Positions 1-64,000 of a stretch of 64,000 nucleotides of DNA are shown one piece after another. This DNA comes from Tetracentron sinense. Lineage: Eukaryota; Streptophyta; Magnoliopsida; Trochodendrales; Trochodendraceae. The number at the start of each line of letters is the position of its first letter. Within the stretch, counting starts at the first letter, position 1. The stretch covers positions 32,496,441-32,560,440 of the forward strand of contig CM026568.1 in assembly GCA_015143295.1 (NCBI GenBank), given 5' to 3'. The translations under genes were made by a program, and so were the position numbers. The notes beneath the pieces are model-generated. The model was not told where the DNA came from and searched no databases. It saw only the letters and a list, made by a program, of their open reading frames with translations.

Positions 1-395
1 TTATGGCAATCCAAATTGCAAAAGTGTGTAGCCTTATATACTACAGAGGTCAAGTATATTGCTATCACAAAAGCATGTAATGAGATGTTGTGGAAGAAAA
101 GGTTCTTTGAAGAACTTGGTTTGAAGCAAAACATGTATGTTGTTCATTGTGATATTCAAAGTGTCATCCACTTAAGCAAGAATCTAATTTTTAATTCAAG
201 AATGAAGCACATTGATGTGCATTACCATTTGATTTGAGATTTTCTTGAAGGGAGTTTTGTAACTTGAAAAAATCCATACCGATGAGAATGGTTTGGATAT
301 GATGACAAAGGCTTTGCCAAGATAATCATGAATTCTGTAGGGCATGACATGTTTGGATATGACGAATTCCTCCTCATAAGTCGGGAGGGAAAGAT
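1..395 (+). pseudogene. Ty1-copia polyprotein 3' end (RNase H) with polypurine tract
   Basis: Positions 16-237 translate to the last part of a Copia RNase H domain. The motifs are a TTEVKYIAITKA block (usually TEAEY in this family), then HCDIQSVIHLSKN and the terminal KHIDVHYH block. It runs in from the left edge of the window, so the rest of pol is not visible. The reading frame stops at 236, about where Copia polyproteins end. A purine-rich tract (gggagggaaaga, about 383-394) follows and abuts the LTR start, as expected for the plus-strand primer. Substitutions in conserved positions and in-frame stops further on (for example near 265) indicate an old, inactive copy. Confidence 0.85.
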
Positions 396-990
396 TATTG
401 GATTTTCTTCTTTATGAGGAGTGAGACTTACCTTTGGTCAAATTTCTCAAATAGCTTTTATTGGGTAGATGAAAGCATTTATTATTTGTCTCTTCTTGTT
501 GGGTTTCTATTGAGTTGAACATGTGAGACCTTCTACCTTCCATACTTTGAGTGACTTGTTACCTCTTGAACAAGAGAATAAAAAACTTGTGTAGTTAGAA
601 AAGAAAAAGGTAAAAAAATGTCATCTCCTTTTGAAGTGAATTTCCTAGAGCCTATCTATTTACCTTTGTGAGGTAAACGAACACATATTTTTCTTACTTA
701 GGTGATATTTGCCCTTGTTTTTGGTGAGATCTTTGTTGGCCTCTAGTTTGGCTATAGAGGACTTGTAATCCCGTTATTTTCATATAGTGAGTTTTTGGTT
801 TGACCTAGCTGAACTAGGTCTTGTGATTTTTCCTTTCACATTCAAGAGTTTTCCACGTTAAGAATTGTTGTGTGTTCTAGTTTTGTTTACCGTTTTTTAT
901 ATGTGAATTGCTTTACTTTGATATTATTATATGTATATAATTACATCATTGATTTGCGCATAGATGGGAAAGGTGTGTGGTTTCCCAACA
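396..990 (+). repeat. 3' LTR of the Copia element
   Basis: The LTR starts directly after the polypurine tract with TATTGG (a decayed TGTTGG) and ends with tttcccaaca at 990, the inverted counterpart of TGTTGGGAAA. The length is about 595 bp. A target-site duplication cannot be checked because the 5' end is outside the window. Confidence 0.7.
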
Positions 991-1199
991 AGTAGTGGAC
1001 CACATATCAGACGGAGATCGAGCCAAGTCATCGAAATAACCTTCCATCCTTAGGTGTCCATGCAATCTGTAGAGAAGTCTACGATCAAGAACACCTTTCA
1101 ATTTCTCAAAATCTGGACAACCGCATCTATATATGGAGCATGAGGAGACTACATGAGCTGATTGTCGACATTAACTGCATAAGCTTGTAACATACCACG

Positions 1200-1569
1200 A
1201 AAGAAGAAACCCCAACTTCCCAAGAGGGAACAAACATAGGGTTTCACGAAAAAGAGACAAAAAGAATAAAAAAGGGAGAACATAAGAAACAATAAAAACC
1301 TAGGTAGAGTAATGCTTTGATACCATGTAACTCTAGTTATGGTTAATGATCATAATAGAAGAAGAAGAATAAGGGTTGGAAGATGAGTAGGAAAGAGAGA
1401 GAAAAGAAGAGGAATTTGTGACATGCAACATTTCTCTCAAAGAGTGTTGTACAGTCCCTCTTTAAATAATAATATTCGTCGACAATTCACAATAATGCCC
1501 TTCAAAAGTAGTAAAAGCAAAAGCAAAAACTATCTTTATAATTAAAGAATAAAATAAACACTGTCAACA
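1200..1569 (-). mobile_element. Copia-type 5' LTR (1326-1569) and primer-binding site, reverse orientation
   Basis: On the minus strand, TGGTATCAAAGC at 1325-1314 matches the initiator-tRNA(Met) primer site used by Copia elements (TGGTATCAGAGC). The 244-bp stretch just upstream begins TGTTGACAG and ends TTACA, so it has the TG...CA ends of an LTR. It also holds a TATA-like ttatttaaag on the minus strand near 1465. The body continues toward lower coordinates only as a short untranslated leader before the other Copia LTR region. This is a separate, truncated insertion. The LTR limits are inferred. Confidence 0.55.
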
Positions 1570-3218
1570 ATATTTTATTTGGAAAATCCAATTTAAATAC
1601 ATTTCTAGAACTTTTATAGGAAAATTTTATTACTCGGGAAGATAAAAGGTTCTGATGTAGTGTTTGCCTTTATCTGTGACTGGGCTGGCTTGATTTAGTA
1701 CTACTAGAGATTGTGTTTTTTAGGTATTTGATGTACAAAAGAATATTTGATATTTGACAAACCTTCAAGTCTTGCTGATAATTAGATGTGCATTCTGTAA
1801 ATGAAGTGCATCCATACTTCATCAATACAGATATTATGGAACATTATGAATGGTATGTGCAACAATTAAAACCTCAGACGATACCAAGTCGCATTATACA
1901 CATCAAACAAGTCAGTGTTGTTGATACAGTACCTGACCATAGACAAAGGTAGCTCCCTAATCACACTTGGCAGCAGCTGAATTCATGTCCACCATTGTTC
2001 ACTGCGTTCTCAAATAACTATAATGTATGTGTCGAACATTACTTGTACGAGCTGTTCTGTACCAGAGTAACCAGACTCAAAGATATCAGCTCCAAATAAG
2101 TTGGGTCGAAGACAGGTTTTGTTTATCCTTGATCTGGCAATGCCACATTTAAGTAAAAGCAAGAAGAAGAAGAAAATTCAGCAAGCAGTCATAACAAGTT
2201 GGTGTTGACATATAACAAAAGACACCGAGTAGAAGAATCTAGTATCTGGTTGGTATCTCCAGTGACTCAACTCCGAGCTCAAAATTATTTGGGGCAACCC
2301 ATTTTGCTCATCTCCAATTTACACACCCATCTCTATGAACATTACCAAATAGCAATAGCTGTTAACTACCTTGTATACTTTCAGGAGTATCTTATTCTTT
2401 TATAGCATTCATTCTCCATTATGGCCATAAAACTTGTAAAGTTTTCTTTTTTCCTTACCTGGATCTGGTGTGCATAGCTGAAGCCAAAGGGAACTCATGT
2501 AGGCCACACGTTTGAAACAGCACTTGTACAGAAGTTGCCCTTGAATTACAGGAATTTTATTCTTTATTCCTAATTTGATTACTTGCTTATCAGCTGGTGA
2601 TGAAATTGTAGCTGCTGGATTAGGGCTATAAACCGGAGTATGGAGTTTCTACCCAAAAAATAAAAAACAGATATCCAAGCACCAATTTTTCTGGCCAACC
2701 ACTCTTAACCTCAGAACTGGCCAAAACAATGGGGTTTTGCTGAAAATCCTAACAAAACGTCTCTTTGGCAAGGTCAAAACAACGAATAAAGAAATATATT
2801 TAGGTCTTTTAGATATTATAATTTATCAGATCCTTTAAAGAAGTTCAAAACTATCTCCAAGTTTATTGTTGATGAGTTATGCATTCTTGGCATTCCTCCA
2901 CCTATTTTCTTTTTATTATTGTTTCTCTTAGAAGAGGGTTGCTGTGGTGGTAGATTGTGCCTTGTTGGATATCTTTAATACACATAATAATCAATATGAA
3001 AAATAACCACCTGTTCTGTGATCTCCAAAAGTTCTCAATTTTACATGTATTTCCTTTAGTTTTTTTTTTTTTTCAATTTCCAACTAAAATTTTCTATAAA
3101 GCTTTGCAAATTTATTAAGGAGTTCATACTCCCTACTTGGGATCCCAGAAACTGGAGAACACTGAAAAGGTGGCTGCATTGTTACATCAAGTTAATGCTT
3201 TTCCTTTTCTTCTTTCAG
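1570..3218. other. Unassigned intergenic DNA
   Basis: No conserved coding sequence, terminal inverted repeat or RNA gene was recognised. The longest open frame (2199-2405, +) has no recognisable motif. A poly-T run lies at about 3060-3072. Confidence 0.5.
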
Positions 3219-3289
3219 GGGAATATTCAGCAGATGAAGCCTGGGATTTCCAAGAATTAGAAGAAGCAATCACCAAAGGGTACTTCTAA
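3219..3289 (+). other. Possible terminal exon of an unidentified gene
   Basis: A pyrimidine-rich tract ending in TTTCTTTCAG (3209-3218) is followed by an open frame ending ADEAWDFQELEEAITKGYF and a TAA at 3287-3289. About 190 bp of AT-rich, 3'UTR-like sequence follows. The acidic, charged peptide and good acceptor look like a last coding exon on the plus strand. I found no matching upstream exons between 1570 and 3200, so it may be a captured fragment or chance. Product unknown. Confidence 0.25.
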
Positions 3290-3799
3290 CTGCTGTATGC
3301 GTTATGCTGCTTCCACCCAAAATTTCTTGAGCCACAAAATGCTCTGGAGAGGAAATGTGATTTTTCAAGCAATCGTCATCATAGAAAACAAGATTTTGGG
3401 ATTCTTTTTGCCATTAGAAAGAGAGAAAAAGAAAAGTGAAAATTAGATGTTATAAGATGTAGGTTATTCATATTGTATTTTTGTTTACAAAAAATATTCC
3501 TTTCCAATTTTCAGTTCAAGGCTTCATTCTTTTGTTTGTTGCCCTTCTGATAGTTGTTCTCTTCTGAAAAACAAATTGACCACAGGCAAAGTAATAAGAC
3601 TAATACGGTAGTGATTAATATTTAAAAGAAATAAGGAAAGAATTTTCTGATGAGACACCCAAAAAAACGATAATTAACTATATCCAGTCTTTACAAATAC
3701 GATAGTGGCTGCTCTCTCTTTCTGAATTATAATACCCTAGGCACAATACCAGTACTAGTTGTACACAGTTGATTTTTTTTCACCATCCCTGTAGCCTCC

Positions 3800-6700
3800 C
3801 TAACGAGCTGTGGAATTGGGTGGATCAATTCCCATTGACTTATAATATGTTTTCTCCGCATTTGTCAATCGGCCTTGAAACATTGTCCACTCTTTTCGAC
3901 ACCTCTCCCTCACCTGAGATGGGGAAAAAGAGATCAAATACTTGAGTTATCCGTGCTAATGTATTAAAGTAAAAGAAAATGTGCCCGGGTATCTTTACTA
4001 AGAGAGTATCTTTACTAAGAGAAACGTCAAAAATGTGCCCAGACAAGAGAGAGAGAGGTCACATACTCCTTCCCATGGTGCCTTCCCGTTCTGTGCTTGC
4101 CCCTATAGGAAGAAGAAAGCAGTGATTGATATTTATTCCACAAATTCAAAACAAGTGGAGGCAGATGGTTTTTTTTACCTGGTTCCCAAGTGAGGGAACA
4201 GTTTGATGAACAATCCACTGAGCATCTACAACTCCTATTTTTTCATGAGCAGGCTGTTTCCAAGAGAAATATGAGAAATGCTAGAAGGAGCTCGATTGTT
4301 GCCACAAGCAAAATAACATATTAGTAATTAAACACGAAATAGAAAGAACCATGAGGGTGGGAGGAGGGATCACTAACCTCTACGCATTTCCTAAGAGCAA
4401 AATCGAGACCCCAACCATGGACCAAGTCATTCTGCAGCGACACTTCATGAGGTTTTTAGACTTTAAAGTGACAATCGACAGGAATCATCTGAGGACTGAC
4501 AAGAGCTACATGAACCAATTAAGCTAATGCTTCATACCTGAAGCATATACCACACACATCGCCATGCATCTCGAGAAAACACAGTTGCCATGATCTCAAC
4601 AAATCTGCATTTAAGAGGGTGAACTAGTAAGATTTATTTATAACCCATTAACACTTCCTACAGGAACGGAAAATTTATACTAAAGACTGAACAGTGTCCA
4701 TACGCTGCACATGGAGGTAAATGAGGGTCGGTGCACCAGCCTGGTCTCTCCTCTGTTTCTCTGGTGAAAAAGAAAAAGATCAAGAAACGATGAATTTAAC
4801 TTAGGGTGGTCTTATGTGCACACCAATATTTGATGACTATACCCCCCATTTTTTAAAATTGATGACTGCACACCATTAGTTTATTAAAATTTTAAATGCA
4901 CACCAAAAATAAAATTAAAAAAACTTATAAATTTATAGTTGCACACCAAACTTTAAATTTATTAATTATAAGAAAGGAAGTGCTACTCTGCACGCATGCG
5001 TTCCACCCACTAGAACACATGCGCGCCCACAGCCCACCACACATTCATTTTCAAACTTTTTAATACAATTAAGTTTAACTAATATGATAATTTTTAAAAA
5101 AAATTTTAACTAATATGATTATTTTAAAAAAAACTAAGGTTAATAGGGGTGAGTGAATCTTAACCATAGTTAATGAGTGTTAACTAACTTGAGGTTATTT
5201 TTAAAAAAACCAAAGTTAGATGGATGAACCCTAGGGGTGAGTGAATCTAAATCACAGGTAATGAGTGTTAACTAACCTGGGGTTATTTTTCTAAGAACTA
5301 AGGCTAGATGGATGAACCCTAAGGGTGAGTGAATCTTAACCACGGTTAATGAGTATTAACTAACCTAAGATTATTTTTCAAAAATCCAAATGATGAACCC
5401 TAAGAGTGAGCGAATTTTAACCACAATTAAATGAAAGTTAAAAGGGACACATGGCATCCCGTGAAGGCGTGCGAACGCGCCCACGCAAAGAATCAGAATC
5501 ATTCTCCCTTGTAAGAATAGAGGATAATGCTAGCTTCACTTTAATTTGAGAATCACTTTTTTTTTTGTCACTAATTTGAGTCACTTTACCGAAGAATAAA
5601 TAATGCAAGCACACTATGGTGGTGTACCAAATTTTCTATACCATTGATCAATTTTCTCTCATTTTTATCAATTTCTATGACTTAAATAGTGGAAACTTCA
5701 AATAATCAAAAGTTGTCAAACAAATAATTAAATTTTCAATAGCTATCGATTAATCAAAGAAAATCAAAGACATGAGAAATTATATAATTAATTTTTAATA
5801 AAATGAATAAAATATTAAATAAAAAAATTGTCAAACTAAAAATTGAGAACATGATAAAATTTTGGTTAATGGAGAAACGATAATTAAATGAGACCATAAA
5901 GAGGTGATGACAAATAGAGAAGAAGTCAAGTTGAAAAATAAAAGAATTAGAAATGGGGTGTACATATAAAAATATAGAGAACTTCAAAATATACGAAAAT
6001 TATTAAATGAGGTGTAGTCATCAAATATTGGTGTGCCCATAACACCACTCTTAACTTAATGAACAGAAAATGGAGGTTTGTGGTGGTTGGGTGAAAGGAA
6101 GGGGCTATTCAATCATTATTACTTGTGAACTTCACGGTCCCCTCTTCTTTTTGTCATCTGCCATGTTAGTCCTCTGTTTGGTTCTAAACCAGGCTGTGAA
6201 ATCTCCAAGCCATGCTTCCTCACCAGTTTTATGTATCTGGAAATGAGGGGAAAAGATAAAACCTGAGTTTCAAGTTCACCCGGAAGTTATTTTCATGAAC
6301 GGAAAAATATTACATATCCAACTCACTCTTCTGCATTGAAATGCTCAACCCCCAGGTCTTCATCCCAGATAAATATGTAGTCATACGGTGCCACAATGTC
6401 AGGATGCAAAAACCGTTTTGCATACCACCTTGGACCAAATTTCAGAGAGTTTTTAAGTGATGAGCATGACTTAAAGAAACCTTACTGTAAAAATGTAGCA
6501 ACTTACCAGTAGAAAGTCAGAAATTTAAAATAACATTAGCAGGAATTCCTCACCATTTAGTTTGCTTGCGAGCACTCACATGGATAGCCCGCTTTGACCA
6601 CTCAAACTCATCCCATTCACTAGTCCGGCCATCATAATGAAACAGCAAGATGGTAAAGTTCTCCGAGAACTGTAGGAGAAGCACATTTAGTAGCTGAGCT

Positions 6701-9700
6701 AACAGGAGAGAGAGAGAGAGAGAGAAGGGGGGGCTCTTCAGTCAGACCTTTTTAACTGCTGCATCAATATTATTTCTCTGATCATAACCAACAGTAAAGG
6801 TTACAAGATACATTGGTTTGATGGTTAGGTCCTGCAACACGAGGACACATATTATAGATGTTTCAAGATTTGAACATCACACAATATCAAGTACTTGGCA
6901 ACAAAATCCGGATTGAGGCGACTAATATGAAGTAAATTTTCATTTTTCATTTGTCTCGTCTTTTGAGAAGTTTTGTAAACTATGTACCAGTAATAATGGA
7001 ATTCTGTTTCTGGAAGTCCATCTAATATTTTGGATCATGTCATCTTTGTTTAATATGTTAAAAAAGGTGATGGAGAAATTAGAGATATGGTGACCTTTTA
7101 ACTAATTTTTTTGTCTATATATTGTCCATTCATAGTTATTCTGCTTTACTAGTAAGACCTTTATTCATAGTTATTCTGCTTTACATAGTCTTCTAAATTA
7201 TTGTTTCCTTATTATAGCCACAATTCCAATCCAGAGTATCTCTCTGTTGCACACCCATCAAAAGCTTTTCAACCTTCTTACCTCCAAAGTCCCAATCATG
7301 AAACTTAGCATCTTCCTTGTAGAAGCAACAAGAAGACTACGAAACTATGATAAATAGTTCCTTGCATGCAATACCATAATTGGATTTGAATAATAAAGGG
7401 AGCAAGAGATGCACTTGTAAAAGACTTTCATAGCTGTGCATCCTCACACCACACAAAGATGCATGCCCATAAAAATTACGAGCAATCTATGTTGGAGTAA
7501 ATCCACATGTTTTATCTGCCATTCGAATAAAGGTTATGGTAGAAGAAACAAACCTCACTGGGCTTACCCCACAATCTGCGGAGATAGAAGTCTGACTCAG
7601 ATGCAATGATGCCTGGGGGTAGTCTTTCTGCACCTTGAGGATTTGTTGGAACCCATATCTGCATGAGAATTACAAGGGGAGCAGTAAATGTCAGAATGAA
7701 GAGTTGGAAAGGATAAAACTATTATCTTTCTAAAGAGTTTACTACATTAAATAACAGATGTTACTTTACATGTTACAGGAAAACCAAAAACAAATATTCA
7801 GCAATTTAACAATGTGGCTTGCAATCCTTATAGGCTTAGATGGTTATTCTTTCATGAATCAGACAAGGGATCCAGAATCAAGTGTAGAAAGCCCTACTTA
7901 ATGAGACTTTCCAGATGGTCGTTATGATAAATGCCAATTAGATACTGGGTCAAAATAAAGTACAGAAATGAGAAACCCCAACTTACTTAGACTTTCTATA
8001 TGGTGATTGTGAGATTCAACCGAAAATGCTACTGATAAATTACAGAAAGCCAAGTCTTGGTTGTCTACTTATTTACAATACTGAACGTTGCAACTTGCAA
8101 CCATATCCACAAATAATACATACACAAAGACAAGCACAAACATATACAGGCCATTTATTTACCACTTAGACATTGAACTGAAGACACAAAGGCCTAAGCA
8201 AGGTCTTAATGTAGGAGTCCACTTTTTATGCTTTTTTTAATCTCCTTTCCAGATGATTGAATAACAGGCCAAGTATTAGTGTTGACAGCCAAAGCAACAC
8301 AAAACCATTTCCACCAATATCTTAGCAGTTTCCACATCCATTTGCTTTAAATCATGTGCTTTTATCTTGGAAAGATTCAGGGAATAGTCAAACGGCTCAT
8401 GCTGAACACACAAGAAGAGAGTTAGAGGAGAGTGTCAAGGAAAGAATGCCACCTCACCTTTGACCAAGTGTTAAAGTCAAAGAATGTGCCGTCTGCTTAA
8501 AGAGATAAAAGAAGGGATTGGGCATATTGGTCTTTCATTTGGGAAGAACTTAGAGGACTTGCAGCGAGTAGAAAATAGCATTCCTTGTTTTCTTACAATG
8601 GGTTTATCCAATAAATAGTATCCTAGTATCTAATAACACACATCCCCATAAGCGAGAAAGTTAATGGCATCGAAGGTGGGACTGACAATGGAACATTATT
8701 TTATATTGCGGACCATAGTAAAAATAAATTCTCCAATGTTTAAAAAGTCCAGAATATTTTGTAATTGTTTGTCAAATGATTCACAAAGCTATTTGCGACT
8801 TTTTGAAGATCATAATTTTTTTTAAAATTATGAATTTCATGAACTAAACACAAATAAATATCTACTATATGCAACATATTCCTAATATTTTCCATAATTT
8901 GTAAAATTATTTTTTATATTTTATCTTCCTGATATTTTGCCAATTTTTTCCGGACTTTTCCCTAGTGAATAATTCCCAAACCCCGACCTTTTGACTATAG
9001 TCTGTACAAATTAGAGAATAGCAATCCTAATTTTCTTAAGAGGGGCTCATCCAACAAACATTATCATAGGATCTAACTCTAACATACAAGTACAACCCCA
9101 TGGATGAGGTGGGACTGACAAACATTTATTGTACATTCTGGAGTCTGGACGAAATAAAAGAGATTCGAAGACAATGGAAGGCTAAGGGAGTCCAGATTTG
9201 TATTTTTTCTTTACGGAAATACCAATAAAGAAACATACTCTACATCAGATATACACAAAAAAAAAACAGTTTCTTTGCTGATATCAGGGTCTTGAAGAGC
9301 AATAATTTTGAACAGTGATGTATGCAGACAAAGTTAAACATTTAAAGCCTGCAACATGGTCCATATTCTGGGAATGAATAAGTGGGGCACCATGCTCAGA
9401 AAAGGATGCATCTTGTTTGAGCCTCAGGAGTTAAAGCTTCTACATTTTAGACTGTAAGTTAGCAAAAACATGCCCATGTTATGCATGATATGTTTTGTCA
9501 AAGTTTAGATTCAATCCCCCAAAAATCATAAGAGGTAGAACCTGAGCATAATCCTACTCAGAACAGTTTGCTTCAATCCTCCTCCAATAACTGTTCTGTA
9601 AAGTCATATTTTGCATTGGCTAATTTCGGTGTCAAAAGTGTGTGTCCAAGTCATATCCGTCAAGTTGATCAACATTGTGAAGAAGAAGCCTAAGAGGTTC

Positions 9701-12700
9701 AACTAAAGAACATTGCACTGTAAAGCTTTGCTCACGCCGTTAGGATGGTTAGTGACCTAAATACCATTTATACCTAGGTGAAATTGTCTTAGAAAACTTT
9801 TAAAGGCCCTAGGTGACTAGTTGCTAGCCTTGAAAGGCTTTGGGTTTTCAGAATTCCATTTCTGATCAGATTTTGGTAAACCGGTTGACCACCTGTTGCA
9901 TCCGGTCGACAACTGTTGGCAAAAATCAATTTTGTATCATTCTAGTAGCTGATATTGGAAAACCAATCAACCAAAATTCGAAATCAGTCGACCGCTATAG
10001 GAAGATTTTGCGAATTGCCAAATTCCAGTAGCCTACCAAGGCAATCTGGTCGACCACCCAAGAAAACCGGTCAAATAGATAGCACAGATTTTAGTGTTTA
10101 AGTTACACTACAATTCCTATATCGGTTTGACTATATAACCTATTGATCCCTTCTATCTAGGGTTTCCCAAATACCTTCGGTTGATCCTCATTGTTCCCCT
10201 CTCAGGTTTTCTCCAGTAATGCAAGTTTAATTCTATTCATATCATACTTGTATAGGATGATCTCCATACCTTTGTGAGATCCCACTGGAGGTTTGTTCAA
10301 ACCAATTCAAACATGTTACTACACAGTTGTTGAGTATTGGTTGGCATGAGCCAAAGCCGTCAGTGACGGAGATTAATCTTTGGAGATCGTGGTTGATATT
10401 CTTTTGAGAAAGAGTTGGCCAGTGAGGAATTGGAGCTACTGCGGCAAAGATCGAACCTGCAGGTTCGTGGACTTCAAGGCGGAGAATCTATACTGAGGAA
10501 CGTGGTGTCGTGTCCGGTTGGGTAAAATTTGAGTCTCATAGTGGATTGTGTATTGGATTAGGTCCCGTGGTTTTTCTCGAAAGGGTTTCCACGTAATTAA
10601 TTTCGTGCTCTATGGTGTGTATTTGATTTCTACTTTGTTGCTTAATTCGATAACTAATTTTTAAACTGACAGAAATTCTTAGGAAGACCTATTCATCCCC
10701 CTCTAGGTCTAAGGAATCATATCTCAAGTGTATTTTCATGTTCCAAAGGTACATCGACTGCTATATCACTATCAGGAGTTTCCACTTGGCAGAATAAATA
10801 ATTAAATAAATGCTGCAACAGTAAAGTCCACCCATTGGTAAAGCTGAACTTTGATGTATGGAGTAGCGGAAATCCAAATAGAACAAGACTACTCAGAAGG
10901 CAGAGTGGATATTTACCAAATGGAATGTTCCATACCCCCACCAGAACTCCAAAATGCGGATTCTACCTTGGTCGAATCTCAAACTTGCCCTTAGGCCTCC
11001 AAATGTAGCCTCCCCAATCAATTGATATTAGAAGATGGCTCTCATGATTTATTATACAGGTTGGAAAGATCAGAGTTTTCGAATTCTTGAAGATAGCAAC
11101 AAGATCAATAGTTTTAAGCAAAAGTGTCTGGTGCTGATTGGAAACATTTCAAGTGTGGGAGTGAGGACTATCTACCCTTTTCGTTTTCTGGAGGAGATCT
11201 TGGTTTTCTTCTAGTGCTTACTATCTTTTAGTAGCTACGTACTTCCTACCACAATTTTCAGGCTGAGAAATGGACGCTAGAAATATATATAATAATGGAA
11301 GTAGGAAACACAGCATTGGTAATGGTACTTATCTTTGATCAAAGAAAAAAAGCAAGAAACAAAGAGCGTGAAAGGTCAAGATTTGTGAGTAGAAACAAGA
11401 AAAGAATTGTGAAAATATATGACACTATTCTTAGTTTCTCAAGGGTTTTATAGAAGGCGGACAAACATAGGTCTCTTGTATGAACAAAACCCAGTAAAAG
11501 ATTTTTTCTTCAGAAACAAAAATTGAAAGCTGCTTCCATTCCTTCTATTCTCCTTTGAAGATTGAAGGATTTTTTATTGGCCAAGTTCATACAAAAAGAA
11601 GGATTTTTCGGTCTACCTTACTTTCTTCATTTTCCCCTTATATCAATAACTCAATCAAAAATGCAATTATCTACAAGAACGAAAAAAATTTTATGCTTAT
11701 TATCTTTAGTTTGATCTGTATCTATCTTAATTCTGCCCCTCATTCGAGCAGTTTTTTCTTGGCTAAATTGCCACAAAAATACGATAAGTGGATACATAAT
11801 TTCGAGGGAAGGTAATAAAAAATAGGAGAAAATACATTTACACCCCCTGAGGTTTGGCGAAAATACACATAGACCCCCTCAGTTTTCAGAAAATACTTTA
11901 GGTACCCTTGCTTTTCAAAATAATGGAACTTATACCCCTTCTGTGTGTGACAGTTAGTCAACTAACGGTTAGGCCCCCTTAGGTGGCCACATGCCCCTTT
12001 TTAACCCTTTAATTGTGGTTAAGATTCACCCACCTCCTTGGTTTTTAGAAAAAAATAATAAAAAATTATTAATCTTGGTTAAAATTTTCTAACTCCTAGG
12101 GTTAAATTTTTTTTCTAAAACTAAAGATATTTTGAGTGAACCCTAGGGGTGGGTGACCTTAACCATAGTTAAGGAGTGTACAAAGGGACACTGTCCCCTG
12201 AGGTGGCCACTTGTAAAAAAACCGGTTAGGGCCCCTGAGGTGGCCACGTCTAAAAAAACCGGTTAGGGCCCCTGAGGTGGCCACGTCTAAAAAAACCGGT
12301 TAGGCCCCCTAAGGTGGCCATGTGTAAAAAAATCGGTTAGGCCCCCTGAGGTGGCATGTGTCCCTTTTTACACATCCTTAATTGTGGTTAAGGTCACCCA
12401 CCCCTAGGGTTCACTCAAATATCTTTAGTCTTAAAAAAATATTTAAAAAAATTTAATCCTAGGAGTTAGAAAATTTTAACCAAGGTTAATGATTTTTTTT
12501 TTCCCTAAAAGCCAAGGAGATGGGTGAATCTTAACCACAGTTAAAAGGTTTAAAAAGGGACACATGGCCACCTAAGAGGGCCTAACCGTTAGTTAGCTGA
12601 CGGTCAACACACAGAAGGGGTGTAAGTGCCATTATTTTGAAAAGCAAGGGTGCCTAATGTATTTTCTGAAAATTGAGGGGTTTATGTGTATTTTCGTCAA

Positions 12701-13456
12701 ACCTCAGGGGGTGTAAATGTATTTTCCCCTAAAAATACTTTTTAAAAAAAAACTTCTTATCATTCCGCTCAAGAGTAGTGTTAAAAATAATTCTTTTAAT
12801 AACTCTCACAGGTGGCCCTTTAAGTTCTTTATTTATAGAACTGATTGGCAATTAATACAAGAAACTTTCATACTGATAAGCTCAAACCTGGAAGATAAGG
12901 AGACAAGAATTGAAGATGGCTTTACGTTAGGAATAACGACTCAACGAGATGGTTCCATTAAGTGCTCATTTTGAAGCGGATAGGGTAACAAGAATGGAAA
13001 TCGAGCACTTAAATAGCATTACAGTTTGAAGCCAAGGAAAATTCCTAATATTCATATCGAGATTAACAGAACAGGATATACCTTCGATGTATCATTCAAG
13101 TTTTGAGCTTGAGTTGAGCTGCTTCTATTACTCTTCAGAGAAGACCAAGCATGCAATAGTGTTTGAGTTGAAAGGCCTGATTTTTTGTCTTCAATGTACG
13201 TCAGATTAATGGAAGGAAAAAGACTGGACGGGAAGTTCAGCTTCCAAATTCAGACACAAGAAGATAAATTTATTGTCCTTCTTGATAAAAGCAGCATAAA
13301 ATTAAAAAAGTAGCAGAACCATATACATTGACATAAAAAGAAATGATGAGAAGAGTTTGCGACTTTGTGTACCTTGGTTAATGAAAGCGTTGGAAAGGAT
13401 ACTCCTATCAAGAATCCGAACACGACTCCAACAAAAGTTGTTATAATAAGCCTCAT
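3800..13456 (-). CDS. DUF707 family protein (lysine-ketoglutarate reductase trans-splicing-related-like)
   Basis: Thirteen coding exons, 388 aa. Exons from the start: 13456-13373, 13240-13082, 7658-7554, 6831-6748, 6669-6554, 6428-6327, 6236-6123, 4760-4704, 4604-4538, 4431-4378, 4253-4179, 4102-4067, 3913-3800. All introns are GT-AG, the phases agree and the sum is 1167 nt. Residues 3-22 form one hydrophobic segment (FVGVVFGFLIGVSF), suggesting a type II endomembrane protein. The DUF707 (PF05212) region follows: LPPGIIASESDFYLRRLWG, TFTVGYDQRNNIDAAVKK, YDYIFIWDEDLGVEHF, HGLEISQP, FVEIMATVFSRDAWRCVW, NDLVHGWGLDFALRKC. The WDED motif resembles the DxD metal site of GT-A glycosyltransferases, so an enzymatic role is an inference; family function is not established. 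The start is the first ATG in frame; the open frame upstream has no ATG. Intron 2 is 5.4 kb and holds several transposons. Confidence 0.93.
4804..6050. mobile_element. 1.25 kb TIR element inside a DUF707 intron
   Basis: The terminal inverted repeats are about 36 bp. The left end is GGGTGGTCTTATGTGCACAC and the right end, reversed, is GAGTGGTGTTATGGGCACAC; both continue into CAATATTTGATGACTA. A perfect 8-bp target duplication TTAACTTA flanks it (4796-4803 and 6051-6058). It is non-autonomous, with no transposase. The interior is AT-rich and holds three rounded copies of the recurring 'gtgaatcttaacca' module at about 5140-5440. The 8-bp duplication points to hAT, although the termini are not classic hAT. 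It lies wholly within the intron between exons 6236-6123 and 4760-4704. Confidence 0.85.
6707..6724. repeat. GA microsatellite in a DUF707 intron
   Basis: A short (GA)n run, followed by a G run, lies in the intron between exons 6831-6748 and 6669-6554. Confidence 0.8.
8713..8998. mobile_element. MITE of the 'CATAGT...ACTATG' family (copy 1)
   Basis: The left end is catagtaaaaataa; the right end is ccccgaccttttgactatag. The interior is AT-rich with short inverted segments (aattattcccgaa type). It matches the better preserved copies at 37754-38116 and about 41840-42100 in its right-hand ccgaacccygacttNgtNactat end. No clear target duplication was found for this copy. Confidence 0.5.
9740..10715 (+). 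mobile_element. LTR-retrotransposon remnant, probably a Copia solo LTR
   Basis: The sequence runs from about ttaggatggttagtgacc to a terminal stretch reading 'attcatccccctctaggtc'. That stretch is typical of the 3' end of large plant Copia LTRs. Inside are 'gagtctcatagtggattg' and 'gggtttccacgt', also common in such LTRs. No internal coding region is adjacent on either side, so a solo LTR is the simplest reading. The limits are approximate. Confidence 0.45.
10716..11823. other. Unassigned intron sequence
   Basis: This is part of the 5.4 kb DUF707 intron 2. Weak open frames (for example 11555-11815 +, 10941-10717 -) have AT-rich codon content and no recognisable domain. I see nothing further that I can support. 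Confidence 0.4.
11824..12730. mobile_element. 907 bp foldback element inside DUF707 intron 2
   Basis: The two arms (about 11824-12110 and 12440-12730) are near-perfect inverted copies, about 290 bp each. The outer ends read aggagaaaatacatttacac on the left, and aggggaaaatacatttacac on the reversed right. Flanks share AAAAAT on both sides, or TAAAAATA with one indel, so a 6-9 bp target duplication is likely. There is no coding potential. The loop holds a 37-bp tandem array. The arms contain the recurring 'ggttaagattcaccca' module. Long arms and tandem repeats fit a foldback or Mutator-like non-autonomous element. Confidence 0.85.
12195..12362 (+). repeat. 37-bp tandem array in the foldback loop
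   Basis: Four full copies and one partial copy of a 37-bp unit containing 'cctgaggtggccac' and 'aaaccggttaggg' lie at 12195-12231, 12232-12268, 12269-12305, 12306-12342 and 12343-12362. Copies 2 and 3 are almost identical. Confidence 0.9.
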
Positions 13457-13977
13457 ATTCTCATTTGGTTTTCTTATAATCCCACTGCAGCACATAATGG
13501 GTCAATGTTACACAAAATGAAGTTTTTTCACGTTTAAGAGACTGTTGGAACTCCACTCCCCAATGCTAACCACTAACTGATGCTACTAACCGTATGTAAA
13601 TGATATCCCCACAAAAAAGAAGGGATTGTTAACCTCATTTCATGGTGCAGGTTGTATTATTATTTAGAAGGGTTCTTGTTAGGTCTATAATACTCTTTGA
13701 TTGTATTTTCTTTTTTGACATTTGTGTTCATGTTTTGTGAACCTAATCAACCTATTTGCTTGTCTTTAGCTTATTTTCTAATGAAATTGCTTTTACCGTT
13801 CAAAAAATAAAAGTTGTTTCACTGTTAATGAAAATATTAAGACATTGGGAAAATATCTAATAATAGAAAGAAAATAAGAGATCTTTCTTATAAAGGAAGT
13901 AGTTGGAAAATTTGAAACCTGCATCCAAGGGTTCCCATTTTAGTCACAATCTTCCAACTGAGAGCTGCTCCACATAC

Positions 13978-14043
13978 CTCAACAAGTTTGGAATTTCCAA
14001 TGCTTCAGAAAAGTAAGAGACACTAGTGGCACGATGACTGGAC
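13978..14043 (-). other. Probable 5' untranslated exon of the DUF707 gene
   Basis: The minus strand has a good acceptor (GGTTGCTTCAG) before 14043 and a strong donor (GTTGAG/GTATGT) after 13978. Joined to the next exon, which begins at 13484 after CTGCAG, the frame is open but lacks an ATG. Translation would therefore start at 13456. Inferred from splice signals only. Confidence 0.45.
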
Positions 14044-15532
14044 CTGAAGCAACCGAACTTTGTGTAAACAAAGTTGTTGATTAAAGAATGCCACATTTCA
14101 GTCCAAATGGCAATTGTATTCAACTGTACAGAAAATATGCATATAGCCAACAGGAGAATAATAATGCGTCTTGAACTATAAAAGTTAATACATAATCGAT
14201 AAACATGTAGACTCAGAGATAAAAAATATTGTGATTTTTAGTGTGACAAGCACAAACCAAATAGAGCTAAGATAAGATGCCCTTAGAAGAATTGGATGTG
14301 AATACAGGATTATGATCAAAGCTCATAAGATTAACAACACCTGGGGACAGTACTATATAGATCCTATATTGTTCCTTTCCCCAGATGAGGTTCACAATTG
14401 ATGAGGTCACACATTCATGCACGACAATCTCACTCTCTCTCTCAGATAAGAAAGTCTCAAATTGCTCCCTCCCCTCCCTTGAAATTTCTTCAACCTACCC
14501 CTTAAAAGCTAATGGTTCAAATTCAATAGACTCTGCACTCAAACCAAACAACCCCTCGCACTCCATATTTTGAAGTCTTGGAAACAAGAGTAGAAAGGGA
14601 GCCTTAGAAATTAGATATTGGAAGTTGTAAATTGGGAATGGGAGTCTTAGCCTTGAAAACGTGGTTTGTTAATATATAAAGTTGTATTTTGGCAAATATA
14701 CAGGCCACCATGTGTGTTTAAGAGGGAAGAATACAACTACATAAATTTTGTAACAATTCTTCTCTGGAGGCAATGAAAATCATACTTCTTAGGTGTTGAT
14801 CCCCCTCTCCCTCTAACGAGATCTTCTCTCTTCCCCTATAGCGAGTAGACTTGTTACACCATATAATCAACTCTGTAAGCAAGTAACCATGTGATCCACC
14901 CTCCATGCCCTCCTAATAGTAACTATAAGCAAGCAACCATGTTCACCCTTTGACAGAATACCTTCAAATAGCAATGCAAACCAAAGCACCGCCATTGCAC
15001 CCCTCTACAAGTAACTCGGTTAGCAAATAACCATGTGCTCTCTTTGACAAATGCATTCTTTTGATTTTAGAACACAAAACCCAGTGCCCAGTACCCCAAT
15101 TAAATTAAATAACTGTGCATTGCTTACAATCACTATACTGGGTAGAACGTCCAAAAACACATTAGCTAAAGTCAATTTGAGGTTGAAAGCTACGACAGAA
15201 ACAGGGGCTTGCCTCATAATTCGAATAGCCCTCGTGATTATTCATATAAATTAACTTCTAACATTAAGTCATTATTACGTACATAAATATAGAAAACCAT
15301 AAGATTTTAAATATCCCAACAAAAAATATAGAGATAGAAAGAGAGACTCGTCATAATGACCTGAAACATCAGAACAACAATTCATAAAAGATCTCCTTGT
15401 GAAACTCTAAAATGGACAAAACTACTGAGAAAAGTAAAGCCACCAAGAACATGCAAAACAATACAAAATAGAAGAGAGAGGGAGAGAGAGAGAACGAAAT
15501 CTCGCGCGAAAACCTAAAATGAGCGAGATCAC

Positions 15533-15650
15533 CTGAAGGAAAACGATTCTGTAAATCAGGAGAAACAGCAGTTCGAGTCACAGGAAAATCTGAGCAAAGC
15601 TCCAACCTTTCCAACTTCGCTAAAGCTTTGGAATTTACAAAACTGGATAG
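15533..15650 (-). other. Probable first non-coding exon and promoter-proximal region of the DUF707 gene
   Basis: A donor-like CTTCAG/GTGATC at 15533 ends a GC-richer stretch. It is followed downstream on the minus strand by an intron-like segment with a GA-rich run (about 15474-15493 on +). No ATG opens here. Placement as exon 1 is an inference from position and donor. Confidence 0.35.
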
Positions 15651-15756
15651 TGTGAGTGTCCTCTTTTCAATTGCCTACAGTAACACCTTGTGGTGTTGTT
15701 GTGTTAAACCCCAAAAAAAACGGTGGAATTTCCGGAGAAAGGAATGTCTGATTTTA

Positions 15757-15855
15757 GCGTGAACTTCGCAATAAGATGCTGTGATTTGAGAGTCCACAGA
15801 AAGAATCAGCGTGAACTTCGCAATAAGATCCTGCGATTTGAGAGTCGCATAAAGA
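15757..15855. repeat. 52-bp tandem duplication upstream of the DUF707 gene
   Basis: 'gcgtgaacttcgcaataaga' at 15757 is repeated at 15809, followed in both copies by 'tttgagagtc'. The period is 52 bp. It lies just upstream of the presumed transcription start. Confidence 0.85.
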
Positions 15856-15859
15856 GGGC

Positions 15860-16336
15860 CTGGAATTCCTTTTTCCTAATTTTTTTTCAAACTCTATTAT
15901 AAAATTTAACTTTAATGATATTCTATCTAGAATAAATTGCATGATGCCTCAAAAGAATGATCAAACAAAATATAGGTGACTTATGGAATACGGGTACTAT
16001 CTAACCATACTCCTCTTTATATCAAAAAAAAATTAAACAAAACTGAAACATATTCCTTGTCTTGGGATGCCTAAACGACATTGCTTATTAAAGTATGTGA
16101 AGAAAATTAACGAGAGAATATTTATTAGTCAAGATCCTTGAGCGAAGACGATGGGAAGAATAAAGGTTGAAAATAAGAATATGATTATCTATTTTAAAAT
16201 ATAAATGTGAAAATTTTAAATAATAAATTTAGTCATCAAATGTCACGATGCACTAAACACCACCATTTTGTGGATCGGAGACATTATCCGGGTTTGAAAA
16301 GGGGTGGACCAATACCAAAAAAGAAATGGACACCCC
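15860..16336. other. Unassigned intergenic DNA
   Basis: AT-rich, with short poly-T and poly-A runs. No gene or defined element was recognised. Confidence 0.4.
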
Positions 16337-16505
16337 CCTTTTTTTTTTTTTTTGGTAAACGGAGGTATTCTAGGCAGACTTAGATTAGTCTCACGTGACT
16401 TAAACCACCAACTCATACATCCTATATTAAAAGAACCCAAATTCAATATGGAGACCTCCAGGTTTACGATTCGTCGTTCGACCACTAGGCTACACATGAG
16501 GGTTC
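16337..16505 (-). mobile_element. tRNA-derived SINE
   Basis: On the minus strand it begins gaaccctcatgtgtagccta; 'tagcctagtgg' matches a Pol III box A. 'aacctggaggtctcc' lies at the box B position. It ends in a long poly-A (poly-T at 16340-16354 on +). Its head matches the plus-strand copy at 19882. The target duplication is not clear. Confidence 0.65.
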
Positions 16506-16982
16506 TAAATGAATGGTCTTTTTTCTTTTAAAAAAAAAAATTAGTGACACAAGTTATGTACTTTCCTCTTTTTTTTTTTTTTTTTTGTGAAAAGGGTACC
16601 AAGTAACGCACACTCTAAGCACACACACAGTAAGACCTAAGTTCTATGTACCACTAAGGTGCAATAAGAGTAAACCCACACACTCACTCCAAAAGGGCCC
16701 GATTAATGGAGAAGTTGTGGACCTTTATATACCCCATGCGAAGTCGAGACTCAGCCGATATGGGACTAAAGAAGGGATCGATTGACCCAGCTACAAATGA
16801 GGAATTTTTTTTTTTTTTGGGTTGGATGGTATGTAAGCTGGCCTGTCTTGTCCGATACACGATAAGGGAAACTCTTACAATTCATTCGGAATTTCCATCT
16901 CTACTCGAATCCAAGAAAACCCTCAAACAAGGAGCACACATCCACCATCCTCATTAGAGAAACGGGTATGACACGGTCACTT
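16506..16982. other. Intergenic repeat-like sequence
   Basis: Poly-T tracts at about 16568-16586 and 16806-16818 border stretches such as 'ccgatatgggactaaag', a type common in plant retroelement leaders. No class can be assigned. Confidence 0.3.
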
Positions 16983-17081
16983 GGGCCCCGTTTGGCATTC
17001 ACTCCCAGGAACAATTCTCTAATTCCTTGGGATATTTCCAGGAAATAGAGAACTGTTCCTTGAGTGATGCAAACGGGCCCT
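16983..17081. mobile_element. Short Tourist/Harbinger-type MITE
   Basis: The ends are inverted: GGCCCCGTTTGGCATTCACT on the left and GGGCCCGTTTGCATCACTCA on the reversed right. The whole element folds into a hairpin of about 100 bp. The GGGCCCGTTTG terminus is typical of PIF/Harbinger MITEs. A TTG on both sides may be the 3-bp target duplication. Confidence 0.65.
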
Positions 17082-17183
17082 TGGTTGATCAAATTGAATT
17101 CACTTTTTCCACATTCATTGTTTTAGTTAAAATGGTAACCATTATCAGTGAGCCATTAATTAATAATTAGTCCTACTTCAGAC

Positions 17184-17554
17184 CATGATTCATCAAGGAG
17201 TTTTTTTTTTATCGGCAAAGAAGCTTTATAGAAAAGGAAAAGAGGTACAAAAGGAGAAAAGGGAAAACAAAGACAGTGGGAAAGTTTACAAGCCCGTAAA
17301 CTCAACCAAGATGAACTGCCCCCCAAAACAAAGGAAATCAGCCCAACACCCTACTCAACTCTGCCACATCAAAATGCAAGCCCGCCCACTCCAACACTGC
17401 CATACGGATCCGCCCACATAGACGCTCGGCTGAAGAAGAGGAATCCTCAAAAACCCTAAGATTCCTCTCCTTCCAAACCGACCAAAAAACCGCCCCTGGA
17501 ATGACTACCCAGATCGCCTCCCTGGCTCCATCCCCCATGGTTCATCAAGGAGTT
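17184..17554 (-). mobile_element. 5'-truncated L1-type LINE with 19-bp target duplication
   Basis: The insert is 17203-17535, minus strand. It encodes the zf-RVT-like C-terminal end of a plant LINE reverse transcriptase (AIWVVIPGAVFWSVWKERNL, 17538-17338). It ends with ttgccgat and a poly-A (poly-T at 17203-17210). Direct repeats of 19 bp flank it: catgattcatcaaggagtt at 17184-17202 and catggttcatcaaggagtt at 17536-17554, differing at one base. Long duplications and a poly-A tail are the signature of target-primed reverse transcription. Confidence 0.92.
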
Positions 17555-17975
17555 AAAATGCCTTTCCAGTAGATCGATAGTCTAAATCCATCAGGATACA
17601 CATCAATTCATTGATTGCATTGAAGATGTTGAACAGAGTTGTCAATGTATATACGGGGAGCCAAATCACCTGTGTTCTTCCCTATGGTCGACTATTTGAA
17701 GGCCATGATCTCTTGTATGATTGACTGTTTACAGCTGTTAATTTCCTACACATGATTTGATCATCACCTTTAAACATTCATGGCCACAGGGAAGAACCCA
17801 AGGAAGCACATAGACGATTTGCTTACATGTATACGTTCCTATATGAGACACATATATAGTAGCCTTTATATACTTGTCAAGAGTGGTCCAGTGTAAGTGG
17901 TCACCGGACATTGAGCTTCTTGGCCATGGTCACTAGAACCTCTGGACTAAAAAGAAAAAGCAATTGATTTAGGCC

Positions 17976-18162
17976 CACGATGAAAAACCTCAAATCCAAT
18001 CACTACAAAACTTTCATTCCTTGACAGCTTACATAAATGACTAGAATTTCTTTTTCAATTGGAAGTTCCATGATGAAAAATCTCAAATCCAATCACTACA
18101 AAACTTTCATCCCTTGACAGTTGCATAAATGACTAGAATTTCTTTTTCAATTGGAAGTTGTG
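17976..18162. repeat. 92-bp tandem duplication
   Basis: Two adjacent copies begin gatgaaaaacctcaaatcca and gatgaaaaatctcaaatcca (the latter at about 18071). Both continue through 'ttcaattggaagtt'. Confidence 0.9.
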
Positions 18163-18302
18163 CATATTGCGGTTGTTTCATGTCAAGTAAACGTTGTAGA
18201 AGCATGGATTTGCCAATCGATAGGCCTAACATTCATGGTGTCAATGGACCCAAACATAATCCAGAGTTTTTCCTTGAGTTATTTACTTAAAAAACCTTGC
18301 AA

Positions 18303-18620
18303 GGTATTCTAGGTTTCGTAAATGTATATTAAGATATCATGCTTCGATAATAACTCTTCTGCTTCGATTTGATGTACTTTTCGAAGTAGAATATTTTATA
18401 AATATGTATTATTCTAGGCTTCGTAAACGCATTTTAAGAAATCCTACTTCGTCAATATTCATATGCTTCTTGCATGTACCTTTCGAAGCAAATTATTCAA
18501 ATGAAATCATTCTTCAAAGCTATATGAATATAAAGTATTCTAGGATTCAAAATTATATTCTAAGATATACTGCTTTGATAATAATTCACTTGCTTCGTTT
18601 TTTGCGGGTTTGAAGGTAGT
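18303..18620. repeat. Three imperfect ~110-bp tandem repeats
   Basis: Units begin 'tattctaggtttcgtaaatg', 'tattctaggcttcgtaaacg' and 'tattctaggattcaaaatta'. Each carries 'aagatatcatgcttcgataa'-like and 'gtacttttcgaag'-like blocks. A minisatellite-like remnant of unknown origin. Confidence 0.75.
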
Positions 18621-19874
18621 TTTGTCTCTTTAATTACTCAAACCAGTAGGGAACTCCAATTTTAAAATTTGATGTATTTTTTATATACAGTAAAATAGAT
18701 CTTTTGCAAGTTTTTTATTTTATTTTATTAAATAACCTCTTTTTCTTAGGGGTGGGAAGAAAGAATAGTCTCATACAAGTATTGCTATTATAATATAGTT
18801 GGGCAAAGGAATAATATCATAAGCTAATAAAGGCGCCTTTACTTGATGCTTTTGGGGTTTGGAGACAGCATCTTACCCCCGCTCCACATTCCCATCTTTT
18901 TCTCTTTGCTTTTGCCTCTCTCTTTTAGCAAGCATCATTGAAGTCACAAGCCGATATTGTGGGCTTTACATAAAATCAAGATATGTGGGGGTGAAAAACA
19001 CACATATCATGATACCCCCCCCACCCCCCACTACACACATCATGATATAATATATGACTTGGGATCTTCTCCAGTTCATGATATAATATATGAATTAGGA
19101 TCTTTTCTGTTGGTGCTGACAAGGAGACCACCAGCACCAATATGAAGGTGTCACATGCTCCTTGTGCATGTTTACTAGTGTGTATATGCAAACCAATGCC
19201 TTGGTTAGCGTGCAAAAAAAATGTGTGGCACCTCAAGATTGGATGCTGGTGGTCTCCTCCCTATCATCAATTGGAGATGATCCTGTCATAATATATGGGT
19301 GATTTCATCACCATTTGATCTAGGCCTACCATTGCCATGTGTTTGGACTTTGGACCCACTTCCTATTATTTAATCAATCATAATAGGCTAATGATGATGG
19401 GTGGACTGATTTGCCCACCCTAATTCTACAGCCATGGGTACATAATTTGTCTTAATCTGTTCTTAGTAGTTAGTGTTAACACTCTCTTCCACGCAAATTG
19501 ATCCTAAGACTAATACACCTAGCTTGCTTGCAAGTGCAAGGGGGAATGATTAAGAGCGCCGCTTTATGAGACTTATAAAGCTTGGCACTTTGTCTCGATA
19601 TTTGTTAAGAAATTTGAGCCACTATGTCAAGGTTTCTAACAAAGTAAATTTTATTATCATGAGATTTCAAGTCTAATCATTTTTATGAGAATTGAAATCA
19701 TTCATTTTGCCGCACGCACTTGTACATGAATTGCAACCTAAGAGTTTAAAAGTAATGTGCATTTAGTTCTCAAAAGAAAAGAAAAAAAGGGTTTTGGTCA
19801 GATGACAACAAAACTTGTAGAGTATGGACTTTATAAATTATAAGTCTCAACAAGTAAAGGACTTGAGAGTAATT
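18621..19874. other. Unassigned intergenic DNA
   Basis: It contains a C-rich tract (about 19013-19029) and short repeated 'catgatataatatatga' motifs at about 19040 and 19077. No gene was recognised; the open frames here are short and lack domains. Confidence 0.4.
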
Positions 19875-20207
19875 GATTGGAGCACCCTCGGGGTGTAGCC
19901 TAGTGGCCCAAGGACGAACCGTAAACTAGGAGGTCTCGAGGTCGATACAGTAGACTGGAAAGAGACGTAGCTGGTTAGTTAGGATTGGTTGACTCAGAGT
20001 ATAGATGAAAAGGGTAGACGAATCTGGTTAGAGATTACACTTACACCTTCTCCAAAGGTCTTGAGGGTCCCTTCCGACCTGCAAACTTCAACAAAAGAGA
20101 CGGTTTTTTGCTGGTTAGGCCCACATCAAGTTGTCTCTCTTACCATAAAGATTAGATGGCTTCCAAGGCACGAGGATTTGCGTTCTATAGAGTCAAATTA
20201 GATTGGA
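19875..20207 (+). mobile_element. tRNA-derived SINE
   Basis: The head 'ctcggggtgtagcctagtgg' contains a Pol III box A, and 'aggtctcgaggtcgatacag' is the box B region. The insert is 19882-20200, between 7-bp direct repeats GATTGGA (19875-19881 and 20201-20207). It is the same head as the minus copy at 16337-16505. No long A tail is present. Confidence 0.65.
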
Positions 20208-20504
20208 AACTGATGGTAACTACAATGGGGGAACTGCAATCTTAAAGAGGTCACCCTTCTTATTTACTCACCTTGATTTTCAAGGAAAAATAAAACATAC
20301 AATCTCAGGAGGTAAAGTAACATCTAAACATACAGAGTCACACCTAAGGTTACCGCTAAGGTGCCTTCAAGCTTGAATGCTACTTACTCCTCTCAGTAAC
20401 CTCAATTGAATTTTAAACAAGATCTCATCAACTAATAAGGAACTTACAATAAATCCCAAAAGTTTGTTATTTACAAATCTTGATCACATTTAACAGTGAA
20501 AGAG

Positions 20505-20507
<3 letters not shown>

Positions 20508-20549
<42 letters not shown>
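20508..20549. repeat. Compound A / AT / CA microsatellite
   Basis: Poly-A, then (AT)n, then (AC)n, downstream of the CSK stop codon. Confidence 0.9.
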
Positions 20550-20702
20550 ATCACCTCAAATTGCATACAACGGATAAATTGATGAGGCAATGACTTTGGA
20601 ATGCTACCACCACCTCCTGCTTGAATAGTTTCAAATCGTAGCGCACTCATTTCTCACTATGGTGACCTCTTTCGTGGATATCTCGGATTCTTCTTACACC
20701 TC

Positions 20703-23700
20703 TTAAATGGGGTTAGAAAGATCAGAAGACGACGCTAGAGAAGGCAGCCATAGTTCTACACGGGTTCCACCTGCTCCAAGAGCTGCATCTGGGGTATGGG
20801 GTGATATGACACGGACAACACAGCCATAACTCTCCAGTATCTCCCGAGCAACCGTCAGCCCAGCAACAAAGTTCCATGTCATGTTGTCTTCAATCATATT
20901 GTCTGAGAAGAGATCTGCTCCAAATGGTGTGAGGGAGTGCATCTGTGTCTACAAGCAAATGGACACAAAATTATTTCATACCTGATAAACAAATGGACCA
21001 ATATTTAATTTTTATTTAGACTAATTGAAATAAAACAATTTCATAATTTGATAATACCACCTTTGGTTGACTCTTAGATATATATTATGTTTTGAGTGGA
21101 AATGGAATTACTGCCATTTTTGTACTTCAGCCTGCTTTTAATATGCAAAAGGTCCCTGACTTTTCACAAATAACAACAGCAATTTAATATGCAAAAAAAT
21201 TTCACCATGGCAAAACAAGAATGATTCCTCCTGCATGTGTCATATTATATGTAAAGCCCATGATGTGGTAGGAAGCACTTATCCTGGACCTCATCCGATT
21301 CAAATGGAAAATAATAGCTAGTTGGTTCCTAGCTTTCTTGGGCAATATGCTGTCTGTTTTACTTTCCAAAGAATTAATAGTAAGGAGATCTCTCATTCCC
21401 TGTACCGTGTGCCACATATACAGCAGCACAAGCAGGGGACGGCAATCTTCCTGTCCCAACCATCTTGATGCAAATATCTTTTCATTCTGTCAGCACTTAG
21501 GTTCAAACAGTTTAATATCTGTTTAGTAACTTTAGTTAATGCTTGGAATCACGAAATATACCTAATATGCACAGGTTTCCATCTCTTGATAGAACCAGGG
21601 TTACAGAATTAAGTTTATGTGATCAGTAACATGTGGAATATATGAGTGGTTCCTCAAAACCTCTAATTTAGACCAAGGATTCAACCAGAGCATGCCAAGA
21701 GGATTATTGAAACTATTACCATGTAATGCATATCAGGCCCATCATCATCAATGACAACAAGAGCACCACCAGCTGGTGCACCAGTAGACACAATTTCAAC
21801 CTTGCCACCAACATGTGTACGCAAAAGTGCGCCCTCAATCAAGTTACTCAGAGCCTGGCGCAAAGCAGATTCTTCTACAGCAACTTGTAAAGATCGTGAG
21901 AGTTCACTTAGTTCCACCATGCGTTTCTGCTTACGAGCTAGAGGTATCACAGCGTCGACCAAATCTGACAGTACATCAGACACATTGCACGGTCTGCCTG
22001 ACAAAAACAAAGAGCATAAGCAAAAGGGATTTTTATTTTTTTAACGTTAATAAGGATAATGCATTAATGAGATGGAATATACAAATGCAAGAGTTCACCG
22101 GTAAATGAACTCCAAAGAAGCACAACAAACACAAAGAAGCAGAAAAACCTACCTTCCTTGCCATAATCGGAAATAACAAGCAAAACTACCCGTGATCCAG
22201 AAGACAGCCCACATCTAAGTCCTCAGGGTCAACTCTAATCGAACACCAAAAAATAATATTGCCTCCCTAAAAAGAACAGTTTTCGAACACCCTTCTATTC
22301 CTCTCATTCCAAATGCTCCAACATACAAGTAAAAGGGAATTTTCAGGTCAACAAACAGGCAGATTAAATACTATCCTGCATGCATGTGGGGTCATTAAAA
22401 GTATGAAACTACTTACTTGAGTGGATTTACAAAACACAAGAACATACAGCACCAAGTTCTATTCTTTCAATATAGGTAACCACTTGCTAAACCACCTTAA
22501 GGATAGTTAATCAACAGCATAAGCATACAGATAAATGTGGTACACATATGGGGTATGAGACTGATCATTTTAACCAGTACACCCTAAGAGATATAAAAAC
22601 TTATATCAACTCTATCGACGATTGCTACCATCAAATCTATTGATTCTTTTGGACGATCGGAAAATATGGAGAGAAGTGCAGAGAAAAGTCAACAGGTTGG
22701 ACCTTTAGGATGATCTGATCTATGGTGCCATCGATACCAAGGTAGGACATTCAATGGTGGGTTCCACAACCTGCATGTGTGCCAATTGCCATCACATGTA
22801 CCAGTATGTCATTGACAGAATGTACTCAGGATATACCCCATGTGTCCCTTATTTTTCCTCTGGTTAAAGGCAATGAAAATTAGACAGACCCAATGTAAAT
22901 AACTTAGGATCGTCTGGCTATAACAAGAGACAATCTATGTGGCTGCAATGCTAGCATGCCATGTGTCCCCTAACTGTCCAAACTGAAAGTAACTGATGCA
23001 AGGAAACAGGAGAAACAACCTGAATTTTGGTGAGAATGAATTTAAAGGTAAATGAAAGTTCAAAGCCCCAATAAGAAAGATGAAACATTATCATAAAATT
23101 GCTCAAGAGGGGATCAACAAGATCCTCTTTTTTCTGTGGTATATAGGCCTACAGAAGACACCAATTTGCTACTTAATTTCCCATGAGCAGTTTCTCAAAC
23201 AAATACAAACAATAGATGAGAAGAACCTATGCTTGGACAGAGATGCTAACATTTAAAGCTATGTGTTATTTTTTCTAAGTTAGAACCAAATAAAGAAAAC
23301 TAAGGAAACCCAGTCAAGATGGAATCCTAAGGCTGTTTAGGTTTACGAGAGGGGACACTGTCCTACACTTTGCAGGACACTGTCCTACAATTTGCAAAAT
23401 ATTTGGATGCTGATGTTTGAGGTAGATGGATGCAGCACCAACAAACGGAAGAAATGGTATAATGCTGTGCCTAATTGATGAGACACTCAACCAAACGTAA
23501 GCCTAATTAATAATCAGCTTAGTATACCCAGGTGGGCCTTTTATGGAGGTAATAGAATCCTCCCTACAAGAACTATCAAGATTTTGTGAACACACATACA
23601 CCCAACAAAAACATAAGCCTAATTAATAATCAGCAGAGAATACCCAGGTGGGCCATTTCCGGAGGTAAACAAATCCTCCTTACAAGGAACTATTAAGATT

Positions 23701-26700
23701 TTGTACACACACACAGCGAGAGAGGGGTCAGGACCACCCATAACAATGCCTTAATCCCATAGTAGATAGTACAATGCTATTCGGCAAATTTTCACTTAAA
23801 CCATGAAATGTAAGACTAAAACAATTAAAGAGGCTTTTACAACCTTGAATATATGAGTGATACACCAAACAGCTTCATGCAAGGAAAACCTACCTGATGC
23901 TGTGCTCTTGTAATGCTGCAAGAGCAAGAGGTGGCATGGGCATCTCTAAATCCTTTGATGCAGAACTTGGAGAAAGTGGTGCACCTGATTTTTGTATGCC
24001 ATCGCCATAAGTTTCCCTTGAAAAGTTATTTGATAATTGAGACCTTACGGACTCTGGATGGACATATGTTGAGCTATGCATTTTCTTCAATGTTTCTTCA
24101 TTATAGCGAACTATATTAGCCTGAATAAACATTCACAAGCAGATAAATTGGATTAATTCTCTTCTGTAATAGAAGATGATAAAAGAAACAAATTTGTGAT
24201 CGATGGAGGGATCATTTCAGAAAAGGCTTTGGAAACTCAAATTCATCAGTAAACTCAGAAGGAGCTAATAACTCCTCAAGACCTCAACCACAATAGTTAA
24301 TGATGAACATGAAGCCGAGTACAGAAAGAAAAACCATTCTAGTACGGTTCTGCAGCAAAACAATTCCTACTCAACCTTGCGTAAAAAGGGAATCATTGAA
24401 GCAAACCGATGTAGCAAAGCTGTTGCATCCAGGGACACAACATATACATTCGCAAAGAAATAATCACTGAAGTACGGCTTAGTAGTTATTAGCATAGCTT
24501 TACTTAATTTAATCATGGCAAAAATAATTTTGGAAGCAAATTGATGTCACAGCAATGCGGCATCCAGAGTCAGAACTTTATACATTCTCAAATTACATAC
24601 AAGTATGAAATCCTGAAAAAGTTGATGTCATCTGCCTTTGGACCTTAAGCTAGCTAATGTCAATGCGCACCACATGTACCTTAATCACTTATCTCCATGT
24701 TGAGTTGTAATTCATTAAGACACAGCATTACATTGTAAAATTGTCTGCTTAAATAAACCCATTTAAATTAAACAATGAGGTTGCCCATTGAACATCTTTA
24801 ATAAGAAGCAAAAATAGAATTTTTTGGGTTGAGTTCGTATCTCATGTCAGCAATGAACGATTTGTATCACAACCTTGTTGTAGCACATTTTTTGCCAATT
24901 GCCAGCTCAACTACCAAAAAAAGATGCATGGAGTTTTCATATCCACTAGAAAAGGGTGCCTCTCAATAATACATATTTAAGGCATGGAAGTAAATAGCAT
25001 GTTATAAACCATTCTTCATGCGACAGAAGTTTAAAAAGCAAAAGATAAAATAAATCATAAGCAAGTCCCAAATACATGAAAAAGGATTCCTAGAAGGAGA
25101 ATTGGGAAACAAGCCACAGAAACCTGACTTCACTTGAAAGTTTCAACTAGGAAAGGGTCGTATTTGCACTATCCATGGAAGAAAAATATATTCAACATTT
25201 GATACAGAAAGAGCATTAGTTGATAGTTGATACCTGTGTCCAACAATGTTATAAACTCATATATCGATAAACAAAACACTTAAGAAAAATCAAAAGGGAA
25301 AATCAATTAACGAGCTATGCTGGCAGGCAACTAAGGAGCTATACTAGCTGCACACACACGCCATGCAGAAAAAAACACATGCGCTTGCACACTCACACAC
25401 ACATGCGTGTATGCACACAATATATAGAGAATGCCTTAGTGAGGTAGACAGCATCTTGATGCTAGAGAACGCGTTTGTTTACACGGTGCACATGCGCTTG
25501 CCATATAGCTAATTAGTTGCCCGCCACACACGCATATACACAAACATACACACACACATGAGATAGAGAGAGTACCTTTGTGAAGTAAACAGCATCCTGA
25601 AGCTGATGTAAGGTACCACTCATTCGATCACCTTGCACCAGTATGTCTTCGACAATATCGGATGAGATCTGCAACAACATATTGGTTTTGTTCTCTTCTA
25701 GAGATGAATATAAACACAGGTAAAGGATCTAAAGTTGAGAAGTAAAACATAAGCAATTAAACCTCACAAACCTCGCTTCTCTTCATATGAACAGATAAAA
25801 TTTTACTCAAAGTCCTGATGCTAGAAAGAGGACCACGTATCTGCGAGCAATTATTGAAATGAAAAGAAAAAATCAAAGAACATGAGAGTTTGTCATAAGT
25901 GCAATTCAACATCCAGACTACATCACCAGAAAGACATCTTACTTGCTCAACCAAATTACTCATTCTGACATTATTTTGCCAAGATGATTGCTGGAGTAAC
26001 ATTGCTTTCTGTGAAGGAGTATAAACAAGTTAATAAGAATCTGAGATGATCAAAGACCATGGAGAAAGAAGAAAGAATGTCTATGTAGCTTCTAATTGAT
26101 TGGAGTTAGAAACAAATCCTGCATGACAAACGTGGATTAAAAAAAGTCAACGTACAAGGTAATAGGTAATACCGAAGTGTGAGAATTGGACCCAGAGAAA
26201 ACAATTAAAGATGACTATCACCCGAGTAATTGTTAATGATTATACAACTATTTCTTCTGAAATTGTTGATGCAAAAGGATCACCCACAAGTCAAATTAAA
26301 TATACCATTTTGGGTTTTTGGCAGGGTATAAATTATTATAGAAGGTTCACCCACAAGCAAAAAGTAACTACACAAAGTTTGTTTTTAAAAAATCGAATTT
26401 ATCTTTTCATTATAGAAGGTTCCAATGATTGTTCTTCTGAAAAGTTCCACCAATCTATATTTAAAGAAAAAAAGATGTATTTAAGCTACCTGATCCATAA
26501 CATATGCCATTGCCAAAGAACGGGATATAAGAACAGCATTTGATCTCTGTTCCTCTGTAAACTTTTGGTATGTTGGCAATATGTCCTCCTTGAGAGTTTG
26601 AATTTCCCACTTTTTCTTATCAAAACATGGAGGCAAAGCATGAGATTCATCTTGGGGTGGGCAGGGTGGTAAATCCTGTGCATCCCTTTTATCATCCCCG

Positions 26701-27870
26701 CATGCTTCCAACTCCATCATTGGAAGCTCAGCAACCAAAAAACCTACAACAAACGGATGTTTCACCATGGGGAAAACAACAGCTCTGCACTCGGGTATAA
26801 TTTCCGCCTACAATTCAAATCAACATTATGGATTTAATAAGAATGACCAGAAATATCCAAAAGAGTAACCGTTCAAGTTGTACATACAACACTGATAATA
26901 AAGTAACATACTTGCTGATTCAAAAGGGAAGCTTCTGCTACACGTAAGCCCGTCGGAATACTAAAATTACCAATTAAGATCACAATGTCTGATGCATTTA
27001 CTCCAGGATAAAGGGTAACTCGCCGCAGCTCTAACCGATCCATAACATAACTACCAGCTGGTCTTACATACACCTGCAGAAACAGCTAAACGTAAACTCT
27101 CCCTCTGTAAAACTGCAAGCTAAAACAGGTGGGGCTTTAAGTAAAACTATTTCAACAAAGCTTATGAATCTCCAATAGTAGACGCATAGCTTCAAAATGG
27201 GAATGGGAAACGCCTATTCTATTACATAATTCCGCTAAAGCCTATTATAAATCCCCAACAACGAAAACTTCTGAAGAATTCTGGAAACCATAATCGCCAC
27301 TCGAGCCTTAGTAGTTGTGTATCGAGCTAAACTATCAGAATTTCAAAACTAAATTCCCTAAAACTCAAAATTCAAAATACAAAATTACGAGCTCACATAC
27401 AAACTGACCGATAACACGGCGTCGGGATCGATAATTCTCTGAAACAGGTCTAACTGCTCAAGACAGAGTCTCTGGAAATCTGGACTTGGCAAGACTAACC
27501 CATTCTTTCCGTCCTTTTCAATCCTCTGCACGAATTCAACAGGAGAGTTGGAAGCCCTACGTATGGCCGACGCGACAGCAGAAGCTGAAGGAACCAAATC
27601 TCCTTCTTCATTCAGACCAGTGTGGCTGACGTGATGAAGGGTTTCATGGCTAGGATTAGGGTTAGGGTTTTGAAGGCATCGATTCTCTTCAGATGTGCCG
27701 TTTGCAACCGAGGACGAAGCGTTGGTTAGGACAGTTGGTCTTTGCGCGAAAGCGTTTCCTCTGCAGGAATTCTGGATTTTGATATTAGGGCAAAAAATGA
27801 GAGTGTTGTTATTGTTAGGATTAGGGTTACAAAGAGGGATTTTGGGGGTAGTTGCAGAGAGCAGCAGCAT
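20703..27870 (-). CDS. CSK: Chloroplast sensor kinase
   Basis: Nine exons, 638 aa: 27870-27409, 27073-26912, 26807-26490, 26008-25943, 25840-25772, 25668-25576, 24120-23894, 21993-21720, 20948-20703. All introns are GT-AG; the total is 1917 nt. CSK descends from a cyanobacterial histidine kinase (Hik2) and couples plastoquinone redox state to chloroplast transcription. The first ~75 residues are Ser/Asn/Pro-rich and serve as the likely transit peptide. A GAF-type sensor region follows (about 125-320; YVRPAGSYVMDRLELRRV, MVKHPFVVGFLVAELP). Then come the dimerisation helices (VEQIRGPLSSIRTLSKIL) and the ATP-binding part (ALRQALSNLIEGALLRTHVG, VVIDDDGPDM, GAGGTRVELWLP). The phospho-accepting His of the H-box is replaced by Glu335, as reported for green-plant CSKs. 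An unrelated ATG is absent upstream, so MLLLSA is the start. Intron 7 is about 1.9 kb. Confidence 0.97.
23506..23715. repeat. ~115-bp tandem duplication in CSK intron 7
   Basis: 'cctaattaataatcagctta' at about 23502 recurs as 'cctaattaataatcagcaga' at about 23619. Both are followed by 'acccaggtgggcc', 'ggaggtaa' and 'aagattttgt'. Confidence 0.85.
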
Positions 27871-27879
27871 CTTCAAGAC

Positions 27880-28039
27880 TGCAATTGCAATTGAAAGGAG
27901 TGGATGGTGTATTTGCTGCTAGAGAATGATGGCTACACGTACGCCCCTGTGGCCTGCACCTGTGGTCCTGCACATCCGGCGATTCGGGCCCTACATTCTA
28001 AGAACCAGTATGATGTAATGATCCCTGCCGTCCGATCTA

Positions 28040-28075
<36 letters not shown>

Positions 28076-28430
28076 TGCCGTCCTGATCATGACCTTTTCC
28101 TGATTGTTTTTGGCGGTTGAGTAGTGGCGATAAATAGTTAGGAGCTTAGGATCGTCTGTGTGTGTGAGTGTAGTGTTCGTGAGTTGGTGTGTGTGTGTCT
28201 AGTATATCATCAAAAGGAAAGAAAAATAGTTAGCCTTGTGGCTTGGGGCGTGTGGGGGGTGTGTGTGAGTGCGTTTTGTGTGTGTCTTCCTCACACGGGT
28301 CCACCAACTGCCCTCCCTCTCTATCTATCCAAGGGATTAAAACAACAACCAAAAAAAAAAAAAAAAGAGGAGAGCTTTGGGTATGGACACAAGCAGGCCG
28401 GTTCCCTTGTGGACCCGCAAATGAAGGTAA
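27880..28430. promoter_or_regulatory. CSK 5' flank with TA and TG microsatellites
   Basis: Sequence between the CSK start codon and the Harbinger element. It holds a (TA)n run at about 28043-28071, GT-rich stretches at about 28158-28195 and 28250-28282, and a poly-A at about 28351-28366. No core promoter element can be assigned with confidence. Confidence 0.4.
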
Positions 28431-28769
28431 CAAATGTATTATTTGCTACCCTATTTACATATTTGCTACCTCCATTTATACTTTTTAAAAAACTTCACTC
28501 CAAAAGATGGTAGCCAATAGAGGTAATAAATGTTATTTTATCATTTTTTTATCTTTTACCTATTATGACCGTGTATTACTGTTTATGACCATTAATTGTC
28601 GTTTATGACCGTTTATTACTGTTTATGACCGTTTGTAACCGTTGGTAACCATTGCAATTCAAATTTGAATTTTTGACTCTTTTCTTTATAAATGCAACAA
28701 CTTCATCAATCATTCTCACAATTATTTCTCATTTTCACCATCTTTTCAACTCCATAATCTCTATTTCTG

Positions 28770-30020
28770 ATGAATCTACTTCTCTCCGACTCTGACTCCG
28801 ACCCTGCTCTCGACTATAAATTGGAGATTTTAATCGTAGTTGCTCTACAACAAGAAGAATTTAATACAGAGAAAAGAACGAGACCACGTCGCGGTTCCAT
28901 TCAAGGTCACTCAACTATTCAGCGTGATCAAGTTCAGGGTCACAAAAGACTCTACAACGACTATTTTGCTGAAAACCCTGTGTATTCTTCTATTCAATTT
29001 CGAATGAGCCGTCATCTTTTTCATCGAATACAGTCTGCAATGAAGGCTTATGACCCGTACTTTGTCCTAAAAAGAAATGCAGCTGGAGTCATTGGTTTAT
29101 CATCTCTTCAAAAAGTCATTGTTACAATGAGGATGCTTGCGTATGGAGTAGCGGCAGATGCTGTGGACGACTATGTGAGGATCGGTGAAAGTACCTCAAT
29201 CGAAAGTCTAAGAAGATTTGTTAGGGCAGTGGTTGAGGTTTTTGGCGAGGAGTACTTAAGATCACCAAACAACGATGATATTTCTAGACTACTAGCTCAA
29301 GGTGAGGCTTGTGGGTTTTCTAGGATGTTGGGGAGTATCGATTGCATGCATTGGAAGTGAAAGAATTGTACAGTTGCATGGAAGCTTAGTATGAAAGGAG
29401 AGGCCACCATGATCCATCGATTATTCTTGAAGCCGTGACTTCATATGATATTTGGATATGGCATGTTTTCTTTGGGTTACCAAGATCTCACAATGATATC
29501 AATATGTTAGAACGATCTTCTTTATTTACCAACCTCATCCAAGGAGCAGCACCTCCAGTCAATTACTCAATTAATGGTCTTGACTATACAATGGGGTATT
29601 ATCTTGCCGATGACATATATCTCATGGTCAACATTCATAAAAACAATTCTATATCCACGAGAGAATAAAGATAAACATTTTACTGCAGTTCAAGAGTCGG
29701 TAAGGAAGGACGTCGAGCGAGCATTTGGAGTGCTCCAAGCGCGATTTGCAATTGTTCGTGGACCTTCTCGTTTTTAGAATCTTCCAACGCTTAGCGATAT
29801 CATGAAGGCGTGCATTATAATGCACAACATGATACTTGAAGATGAACACGATGTTTACATGCCCGATCTCAATTACAATGTAATTTATGAAAATACTACA
29901 GTGTCGCACGAGGGTACGGTAGAACTATCACAAATCTTTCAAAATCACCGTTGCATTCGAGATGGAGGAATACATTCTCAACTCCAAGAAGCTCTTGTTG
30001 AGCACTTGTGGCAATTTTAG
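28770..30020 (+). pseudogene. PIF/Harbinger DDE transposase (ALP1/HARBI1-like)
   Basis: The first frame, 28770-29360, carries RPRRGSIQGHSTIQRD, RMSRHLFHRIQSAMKAYDPY and LQKVIVTMRMLAYGVAADAV, and ends in GSIDCMHWK followed by a stop where intact members continue WKNCPVAW. Homology goes on after the stop (KNCTVAWKLSMKGE). A second frame from 29435 holds IWIWHVFFGLPRSHNDINML and MGYYLADDIY. A third, from about 29660, holds ESVRKDVERAFGVLQARFAI and ACIIMHNMILEDEHD. The last two blocks require frame changes. The DDE residues are visible as the Asp in SIDC, the Asp in NDIN and the Glu in DVERAF. Pfam Plant_tran / DDE_Tnp_4 type. No introns. Confidence 0.9.
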
Positions 30021-30083
30021 GGGGGCACTATGAATGCTTAAATACAATAATGATAGAAAATAATGAAAAGACACAACTAATTT

Positions 30084-31064
30084 TCAAACACCGCCCAAAC
30101 CTCTCTGAAGAATTTGCATCCTAAGGCATCTATAACATTCTTGGGCATCAGGAGTCATTCCACTCGTATCCATCGTCATTATTCTCTCATCTTCAGCTAT
30201 TTGCTTTTGTTGTTGTTTATCTACTTTTAGGTGTAGCTGCATTTCGGCCAGCTCCAATTTTTTTGCATCGGTATGTCATTTGTCTTCAATTGCCTGTGAG
30301 TATGTTGCATCAGATTTCTTTCTTGCTTCTATCATTTCTTTTAAAAGATCCACAACAATAGGCCTTTCTTTGATATTTTTTCACGATCTCGCATCTTTTG
30401 CTTCTCAGCACTCCTGCCTAGTGGCCTTTGCATAAAATCAGTGTTTGGGACGTTGTCATCCCCAATATTTATGAGACTATCTGGAGTAGAAGGTAATGAC
30501 ATGTTGGAAAAGGATTTTGCAGCCTTACCTTTAAATGATGATTTGTGCTTGCTAATGTCATCCATCCACTTCGGCTGGAGTTTTAACAGATTCTAACAAT
30601 GGTCAAATATGATTTTTTTTCCAACCGTTTGTTCGTATAGTGGTTTTGCATCTGCAATCTGAAAAATACAAATCTTAATTAAATACATTCAAAACAACAA
30701 TAATCAATAATAGTATTTACATTTATAATAAATAGATTTACCTTGTCTTGTTCGTTCTTTCCACTTTGGCGCATATTTTCAATTTGAGCAAGACAACCAC
30801 AAAATTTGTGGGTTGGATGTTGAAGAGTCAACCATCGTTGTTGTAGGACTTTTCATCCCGATTGCTCTCAATTTTCTTGTAGTAGTGAAAATACTCTTAC
30901 ACTCGCCCCCAGAAATTATTTTTACTTTCATCATTTCCGTGCATTCCATCCGTACTGATGTTGAGTCATGTCGTTACAAGAAGAATGTCTTCTTGTACGT
31001 TGAAACTGACACCTCGTTTTTTTTTGCACTCTCAGACAGGGCGAGAGGAAAATTGAGAATCCAT
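30084..31064 (-). pseudogene. Harbinger ORF1: Myb/SANT-like, NAM-associated protein
   Basis: The start on the minus strand reads MDSQFSSRP. Then, with a stop and frameshifts, come RGVSFNVQEDILLV, FWGRV, EYFHYYKKIESNRDEKS, and a conserved segment MDDISKHKSSFKGKAAKSFS / RPLGRSAEKQK (30565-30341). The C-terminal helix ELAEMQLHLKVDKQQQKQIA ends GLGGV-stop at 30084. This matches the DNA-binding accessory protein that PIF/Harbinger elements encode beside the transposase. Confidence 0.8.
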
Positions 31065-31490
31065 GTCGAAATAAATTTTTAGAAAAAAATATGAAATCAA
31101 CAAAGGAAATAAGTGAAACAACTATGGCTGGCCTTAGTTTTTTTATAGCCATTGACACTCAAGGAGAAGTAGTCGTTGGCATAGTGCAAGGAAAACAAAA
31201 TAGCCATTGGCCCATTCTCCACTTAAAATTCAAACAAAAGAGCTGTTGGAAAGAGCGGTTGAACAAAGGAAACCGTTTGGATAAATTTTTTGTGGGCCCT
31301 ACTTAATATTATAATGAGAAAATAAAATTTGCCGTGTGGCTTCCGAGGTAGCAAAGATGCCGTATGGCTTTGGAGGTAGCAAACTTGCTTCTCAACTTGC
31401 CGTGTCTATTGGAGCATGAATTTGGTTACATGGCACAACAAACCAAATTTGCTACCTGGTTTGCTGTGTCTCTTGGAGATGCTCTAAGTG

Positions 31491-32175
31491 CCTCTAAGTT
31501 TACGACATTATTTGGATTATACGGTAGCAGACAGGTAAACCTAGAAATTACTTTGAAAGCAACTATGAATGAGAAAAACGACAAGCAAACAAGTGAATCA
31601 CATAGGTTCTTATAAAGCAGCTCAACTCCCTCTTTTAGTATAGGTTATTGATAGAGTTTGTGGTAGTGGTATTTTATTTTAATTTTTTTTTAAAAAGGTA
31701 AGGTGGTTGCAAATGAACCTAAATCCTACTCCAAGTTTATTTTTTGGGTCTCATATAAGGATTTTTTAAATTTTACATGAACCTTAGAGGTTAATGCTGA
31801 CATGTCATCCTGGGAGAGTGTTTAGGGTGAGGATCACATTAATCGCTCCAACACGTCAGCATTACCCTTGCATGGTTCATCCATCCCTTAGGTTTTAGAA
31901 AAGATCATATCGCATTCAAAAAAGTAAGTTAGGATTAGGATTTAGGCCCTTTTGCAATCAGTCTCTTACAGCGATGAGCGAACCCTTATTAGGGGGAATT
32001 TGCTTGCCGGAGAATCTGCCTATCATTCACCTTTCTAAAATTGAGAAATCAAATTTACCAAACCCCCTCAAAATCGAACAATTTAGAATTGAACTTTATT
32101 GCAATGCGACTATACTCTAATCATTAGTAAATCTTGCCCTCAAAGTTAATTAATATTATGCCCTTATTAATACAT
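31491..32175. other. Unassigned intergenic DNA
   Basis: AT-rich; no open frame with a recognisable domain and no clear inverted repeat. Confidence 0.4.
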
Positions 32176-32369
32176 TTAGGATGTGTTCGTTTGGCGAGAA
32201 AGTGGGGGAATGAAAAAGAAAAGTGTGTTTTCTTGCACTTTTCTTGTATTTGGTTTACAAGAAACACACTTTAATTTTCTTGCATTTTCTCAATAATGAC
32301 AACTTTTCTCTCAAAAACTTCATCCATCATTAGATAGTTATTTTACGAGAAAATTTAAGTTTTTTTTTG

Positions 32370-33053
32370 GGTGATGTTACCCGCACCCTAACATTTGATG
32401 AAGAAACACCGCAAGTGAAAAAAAAGGTATCTAAGGAACATTATGACAATAATACTCTTTTTTACCTTCTTCTTCCTCTCGTTTCTTCCTATCAAACCGT
32501 AGCAATCAGGCCCCTTTAAGAATAGCAACCAGTATCCCATCTCCTTTGGGATGGTCAATAAGATATTGGGATGATTCTGTAGCCATTAATGGTAGTAGTG
32601 CAATGGTGCAGGCAGCATAGTTCAGAAGCACACAACGGCTTCATTGGATGTGGGAGAGACCATGGCTGATATAGTTCGTTTGTGGAAGATGTTCTGAAAG
32701 TTCTTTCTGTATAATCTGGATCTCTTCATGCTACCTGACTGCTCAACCATTGTTGCATTTCGCTCCTAATCTTGCCAAACATACGAAGCATTGGATCATC
32801 TTTCCTAACAACATCATAATCTTCCTTAGGGGAAAGCTTTTTCCAAGGCAATTGTCTCACTAAATATAGATTCCTTGGTAGATGCTGAAAGGGGGTTGCC
32901 ATAGTTTGGTTGGAGAAAACGAAGAAAACGAGGAGGAAGAAGAAGATAGCAAAGGGTATTATTGTCATTCTATTCCTTAATTAGCATCTTTTTCACTTAT
33001 GGTGTTACTTATGGTGTTTCTTCATCAAATGTTGGGGTGCGGGTAGCTCCACC
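32370..33053. mobile_element. 684 bp TIR element carrying an 80-codon ORF
   Basis: Inverted ends of about 40 bp: GGTGATGTTACCCGCACCCT and, reversed from the right, GGTGGAGCTACCCGCACCCC. Both continue 'aacatttgatgaagaaacac'. The target duplication is masked by poly-T on both sides. There is no transposase; the interior is occupied by the ORF at 32968-32726. The ends resemble in layout those of 4804-6050. Confidence 0.8.
32726..32968 (-). CDS. Small ORF inside a TIR element, possibly a captured gene fragment
   Basis: 80 aa from an ATG. Residues 5-18 are strongly hydrophobic (PFAIFFFLLVFFVF), as in a signal peptide or anchor. The mature part is charged (PRNLYLVRQLPWKKLSPKED, DPMLRMFGKIRSEMQQWLSS). 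Codon content outside the hydrophobic stretch is less AT-rich than the element around it. I do not recognise the family. The arrangement, host-like coding sequence between TIRs without a transposase, is that of Pack-type elements. It may equally be a non-expressed chance frame. Confidence 0.35.
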   Translation of the reverse strand: MTIIPFAIFFFLLVFFVFSNQTMATPFQHLPRNLYLVRQLPWKKLSPKEDYDVVRKDDPMLRMFGKIRSEMQQWLSSQVA

Positions 33054-33124
33054 TTTTTTTAAAAAATATTTTATTTTATTTTACTTTCTTTCACCTACTA
33101 TCTCACCAAATGAACGCACCCTTA

Positions 33125-35282
33125 GAGGTATATCGAAATGTGTGTTAGACAAAACAAATCAATCCAAATGAAGGGTCCTAACATATCCTACCGGTCTAAC
33201 TGATGGTCAAGGTGGAAAATATAATGCTAGAAGCCTACTTTTAGCATAGTATGCTTTTAAGTTTGAGATCCCACCAATTACTTACTCCATACTCTACTCT
33301 ATGAAAGACATTCACACCCTTCAGAATATGTTTGGACGGAAATTATAAGCGTGACCCCCTTAGCTGGCTTTAAATAAAGTCAATACAACCCATTAACCCT
33401 GATTCAACTCTTATAAGGATTCCTTCACAATTTCTCAAAGTTTCTTAATCAACCTAAACTATAATTCAATTTCTATCTCAAATATATGTTAAAACAAGAA
33501 ACTTTCCTCAAGCCTCTACTTTTCTACACAAGTGTGATTATTAAAGTACACTCAATAACATTCCATACATATGAAATTGTGGAATTAGACCCATGCTTTT
33601 AATAAAAAATTTGGGTGTTAACAATATAATTTTTCAATAATAATAAAATATATTTTGTAAATAAGCATTTAAATGAAAATCAATTTTACGAGGAACACCA
33701 ATGCAAGCTTGAGAATTTTCATACATCTTTTTTGAGTTTGTTTGAACTTTCTTAAGATTACACATTTGCAACATATGATATTTTATCTGCAATTTTATCT
33801 TGTACCTTTTCTGAAATAATACAAACTCCTTTCAAAAATTTAGGTGCATAAAACTATTATCATTATGATCCTTCGTCATTTCAAAAGAAGCTCATACTAT
33901 AAGAGAGAATCGAGACAGTTCTCAAATTTAGAAAAATTGAAAAGGTGGTGATCAACAAGCGTGCATTATAAAACTCGTTGATCAATTAAATGATGCATAT
34001 ATTATGTGATGATCTCACACATTATTCCTATAAATGATATCACCCTGTTGATGATGATAACATAAATTGTTAAACAACGATTGTTCATGCAGGGAGGTAT
34101 TATAGTGAATTGCCAAAAATTTCACTCATAACTTAGGTCTTTTGTATAATATATAGTCTAAGACTATGTATTGACTTTCTTTTTTTAGGGGGAAGTAATT
34201 ATGTATTGACTCTTCAACAACAACAACATTTTGATCATCATAATAACAAATTAAGGTACATCAATAATACCATAGTAAATCGAATATGCATTCATAAAAT
34301 AAAAGGGCCATGTTCTAGTCACATAATAAAAGCCACCTTCCACGGCTAATCTCATGCTTACTTATTAGATTCCATCAACAATTATCTCTACTAATTTTCG
34401 TGTCATAGTTGGAGTAATGATGATCAAGATTTAGGTTATTAACTTATTTACACATTGTCAATTGCTTGACACGTGTCATTTCACATGCAATCTCATTGTT
34501 CCACATCACTTAACAGTCGTATCCACCTCATTACACCCCGGAGCTCTATCATGTTGTACAAACTAGGATCAAATAGAGTGCAACAAAATGTATAGTTCTT
34601 AGAACCTTGCGTCATATTCTTAGGCATTCCTTACTTTCAACTAAAAGTCAATACTTATCATTGCTTTTAGTAAAAAAAATCAACACCTAACCATACTTTA
34701 AGGATGGTTTTTGGCTGAAAATGGGGAATGATTGAGAGTAGGACTAGCAGGCCTCTAGTTCTAATATAGAGTCAGAGCTCCAACAAGATGGATAAGGACC
34801 ATCAGAAGCAAATTAATTTTGAAAAATCTTTTAGAAGGTAGCCTTGGTCAAAAAATGAGGAGGGTATTTACTCATTACTCTTTAGAAATGTCAAAATAAA
34901 AAAAATAAAAAACTAAATATAAAAGATGTAGGGGTTATTCGGGAATTAAAAAAAAAAAAATAGGAGTTATTCGTGAATGTGAAAAACAAAAGTGGGATAT
35001 GTAAATTTGTTTTCCGGTTGGAGGGCCTGAGGACGTTTTTTTTTTATAAAAGATAGAAATTTTATTACTCGAAAGAAATCATAGATTTTTACACAAACTG
35101 AATAGCAACACCAGTAAGCCTTATAACAAGTAGAGCTCTTCTTGAAACAGCCACTGTTCCGATTGATTAATCTGCTGTACACGGTGCATGAGAAAAAACC
35201 TTTTTCGTTGCTTCAATGGTCGAAACGAATCCCTAAATATCAGAATCGAGCTCCGATTGTGTAGAAGTCTTCGTGAGGAAGG
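33125..35282. other. Intergenic region upstream of SGF29
   Basis: About 2.1 kb of AT-rich DNA with no recognisable gene. Near 35036-35170 the minus strand reads like the 3' end of a transcript with an A-rich tail (poly-T at 35037-35045 on +), so a retroposed piece may sit immediately 5' of SGF29. The SGF29 promoter and 5'UTR must lie within the last few hundred bases. Confidence 0.4.
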
Positions 35283-37361
35283 ATGTCGACGATCGAGATT
35301 GGCGGCAATATCTTTGACAACTCGAAAGAGCTGGATAGGGTGAGGAAAGAGCAAGAGGACGTTCTGATGGAGATCAATAAAATCCATAAAAAGCTCCAAT
35401 CCAGTGAGTTTCTGCAACCCATGGCCAATTGATGAACTTCATTGATCTCACTTACCCTAAAATTTGATTATTGTTGTATTGATGAGATGTTTCAGTTTTG
35501 TTATAAATTTCTTGGCGTCCTGTTCTGTTCTGTTTCTTTTCCCCTAATTCTGACACTACTTATGGAAATATATTGCTCGGATGTCTTAAATATATTCAAA
35601 ACTTTGAATTTATGCACCGATTCAATTGGGGTTTGAGGTGAATTTGATGTCTGGAAGGTCTGTTCGTGCTGTTTACGTTTGGGGTTGACTCGATCATATA
35701 GATACTACTCGATACACAAATATATGAACGTCCACGAATTTGTTAGAAGATGATTACAATTTTCATCTTCTTATGTGCCTAAGAAGAAAGTGTACTGGTA
35801 TCGACACGGTATGACAATGATGCTGGCAACAAATGCTGCATTGATACACTGAGAAAAAAGAATAAATAAATTCTGCATGGATTTTTTTTTTTTTTTACTT
35901 TAACTGTGTCCAATTGCATTATTCTCTATGTGTTATCTCATAACAAGTTCTTTCTTGTTTTGTCATAAAAGAATTTATAAATTGACTATCATAAAGACAC
36001 CATCTATGAAGACTTTAATAGTATAAAAATTATGTTATAATATATATTAGAGAAATAGATCAATAATAAGCACAAAATTAATAATATAGTAAAATGAACT
36101 ATGAATTATCTCTAACCATGTCCATATCCCAGTTTCCAGTAAAAGCTGAGTCAATTGCCCGCTTCTGGTATCCTTTTCCACATCCTGTTTTGGCACTTAA
36201 GAGGCTAACATTGGGGGAAAAGGCATTCTTTTTATTCTTTCTTTTTCCATATGCTCACGTTAAAAAGTCTTACATGATGATTACTTGTCTTAATTATTTT
36301 GGAGAAATGAGTTATGATCCATTTCGCTGTGCCTATGCTATAATGAATTCATAAACTATTATTCTTACAATAGAAAATGATAAACTTGGTCCACACGAAA
36401 CCCAGCTAGACTGGTGTTGAACCAAGTAGGGAGGTTATCTCATGTCTCTAGGTCAAGGATTAGAAATACGGTTTCGGGGGATGTATCGGTCCCAACCGAA
36501 ACCTATACATATCGGTTTCGGGCGATACATATAAAATTTTCTTTTCTCTTAAATAAATCAAATTAAATTTTTTTTAAAATCAAATGAGTTATAGAAACCA
36601 AATTTGCAAAATATAAAATCATGGGAAGTGACTCAAAGACAAAATAGCAAACATAGTTACAATTACACAATGAATTCAAATATGAAACAACTAATAAACA
36701 CTACGTATCGCCCGTTTTGTATCACTATAAATATCGTATAGGGGGTAACCGAAACCTATACATATCACCAGTTTCGTATTGGTTTTGGCGATTTTTATTT
36801 TCATGCTCTAGGTTGATGCCAGGAGATTGTGAGATGATTTGTTTCAATATGGGTAAGCTTAGCAACGGAGACCTGGTGTTAGTGGTGTGGACATTGAAAG
36901 ATTCAACAATTCTTAGCTACCACATACATACGCGCGACTCTGTCACAAATGCTTGTGTCTAACCTACATTCTAAGGAATCTATAATCGTAGCACTGTGAG
37001 CAGATAAAGGGAATCAGAGATTGAAGGTTCCCACATGGTAAACATGAGCTTTTCCATAACTCTTAAGTATGTTGTTAGCATAAAACCTTTCCATTGTGAG
37101 ATAATGGTTCTTCACCTTATTGGTGTCGTAAAAGTATCCTTGAGATTCTAATCATACACATGGGCTTCTAGCTATATATGTCTTGAAGTACACCATATAT
37201 CTCACTTAACAAATCTTTAATGCTCGTGAATCGCGATGCTAGTTTAGGCACACTTTAATGTAGAGTTATGGCTAAAAGGTTTCATAGGCTTTTGCAGTGT
37301 AGTCAAGGCATCTAGGTGATTAGGCCTAGCTAGGCGAGGCTTTGCTTAGGCGATAAAAATA

Positions 37362-37399
<38 letters not shown>

Positions 37400-40300
37400 A
37401 CCTCCTAGGATTGACAATAATCTAGACAAATTAACATTTAATGTCGTAAAGCTTGAATGTAAGTCTTTCTCTGCTGTTAGTTGACTTTTTGATCATGTAA
37501 ATGAAAATATTTTTGAAGACTAATTTATGAGACTTTTTTATCTGACTTTTGGGTCTAAGAGGCCAATCTACATTAGCATCTTCTCTCTTGCTATGTCATT
37601 AGTAGTGTCCCTTTGCCTTTTCCATTTGGAGCCAGTTCATTTTTCGTCTTGGGATCATTTGGACCTTTCCTAGTTCCCTTTGTATTTTTTATCGGGTTGG
37701 CTTTCAATGTCTTTGGAGGATCCTACTTCGGTGGTTTGGGCTATGCTTCCGGGCATAGTTACCAAGTTCTCTAATTTTTTCAAAAAATCCTGAATAATAC
37801 TCGAATTTTTCTTCGAACAATTAATTAACGAAGTATTCGTGACTTTTGGAAAAAATAGCGACTTTTTCAAAATGTTGCGAATTTCGCAAATTAAACACGA
37901 ATTATTCACGAATTTTTTTTAAAAGTCCTGAATAAATATCTAATATATGAAGTATTTTTTTTTTAATATAATTTTCAAAATTTGTAATCTTATTATATAT
38001 TTCTCAATATATTGCTCGCCATTTTCCCGAATTATTGCTGAATTTTCCGAATTTTGTTGGTTTTTCTGAACTATTCCCTAGACGAATAATTCCAGAACCC
38101 CGACTTGGTAACTATGCTTCCGGGTGCTATATGTTGGTTTCTTTGGATGGAAAGAAATAGGAGTGTTTGATGGTATCACTTCTTCTAAGGAGCATGTCTA
38201 TTAGAGAAGTGGGCAGCTTCTTCTTTCTTCGCGCTCGATCAAGAAGGATTTTGAGGAAGAGGGGTTATTTTCTGTGATATTATAGTGTAGTCCCTCCCTC
38301 TTTTCATTTTGCTTCTTCTAGTAGACTAGCAACCTGCTTTTGGCCTTGTGTTTTCCTGTAGTTTTTTTTTTCTTTTCGGTTCATATCCTTTGTGAGCTTT
38401 TATAACTATTGGGTTTGTTAATTGCCTTTATTTTTACTAGCGGGTGGCACGTACGATGCACATGAGAGCGAGGGGAAGGAGTTAACGACACCCGATTGAA
38501 CTTGCTAGTGGCATGTGCAATGCACGTGAGAGCGAAGGGAAGGAGTTAACCACAGTTAATAAGAATTAAAAGGGGCACATGTTAACCCACGGGTGTGATT
38601 GAACTCTCCCGAGGTCAATCGCGATTGGCTGTGATTCTAAATAGATAGATGGCAAGGGGACAAGGGGTAGTTTAAGAATTAAAGTAAAACATTAAATCAA
38701 AGGCAAGGGTAGTTTGGGAATTAAAATAAAACATTAAATCAATGTTTTGTTTTTATATAAGGGTAATTTCGGAATTTCGGAAAATCATCTACACATGCCT
38801 CTCGCATTATAATAGTAAAGATATATCATATTGCTTTTACTGATAAAAAATGCCATTATTATTGTTGCTGTCAGGTTTTCCAATTTTCTGTTCCATATGT
38901 ATGATGGCATCATAAATCCAATCAAGCTGTGTAATCATAGCTTTAGGTGAATGTCATTATGCTTCTTGTGTACATCTTGTCAAATCTTCTTACATTATAT
39001 TTTCAAGCTACATATAATACTAGGGTTCAGGTGAATCATTTATTTACTCAGTGAGTACATGCTATATATATAATTATACGTATATGACCTTTTTCCTATC
39101 TTAATTCCATTGGTGAATTCCTCTATGACCCTTTGCATGTCAATGCAGCTCCTGAGGTGGTTGAGAAGCCTGGTGATATTACATTATCGAAGCTCAAGAG
39201 TTTATATGTTCATGCAAAAGAGCTTTCAGAAACTGAAGTAAAGTATGTCTACTCTATAACTTTGATGAATGATTGACAGATACTGATATAAGAGCATAGG
39301 GATACAATCGTGCAATTATGTTTGAATGTAAATAAGAAAGACTAGGGAGTGGAACTCTTTTGTGAAATTGGGGAATTGAGGATCTTGTAGATTTTTCATT
39401 CTTGAAGATAACACCTCTTGTTTCTGTTAGTTGTGCAGTAAATTACAGGGGTATTTTATCCAACTTTGACTCTTTACACCTTATAGCAATCCCTATTTTA
39501 TAACCTTAGTCTTTTTGACCTAACTTTGATGCTGTATTCTTCTGCAGTATTTCAAATCTGTTGGTGAGCCAACTGGATGCTCTTTTGCAGTCTGGACTTC
39601 CAGCACAAAATCGGAAAAGGATGGGTGTGTGCCAGAACTTTTGGGCCATATTTGATCGTCTTGTGAAAAGATTGTTGCTTGATGTTGAAATATGCTTCTA
39701 ATGGAAACCTTATAATGACTCCCAGCTACAAAAATCCTCAGCTTTTACAAATGTTGATTGTTATTTGTTCGGAATGACTTCCCACTACATATTCTATATG
39801 ACACTCATGTTTAGTTTAAATAATTCTGTTTATGTATGTACATATATACTTCTTGTCCTAGGGTTAAATACTAGTGTGACCCAGTATGTATGTCATTAAT
39901 TATCTAAAGAAGTCTCACTACTGATGTCTTAAATAGTTAATTGTGTATGTGATGATTGTACATGTTATATAAGAAGTCCCCTAGACTAATATTTACTTGT
40001 TTCCCCTGTTATCAACTCGCTATGGTGTAAACAATGATAAGCTAAATTATGATGTCCTGACCAGTAAATCGAGGAAGGGAACAATATCTAATACTACACT
40101 GGTACATTTCTATAGTGCAACCCTAAAACTCAGTGTTTCAGTTTCACATAAATTTTTAAAGGTGGTTGCACAATCAACAGCATGGTGTTTGATGTGTATT
40201 GGACTACTCACTAGCACATGACATACAAATGAGGATGTAACCAAGGAACTCAACATCAGCAAGTTAAAACAAACTAAAATTGGATCCCCTATAAGGTTAA

Positions 40301-43300
40301 TCAGTGTGTCCAACTAGGCCAATGGAGCAAAAGACATCTACCAAAAGGAAAATGCCTATCTAGACCGTATATTTCAATATGGTGTTATTATGATTTTTTC
40401 AAGAAATTCTATGATTCAAGTTCCTAGTACTCTTTAGCAAGGTTTACTCTTGTTAAGGTTTTGAACTGTAGATTTACATAAGTTGCAGACAGTAATGACA
40501 AAAAGAAAAATGCCTATCGAGATCAATATGGTGTTATTATGATTTTTTCAACAAACTCTATGCTTCTAGTTCCTAGTACTCTATAGTTAGGTTTACTCTT
40601 GTTAAGGTTTTAAACTGAAGATTTACATAAATTGCAGACGGTAATGACCAAAAAAAGAAACGGATGAAGGGTGATTCAGATTTTCCAAGGCTTTCTCCTG
40701 TTGTTTCCATGCGAAGCCAACTTGACATTGCTGCTAGTCGAAAGGGTGAACAGGTTTGTTATCAGTTATATAGCAGAATCATTCTGAAAGTATTTACCAT
40801 AGCATTAGAATCTACAAGTCATTTTGTGCATTTGGATGCGCTCCATTTAAAAGCGGTTGGAATGTTCATGTTGTTTGTTTGAAGAGCTCATCAAATTCCC
40901 TTTTTTTTTTTGTGGATACATATTAATTTACCCTTTTTTACTACTATGTGCAGAAATGATTGATCATGAACCAAAAACTTTTTTGTTTTACATGTATTGT
41001 AATTTTCAGGTAGCGGCTAGGGTCACTCCTGATGGAGCTGAGAAGGATGAGTGGTTTGTTGTAAAAGTAATTCATTTTCATAAAGAAACAAAAGAGTAAG
41101 TTCTGCTCCTTGCAGTTAGGAAATTATACTTCTACCTTTACTCAATACTGGAATTGGAGTACTTATAAAGTTGATTTTGAGAAGCCTGAAAAGAGCGAAT
41201 CATGTGATCCTGTACTTCTTTAATGATTCTGCTAATAAATATTTTCTGGTTATATTTTGCTTGAAAAATTATTGTATTATAATTTGCTTGAGGAAGCTAG
41301 TAATTCATTCTGGTGGTTATGTAATGTTGAGATTCTAAATACATGTGACAAATCTGGATCGAGTCTTTTCCATTCTGGTGGAGGATAGGTTTAGTCCAGT
41401 CCATAGACCCGCTCCTAGATACAAATGCTAACTTTATGATGCTAATAATCATTTTATGTTTCATCCTTGCAGTAAATATTGCTTGTATGCTTATATATGC
41501 TATAAAAATTAGAATTTGACAGATTTAGAATTGGTATTTAGTATTTATAGTAATTTTCAGTTTACTATTTGCAGTAAGTTTTTGAGTTGACTATATAGAG
41601 TTTAATAAGAGTTTTAGTTGTCTTAGAAGTTTTCTTTGGTTGCTTATTTAAGAGTCCAATTTTAGAAGATGGCTATCCCCTCTTATATATAGTGTGATAT
41701 TCTCTTTAGAGAGAATTTATGAATTCGGCTTGAAGATTGAATAAGAACATTTCTTATTGAATTGAGTTGCGGGTGCTAAACTCAGAAGATTTTATGCGGG
41801 AAGTTATTTTCCATTGCTGTTATTTCAGTGGTTTTGAACTCAGTAACAAAAACGCCATTTAAAAAAAAATCGCAAATTATTCGTGAATTATTGGATTCCC
41901 AAATTATTCCTGAATTCTTCGAATTATTCCTGAATTGTTCTCAAATTTGGCAAGAAAACTACTCATTTTGTATTTTTTTTTTTTTAAATCAAATTGTTCA
42001 GTAAAAAAAAATTCCCGATTTTTTAATAAAAAAAATATAAAAAAATCTCCAAACTTGGCCCCTGCCAAAATATTCCCGAACCCTGACTTTGTCACTATGG
42101 TTATTGAAGAAGAGATCTTCATTGTCTTTAATGGGCGGGAGGAATGAACACATGTTTGAGGGTGCGGTTCTCCCCCTAGCAAGGATTTGGATGGGAGTTC
42201 GCCACCTCATTTCAGATTGGTGCTCCATTAGGGGGATTTTGAGGACTTAGGGATTCCATCTTTGTTTTTGGTATATGAGAGCTACTGTAGCATCATATGT
42301 GAGTCATTAATTCATGTTTGTTGCTTTTTTTTCCGTCTTCTTTTTTCTCTTTTGCACTTTGCTTTTCCTGCTTTATTATAATTCTGATTACCATCATAGA
42401 ATAAAGAAAGCTCATCATTGTTGTTTGGATCATCTTTAAGCTTTGGATACCCTAGGAAGTGACTTCCAAGGCTATCGCACCCTAACATGCTATCTATGCC
42501 TAAATGCGGAAGAAAGTGTGAACCATATGCTCTTGTACTGTTTGGTAGCCTCTAGACTCTAGGCTTTTTTCTTGTCCCGCTGGGGTGTGTAGTGGGTCTT
42601 CCCGTTCTCCCTTCTGAGGTTCTTATCTAGTTGGTTTTGACAACCTTAGTGAGTGCTAAAGAAACTATTTGGACCATGTTGCCCAGTGTGATATCTTGAG
42701 CTATCTGGAAAGAGAGGAATGGTCGTATATTTGACAATTCCTACTCTCCATACCATCGTATCCTGGCACGGGTGCATGCGGCAATCGATTGTGGACTGGA
42801 GTTCATCTTCTCAGTTGGGTCAAGAAGTGAGAGATACCTTTTATCCTTAAGAAGGGAGTCGGTTGTCAATGTTATGTTTGTGTTGTTTTCCCTTCTTTCC
42901 CCTGCTTTTGACATGTTGCGCTTTTTGCTTTTAGTTTACATCTCTGTAAATTGTTTATCTCTTATTTAATATATCTGATTTATCGATAAAAAATTCTTTT
43001 TCAATCCTAACCCATTAAACCCCATCATTGATTCAGAATTTCCTTGATTATTTTGTTGGGTTGATCCTCAAGTTTAGGCCATCTTTTAATAAGATTCTTA
43101 CTTGTGATCACTTAAAATCTAGAGAATAGAGGTTAGCCAATCGATGTTTCTTGTGCCTTCAAGCGGAAGAGATGGTGGATCACTTGCTCTTGCACTACCC
43201 CATTGTAGGGGGTGATATGAGGGAACTTTTTCCTCTCCCGAGTACGGGTGGATTGGGTCTTTCCTTCTACCCTTCACATTTTCTTATCCTACTGGACCTT

Positions 43301-44648
43301 GGATAGCGAGGATAATGCGCAGAAGACAATCTGTGTAGTTCTTCCAAGGGCTATTTTGTGGGCAATACGGAAAGAGCGAAACATGCGAGTGTTTTAGGAT
43401 ACTCCATCTTCCATACAATGTATGTGTTCCCGTACCTGTCTTCTGGTCTTAGATTGGGCATCCCTTCAGCAGGAGAGGGAGGATTTGAGAGCTTAGTGTT
43501 TGTATTTTGATGTTCTAGTTTTCTCTGCTGTTTTTGGGTTTACACCCTTGTAAACTTTTTTCTGTAGCTCCCTTTTCTTTCATTTATATTATTTCTCTCA
43601 TTATCGATCGAAAAAAAGTTGTAGGCCATTACTTTCGCATCTACATCAATTAGTCACTGTACATATCATTTATTGTTGATAGTATACTTTTTTTTACTAT
43701 ACTACTAGCATGTCTTCTTTCATGTTAAAATCCATTTTCTTTTTGTTTATTAAGATAAAAGAATGTATCTATATGCAGATTTGAAGTACTTGACGAGGAA
43801 CCTGGTGATGATGAAGAGGGTGGTGGCCCAAGGTAGCCTTTGTTTATGTATTATGATTTCATTTGGATGGTGCTGGATTGGTTTTTGTTTATTTTTTATT
43901 TTTCTGTCTTTTTCTTTTATGCATTTTCTCTTTTTCTTTTTATTTTTCTTTCCCTATATATATATATATATATATATATATGTTTTTTTTTTTCCCTTCT
44001 AGTTTTGCCTTTTCGTACTTTGTGTTACAATTTACATGTTGTACATATACTCATGCAGAGACTATTATGTGGGAATTCCCTTTTTGGTTTGGTAATATGC
44101 AAAAAAAAAAAAAAAAAAAAATCGGCTGGTAGAAGTTTTTTAGTTGGTTTTGAAAAAGGGAATCTGTATACTTATATTTCTGATGCTGAAATCACTTTGA
44201 AAGTCACTTGATTTACAGGAGTAACCAAATCATGTATACTTTTTTTTTTAATCAGTATAGCCAAATCATGTCTACTTGTATCTATTTGGAGGTGTTTGGT
44301 TACTGCTGTAAGTCTACTCGGAAGCAGACCTTCTTTCAAATGAAAATAATTCTAAGAATTTTGGGAATTCATTTAATTTTGTTTCTACCTGCTTGAAGTG
44401 CCTCTTTTAGGCCTTCGTTACTGTAAAATTGCTCCACTATCATTTAAGACGTGAAAGCAAATGAACGGTTATTTTGTTTGCAAGAAAGAAAGTCTATTCA
44501 CTCATATACTTGTACTAGTAACAAATAACCCCTTACTGCAGTACATCATACCTAGACTATGATAACATAATGAAACTTTATTTTCTTAACCTTACTGCAG
44601 TATCATACCTCGACTCTGATAACATAATGAAACATTGAAACAACCACA

Positions 44649-44704
<56 letters not shown>

Positions 44705-46065
44705 TTCGATTGCTAAGACAATCACAAATATTTGAAAATAATTGTAATTGTACTGATGTGAAAATGGGTCTTCGCGATGGGAAGGATGAAGCAAAGAATT
44801 TTGCGGTGCTGAGTGACGACCTAACTCTTGAGTCAAGGCAAGGAAGAAGCAAAGAGCAACCACACTCCGGTTTGGAGTTGGAGATATTCCCAATTATGTT
44901 CATCCATATTTGTTTCTCTGTTTCTTTAGTTTCTTGAAAAGTTTCACTTCACAAGTTCTACACAATTCTGGAGTCACTATGTGCGAGGGTTCTATATTTT
45001 GTTTATATACAATTTTACGTGGATTACTGATGGCTAAACTTATGGAAGTGATTTTGATCATGCCATTGTTTGTTCTTCCAATCTGTAGTTAAATGCATGG
45101 GATAGAAGGTAGGGGTCTTGACTTGTGATTTTGGTTTGTAACACTTTTTTGGTCAAGTATGGACTGAACTTCACCTACTGAAGAAGGTGATCTTTTTGCT
45201 ACTTTCAGAAAGTACAAGCTGCCCATGCAACGTATTATTCCTTTTCCAAAGCAGAGTGATCCTTCTAGTGCACCAGATTTCCCAACTGGGAAAGATGTTT
45301 TGGCGGTTTATCCCGGAACAACTGCATTATATAAAGCAACTGTAGTCAATCCCCATCGAAAGGTAACAATACATATATCTATTTTGAGTACCATGTCCAA
45401 ATTATCATATATTCTTCCTGGTCAAATATGTTTCAATAACTGCACTGTCAAACTGACTATTAATTGCATTTTTCATGTTGTGGGGGGCTCTATTTTGCAA
45501 ATATTCAGAGGAAGACTGACGAGTAAGTTGCTTTCCCTCTAGTTATGATGAACACATCCTTTGTCTTGGTCCCTGCTTTTAACATTTGAAACAAAAATAT
45601 ACTTGATAAATCAGTTGAATGGGCTATTTAAAATCTCAATATCTTTTATTTGGAAGCTATTAATTCAGTAACAGAGCTTATTTTTCTCGCTAAAATGCAA
45701 ACAAAGCTTTTCACTATCTACATAGCCCCTATTGTAACTGTCTGGAGGGCCCGATTACTTTTTTAATGGTCACATTGTAGTTTTAGTTCATCTTATTCTT
45801 GTTATCCATGGATCTACTTGCTGGTTCTCCTCCTTTATATACTTTAGGTTCATGAAATCTTCCTCATAAATGAATTTGTTGTGGGTATATTATCACATGC
45901 ATATTCATGGTTGCTTGTGGGAATTGAAAGTGACTTCAATGTGTTTTGCTCGTCTTGGGCAGTTATTTGCTGGAATTTGATGATGATGAAGAAGATGGAT
46001 CTTTACCTCAGAGGACAGTACCCTTCCACAATGTGGTTCCACTGCCAGATGGGCATCGCCAGTGA
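35283..46065 (+). CDS. SGF29: SAGA-associated factor 29 (SGF29)
   Basis: Nine exons, 272 aa: 35283-35403, 39149-39242, 39548-39624, 40638-40753, 41010-41095, 43779-43832, 45209-45362, 45509-45522, 45963-46065. All introns are GT-AG; the total is 819 nt. SGF29 is the histone-acetyltransferase-module subunit of SAGA that reads H3K4 methylation. The N-terminal part (KELDRVRKEQEDVLMEINKI, about 15-40) is a likely coiled coil. The C-terminal half from about 137 (VAARVTPDGAEKDEWFVVKV, LDEEPGDDEEGGG, GKDVLAVYPGTTALYKATVV, YLLEFDDDEEDG) is the tandem Tudor domain (PF07039). It ends LPDGHRQ, as in other plant members. Exon 8 is a 14-nt microexon. Intron 1 (3.7 kb) and intron 5 (2.7 kb) are swollen by transposons. 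A duplicated acceptor lies in intron 3. Confidence 0.97.
36446..36813. mobile_element. hAT-like MITE in SGF29 intron 1
   Basis: Element 36454-36805 lies between perfect 8-bp repeats CTCTAGGT (36446-36453 and 36806-36813). Subterminal repeats 'accgaaacctatacatatc' occur on both sides (about 36497 and 36750). Interior AT-rich and non-coding. Confidence 0.8.
37363..37396. repeat. TA microsatellite in SGF29 intron 1
   Basis: An uninterrupted (TA)n run of about 32 bp. Confidence 0.9.
37746..38124. mobile_element. MITE of the 'CATAGT...ACTATG' family (copy 2), nested in the LINE
   Basis: Element 37754-38116 has perfect ends CATAGTTACCAAGT and ACTTGGTAACTATG. A perfect 8-bp target duplication CTTCCGGG flanks it (37746-37753 and 38117-38124). 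The interior has short inverted repeats built from 'cgaattattc'. The 8-bp duplication suggests hAT. Confidence 0.9.
38437..38821 (-). mobile_element. Non-autonomous Helitron (family 1, copy A)
   Basis: The minus strand starts TCTTTACTATTATAATG at 38821, preceded by A, and ends CCACCCGCTAG at 38437, followed by T. That gives the A/TC...CTAG/T borders of Helitrons with no target duplication. The 3' end is present twice: a second end lies at about 38503 ('cttgctagtggcatg'). 'cgattggctgtgattctaaa' and 'gagttaaccacagttaataa' lie inside. It is inserted in the LINE. Confidence 0.85.
40348..40652 (+). repeat. ~150-bp tandem duplication copying the SGF29 exon 4 splice acceptor
   Basis: Copy 1 (about 40348-40504) and copy 2 (about 40505-40652) share 'tatggtgttattatgatttt', 'gtttactcttgttaaggttt' and the acceptor region. 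Copy 1 ends ttgcagacagtaatgac; copy 2, the one used for SGF29, ends ttgcagacggtaatgac. The duplication therefore includes the last part of intron 3 and the first 15-20 nt of exon 4. Confidence 0.92.
41832..42109. mobile_element. MITE of the 'CATAGT...ACTATG' family (copy 3), SGF29 intron 5
   Basis: The left end is ctcagtaacaaaaacg, the right end ctgactttgtcactatg (about 41840-42100). Flanks gttttgaa and gttattgaa are close to an 8-bp duplication. Inside are repeated 'aattattcctgaatt' blocks, as in copies 1 and 2. Confidence 0.65.
42420..43000 (+). mobile_element. L1-type LINE 3' fragment
   Basis: Zinc-finger/RVT C-terminal homology: LCLNAEESVNHMLLYC, then a frame change, then AIWKERNGRIFDNSYSPYHR and ILARVHAAIDCGLEF. 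It ends 'tctgatttatcgataaaaaa' near 42992. Non-functional. Lies within SGF29 intron 5. Confidence 0.85.
43020..43615 (+). mobile_element. Second L1-type LINE 3' fragment, in tandem with the first
   Basis: Homology reads RCFLCLQAEEMVDHLLLH and, after stops, AILWAIRKERNMRVF. It ends 'ctctcattatcgatcgaaaa' near 43610. It follows the previous LINE fragment directly and in the same orientation, but the sequences differ, so these are separate insertions or family members. Confidence 0.8.
43954..43982. repeat. TA microsatellite in SGF29 intron 6
   Basis: (TA)n flanked by T-rich DNA. Confidence 0.9.
44102..44121. repeat. Poly-A tract in SGF29 intron 6
   Basis: A 20-nt A run, perhaps a retroposon tail; no target duplication was identified. 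Confidence 0.7.
44651..44702. repeat. TA microsatellite, about 25 units, SGF29 intron 6
   Basis: The longest uninterrupted dinucleotide run in the window. It produces false open frames of repeated Ile-Tyr on both strands. Confidence 0.95.
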
Positions 46066-46890
46066 CTTCCACATCTATAAATATATATGTTATTTGTACT
46101 TTTATCTTTTGAAATTACTGTTCCGGATCATGAACCCTGACCTTTGATGTGCCCTATGTATGTCTTTTTGTATAATAACTGAATACTATGTTATGTTCCT
46201 TGTATGATATTACATTTTCTCTCCTCTCTAGATTTGGTGTTGAACTTGTATCATTTTTCGCCTCTTTCTTTTCTTTTGTTCTTATTTGATTATTATCTAT
46301 GCTGTTTGATATATTTCTTATAGTAGAAAGAGAGCTGTGAGTTTGATTCTTTAAACGGGAGATCTACCATTAGCAAACTGCATTAGTTATAATGCTATGG
46401 ACATGCAGGACACTCTAACCATCCAGTGGGTCTCATCTAGGCCGATCACCAACAATAGTCAACCCGATCTGGATGCCTGTTCCTAGTTTGATTGCTGGGA
46501 GATTCTAAATGCTGGTCTGATGATTCCACCCCTCCCTCGTTTGGACCTTTTCCCCATCCCCATAATTAACTGGCGAGCTTATTTCCAGTCTTACACCTAC
46601 TGTTAGATGGTTAAGATTGTCTTTTTGCCTAGGATATGGATACTGTTAGATGGGGGAAGCAAAACTTGCCCATTAGGGTGGTTGAGTGAGATATCTACCT
46701 GTTCGAAAACCTAGAACAGATACTAACAGGGTTGCGGATCGTGAACAAACAAAAAAGTCATTGGGCAACACATACTTCTCCAATGCCACGTGCCGTGCCG
46801 TCTAATGCTGCCATAGAAGAGTTTTTATTTTTCGGTGGGTCATCAGACATCACTCATCGATGAGATTAATTGAATGGTATAGATCCAATA
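46066..46890. other. SGF29 3' flank
   Basis: It contains the SGF29 3'UTR (no unambiguous polyadenylation signal can be chosen) and unassigned sequence. No gene recognised. Confidence 0.4.
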
Positions 46891-46894
46891 GTTT

Positions 46895-47335
46895 GCGTCC
46901 GAATGCTTGGTAGACTTCAAAGATAAAAATGTGGGTTGGAAATGACCTTCCACCATGAAATCTCCACTTGCCTCAGGCAGGCCCATCCTTAGCACCTGTA
47001 CCAATATCAAACTGGTCATAGCCAGCATCTGCATTTGCTATGTCAGAATGTGAAGGAAAACCCAAACAAATCCTTTTGAGTTCTCAAGGCCCTTTTGAAT
47101 TTTTACCTGGATGATATGGATTTGGTGGCAAGGAACGACCTATACTTTCATTCTCCTCGTGTGAATGAAGAAAAGGGTCCATGAAAAGCTCCCTCGCAAA
47201 CAACCGCTCAGAAGCATTTGCATACATTTTTTAATAAATTCTGTAACTCCAGGATCCATTCCATCACCTCCCCCAAAACCAAGACGAGGATCGAGAAGCC
47301 CCTCTAATGGGTACCAATGACTTAAGGAACTTTCC
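46895..47335 (-). pseudogene. Partial duplicate of WNK exons 6-7
   Basis: It matches 51640-52110 of the WNK gene downstream on the same strand, across coding and intron sequence. Exon 6 remnant: GMDPGVTEFIKKCMQMLLSG, where the real gene has [20 protein letters not shown]; a frameshift follows. The short intron is kept, ending 'ttctgacatagcaaa'. Exon 7 remnant: GLPEASGDFMVEG. The 5' part of exon 6 is deleted. Retention of the intron shows a DNA-level duplication, not a retrocopy. No kinase core is present, so no function is expected. Confidence 0.92.
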
Positions 47336-47499
47336 CCACCAACACACACACACAAAAGATGAGATATATCCAACCAGTTCATAAACAGGGAAGCTACTAA
47401 GAGAACAATGGCATAACAGCATATAATTTTCAATAGACAATTCAATTTGAGCTTTACCTGTTATACTGCCGAAATAAAACAATAATGAAGAAATCAGAC

Positions 47500-47525
47500 C
47501 AGACCAGACTAGACCAGACCAAGAG
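47500..47525. repeat. Short 'accag' tandem run
   Basis: Reiterated 'agaccagaccagactagacc' downstream of the EF-Tu gene. Confidence 0.6.
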
Positions 47526-47838
47526 AAAAACAATTGGAGACCCATCTCATTTCTTCAGAAAAGCAAAACATTTGGTGCTCTTAGCTACAACTATCAACAA
47601 CAGCTGAAGCAACAGAGAAATGGAATTACATAATAGAATCACCACAAGTCTACTTTTATCTAACTAAACTGAGATGACAGCAAAAGGCAAAAGAAGAACA
47701 AAACTGCATAATATATAACATTGAGTTCAGAAATAAGAAGTACCCACTCAAAAGCATACAATTGAGGATATCAAGTAGGCACCACCATGGATCATTTGCT
47801 TCCCTGACAAAAGCCAGGCAGAGGAAGCTGCTTCGGCA

Positions 47839-48766
47839 TCACTCGATGATGGCCTGAATTACACCTGCACCCACAGTCTTCCCTCCTTCTCTAATAGCAA
47901 ATCTCATTCCTTGCTCACAGGCGATCGGCATGATAAGCTCCACAACCATCTTCACACGGTCCCCCGGCATAACCATCTTGGACTCCTCATCCTTATCGTT
48001 CATAATGGTGGCAACCCTTCCGGTGACATCGGTGGTCCTCATGTAGAATTGGGGACGGTAACCGGCGAAAAAAGGCGAGTGCCGCCCGCCCTCCTCCTTC
48101 TTAAGCACATACACAATAGCAGAGAACTTAGTATGCGGGGTAATGCTCCCGGGCTTGGAAAGAACCATCCCTCTCTGAATATCAACCTTCTGAACGCCCC
48201 TAAGTAGAAGTCCGACATTGTCACCAGCAAGAGCTTCATCAAGGATCTTCTGAAACATTTCAACCCCAGTAACAGTGGTGTTTCGGGTCTCCCTAAGGCC
48301 TACAATGTCCACAGTTTCGCCAACCTTAACGGTACCCCTCTCGACACGGCCGGTGGCAACAGTACCACGACCAGTGATGGAGAAGACATCTTCAACGGCG
48401 AGAAGGAAGGGAAGTTCAGTTTGGCGCTGTGGGATGGGGATGTAGCTATCGACAGAGTCCATTAGTTCGTAAATCTTGTCGACCCACTGATTATCCCCTC
48501 TCTTAATGCTAGGATTGGCCATGAGAGCTTCTAGAGCTAACAACGCCGAGCCGGAGGTAATCGGAACGTCGTCGCCGGGAAATTCGTAAGAAGAGAGAAG
48601 CTCCCGGACCTCCAATTCAACAAGCTGAAGAAGCTCCTCGTCGTCGACCTGGTCTTGCTTGTTGAGGAAGACGACCATATTGGGGACCCCCACTTGCTTT
48701 GCAAGGAGAATATGCTCTTTGGTCTGGGGCATGGGACCATCGGCGCCGGAGACGACGAGGATAGCA

Positions 48767-48798
<32 letters not shown>

Positions 48799-49299
48799 TT
48801 TCACGTAATCAGCGTGGCCAGGGCAGTCCACATGAGCGTAATGGCGGTTCTCGGTCTCGTACTCGACGGTGGCTGTATTAATGGTGATTCCTCTGGCTCT
48901 CTCTTCTGGGGCTGCGTCGATTTCGTCGTATTTCTTGGGAGCGCTGTTACCCATTGAAGCAAGGGCCATGGTGAGAGCAGCTGTGAGAGTGGTCTTGCCA
49001 TGGTCGACATGCCCTATTGTTCCGATGTTGACATGGGGTTTCTTCCTTTCGAACTTGCCTCTGGCGGCACGAACTGTGAGCAGCGAGCGATGGAACCTTC
49101 TGGTCTCTGTGGATGTCGTTGAAGTGGTGAAGGGATTGGCGAAGGAAGAGGAGAGAAAAGGGGTGGATTTAGTGGCTAGGGTTTGCGTACGAACAGTGCC
49201 ATTAGAGGATGAGAGACTAGTTACAGAGGTCGTTGAAGTAGAAGAAGATGTGAAGATGAGCTTTGATGAAGCTACTGCTGCTGTCGCTGCAATCGCCAT
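47839..49299 (-). CDS. TUFA: Chloroplast elongation factor Tu (nuclear-encoded)
   Basis: One exon, 486 aa. EF-Tu carries aminoacyl-tRNA to the plastid ribosome as a GTP complex. Residues 1-77 are rich in Ser and Thr ([20 protein letters not shown]) and form the chloroplast transit peptide. The mature protein starts near [20 protein letters not shown]. GTPase motifs are complete: GHVDHGKT at 96-103, [13 protein letters not shown] (switch I), [17 protein letters not shown] and SGSALLALE. Domains 2 and 3 follow ([54 protein letters not shown]), with the C terminus [10 protein letters not shown]. The length and lack of introns fit plant nuclear tufA genes. Strong codon bias toward G/C at third positions separates it from its AT-rich surroundings. 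It is followed on the same strand by the WNK duplicate, and the real WNK gene lies upstream. Confidence 0.99.
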
Positions 49300-49305
49300 T
49301 GGAGC

Positions 49306-49307
49306 TT

Positions 49308-49334
<27 letters not shown>
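49306..49334. repeat. GA microsatellite in the TUFA 5'UTR
   Basis: (GA)n begins 7 nt upstream of the start codon (CT repeats in the transcript), so it lies in the 5' leader. CT-rich leaders are common for highly expressed plastid-protein genes. Confidence 0.85.
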
Positions 49335-49338
<4 letters not shown>

Positions 49339-49759
49339 ATTGTTATCCTGAGAAGACAAAAGAAGGCCTCATATCCTTCCTATCCATTTCCGCCTTGGGG
49401 AAATTTGAGAATGTATGGTGGAGTCGAGTCCATGGAGGTTAATGTGGACTCAGGCATGAGGATCGTAAATGTGGGTCCCCCACTCGAACCCTATCCCCAT
49501 CAGGTGGTCAATGAGCTAGCCACCACCGCCAGGTATTTTGCTTTGGGTTATCAGAGAGTTTCAAAGAACCTCCGTGGACTCTAATACACCACAACATTCT
49601 TTTCTAAATTTCCTCTCTCTATCTCCTATTTCAATCTGAAACCAGTTTTAGTTCAAGTGAAAGGCAAGAGAAGAGAATGCTTGAAGGCACATTGTTATAA
49701 CAATTTGAAGTTCTTATACTGTTGATAATTACCATCAATTACGCAACCTAATCACATAT

Positions 49760-49995
49760 AGTGTGTGTGTTTTTTGAAGTGTTTCACTTAACCAACAAAA
49801 AAAATTCAACGGCTGGTTGTTACTGTCCCGCTTTAGTCCGACATCGCAAAGGAGTACAAGGAACACCAGCCCTCCATTAGTCAGACCTTTTTAGAGTGAT
49901 TGCGAGGACTTACCCTTATGGCACCTTCACGGTTACTTTAGGTCTGGCTGTGTTTGTTTTGAGTGTTTCACTTAACCAAAAAAGAAAAGAAAAGA
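49760..49995 (+). mobile_element. SINE-like repeat (family B), two adjoining copies
   Basis: A nearly complete copy runs from about 49838 to 49990 ('agtccgacatcgcaaaggag' ... 'ttttagagtgattgcgagga' ... 'tttcacttaaccaaaaaaga'). Just before it, 49775-49803 carries the same 3' end ('gtgtttcacttaaccaacaa'). A related copy lies at 61155-61318. No target duplication was proved; assignment to SINEs is by the A-rich tail and length. Confidence 0.45.
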
Positions 49996-50655
49996 AGGGC
50001 TAAGCATAATTCGATAATATAGCAGCACAAACACCCTCTAGTGTTGTTAAACCACAACACAGATAAAATGATAATCTGTACAAGTATATACTCAACCCAT
50101 TATATGGGCCCATATAAGACTATCGATAGATATACAAGACGATGAAACTCTTTACAATTGAAATGTGGATCACATTCCAAGTGGCAAACTTACATAACAG
50201 CGTAATAGGATGTTTCTGATCAATACTCTGTCCGCAGTAGCACCATATGACCGATGTTGTGCTATGTCCTTCATCCTTCCGAAGTAAACCTCTTCAACAG
50301 GCATGAAACATAACCCAGAGCTATGATTTTCATACATTATCTTTCAGAATTACAGTAATACCCAAATCTGAAGTTGAGGTATTCCTCTTCAACAAATTTG
50401 ATTTCTCCCTAATTAAAGGTCCACCAATATGATTTTCAGCTACAGACTCCTGCCTTCCAGCTTTTCCAACAATGTGAACAACTTTCGAGCTTTCTGAAAA
50501 TCTTTAACCCCCATAGGATGAGTAAGATTGTCGGCAATAGGTGCAATCAGAGAACCATCCAAATTAATATCCACGTGAAAGTTTGACATGCGGGATGACA
50601 ATGCTTCAATTTGTAAGAGGGATGAATCCGAATCTGAAGAATGCCCACTTCCAAT

Positions 50656-53600
50656 CTAATAATCAGGAACCTTTGAGTGGCACATATTGAGAACTCTGTG
50701 ATGGGCTTCTGGAGGCAGGTCTTTCAAGAGATCTGATATGATCAGTTCATGCTTTCTCTTTAGTTCATCTAACTCCTTCTGATGTTCTACCAACAGATAA
50801 TCTAGTTTCTCTGCAATGGTTCTGACATCTTCTGACACAATTGCCATTAACGTTTTACAATTCTCTCTCAATGGAAGTGCACCATTGCCAACATGCTGAT
50901 CTGCAACTTTGCCGTTTTGATTTTCAAATTGTAAATCAGCACTAACTTCTTTCCTTTTCCCACTATCATCGTTGCACAGAGATTCATTTTGTCGTTCAAA
51001 GTACACAGATGAGGCCCCCATTTTGACGTCATATTCACTTTCAGGAATTGGGACTGGGGAATCTTTGAGCTGCTTGGGTGAAGCAGCACCATTTGGATAT
51101 TCTCCATTTCTGTGGCCAGTAGATTCTTTACTGAATTCAGCCAAACAATCATTGGTGACAATTGCATCCACCTGGGAAGACAAGTTTGATTGATCATGTA
51201 TGACCGGGGAGCCTCCCTTGAGGGAGTCGGACCAGAACATCCGACCTGAAGGCAGTCGTTCCAGAACAAGATTGCTACAAGGACCAGTTGTCAACTGATG
51301 TAGCACGTCTTTAATTTTAGAGTCACAGTTATTTGAAATTGCAACCTCGCCACCAAAATTATCTCCTAAAGTTTCTATGGGTTCCCATTCTGGAATATGG
51401 GCCCGAATTTCCGAGTCGATCATCACTGCAATGGTTGTAACATCTTGATCTGTCAGGTCCAACTCCTCAACCATTTCACTAGCAACATCGATTGTTGTAT
51501 CCACCTCAGTATCAAACGGGAAGTGGATGTTGCGGATGTGACCTGTGGGCTCAATGTAGAAATTCTTTCAGTAGAAGATTCTGGGATGCTAATGAAAAGG
51601 TCATAGCATTACAAAGAGAGAGTTGGATAACCTGTTGAATCTGAAATTCGCAGTTTTAAAAATATCGTGTTGATGTCTTTCATTTGACCTTCCACCATGA
51701 AGTCTCGACTTGCCTCAGGCAGGCCATCCTTAGCACCTGTACCAATATCAAACTGGTCATAGCCAGCATCTGAATTTGCTATGTCAGAATGTAAGGGATA
51801 AACCAAACAAAGCCTTTGAGCTCTCTAGGCGGTTTTTATTTTTACCTGAATGATTGAGATTTGGTGGCAAGGAACGACCTATACTTTCATTATCCTCATT
51901 TGAGTGGAGAAAAGGATCCATTAAAAGCTCCTTCGCAGATGACCGCTCACAAGCATTTGTAATACATTTTCTAATAAATTCTCTCACTCCAGGATCCAAC
52001 ACCTTCCCCAACGATGCAGGCTTGATTCCCTGCACAGAAACAACAACCAAGATGATGATCAAGAAGCTCCTCTAATGGTACAGATGACTACAAGAACTAC
52101 TTGTAAAAGTGCACATGCAAACCTGGACATATACTCAGTGCTCACAGACATATACAAAATATAAATAGGAATATATATATATATATGTATGTATTTAAAG
52201 AGAGAGAGAGAGAGAGAGGGGGGGGGGGGTTAAAAATAACGTGGTATTGAGGGAAGATTTGATTACCCACGATTTTAACTAAAGTTATAGCTTTTAATAA
52301 CAAATGAAATGGCGGAACAAAATTTTGTTGCCAACCGCAAATATTAGGAATAAGGCATTGATGATGATGATGATGGCACACACACAAACACACACACATA
52401 CATATATGGAAACACAAGCAAAGAGAGATCTGAAGTCCATACAATCGATGGGAAGAATATGTTGGGGCATAACCCAAAACCCATCTGAGTAAAGGATCCT
52501 AACATTACAATCTAGAATCAAAGTTCAAATTGCTAATAAGGATATAAAGTGCAGAGGTAAGAAACACTCCATGTGTTGGGTTTTGAAGATGTCCAGCCAG
52601 TCCTTTTACAGGTATGTCTCAAATAAGAAATGCCTCACCAGTTGAACTGTATCGGCATGAGGCCTGATATATGCCTTATGAGGATTAGAGAACGGAATGG
52701 TGGAAGAAAATGGAATGGTGCCAGCCCCAAGTATTTTGAGATAAGGCATTGACGATGATTATGATGACGACGATGAGGGTTACAATCATTATGCATAGAG
52801 GACCTCATGTGCATCATAGTATGTGTGTGCATCCATTGTGAGAACAAAGGGGAGTGGTCACTATGTTCAGCCAATAGAATCAATAGTACCCAAATTTCGC
52901 ACCATTTTGGATAGTCCTAAAGCGTCCAACCAATGCAGTGACTTGAACCGTTTCAATTTCTCCAACTGTCTAATTGCAATTGGAATGGTGTGTATTTTGA
53001 AGACAGTCTGGACCAGTGGCAATCTGTGTTGCATGCACAGCAACGACATGACTAATAAAGGCCTTCATTTGACTGTCCAAAACGAGACTCTTGATCAGAC
53101 AGTTAGGACCATCCTGAAAGGAAAAGGAGTGGGGCAGTGACCAATAGGTGTGGTCTAGCATTTGATTTTCTGGAATATCTGGATTGACCCACAAAGTATC
53201 AGATCCACATCATGAACAAAGTCTTAATGTTGTACTTCAAAAAGAGATATACATACTAGTAGAGACCCCGTGCGGTGCACGGGTGTGAATAAAAAAATAA
53301 AATAAAAAATAAATCTCTACACTCGCTATCTATATCCCTCTTAATTATCACAATCCCCTAAAATCCCTGCCATGAATTAATACGCCTCTATCCCTCTTAT
53401 CACAATCTCCTAAAATCCCTCCAATTGACCAATATGTCTCTACATTCTCTCTCTATCCCTCTTATCACAATCTCCTAAAATCTCTCTACCCTAAAATCTC
53501 TCTCCCCTAAAATCTCTCATTTATAGAGGTGCCATGTCAGCACTCCTAGAATTCCAAGGATTGGAGTTGAACAGTGGGGATTAAAGAGAAAAGCCACATG

Positions 53601-55162
53601 ACATCTCTAGAATAGAACTTATAGGATTGGAGTTTGGGGATCAAAGGTAGACTCTTATTTCTTTATATTATAGTATAGACTTGCGCATGTATTGGGTTTT
53701 CTAAGGGACCCCATATTCTTTAGGAGTGCAATCTGTGACTTATTTAAAAGTGTCAAGAGAACAAAGAAACCATCGATAAGAAAGGCTCTTGCTTTTGAAA
53801 CAGTAGGTGAGGCAATCATCAAAACTAGAAACTAGATGACACCTTAAAAGGGTTAAAACTCTCTGCTGCCTTACTGATGTCACTTTCTTGTATATTTGAG
53901 CTGGATTGGCGCATTCAGCATATGGGTACTCCAAGGTCACCATCTCCAATAAGCACATGCCAAAGGCATAAATATCTACAAGCTCATTGTATTCCTCCTC
54001 GTAAAGTTCTGGTGCCATGAACTCCGGAGTCCCTATGAGTACAATAACAAGGACATTATTACATCCAGTGCCAAAACCTCCACAATAGTTCCAATCCTTT
54101 AAAAGGGGAAGTACTCACCAATCACACTGTGAGCTGAACGAGCATGGCGAAGAATGGCAGCCAGTCCCAGGTCACCAATTTTCACTTCACCAAGGTTTCC
54201 GTTAACAAAAATGTTATCGCACTTCAAGTCCCTATGAATAACTGGTGGGTCATGACTGTGGAGATAAAGAAGTCCCTGCAAGATCTGCCTTGACCAATTC
54301 TTCAATGCTCTCACATCAACACGCTTGTGTTTCTTACGATACCTACAAAAAAAAAAAGCAAACTTGAAGTTTTCCGCATAATCATGAACTAAAAGGAAAA
54401 TACCTGTAGAAGAAGAAAACTTACTGCCATAATGTCCCCGAAGTAAAAATCTCAGTGATGAAGTTGATGTTCTCATGTTTGGTGTCAACCCATGAGCCGT
54501 AAAATTTGATTATGTTTTTGTGCTTCAAAGTCTTGAGCAAATGAACTTCTGAATAAAGACGCTCCATATCTTCTGAATTCCGCATGAGACTTGACACCTT
54601 AACCTGATTCCAAGCTACTTCAATTCCTTCCAATTCATCAAAAGCTCTATAACTGAAAATCCGTAAATAGATCAAGGACATACAAAACACTACTTATGGT
54701 TGTATTTAGTGCTACTTATAAATAAATAAATTGTGCTTAATGCATCAGTAGTTTCAGTAACTTGTTTTCTTATAGAAGGATGATAATATCAATAACAAAA
54801 CAAAGGATACACTTTTTTGAATGCCCCTTTTCCTAATACCTCTTTATACTGCAAAACCCTCAAAAAATATCAGCAGAAACCCAGTAAGAACAACAATAGC
54901 ATCATTAACTAAAAAAATTAAGCTAATTAAAAGAATGTTAGAAACACAGATCCGTCACAAATATCAAATTTCATAGAGTTCATAAGAATCAAGCAGTATA
55001 GATCCATTAATTCAAATTTGAATAATCCAACATCGTAAAATATAAACAGAAGAAATAGTGGATACTGACCCGACCATATCTACCAGTGGGATCGACCTCT
55101 ACGAACTCCAAATCAGAATCGTCCGCATCGTGTTCAGACGACGGATCTCCCGGCATTCTCAT
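50656..55162 (-). CDS. WNK: WNK (With No Lysine) serine/threonine kinase
   Basis: Eight exons, 652 aa: 55162-55070, 54848-54811, 54652-54425, 54342-54119, 54032-53875, 52029-51846, 51778-51632, 51542-50656. All GT-AG; the total is 1959 nt. Intron 6 is only 67 bp. WNK kinases control ion balance, flowering time and osmotic responses in plants. The kinase domain is about 32-290. The catalytic Lys comes from the glycine loop (GKGAFKKVY, 37-45), while strand 3 has EVAWNQV with no Lys, the defining WNK feature. Active-site motifs are [10 protein letters not shown] (154-163), KIGDLG (174-179) and GTPEFMAPE. The domain after the kinase has IFLKLRISD...[10 protein letters not shown] and [20 protein letters not shown], an OSR1-C-like (PF2-type) region. 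A C-terminal coiled coil ([20 protein letters not shown]) is followed by [10 protein letters not shown]. Two in-frame ATGs lie at the start; the first was taken. Exon 6-7 is duplicated at 46895-47335. Confidence 0.97.
52176..52230. repeat. AT, GA and G microsatellites in WNK intron 5
   Basis: (AT)n at about 52172-52187, (AG)n at 52199-52217, then a run of G. A (GAT)n and (CA)n pair follows at 52358-52401. Confidence 0.9.
52305..52775. repeat. Imperfect internal duplication in WNK intron 5
   Basis: 'ataaggcattgatgatgatg' (about 52351) recurs as 'ataaggcattgacgatgatt' (about 52741). Related 'aatgg...ttgttgccaaccgc' and 'aatggtgccagcccc' precede them. Weak frames around it have no recognised domain. 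Confidence 0.55.
53256..53679 (-). mobile_element. Non-autonomous Helitron (family 2) in WNK intron 5
   Basis: The minus strand starts TCTATACTATAATATAAAG at 53679. It ends with a hairpin CCGTGCACCGCACGG and GTCTCTACTAG at 53256, followed by T. Inside, a ~60-bp unit with 'tatccctcttatcacaatct' (+ strand) is repeated about three times. Same family as 58208-60231 by both ends. The base before the 5' end is G instead of the usual A. Confidence 0.85.
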
Positions 55163-55560
55163 TTCTAAAGATTCAGAAAAATGAAAAACATAATCTTCTC
55201 TTTAAGGCAGACAAATTAAAAACCCCGAATCTCTCTCAAGCGCGGGAATCGAGTCAAATCGAAAGCGATCCAAACGCGCGAAAAACCGGGGAGATATTTA
55301 GGAAAGAACAGTAAGCCCCGAAATCCAGCGAGAAATACCGACAGAGAAAAACGAGAGGAGGAGATGATAATCTTATCTGGGGTTTTCAGAAAATTGAAAT
55401 AAAGCGCGTTAAAGACTGAAGAGAGAAGATAGAGATCGAAAGGAAGGTGATTTCAGAGCAGGGGGTACGAAGCGTGTGAGGTTTCCACCAAGGAAACAGA
55501 GAGGGAAGAGTGCGTTAACGGCTGACCGAACTGCCCCGACTGACCGCAAACTCTTTTATT
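55163..55560 (-). promoter_or_regulatory. WNK 5'UTR and promoter region
   Basis: GC-richer sequence directly upstream of the WNK start, bounded by AT-rich DNA from about 55555. No TATA box can be assigned. Confidence 0.45.
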
Positions 55561-55913
55561 ATTATTTATTATTTTATTAGTGAGATATTAACCGTATTAG
55601 TAAAGTAAAGATGAATTTTAGATCTTCCAAAGACGCAATTGGGCGCTACAAATGCCAAACTATCTCTCAATTTTATTTTAAAGCTCTTCACGTATTAGCC
55701 CCATCTTGTGTCTATGGAAAAATTTGGGATGAATACGACTAATGCTAGCACTCCTCATAAAATATTTATGACTATGGATTTTGCTAGCCCCAATCGCTTA
55801 TCTAATGTCAAACATTCTATGACCTTTACTTTTTAAACAGTTAAAATAATGAAACATCTCCACGTGTGAGCCCTATCTTGCGTATAAGGAAATTTTTTGA
55901 GTAAATGCGAATG

Positions 55914-56333
55914 GAGCAATGCTAGGTCCACCTTCTGTCGTCCACACTCTGGTAGCTTTTACTATTTTTATACATGAAGACAAAATGAATGTGGTGGGAC
56001 CATAAAAAAGTGTCATACTATTTTGTCTTCTTGTATAAAAATAGGAGAAAATAGGGGAGAGCAGTGTTGTCAGAACCGGACAAACCGGTAGAGTGGCCGG
56101 TTCCCGATTCCATCGGTTCGACCAGTTCAACCGGTCTGGTTAGATCGTGTACTTTTTGTAAAAAAAATATATATTTTTTCATTTTTTTCCTAATTTTTCC
56201 CGGTTTTGACCGGTTCTCAAATAATTCTGATTTTGAGGGTTTTGGGAACCGGCGAGGGGAGCGGTTCCCAGTTCCACCGGTCGGTCCAGTTCTAACAACA
56301 CTGGACGACCGGAAAGTAGACCTAACATTGCTC
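55914..56333. mobile_element. MITE with a second MITE nested in it
   Basis: Outer ends: GAGCAATGCTAGGTCCACCT, and reversed right GAGCAATGTTAGGTCTACTT; both continue to 'gtcgtcca'. Flanks atgcgaatg and atgcgacag resemble a decayed 9-bp duplication, as in Mutator-like elements. The inner element is 56062-56303. Confidence 0.75.
56062..56303. mobile_element. Inner hAT-type MITE
   Basis: Ends CAGTGTTGTCAGAACCGGAC and, reversed right, CAGTGTTGTTAGAACTGGAC. The interior is rich in 'accggttc' palindromes. The CAGTGTTG terminus is typical of hAT MITEs. Its 8-bp duplication is not recognisable. Confidence 0.75.
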
Positions 56334-56559
56334 ATGCGACAGGGGCTAGCACTACTCTTATGACTACACATCATTAAATTAATAAAATTATTTATACACA
56401 CCAAAAATATTTATAAAAAAAATACCTATAAATTTTATATCACACATCATTTACAATTGAGAGATTTTGTGATTGAGATAAAGCTCTATCACATTAAAGG
56501 GACCTAACCCCATATTTGATATATCAAGGCAAGTTTTGGAGCTCATCTTCGCTCTCACA

Positions 56560-57368
56560 CCAACAACTAGGGGTGTATCCAAATCAAGCTAGCTCGTAGT
56601 TCGGCACGGCTCAGCCCGAAAAAGCCCGGTTTGACCTTAAAAAATAGGCTCGATCGAGCTAAGCCGAGCTATATTTTGAGTTTGAAAATGTATTTAAGCC
56701 GAGCTCGAGCCAAGGCCTGTTTGATTCAGCTTGGCTTGGCTCGGTCCGATTGAGGCTCGGGTTCAGCTCAGCTTGAATATTATATAAAAAATAATATTAT
56801 ATATATCATTATTATATATAAGTAATATAATTATTATACATTTAAATAATATTATATATATATCTTTACTATTATAATGGGAGAGGCAGACATAGCCTGA
56901 ATTTTCCGAAATTTTTAAACTACTCTTATATAAAACAAAACTTTAATTTAATATTTTACTTTAATTCTCAAACTACCTTCATCTATCTATTTAAAGAATA
57001 GAATCACAGTAAATCACGATTGAACTCGGGGAGAGTTCAATCGCACCCGCGGGTTAACACGTGTCCCTTTTAACTCCAATTAACTATGGTTAACTCCTTC
57101 CCCTTGCTCTCACATGCATCACACGTGCCACCCGCTAGTATATAATAATAATATTACTATTTTTATTTTAAAAATATTTTTTAATAATTCAATATGCGCC
57201 AAAGCCAAGCTCGAGCCTAAGCGAATAGATTTGAACTGAGTCGAGCTCGAACATAGTTGAAAATTTTTCAAACTAAGCCGAGCTCAAGCATAGATGAAAA
57301 AAATTCAAACCGAGCCGAGCAGGGCCAAGCCCGGCTCAGCCTGGATCAAATACACCCCTACCAACAAC
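56560..57368. mobile_element. hAT-type MITE interrupted by a Helitron
   Basis: Element 56568-57360 starts TAGGGGTGTATCCAAATCAA and ends GGATCAAATACACCCCTA. A perfect 8-bp target duplication CCAACAAC flanks it (56560-56567, 57361-57368). Interior arms carry 'gccgagctcgagcc' repeats. The Helitron 56863-57138 sits in its AT-rich centre. Confidence 0.92.
56863..57138 (+). mobile_element. Non-autonomous Helitron (family 1, copy B)
   Basis: Starts TCTTTACTATTATAATGG after A at 56862 and ends GCCACCCGCTAG before T at 57139. It shares both ends and the interior ('gattgaactc', 'ttaactatggttaact') with copy A at 38437-38821, in the opposite orientation. Confidence 0.88.
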
Positions 57369-57369
57369 C

Positions 57370-58207
57370 ATATCAATTATCTGCAAATCTATTCATATTT
57401 GCAAATTTATCTGGTTCATCCTTTTTTTTTTTCAAAGAAGACACCACCAACAAAAAATTGAAAGAAATCATATTGCTAACTATCTTTGCTGAGGGGGAAA
57501 ATTAGTAACACAAGAACCACTTCAAGTTCTAAAAACAATTAACAAGATAGAGAGAACACTTCTCAGGTATGCGATAGTCCATAGATGAGGCAGTGTGTGA
57601 GTGTTAGTTAGTCTTCCCCACTCAATGGACCCTCTTTCGAGAAGGCATTGGTGGGAACTATAGATGAACTGTGTGTGTTTGTGTGGTGCCTCTTTCACCG
57701 AAAAAAAAAAGTGACGGACAAGTTCGGATCAGATCAGTTTAAATTTGGGCTGGGTGAGAATACCCTTAATATGAACTCAAGCTGTTTTAATAAAAAAAAA
57801 AAAATCTGCAAATGGAGGAAGGATCTTGAGGAAGAAGAGAACAAATTCTCATCAAAACTAAACACAAAAATGGGGTGCAATCATAAATTAGTGAGGTGCG
57901 CCTAGCACCACCCAATAAAAATGGTTTTTTTTTGTAATATTAAAACAAACAATGGGGATATAAATATGGTTTTTTATGTAATATTAAAAAAAAACAATGG
58001 GGCTTATGGCCGTTGAGTTTGTAGTATGAATTAATCTACTGGTACTCTCAAATTATAACCGTTTAACTCCATTAATAAACGGTTAGGATTAGAGTTGATA
58101 TGAGATTACAAAAGACAAGATAAGCCAAGTCAAATCTTGACCCTTAACAGTTAGTTATAAATGGTTAAGATTATGGAATATGAGTACCCATGAATTGACT
58201 ATTGTCT
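57370..58207. other. Intergenic, with a 48-bp tandem duplication
   Basis: At 57917-58007, 'aatggttttttttgtaatat' and 'atggttttttatgtaatatt' units repeat, each ending 'acaatgggg'. The rest holds poly-A stretches (57701, 57788) and no gene. Confidence 0.5.
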
Positions 58208-58589
58208 TCTATACTATATACTAAAAAAATTAGGGTGCCAACATGGTATGCCTCTTTGAGCTCAATTTTCTCATTTTGTATGTCACGTCACATGCAGTTT
58301 ATTTTTTCTAACCGTCTCTACTTTCATCTTTTCATTTAAAGCAAACAACAACCCACTTAAGGGTCATAGAAGATTTAAATGAGAGGAATAGAACATGTAG
58401 TTTATTGCTTCTAATCGTCTCAACTTTCTTCTTCTCAATTAAGGCAAACAACAACCCACTTAAGGGTCATAAAAGATTTAAATGAGAGGAATAGAATTAG
58501 GTATTTATTGCTTTCGATTCTTTTTTCTTCACTTTCTTTTTCCTATTAAAAGCAAACAATCACCCACTAAAGAACAAATGAATTGCTAA

Positions 58590-59010
58590 CGGGAGAGAGA
58601 AAGGACGGAGAAACAATAAACATACAAGTAAGTGATGGTGTTGGAGCGGGCCTCCTCATGAAGAGAAGTCTGGCACTTCAGAAAGGGCTTTCCATTCTTA
58701 GTGTATTCAGAAGTTTTTTTGATGTTGGTGGGGATCCCATTGCCATGGGCATTGGCCTAGCAATTGCAATTGAAACTACATGCATTGTTCACGGGTCTTG
58801 ACCTTGATAACATTGATCTCTTTGAATAAAAATGAGGCATGAATTTGCCTCACAATTTGTATATTACCCTAAGAAATGGGAGCTTGATCCAAAAAAAATC
58901 AATGTTAATTGAGGTGCAATAGCTATTGGGCATCCTTTAGGTGCAACATGTGCCCGCTGTGTGGCAACTCTATTGCATAAAATAAAGCCTGATGGGTTTG
59001 AACTCTGAAC
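58590..59010 (+). pseudogene. 3-ketoacyl-CoA thiolase fragment
   Basis: The first frame reads KDGETINIQVSDGVGAGLLM and KRSLALQKGLSILSVFRSFF, then DVGGDPIAMGIGLAIAIE. After a frameshift near 58790, LDLDNIDLFE appears. Further frame changes then give FASQFVYY, KKINVN, and the conserved block AIAIGHPLGATCARCVATLL. This is the C-terminal third of peroxisomal thiolase (KAT2/PED1 type), which performs the last step of fatty-acid beta-oxidation. No introns interrupt the fragment, although plant KAT genes have many, so an RNA intermediate is possible. The nucleophilic Cys region is absent. It cannot encode an enzyme. Confidence 0.9.
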
Positions 59011-59348
59011 GCTTCACCCAAAAAGTTTTTTTTTTGCATTAATTATGATTTACAATTTCAACAATAGCATAAGCGGATTAACTTCATTGTATTTCCTTTT
59101 ATTCTTCTTCCTCTTCTTCTTCTTCTTCTCAATTTTTTATTCTCTCAAAAATATTTCAAGATGGGGTGATTCCCCTAGGATTTATGAGATGACATTAATT
59201 CCAGGTACGAGATTTGACCGATCCCTGGGTGTGCATCATTTTTTCTCCTACCCTACTATTCTTTTTAAAACGTAATAGCTGGTGGTGGTGTGCCTCAGCC
59301 AACGAAGTTGGTGGGGTCATGTGTGACGGTGGAGTGTGTACCGGCCCA

Positions 59349-59983
59349 TGCGTACACAGGGGCGGAGCCACATGGGGCCCAGGGGGGGCTGAAGCCCCCC
59401 CTCAACTTTTGGGAATTTTTTTTTTTGCATAGTGTAATGTGGGTGTGGCCTAGGAGCAAGGGCAAAGCCGGGTGGTAGTGGGGGATCTAAGCCCCCCCTG
59501 AAAATTTTGAGAAGAAATTTTTTTTTTTTATATTTATATTATTTAATTTAAGATGGCGTAGGCATATGAAAATGCTTAAATTACCGGTGTTTTTCATCAT
59601 TGAATGAAATGGCCGGTCCTCATTGGTCCATGCCCTTCTTTAACCCTCACCAATTGTGGTTAAGATTCACTCACTCATAGAGTTAAGCAATCCAACCTAG
59701 TTTTTTAGAATTAAAAAATAATAAAAATCTTAAATTTAATTTTGATAAGCTTAACTAGAGTTAAAGGAGTGTTAAAAGGGACACGAGGACACGACGGTAA
59801 GTTAAGCAGTGGGTTTGCTAATCATCACTACTCAAAACTATATTCTTTACCAACGTACAAAGAGACGAGATGACCCACAAACTTGGCACTAAATTTTTTT
59901 TTCAAGGGCTACGCCCCCGAACCCCCACATCTCACCATTAGCCCCCCCTAGCCAAAAATCCTGGCTCCGCCCCTGTGCGTACA
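59349..59983. mobile_element. hAT-type non-autonomous element nested in the Helitron
   Basis: Element 59357-59975 begins CAGGGGCGGAGCCACATGGG and ends CCTGGCTCCGCCCCTG. A perfect 8-bp target duplication TGCGTACA flanks it (59349-59356, 59976-59983). Subterminal 'gaagcccccc' and 'ttagccccccc' are inverted. The centre (59630-59800) holds one copy of the recurring 'ttaaccctcaccaattgtgg' module. No coding capacity. Confidence 0.95.
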
Positions 59984-60231
59984 TATTCTTTGTTATATTC
60001 TCCTAGAGTATGTTATGGAATTATGGAAGCTTATCAAGACAACTTAGATTAGCCACATCAACCTTACACACGGGATGCAAAAGTGGTCTAAGAGAATGCC
60101 CTAACAAAAAAAAAAAAAAAAAGGCTAAACAGTTTTTTTCTTTTTTATCTTTGTGTTTATCATTAATGGTCATTTTAAAAATCTTCTATTTTTTCATTAA
60201 ATATCCGTGCATCACACGGGGTCTTCGCTAG

Positions 60232-60470
60232 TAATACAAATTGAGATGTGATCATATTACGCGGGGAGACACGTGGCCATTTAGCTCTCATTAACTGTGG
60301 TTAAAATTTAGGGAATGGAAAACGAACTCCATGGTTAACTTAGGGAAATGAAAATGGACCGCACCGCGCAATCTCATTGGTCCATGCCCTCCCTTTGAAC
60401 ACCCACTAACTGCTAGAACTCATCCATCTAACTTTGGTTTTTATGGAAAATAAATAAATAAATATATTTA
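60232..60470. repeat. Copy of the recurring palindromic module
   Basis: 'acacgtggccatttagctct', 'ttaactgtggttaaaattta' and 'tctaactttggttttta' resemble the module at 12000-12550 and 61370-62570. Borders are not resolved. Confidence 0.5.
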
Positions 60471-60664
60471 TAATTTAATTAAACCTTTTTTTTTTATTGA
60501 GGGTATCATTTAACTATGGTTAGTGGTTAGAACAATGGTTAGTAGTTAGTTTGGGAGAATGGAGCTTTTGCAGATTCGTCACCCTGGGGATTGGATCCCA
60601 CACCTCCCTCAATCGAGAGGCCACACCACCATTGGTGCAAGAGGCAGGTGTAATTTAATTAAAC
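60471..60664 (-). mobile_element. SINE with 14-bp target duplication
   Basis: The insert 60485-60650 lies between perfect repeats TAATTTAATTAAAC (60471-60484, 60651-60664). The poly-T at 60486-60495 marks the A-tailed 3' end on the minus strand. 'gtggcctctcgattgaggga' precedes 'gtgggatccaatcccc', in box A / box B-like order on the minus strand. Confidence 0.85.
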
Positions 60665-60792
60665 TTAACCATTGTAAAAAAAAAAAAAAGGATTAAAAGG
60701 ACGACAAGACATTGCGGGTCAAAATTTTATTAACTTTTAAATAATTTTATTTTTAAAATATTAATCTTGAGATTAAATTTTCTAAACAACCA

Positions 60793-61137
60793 AATTGAAA
60801 AGGCAATTAAAGAGGCTTAGGAGTACCATTGAACTCTCGTGAGTTCCACTCGCCGGTTATAAACAACCAGAATTGAAAAGGCAATTAATGATATTGAAAA
60901 GGACACATCCTGTGCAGGTGTATCCCTTCCTTAGGAAGGAGGTTCCGGGTTCCATTCCTAAGAGGGTGAGAGTGGGTTACACTCTCCACCCATCTTTAAC
61001 TTAGAACAAATACTGACTTGCTAACTGAGGTTGCAACCTAACAGTGTGTCTCATACCAAAAAAAAAAAAATTTAAATTGAAAAGGCAATTAAAGAGGCTT
61101 AGGAGTAACATTGAACTCCCGTGAGTTCCACCCGCTA
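60793..61137. repeat. Direct repeat flanking the SINE
   Basis: 'aaggcaattaaagaggctta' at about 60798 is repeated at about 61082. Each is followed by 'attgaactc[tc]cgtgagttcc'. The second copy ends 'ccacccgctagt', identical to the 3' end of Helitron family 1. Confidence 0.7.
60893..61085 (+). mobile_element. SINE with 10-bp target duplication
   Basis: The insert 60903-61075 lies between ATTGAAAAGG repeats (60893-60902, 61076-61085). 'gaggttccgggttccattcc' is a box B-like region. It ends 'ctcatacc' and 13 A residues. Confidence 0.85.
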
Positions 61138-61154
61138 GTAAGCACGCGAATTTT

Positions 61155-61318
61155 TTGGTTGGGTACTTAGACTTCGCATGGGCGTACAAGAGTCCAACAA
61201 TCCTCCATTTGCCTGGCCATTTTAGAGTGATTGAGTAGGTTTACCCTTATGATAACCTTAAGTCTGATTATGTGTGTATGTTTAGGTGTTTCTTTATCGC
61301 ATTAACCAAAATAAAAAA
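61155..61318 (+). mobile_element. SINE-like repeat (family B)
   Basis: 'ttttagagtgattgagtagg', 'tttacccttatgataacctt' and a 3' end 'cgcattaaccaaaataaaaa' match the copy at 49838-49990. Confidence 0.45.
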
Positions 61319-61371
61319 ACTCTCGTGAGTTTAATAGCAGTCGGATGAGATTTGAAATCACACCAACCACC

Positions 61372-61716
61372 TACTTTAGAGATCAGAGAGATCGAATCAC
61401 AACCAATCGCGATTGAACTCTGTAGACCCACATGTCAACACATGTCCTTGTTAACCCCTATTAACTATGGTTAAGATTCACTAACCCTAATCTAACCTTG
61501 GTTTTTAGAATAATATTTTAAAAAATATTTAACTCTCGCTAAGAACTTTTAACCCTTCGGGTTAATATTTTTTCTGAAAACCAAGGTTAGATTGTTGAAC
61601 CTAAGGGTTAGTGAATCTTAACCACAGTTAATAGGGGTTAATAGGGGCACACATTGACCTGTGGGTGCGATTAAACTCTCCCCAAACTCAATCGTGATTG
61701 GCTGTGATTCGATCTC
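61372..61716. mobile_element. Foldback element 1 of a cluster
   Basis: Almost the whole 345 bp folds on itself. The left arm starts gagatcgaatcacaaccaat; the right arm, reversed, starts gagatcgaatcacagccaat. Within each arm lie 'cacatgtc', 'taactatggttaagattcac' and 'aaccttggtttttag'. No coding sequence. Confidence 0.8.
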
Positions 61717-61986
61717 GAGATTGGATTACAATCGACACCTAAATGTCAACACTTGTCCCTTATCATTAGGATTTAACAATCTAACATTAGATTTTAGGAA
61801 AAAAAAAATATTTAATCATGATTAAAAAAATTAACCAGGTTAATATTTATTTTAAAAACCAAGGTAATATTGTTCAACCCCAAAAGTTAATATATCTTAA
61901 CCACAATTAATAGAGGTTAAAAGGGACATGTGTTGACCTATAGGTTGAGGAGAGTTTAATCACAATCGACTGTGATCCAATCTCCC
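61717..61986. mobile_element. Foldback element 2 of a cluster
   Basis: Left arm 'gagattggattacaatcgac', right arm reversed 'gagattggatcacagtcgat'. The centre repeats 'aaccaaggtaatattg' / 'caatctaacatt'. It adjoins element 1 without spacer. Confidence 0.75.
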
Positions 61987-62007
61987 TTTTTCAAAGGTAC
62001 GGTTTGC

Positions 62008-62183
62008 CCCATTTGAAGTGAATTTTTTTTTGGGTATGCTGTAATCATTTATCTAACTATGTCAAGAGATCAACAAGGTTAGCACTCATGGTGAGCGTCA
62101 ACAGCCACACCAATGACTCGAACACGAGTCTCCACTCCCTAAAGGGAGATACATTACCACTGGGACAAACCCATTTGAAGTGA
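62008..62183 (-). mobile_element. tRNA-derived SINE with 14-bp target duplication
   Basis: The insert is 62022-62169 between perfect CCCATTTGAAGTGA repeats (62008-62021, 62170-62183). On the minus strand, 'gtcccagtggtaatg' is box A-like and 'cgtgttcgagtcattgg' box B-like. The A tail appears as poly-T at 62023-62031. Confidence 0.9.
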
Positions 62184-62184
62184 G

Positions 62185-62575
62185 TTGGGATCACAGTCAA
62201 CGGCAATCCCAGGTCAACACGTCTCCCTTTTAACGCTATTAATTGTCGTTAAGATTTACTAATCTTTGGGTTCAATCATTTAACTTTGATTTTTAAAAAA
62301 ATATATTAACCCTAAGGGTTAAAACTTGTTAGCTAGAGTTTTAAAAAGGCTATTAAGAATATTAACCCTATAGGTTAAAAAAAGGCAGTTAAAAATATAT
62401 TTAAAAAAATTAACCCTAAGGATTAAAAACTCTAAATCAAAGTTATGTTGTTGAACCCCAAGGTTTAGTGGTTCTTAAGCATAGTTGTAGGCGTTAAAAG
62501 GGACATGTATAGCTGTGGAATCTGATTGAACATAGGGAGAGTTGAATCGCAACAATGATCCAATCTCCACCAGCA
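62185..62575. mobile_element. Foldback element 3 of a cluster
   Basis: Left arm 'ttgggatcacagtcaac', right arm ends 'gcaacaatgatccaatctcc'. The centre has several 'ttaaccctaagg' / 'ccttagggttaa' repeats. The arms carry the same module as elements 1 and 2. Confidence 0.7.
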
Positions 62576-63355
62576 GTAGCCCTTGGAATCGTTAAAAGGA
62601 ATTAAAAACAATAATAATAGTAATAACAAAAATAAAAGAAATTTAGTTTTATTTATTTATTTTTCACATCAAGACTTGGATAAGCATGTTGTTTGTATAG
62701 AGAATAATACTTGCATTTGATGCTGCATATATCATCTCAACTATGCTACGGTTAAGATTGTCCTATCACATGATGATGACGACCCATCAGAGCTCGTAAC
62801 CGTAGTTTAATTGGTTGACATTCAGCACCGCATTTTGCTCTTGGCCACTAAGATGGCATTTTCCTTTTTAAGTCAAAGGAAGACATTAGTGGGATGTAAC
62901 CCTGAGAAGATAAGAGCATGGATAGAAATAGTGGAGTGACTAGCCAACCCCGCATTTAACCCTCTTTTAACTATGGTTAAATTTAATTAAATTAAAATTA
63001 ATATATATACATATATTCCTAAAAACTAAAATTGGATGAATGAATTTTAAGGGTAAGTGAATTTTAACCGTAATTAGTGAGTATTAAAAAAAAGTCTGGA
63101 CCAATGATGACCTGCATTTGGCTACATAACAAAATGCGCGGTACTTAAAAATTTTTCTGGATAGAGATATAAAGAAAACTGAATGAGAGGCCTAAACCCA
63201 TTCCGCCAACTTTTATTAAAAGTCAAATACACATGATTGAGAGCTTTACCTTTACTAAGTTGAGGCTCCCACCTCCTAGCTCCTTATGTAGAAGTATTAA
63301 TAGATTTAACATTCACAGCACATTCATTATTACTAGTTACATAATTATAACCTTC
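62576..63355. other. Intergenic AT-rich DNA with a partial module copy
   Basis: 62950-63090 holds 'ttaactatggttaaattt' and 'aagtgaattttaaccgtaat', a decayed copy of the recurring module. Nothing else recognised. Confidence 0.45.
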
Positions 63356-63546
63356 TTTTGAATAACTTTTTTTTGGGTGTTGATATCATTTACCTCCTGT
63401 GAATAGTAATTAATTATCAGTTAATGGTTAATAACGGAGAGTGTAACTCTTGTAGGACATGACCCGGATTAAATCCCAAGACTTCTCTCACGAGAGAAGC
63501 CACACCCTACCCATCGGAGCAAGCAGTAGAGGTGTTTTTTTGAATA
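63356..63546 (-). mobile_element. SINE with 9-bp target duplication
   Basis: The insert 63365-63537 lies between TTTTGAATA repeats (63356-63364, 63538-63546). The poly-T at 63367-63375 is the A tail on the minus strand. 'gtgtggcttctctcgtgaga' and 'gggatttaatccgggtc' are box A / B-like. Same layout as 60485-60650. Confidence 0.75.
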
Positions 63547-64000
63547 GTTACAATCAAAGGCTACACTCAAGCCAAACTGACATTTTAGACTTGAAGTAAT
63601 CAAGTTAAGCTTTATTTTAGTTTGAATGTTTAAATAAGTCAAGTTTGAGTCAGGCCTTGTTTTATTCTATTAGAAGCTTGACTGTTTAGGACTCGGCTTG
63701 ACTTTAAATATATATAGATATATATTTTTTAATAATGTTTTTTTTTATAATAATACTATGTCATACTGTTAACTTTATTAATTGTCATAGCTTATAATAG
63801 TTTCTCACTTATAATAAATAAGCTTAAGAGAATAATAAAAATAAAGAAAGTTAAGAAGTCAAAAGCAAAAAAGAAATCCTAACCCAAACTTTCTACTCTT
63901 TGGATTTAAGGACAATTCTCAAATCTTATTTTCGTATATAACTATATTAATTTTCTATAATTTCTTGTATTGACATTTAATACTAGATATTTTTATTAAA
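63547..64000. other. Intergenic AT-rich DNA
   Basis: 'caagccaaactgac', 'aagtcaagtttgagtcaggc' and similar stretches resemble the arms of the TAGGGGTGTA hAT MITE at 56568, so the left part of another copy may start near 63527. The window ends before a second end is reached. Confidence 0.35.

Follow-up and report, generated by a model that had tools for sequence, protein, structure and literature searches.

Which enzyme mobilises a DNA transposon is determined by the ends of that transposon. Among the described elements closest to those considered here are the Tm1 Mutator/Foldback elements of root-knot nematodes, for which 9-bp duplications and empty sites are described together with composite repeats and asymmetric tips (PMC3169594). 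The subject of our analysis is a 64,000-nucleotide stretch of Tetracentron sinense DNA (the window), together with related copies elsewhere in the genome, in which a palindromic module recurs. Judged from sequence comparison, the terminal inverted repeats (TIRs) of a large and old group of foldback MITEs (miniature inverted-repeat elements) of the Mutator-like kind appear to have this module as their inner block. We found no description in the open-licence literature of the module, or of an exchangeable outer block, i.e. several unrelated outer blocks placed on one inner block at a fixed spacing.

The original prediction, made from the window alone, was that one palindromic module is common to three adjoining foldbacks and to a series of other transposons and free copies. 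This was borne out by a half-module profile HMM built solely from 75 copies on another contig (C1; the window itself belongs to C18), which matched every place that had been named: 5124–5458 (four halves), 11981–12573 (two full modules), 38546–38587, 57052–57093, 59630–59792, 60269–60449, 61434–62509 and 62953–63092. The top match at each of these places had an E value between 1e-20 and 2.6e-4 (69 to 17 bits), and nothing comparable was seen when the window was shuffled ten times with a first-order Markov model (640 kb in all), where the top match had an E value of 0.41 (9.7 bits); two extra matches in the window, at 60507 and 62736 (E 0.67 and 0.93), are at chance level. The inner parts of the elements are AT-rich with runs of A and T. 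Chance AT-rich or simple-sequence resemblance between the copies is ruled out, with a probability which we put at close to nil, by these profile matches when set against the shuffles and by the 21-base core TTAACYATGGTTAAGATTCAC, which has 4,690 exact occurrences (2378 + 2312) in the 1.16-Gb genome of 1479 contigs compared with none for the reversed control.

We classed the ends of the elements by their tips (F1, GAGATCGAATCACAGCC; F3, GAAGCCAAATCCTCTACGG; F4, F7 and others). The three adjoining foldbacks are real, with edges placed partly by eye. The leftmost is an F1-type Mutator-like foldback at 61388–61716 in which the end-to-core distance is 73 on the left and 85 on the right because the left hairpin has been partly deleted; it has a possible 9-bp duplication (GAGATCAGA/GAGATTGGA, 7/9 matching) which also resembles the element tip, and its relatives are found genome-wide, with the top-scoring other places ~75–83% identical. 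It directly abuts a second F1-type foldback (61717–61984), whose outer hairpin region has decayed, and the third (62182–62568, the right end placed by eye) is F1-like with the end GAGTTGGGATCACAG and extra internal repeats. A 14-bp perfect direct repeat, CCCATTTGAAGTGA (62008–62021 and 62170–62183), surrounds an insert of ~148 bp that has a T run on one side and by eye looks like a SINE on the minus strand, and a 62-bp direct repeat (95% identical; 60792–60853 and 61074–61135) surrounds a stretch of ~220 bp which may contain another SINE-like sequence.

The region 60236–60460 had been predicted to be a free copy of the module; two half-modules are indeed matched there (60269–60449, plus strand; E 2.6e-4 and 3e-4, the weakest of the matched places), but these are decayed and lie in direct rather than inverted order, with the F7-type CATTGGTCCATGCCC preceding the second. 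An F7-type palindromic module copy with putative ends is found at 62953–63136, and a CATTTGGCTA..(C)AAAATG palindrome was recognised by eye at 63115–63136. Within the foldback at 11824–12730, whose ends are of the GGAGAAAATACATTTACAC type, ~40-bp tandem repeats lie between two full palindromic modules (11981–12191 and 12352–12573), and a relative (L018) has a 9-bp duplication with one mismatch.

The termini of the named carriers do differ, as had been claimed. The TIR element at 4804–6050 has the ends GGGTGGTCTTATG / GAGTGGTGTTATG and an 8-bp duplication, TTAACTTA, at 4796–4803 and 6051–6058, and holds a nested Mutator-like element at 4975–5508 with M5 ends (AGGAAGTGC.. / GGGAGAATG..), four half-modules in tandem and a target duplication of TTATAAGAA (4966–4974) / TTGTAAGAA (5509–5517), 8/9 matching. 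The element at 59357–59975, with CAGGGGCGGAGCC ends and the 8-bp duplication TGCGTACA, has a CAGGG-type end which we take to be of the hAT type, and contains an F7-type module copy (~59567–59814). Two copies of one Helitron-like family, with TCTTTACTATTATAAT 5' and GTGCCACCCGCTAGT 3' ends, lie at 38436–38822 (minus strand) and 56862–57139 (plus strand); the former holds half of an F1 element (38546–38637) truncated at the core, and the latter the same F1 half (56998–57093).

Our wider locus sample consists of 70 loci consecutive along C1 (0.37–10.4 Mb), which were chosen by an exact 21-mer and are non-random over the genome, plus loci added through queries, and the loci behind the 31 end pairs analysed for duplications include L002–L008. 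The module-bearing elements are small foldbacks, mostly of 345–365 bp, in whose inverted repeats the module forms the inner block. The self-inverted arms span most of the element, and in F1 and F2 copies the inverted self-alignments cover nearly the whole ~345–365 bp (long terminal inverted repeats); half-modules also occur in tandem. A 9-bp target duplication with no more than two mismatches was found for 20 of the 31 same-group end pairs (six perfect), compared with 0/310 shifted-flank controls; four of the 20 are of low complexity (L028, L054, L083 and L092), and L005 and L008, which are among the duplication pairs, look like a single duplicated locus. Perfect duplications were seen for F1 (L002 twice), F2 (L017, L039, L080 and L084) and F3 (L011), and the target duplications at L002 are e.g. 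TTGTGTATG and AAGTATATC. Such 9-bp duplications, when combined with long inverted arms, are characteristic of Mutator-like foldback MITEs. A Pfam scan of 10 open frames from the loci linked no transposase to these ends and no autonomous partner was found, and the assignment to the Mutator-like elements is therefore argued from the 9-bp duplication and the long repeats.

Other observations in the sampled loci concern the surroundings and arrangement of the copies. Open frames beside a hAT copy (L063:2046–3077) include a SWIM zinc-finger fragment found by Pfam and a zinc-knuckle-like CxxCxxxGHTRPRC recognised by eye; these are possibly the remnant of a MULE transposase and are not linked to the module-bearing ends. 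At L009, L020, L034, L035, L038, L049 and L057 the half-module is repeated in direct tandem, with units spaced at roughly 100 bp (F5 type). Several module-bearing element ends lie inside 1–2.5 kb at L027, L048, L053 and L058, which suggests that these elements also nest in or beside each other.

The ends share a common architecture, in which a tip of ~17 bp is followed, in the two best-sampled end groups, by a palindrome and then by the common inner block, in which the core begins ~84 bp from the end; F2 tips differ between the two ends of the element, with GACYGGTGATCTTCTCC at one and GGCACCTATTCCTCTCC at the other. When end groups were compared with positions counted from the core and small shifts allowed, the outer block (−85 to −40) of different groups had an identity of 0.37–0.49, which is at the level of the random control (0.41–0.43); the related F2 and F3 groups reached 0.51–0.64. 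In the windows lying between −28 and +80, with the selected core set aside, the between-group identity was 0.47–0.80 compared with a control of 0.41–0.44. The outer ~45 bp is specific to each end group and the inner block is common. Within groups, the outer block from −70 to −40 had an identity of 0.86–0.91 for F2 and 0.67–0.69 for F1, a conservation which is partly by construction because the end-type labels were assigned through our own motif patterns in the outer block, and the F1 outer block (0.59–0.72) is kept no better than the F1 inner block (0.58–0.84).

A point not made in the original proposal is that the module forms part of a composite terminal repeat in a Mutator-like group, whose members have the inner block in common and differ in the outer one. 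Both of the alternatives proposed originally are partly true. That of a mobile foldback is supported in so far as the elements to which the module belongs have 9-bp duplications, and copies of the 4804–6050 carrier occur without the insert.

A tree of the inner block (75 copies, 15 of them without an end type, with many forks unresolved) required 24 changes to accommodate the 13 end-type labels (the minimum being 12), compared with 50.3 for shuffled labels, and none of 200 shuffles was as low. Only F8, F10 and F2p formed single groups; F1, F2, F5 and F6 needed three changes each, and F3, F4 and F5b were not clustered. The labels thus cluster on the tree with some types scattered, so that module and end type are clearly, though loosely, linked.

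The distance from the end to the core, for which the search was confined to 40–109 bp, is nearly the same in most of these groups. The median start of the core is 85 bp from the end for F1 (n = 37), F2A (n = 18) and F2p (n = 20, overlapping F2A), 84 bp for F2B (n = 12), 86 bp for F3 (n = 11), 86.5 bp for F4 (n = 6) and 83 bp for F7 (n = 5), so that seven of the ten tip types have a median spacing of 83–87 bp. The exceptions are M5 (78 bp, n = 5, largely copies of one insertion), F1b (78 bp, n = 9) and F1c (76 bp, n = 4), and single F1 ends scatter from 46 to 95 bp. Near-equal spacing in groups with unalignable outer sequences argues against random insertion of the module, and for change or replacement of the outer block in register.

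The consensus sequences of the F1 and F2/F3/F2p end groups contain a palindrome with its centre 35–36 bp from the end and a stem score of 11–13, which was equalled by 0/1000 shuffles in each of F1, F2A, F2B, F3 and F2p. The palindrome was not significant in the F4, F7 and M5 consensus sequences (24, 80 and 225 of 1000 shuffles were as good, respectively). Among single copies a stem score of at least 8 was found in 31/75 (six of these are A/T runs), compared with ~1.2 expected from shuffling and 4/75 in flanking DNA; one F4 copy (L055) has a 10-bp stem which finds no support at that place in the F4 consensus. We also counted paired changes in 42 F2/F3/F2p ends picked by hand, with rows lacking a recognisable spacer or module left out and some starts shifted manually. 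Paired cells in the arms amounted to 87.2% compared with 76.6 when shuffled (0/1000), and double-change cells to 42 compared with 15.8 ± 2.9 (0/1000), and it should be noted that these figures are inflated to some degree by the relatedness of the ends and by our having shifted a gap to the loop ahead of the count, a step that favours the structure. For the same 42 ends there was no excess of pairs with a double change (6 compared with 5.1 shuffled, 328/1000) or of further pair types (6 compared with 5.1, 340/1000).

One explanation for these sequences is that a dimer of the transposase may recognise the outer palindrome. In maize, the site bound by MURA is at a similar place within its repeat. 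For plant Mutator-like elements, PMC3310237 gives only a motif of ~32 bp. An alternative, which we regard as somewhat unlikely, is that the palindromes have been kept through errors of replication or repair, in which template switching corrects near-palindromes: this would likewise yield matched changes in both arms, and is favoured by the unmatched arm changes seen by eye in many F1 copies, but it sits less well with the finding of the palindrome at the same position in two unrelated end groups.

The way in which the module entered other transposons is clearest for the 4804–6050 carrier. It had been proposed that carrier copies lacking the module, with a clean short duplication at the junction, would support a mobile module, and among the matches listed there are at least 19 copies without the insert (counted by hand), running from position 185 to ~720 of the query. 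Judged from coordinates, the two pieces of the query overlap at the junction by exactly 9 bases in 15 copies, by 13 in one and by 5–6 in three, the last because the second piece begins 3–4 bases later. The overlap agrees with the duplicated TTATAAGAA / TTGTAAGAA, and the element at 4975–5508 is therefore an insertion with a 9-bp duplication. At least 11 filled copies, that of the window included, are also present among the matches listed (counted by hand), and several of the empty copies may represent one subfamily, as their scores are near-equal.

Helitrons are characterised by the lack of a target duplication, a 5' TC, a 3' CTRR with a nearby hairpin, and insertion between A and T, and we judged the 3' end, hairpin and insertion site of the Helitron-like family by eye against these hallmarks. 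All 40 scored copies of this family include the F1 half and are nearly full length, and apart from the window's own they are 91–93% identical; each of the four paired copies also holds the F1 half, with TCTTTACTATTATAAT at the 5' and CCCGCTAGT at the 3' end. In the hAT family the module was inside 40/40 scored copies (97–100% identical over 618–619 bp), and flank repeats of at least 6 bp were found for five of six fetched copies, including the window's own (L059), with L060 imperfect. Both sets of counts favour module-bearing copies because the queries contained the module. A query of joined flanks without the module gave no empty hAT copy among the 40 scored: the left flank was found in 40/40 and the right flank was also listed in 37, ~240 bases further on, and no match crossed the junction. 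The inner copy in the hAT element has F7-like ends and no clear flanking duplication.

The proposal that separate element families had captured the module is supported for the Helitron-like and hAT families, given the F1 half in 40/40 Helitron-like copies and the F7-type copy in 40/40 hAT copies. Eight independent captures in the window are not required, as the sampled copies can be accounted for by a single acquisition in each carrier family and its later amplification. The module lies in other transposons through ordinary nesting and hitch-hiking, and a small element which reaches several repeat families in this manner can mislead repeat annotation. At L066:1421–3023 we observed nesting at three levels, with an M5 element with tandem half-modules inside a 4804-type TIR element inside a Helitron-like copy.

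We consider it probable that the module is the inner TIR block of an old Mutator-like foldback MITE group with one ancestor, in which the outer block has been replaced or shifted and the carriers are secondary. A Mutator-type transposase from undetected autonomous elements would cut at the tip and might bind the palindrome of the outer block, a site of two-fold symmetry. Families with different ends would descend from one ancestor, with the inner block retained and the outer recognition block undergoing a few replacements or shifts in register; copies of the module would then have inserted into other transposons, or been captured by them, in the ordinary way, and been carried along. A stricter version with modular terminal repeats is possible but somewhat unlikely: here a family-specific and often palindromic recognition block of ~48 bp would be swapped as a unit and in register, with the spacing kept near 84 bp (about eight turns of DNA), and several Mutator-like transposases would mobilise one inner design.

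Pack-MULEs capture gene fragments, and separate Mutator-like families could have captured the module independently in this manner, or acquired it by recombination or gene conversion as in the Galileo chimeras. This is what might be expected from outer blocks which cannot be aligned on inner blocks which are common, and from the scatter of several end types on the module tree (F3, F4 and F5b unclustered, F6 with its three changes), and chimeric copies produced by ectopic exchange are described for Galileo (PMC3573991). However, none of the nearest end pairs in the 31-pair analysis joined two different groups, and when any ends within 1.3 kb were paired, the cross-group pairs at L010, L028 and L031 were without a duplication of one mismatch or fewer. 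The nearly constant spacing also points to few and old events rather than to frequent exchange; we regard independent capture or exchange as rather unlikely. It is quite improbable that the module is a small independent foldback transposon which inserted near the middle of several unrelated MITE families. The palindromic nature of the whole module, its many contexts and the two complete modules within the 11824–12730 foldback would all be accommodated, but the duplications are at the outer ends of the F1 and F2 elements, with none noticed incidentally at the module's own edges, the median core spacing of seven of the ten tip types, unrelated ones included, is unlike random insertion, and end type and module sequence are associated on the tree.

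Returning to the probable reading of one ancestral group with replaced or shifted outer blocks, the exchangeable outer block is the most interesting part of these elements. Unrelated ends at a near-constant spacing from one inner block, in thousands of copies in one genome, would permit testing of how transposons change enzyme, with gradual co-evolution, exchange between families and capture as the testable routes.

Like Tm1 (PMC3169594), the module-bearing group has 9-bp duplications, composite terminal repeats built from domains, MITE-like members and empty sites, and short outer motifs which differ between the two ends (here the F2 tips GACYGGTGATC and GGCACCTATTC); in contrast, Tm1 consists mostly of 14-bp tandem units with one end design, whereas here several unrelated outer blocks, some with a palindrome, are found with one inner block at a nearly fixed spacing. 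Similarities are also seen to Muta1 of Aedes aegypti (PMC5225508), which has long composite repeats (type-2 foldback), 8–9 bp duplications, a palindromic terminal motif and nonautonomous derivatives with varied interiors. The transposase of Muta1 is known, and its terminal palindrome is of 10 bp and accompanied by 12-bp tandem repeats, whereas the palindrome here is subterminal with arms of ~11–13 bp or more, and no transposase was found. The tandem blocks of the F5 arrays and of 4975–5508 in the window recall the plant Mutator-like elements with tandem terminal repeats (PMC3310237), in which it is the terminal repeat that is duplicated, whereas here the half-module alone is repeated. Finally, Galileo of Drosophila (PMC3573991) shares the long-TIR, foldback-like form and has subfamilies which exchange parts, but it belongs to the P-element superfamily, with 7-bp duplications and two-TIR chimeras with mismatched flanks; unlike those chimeras, the families described here have been amplified with matching duplications.
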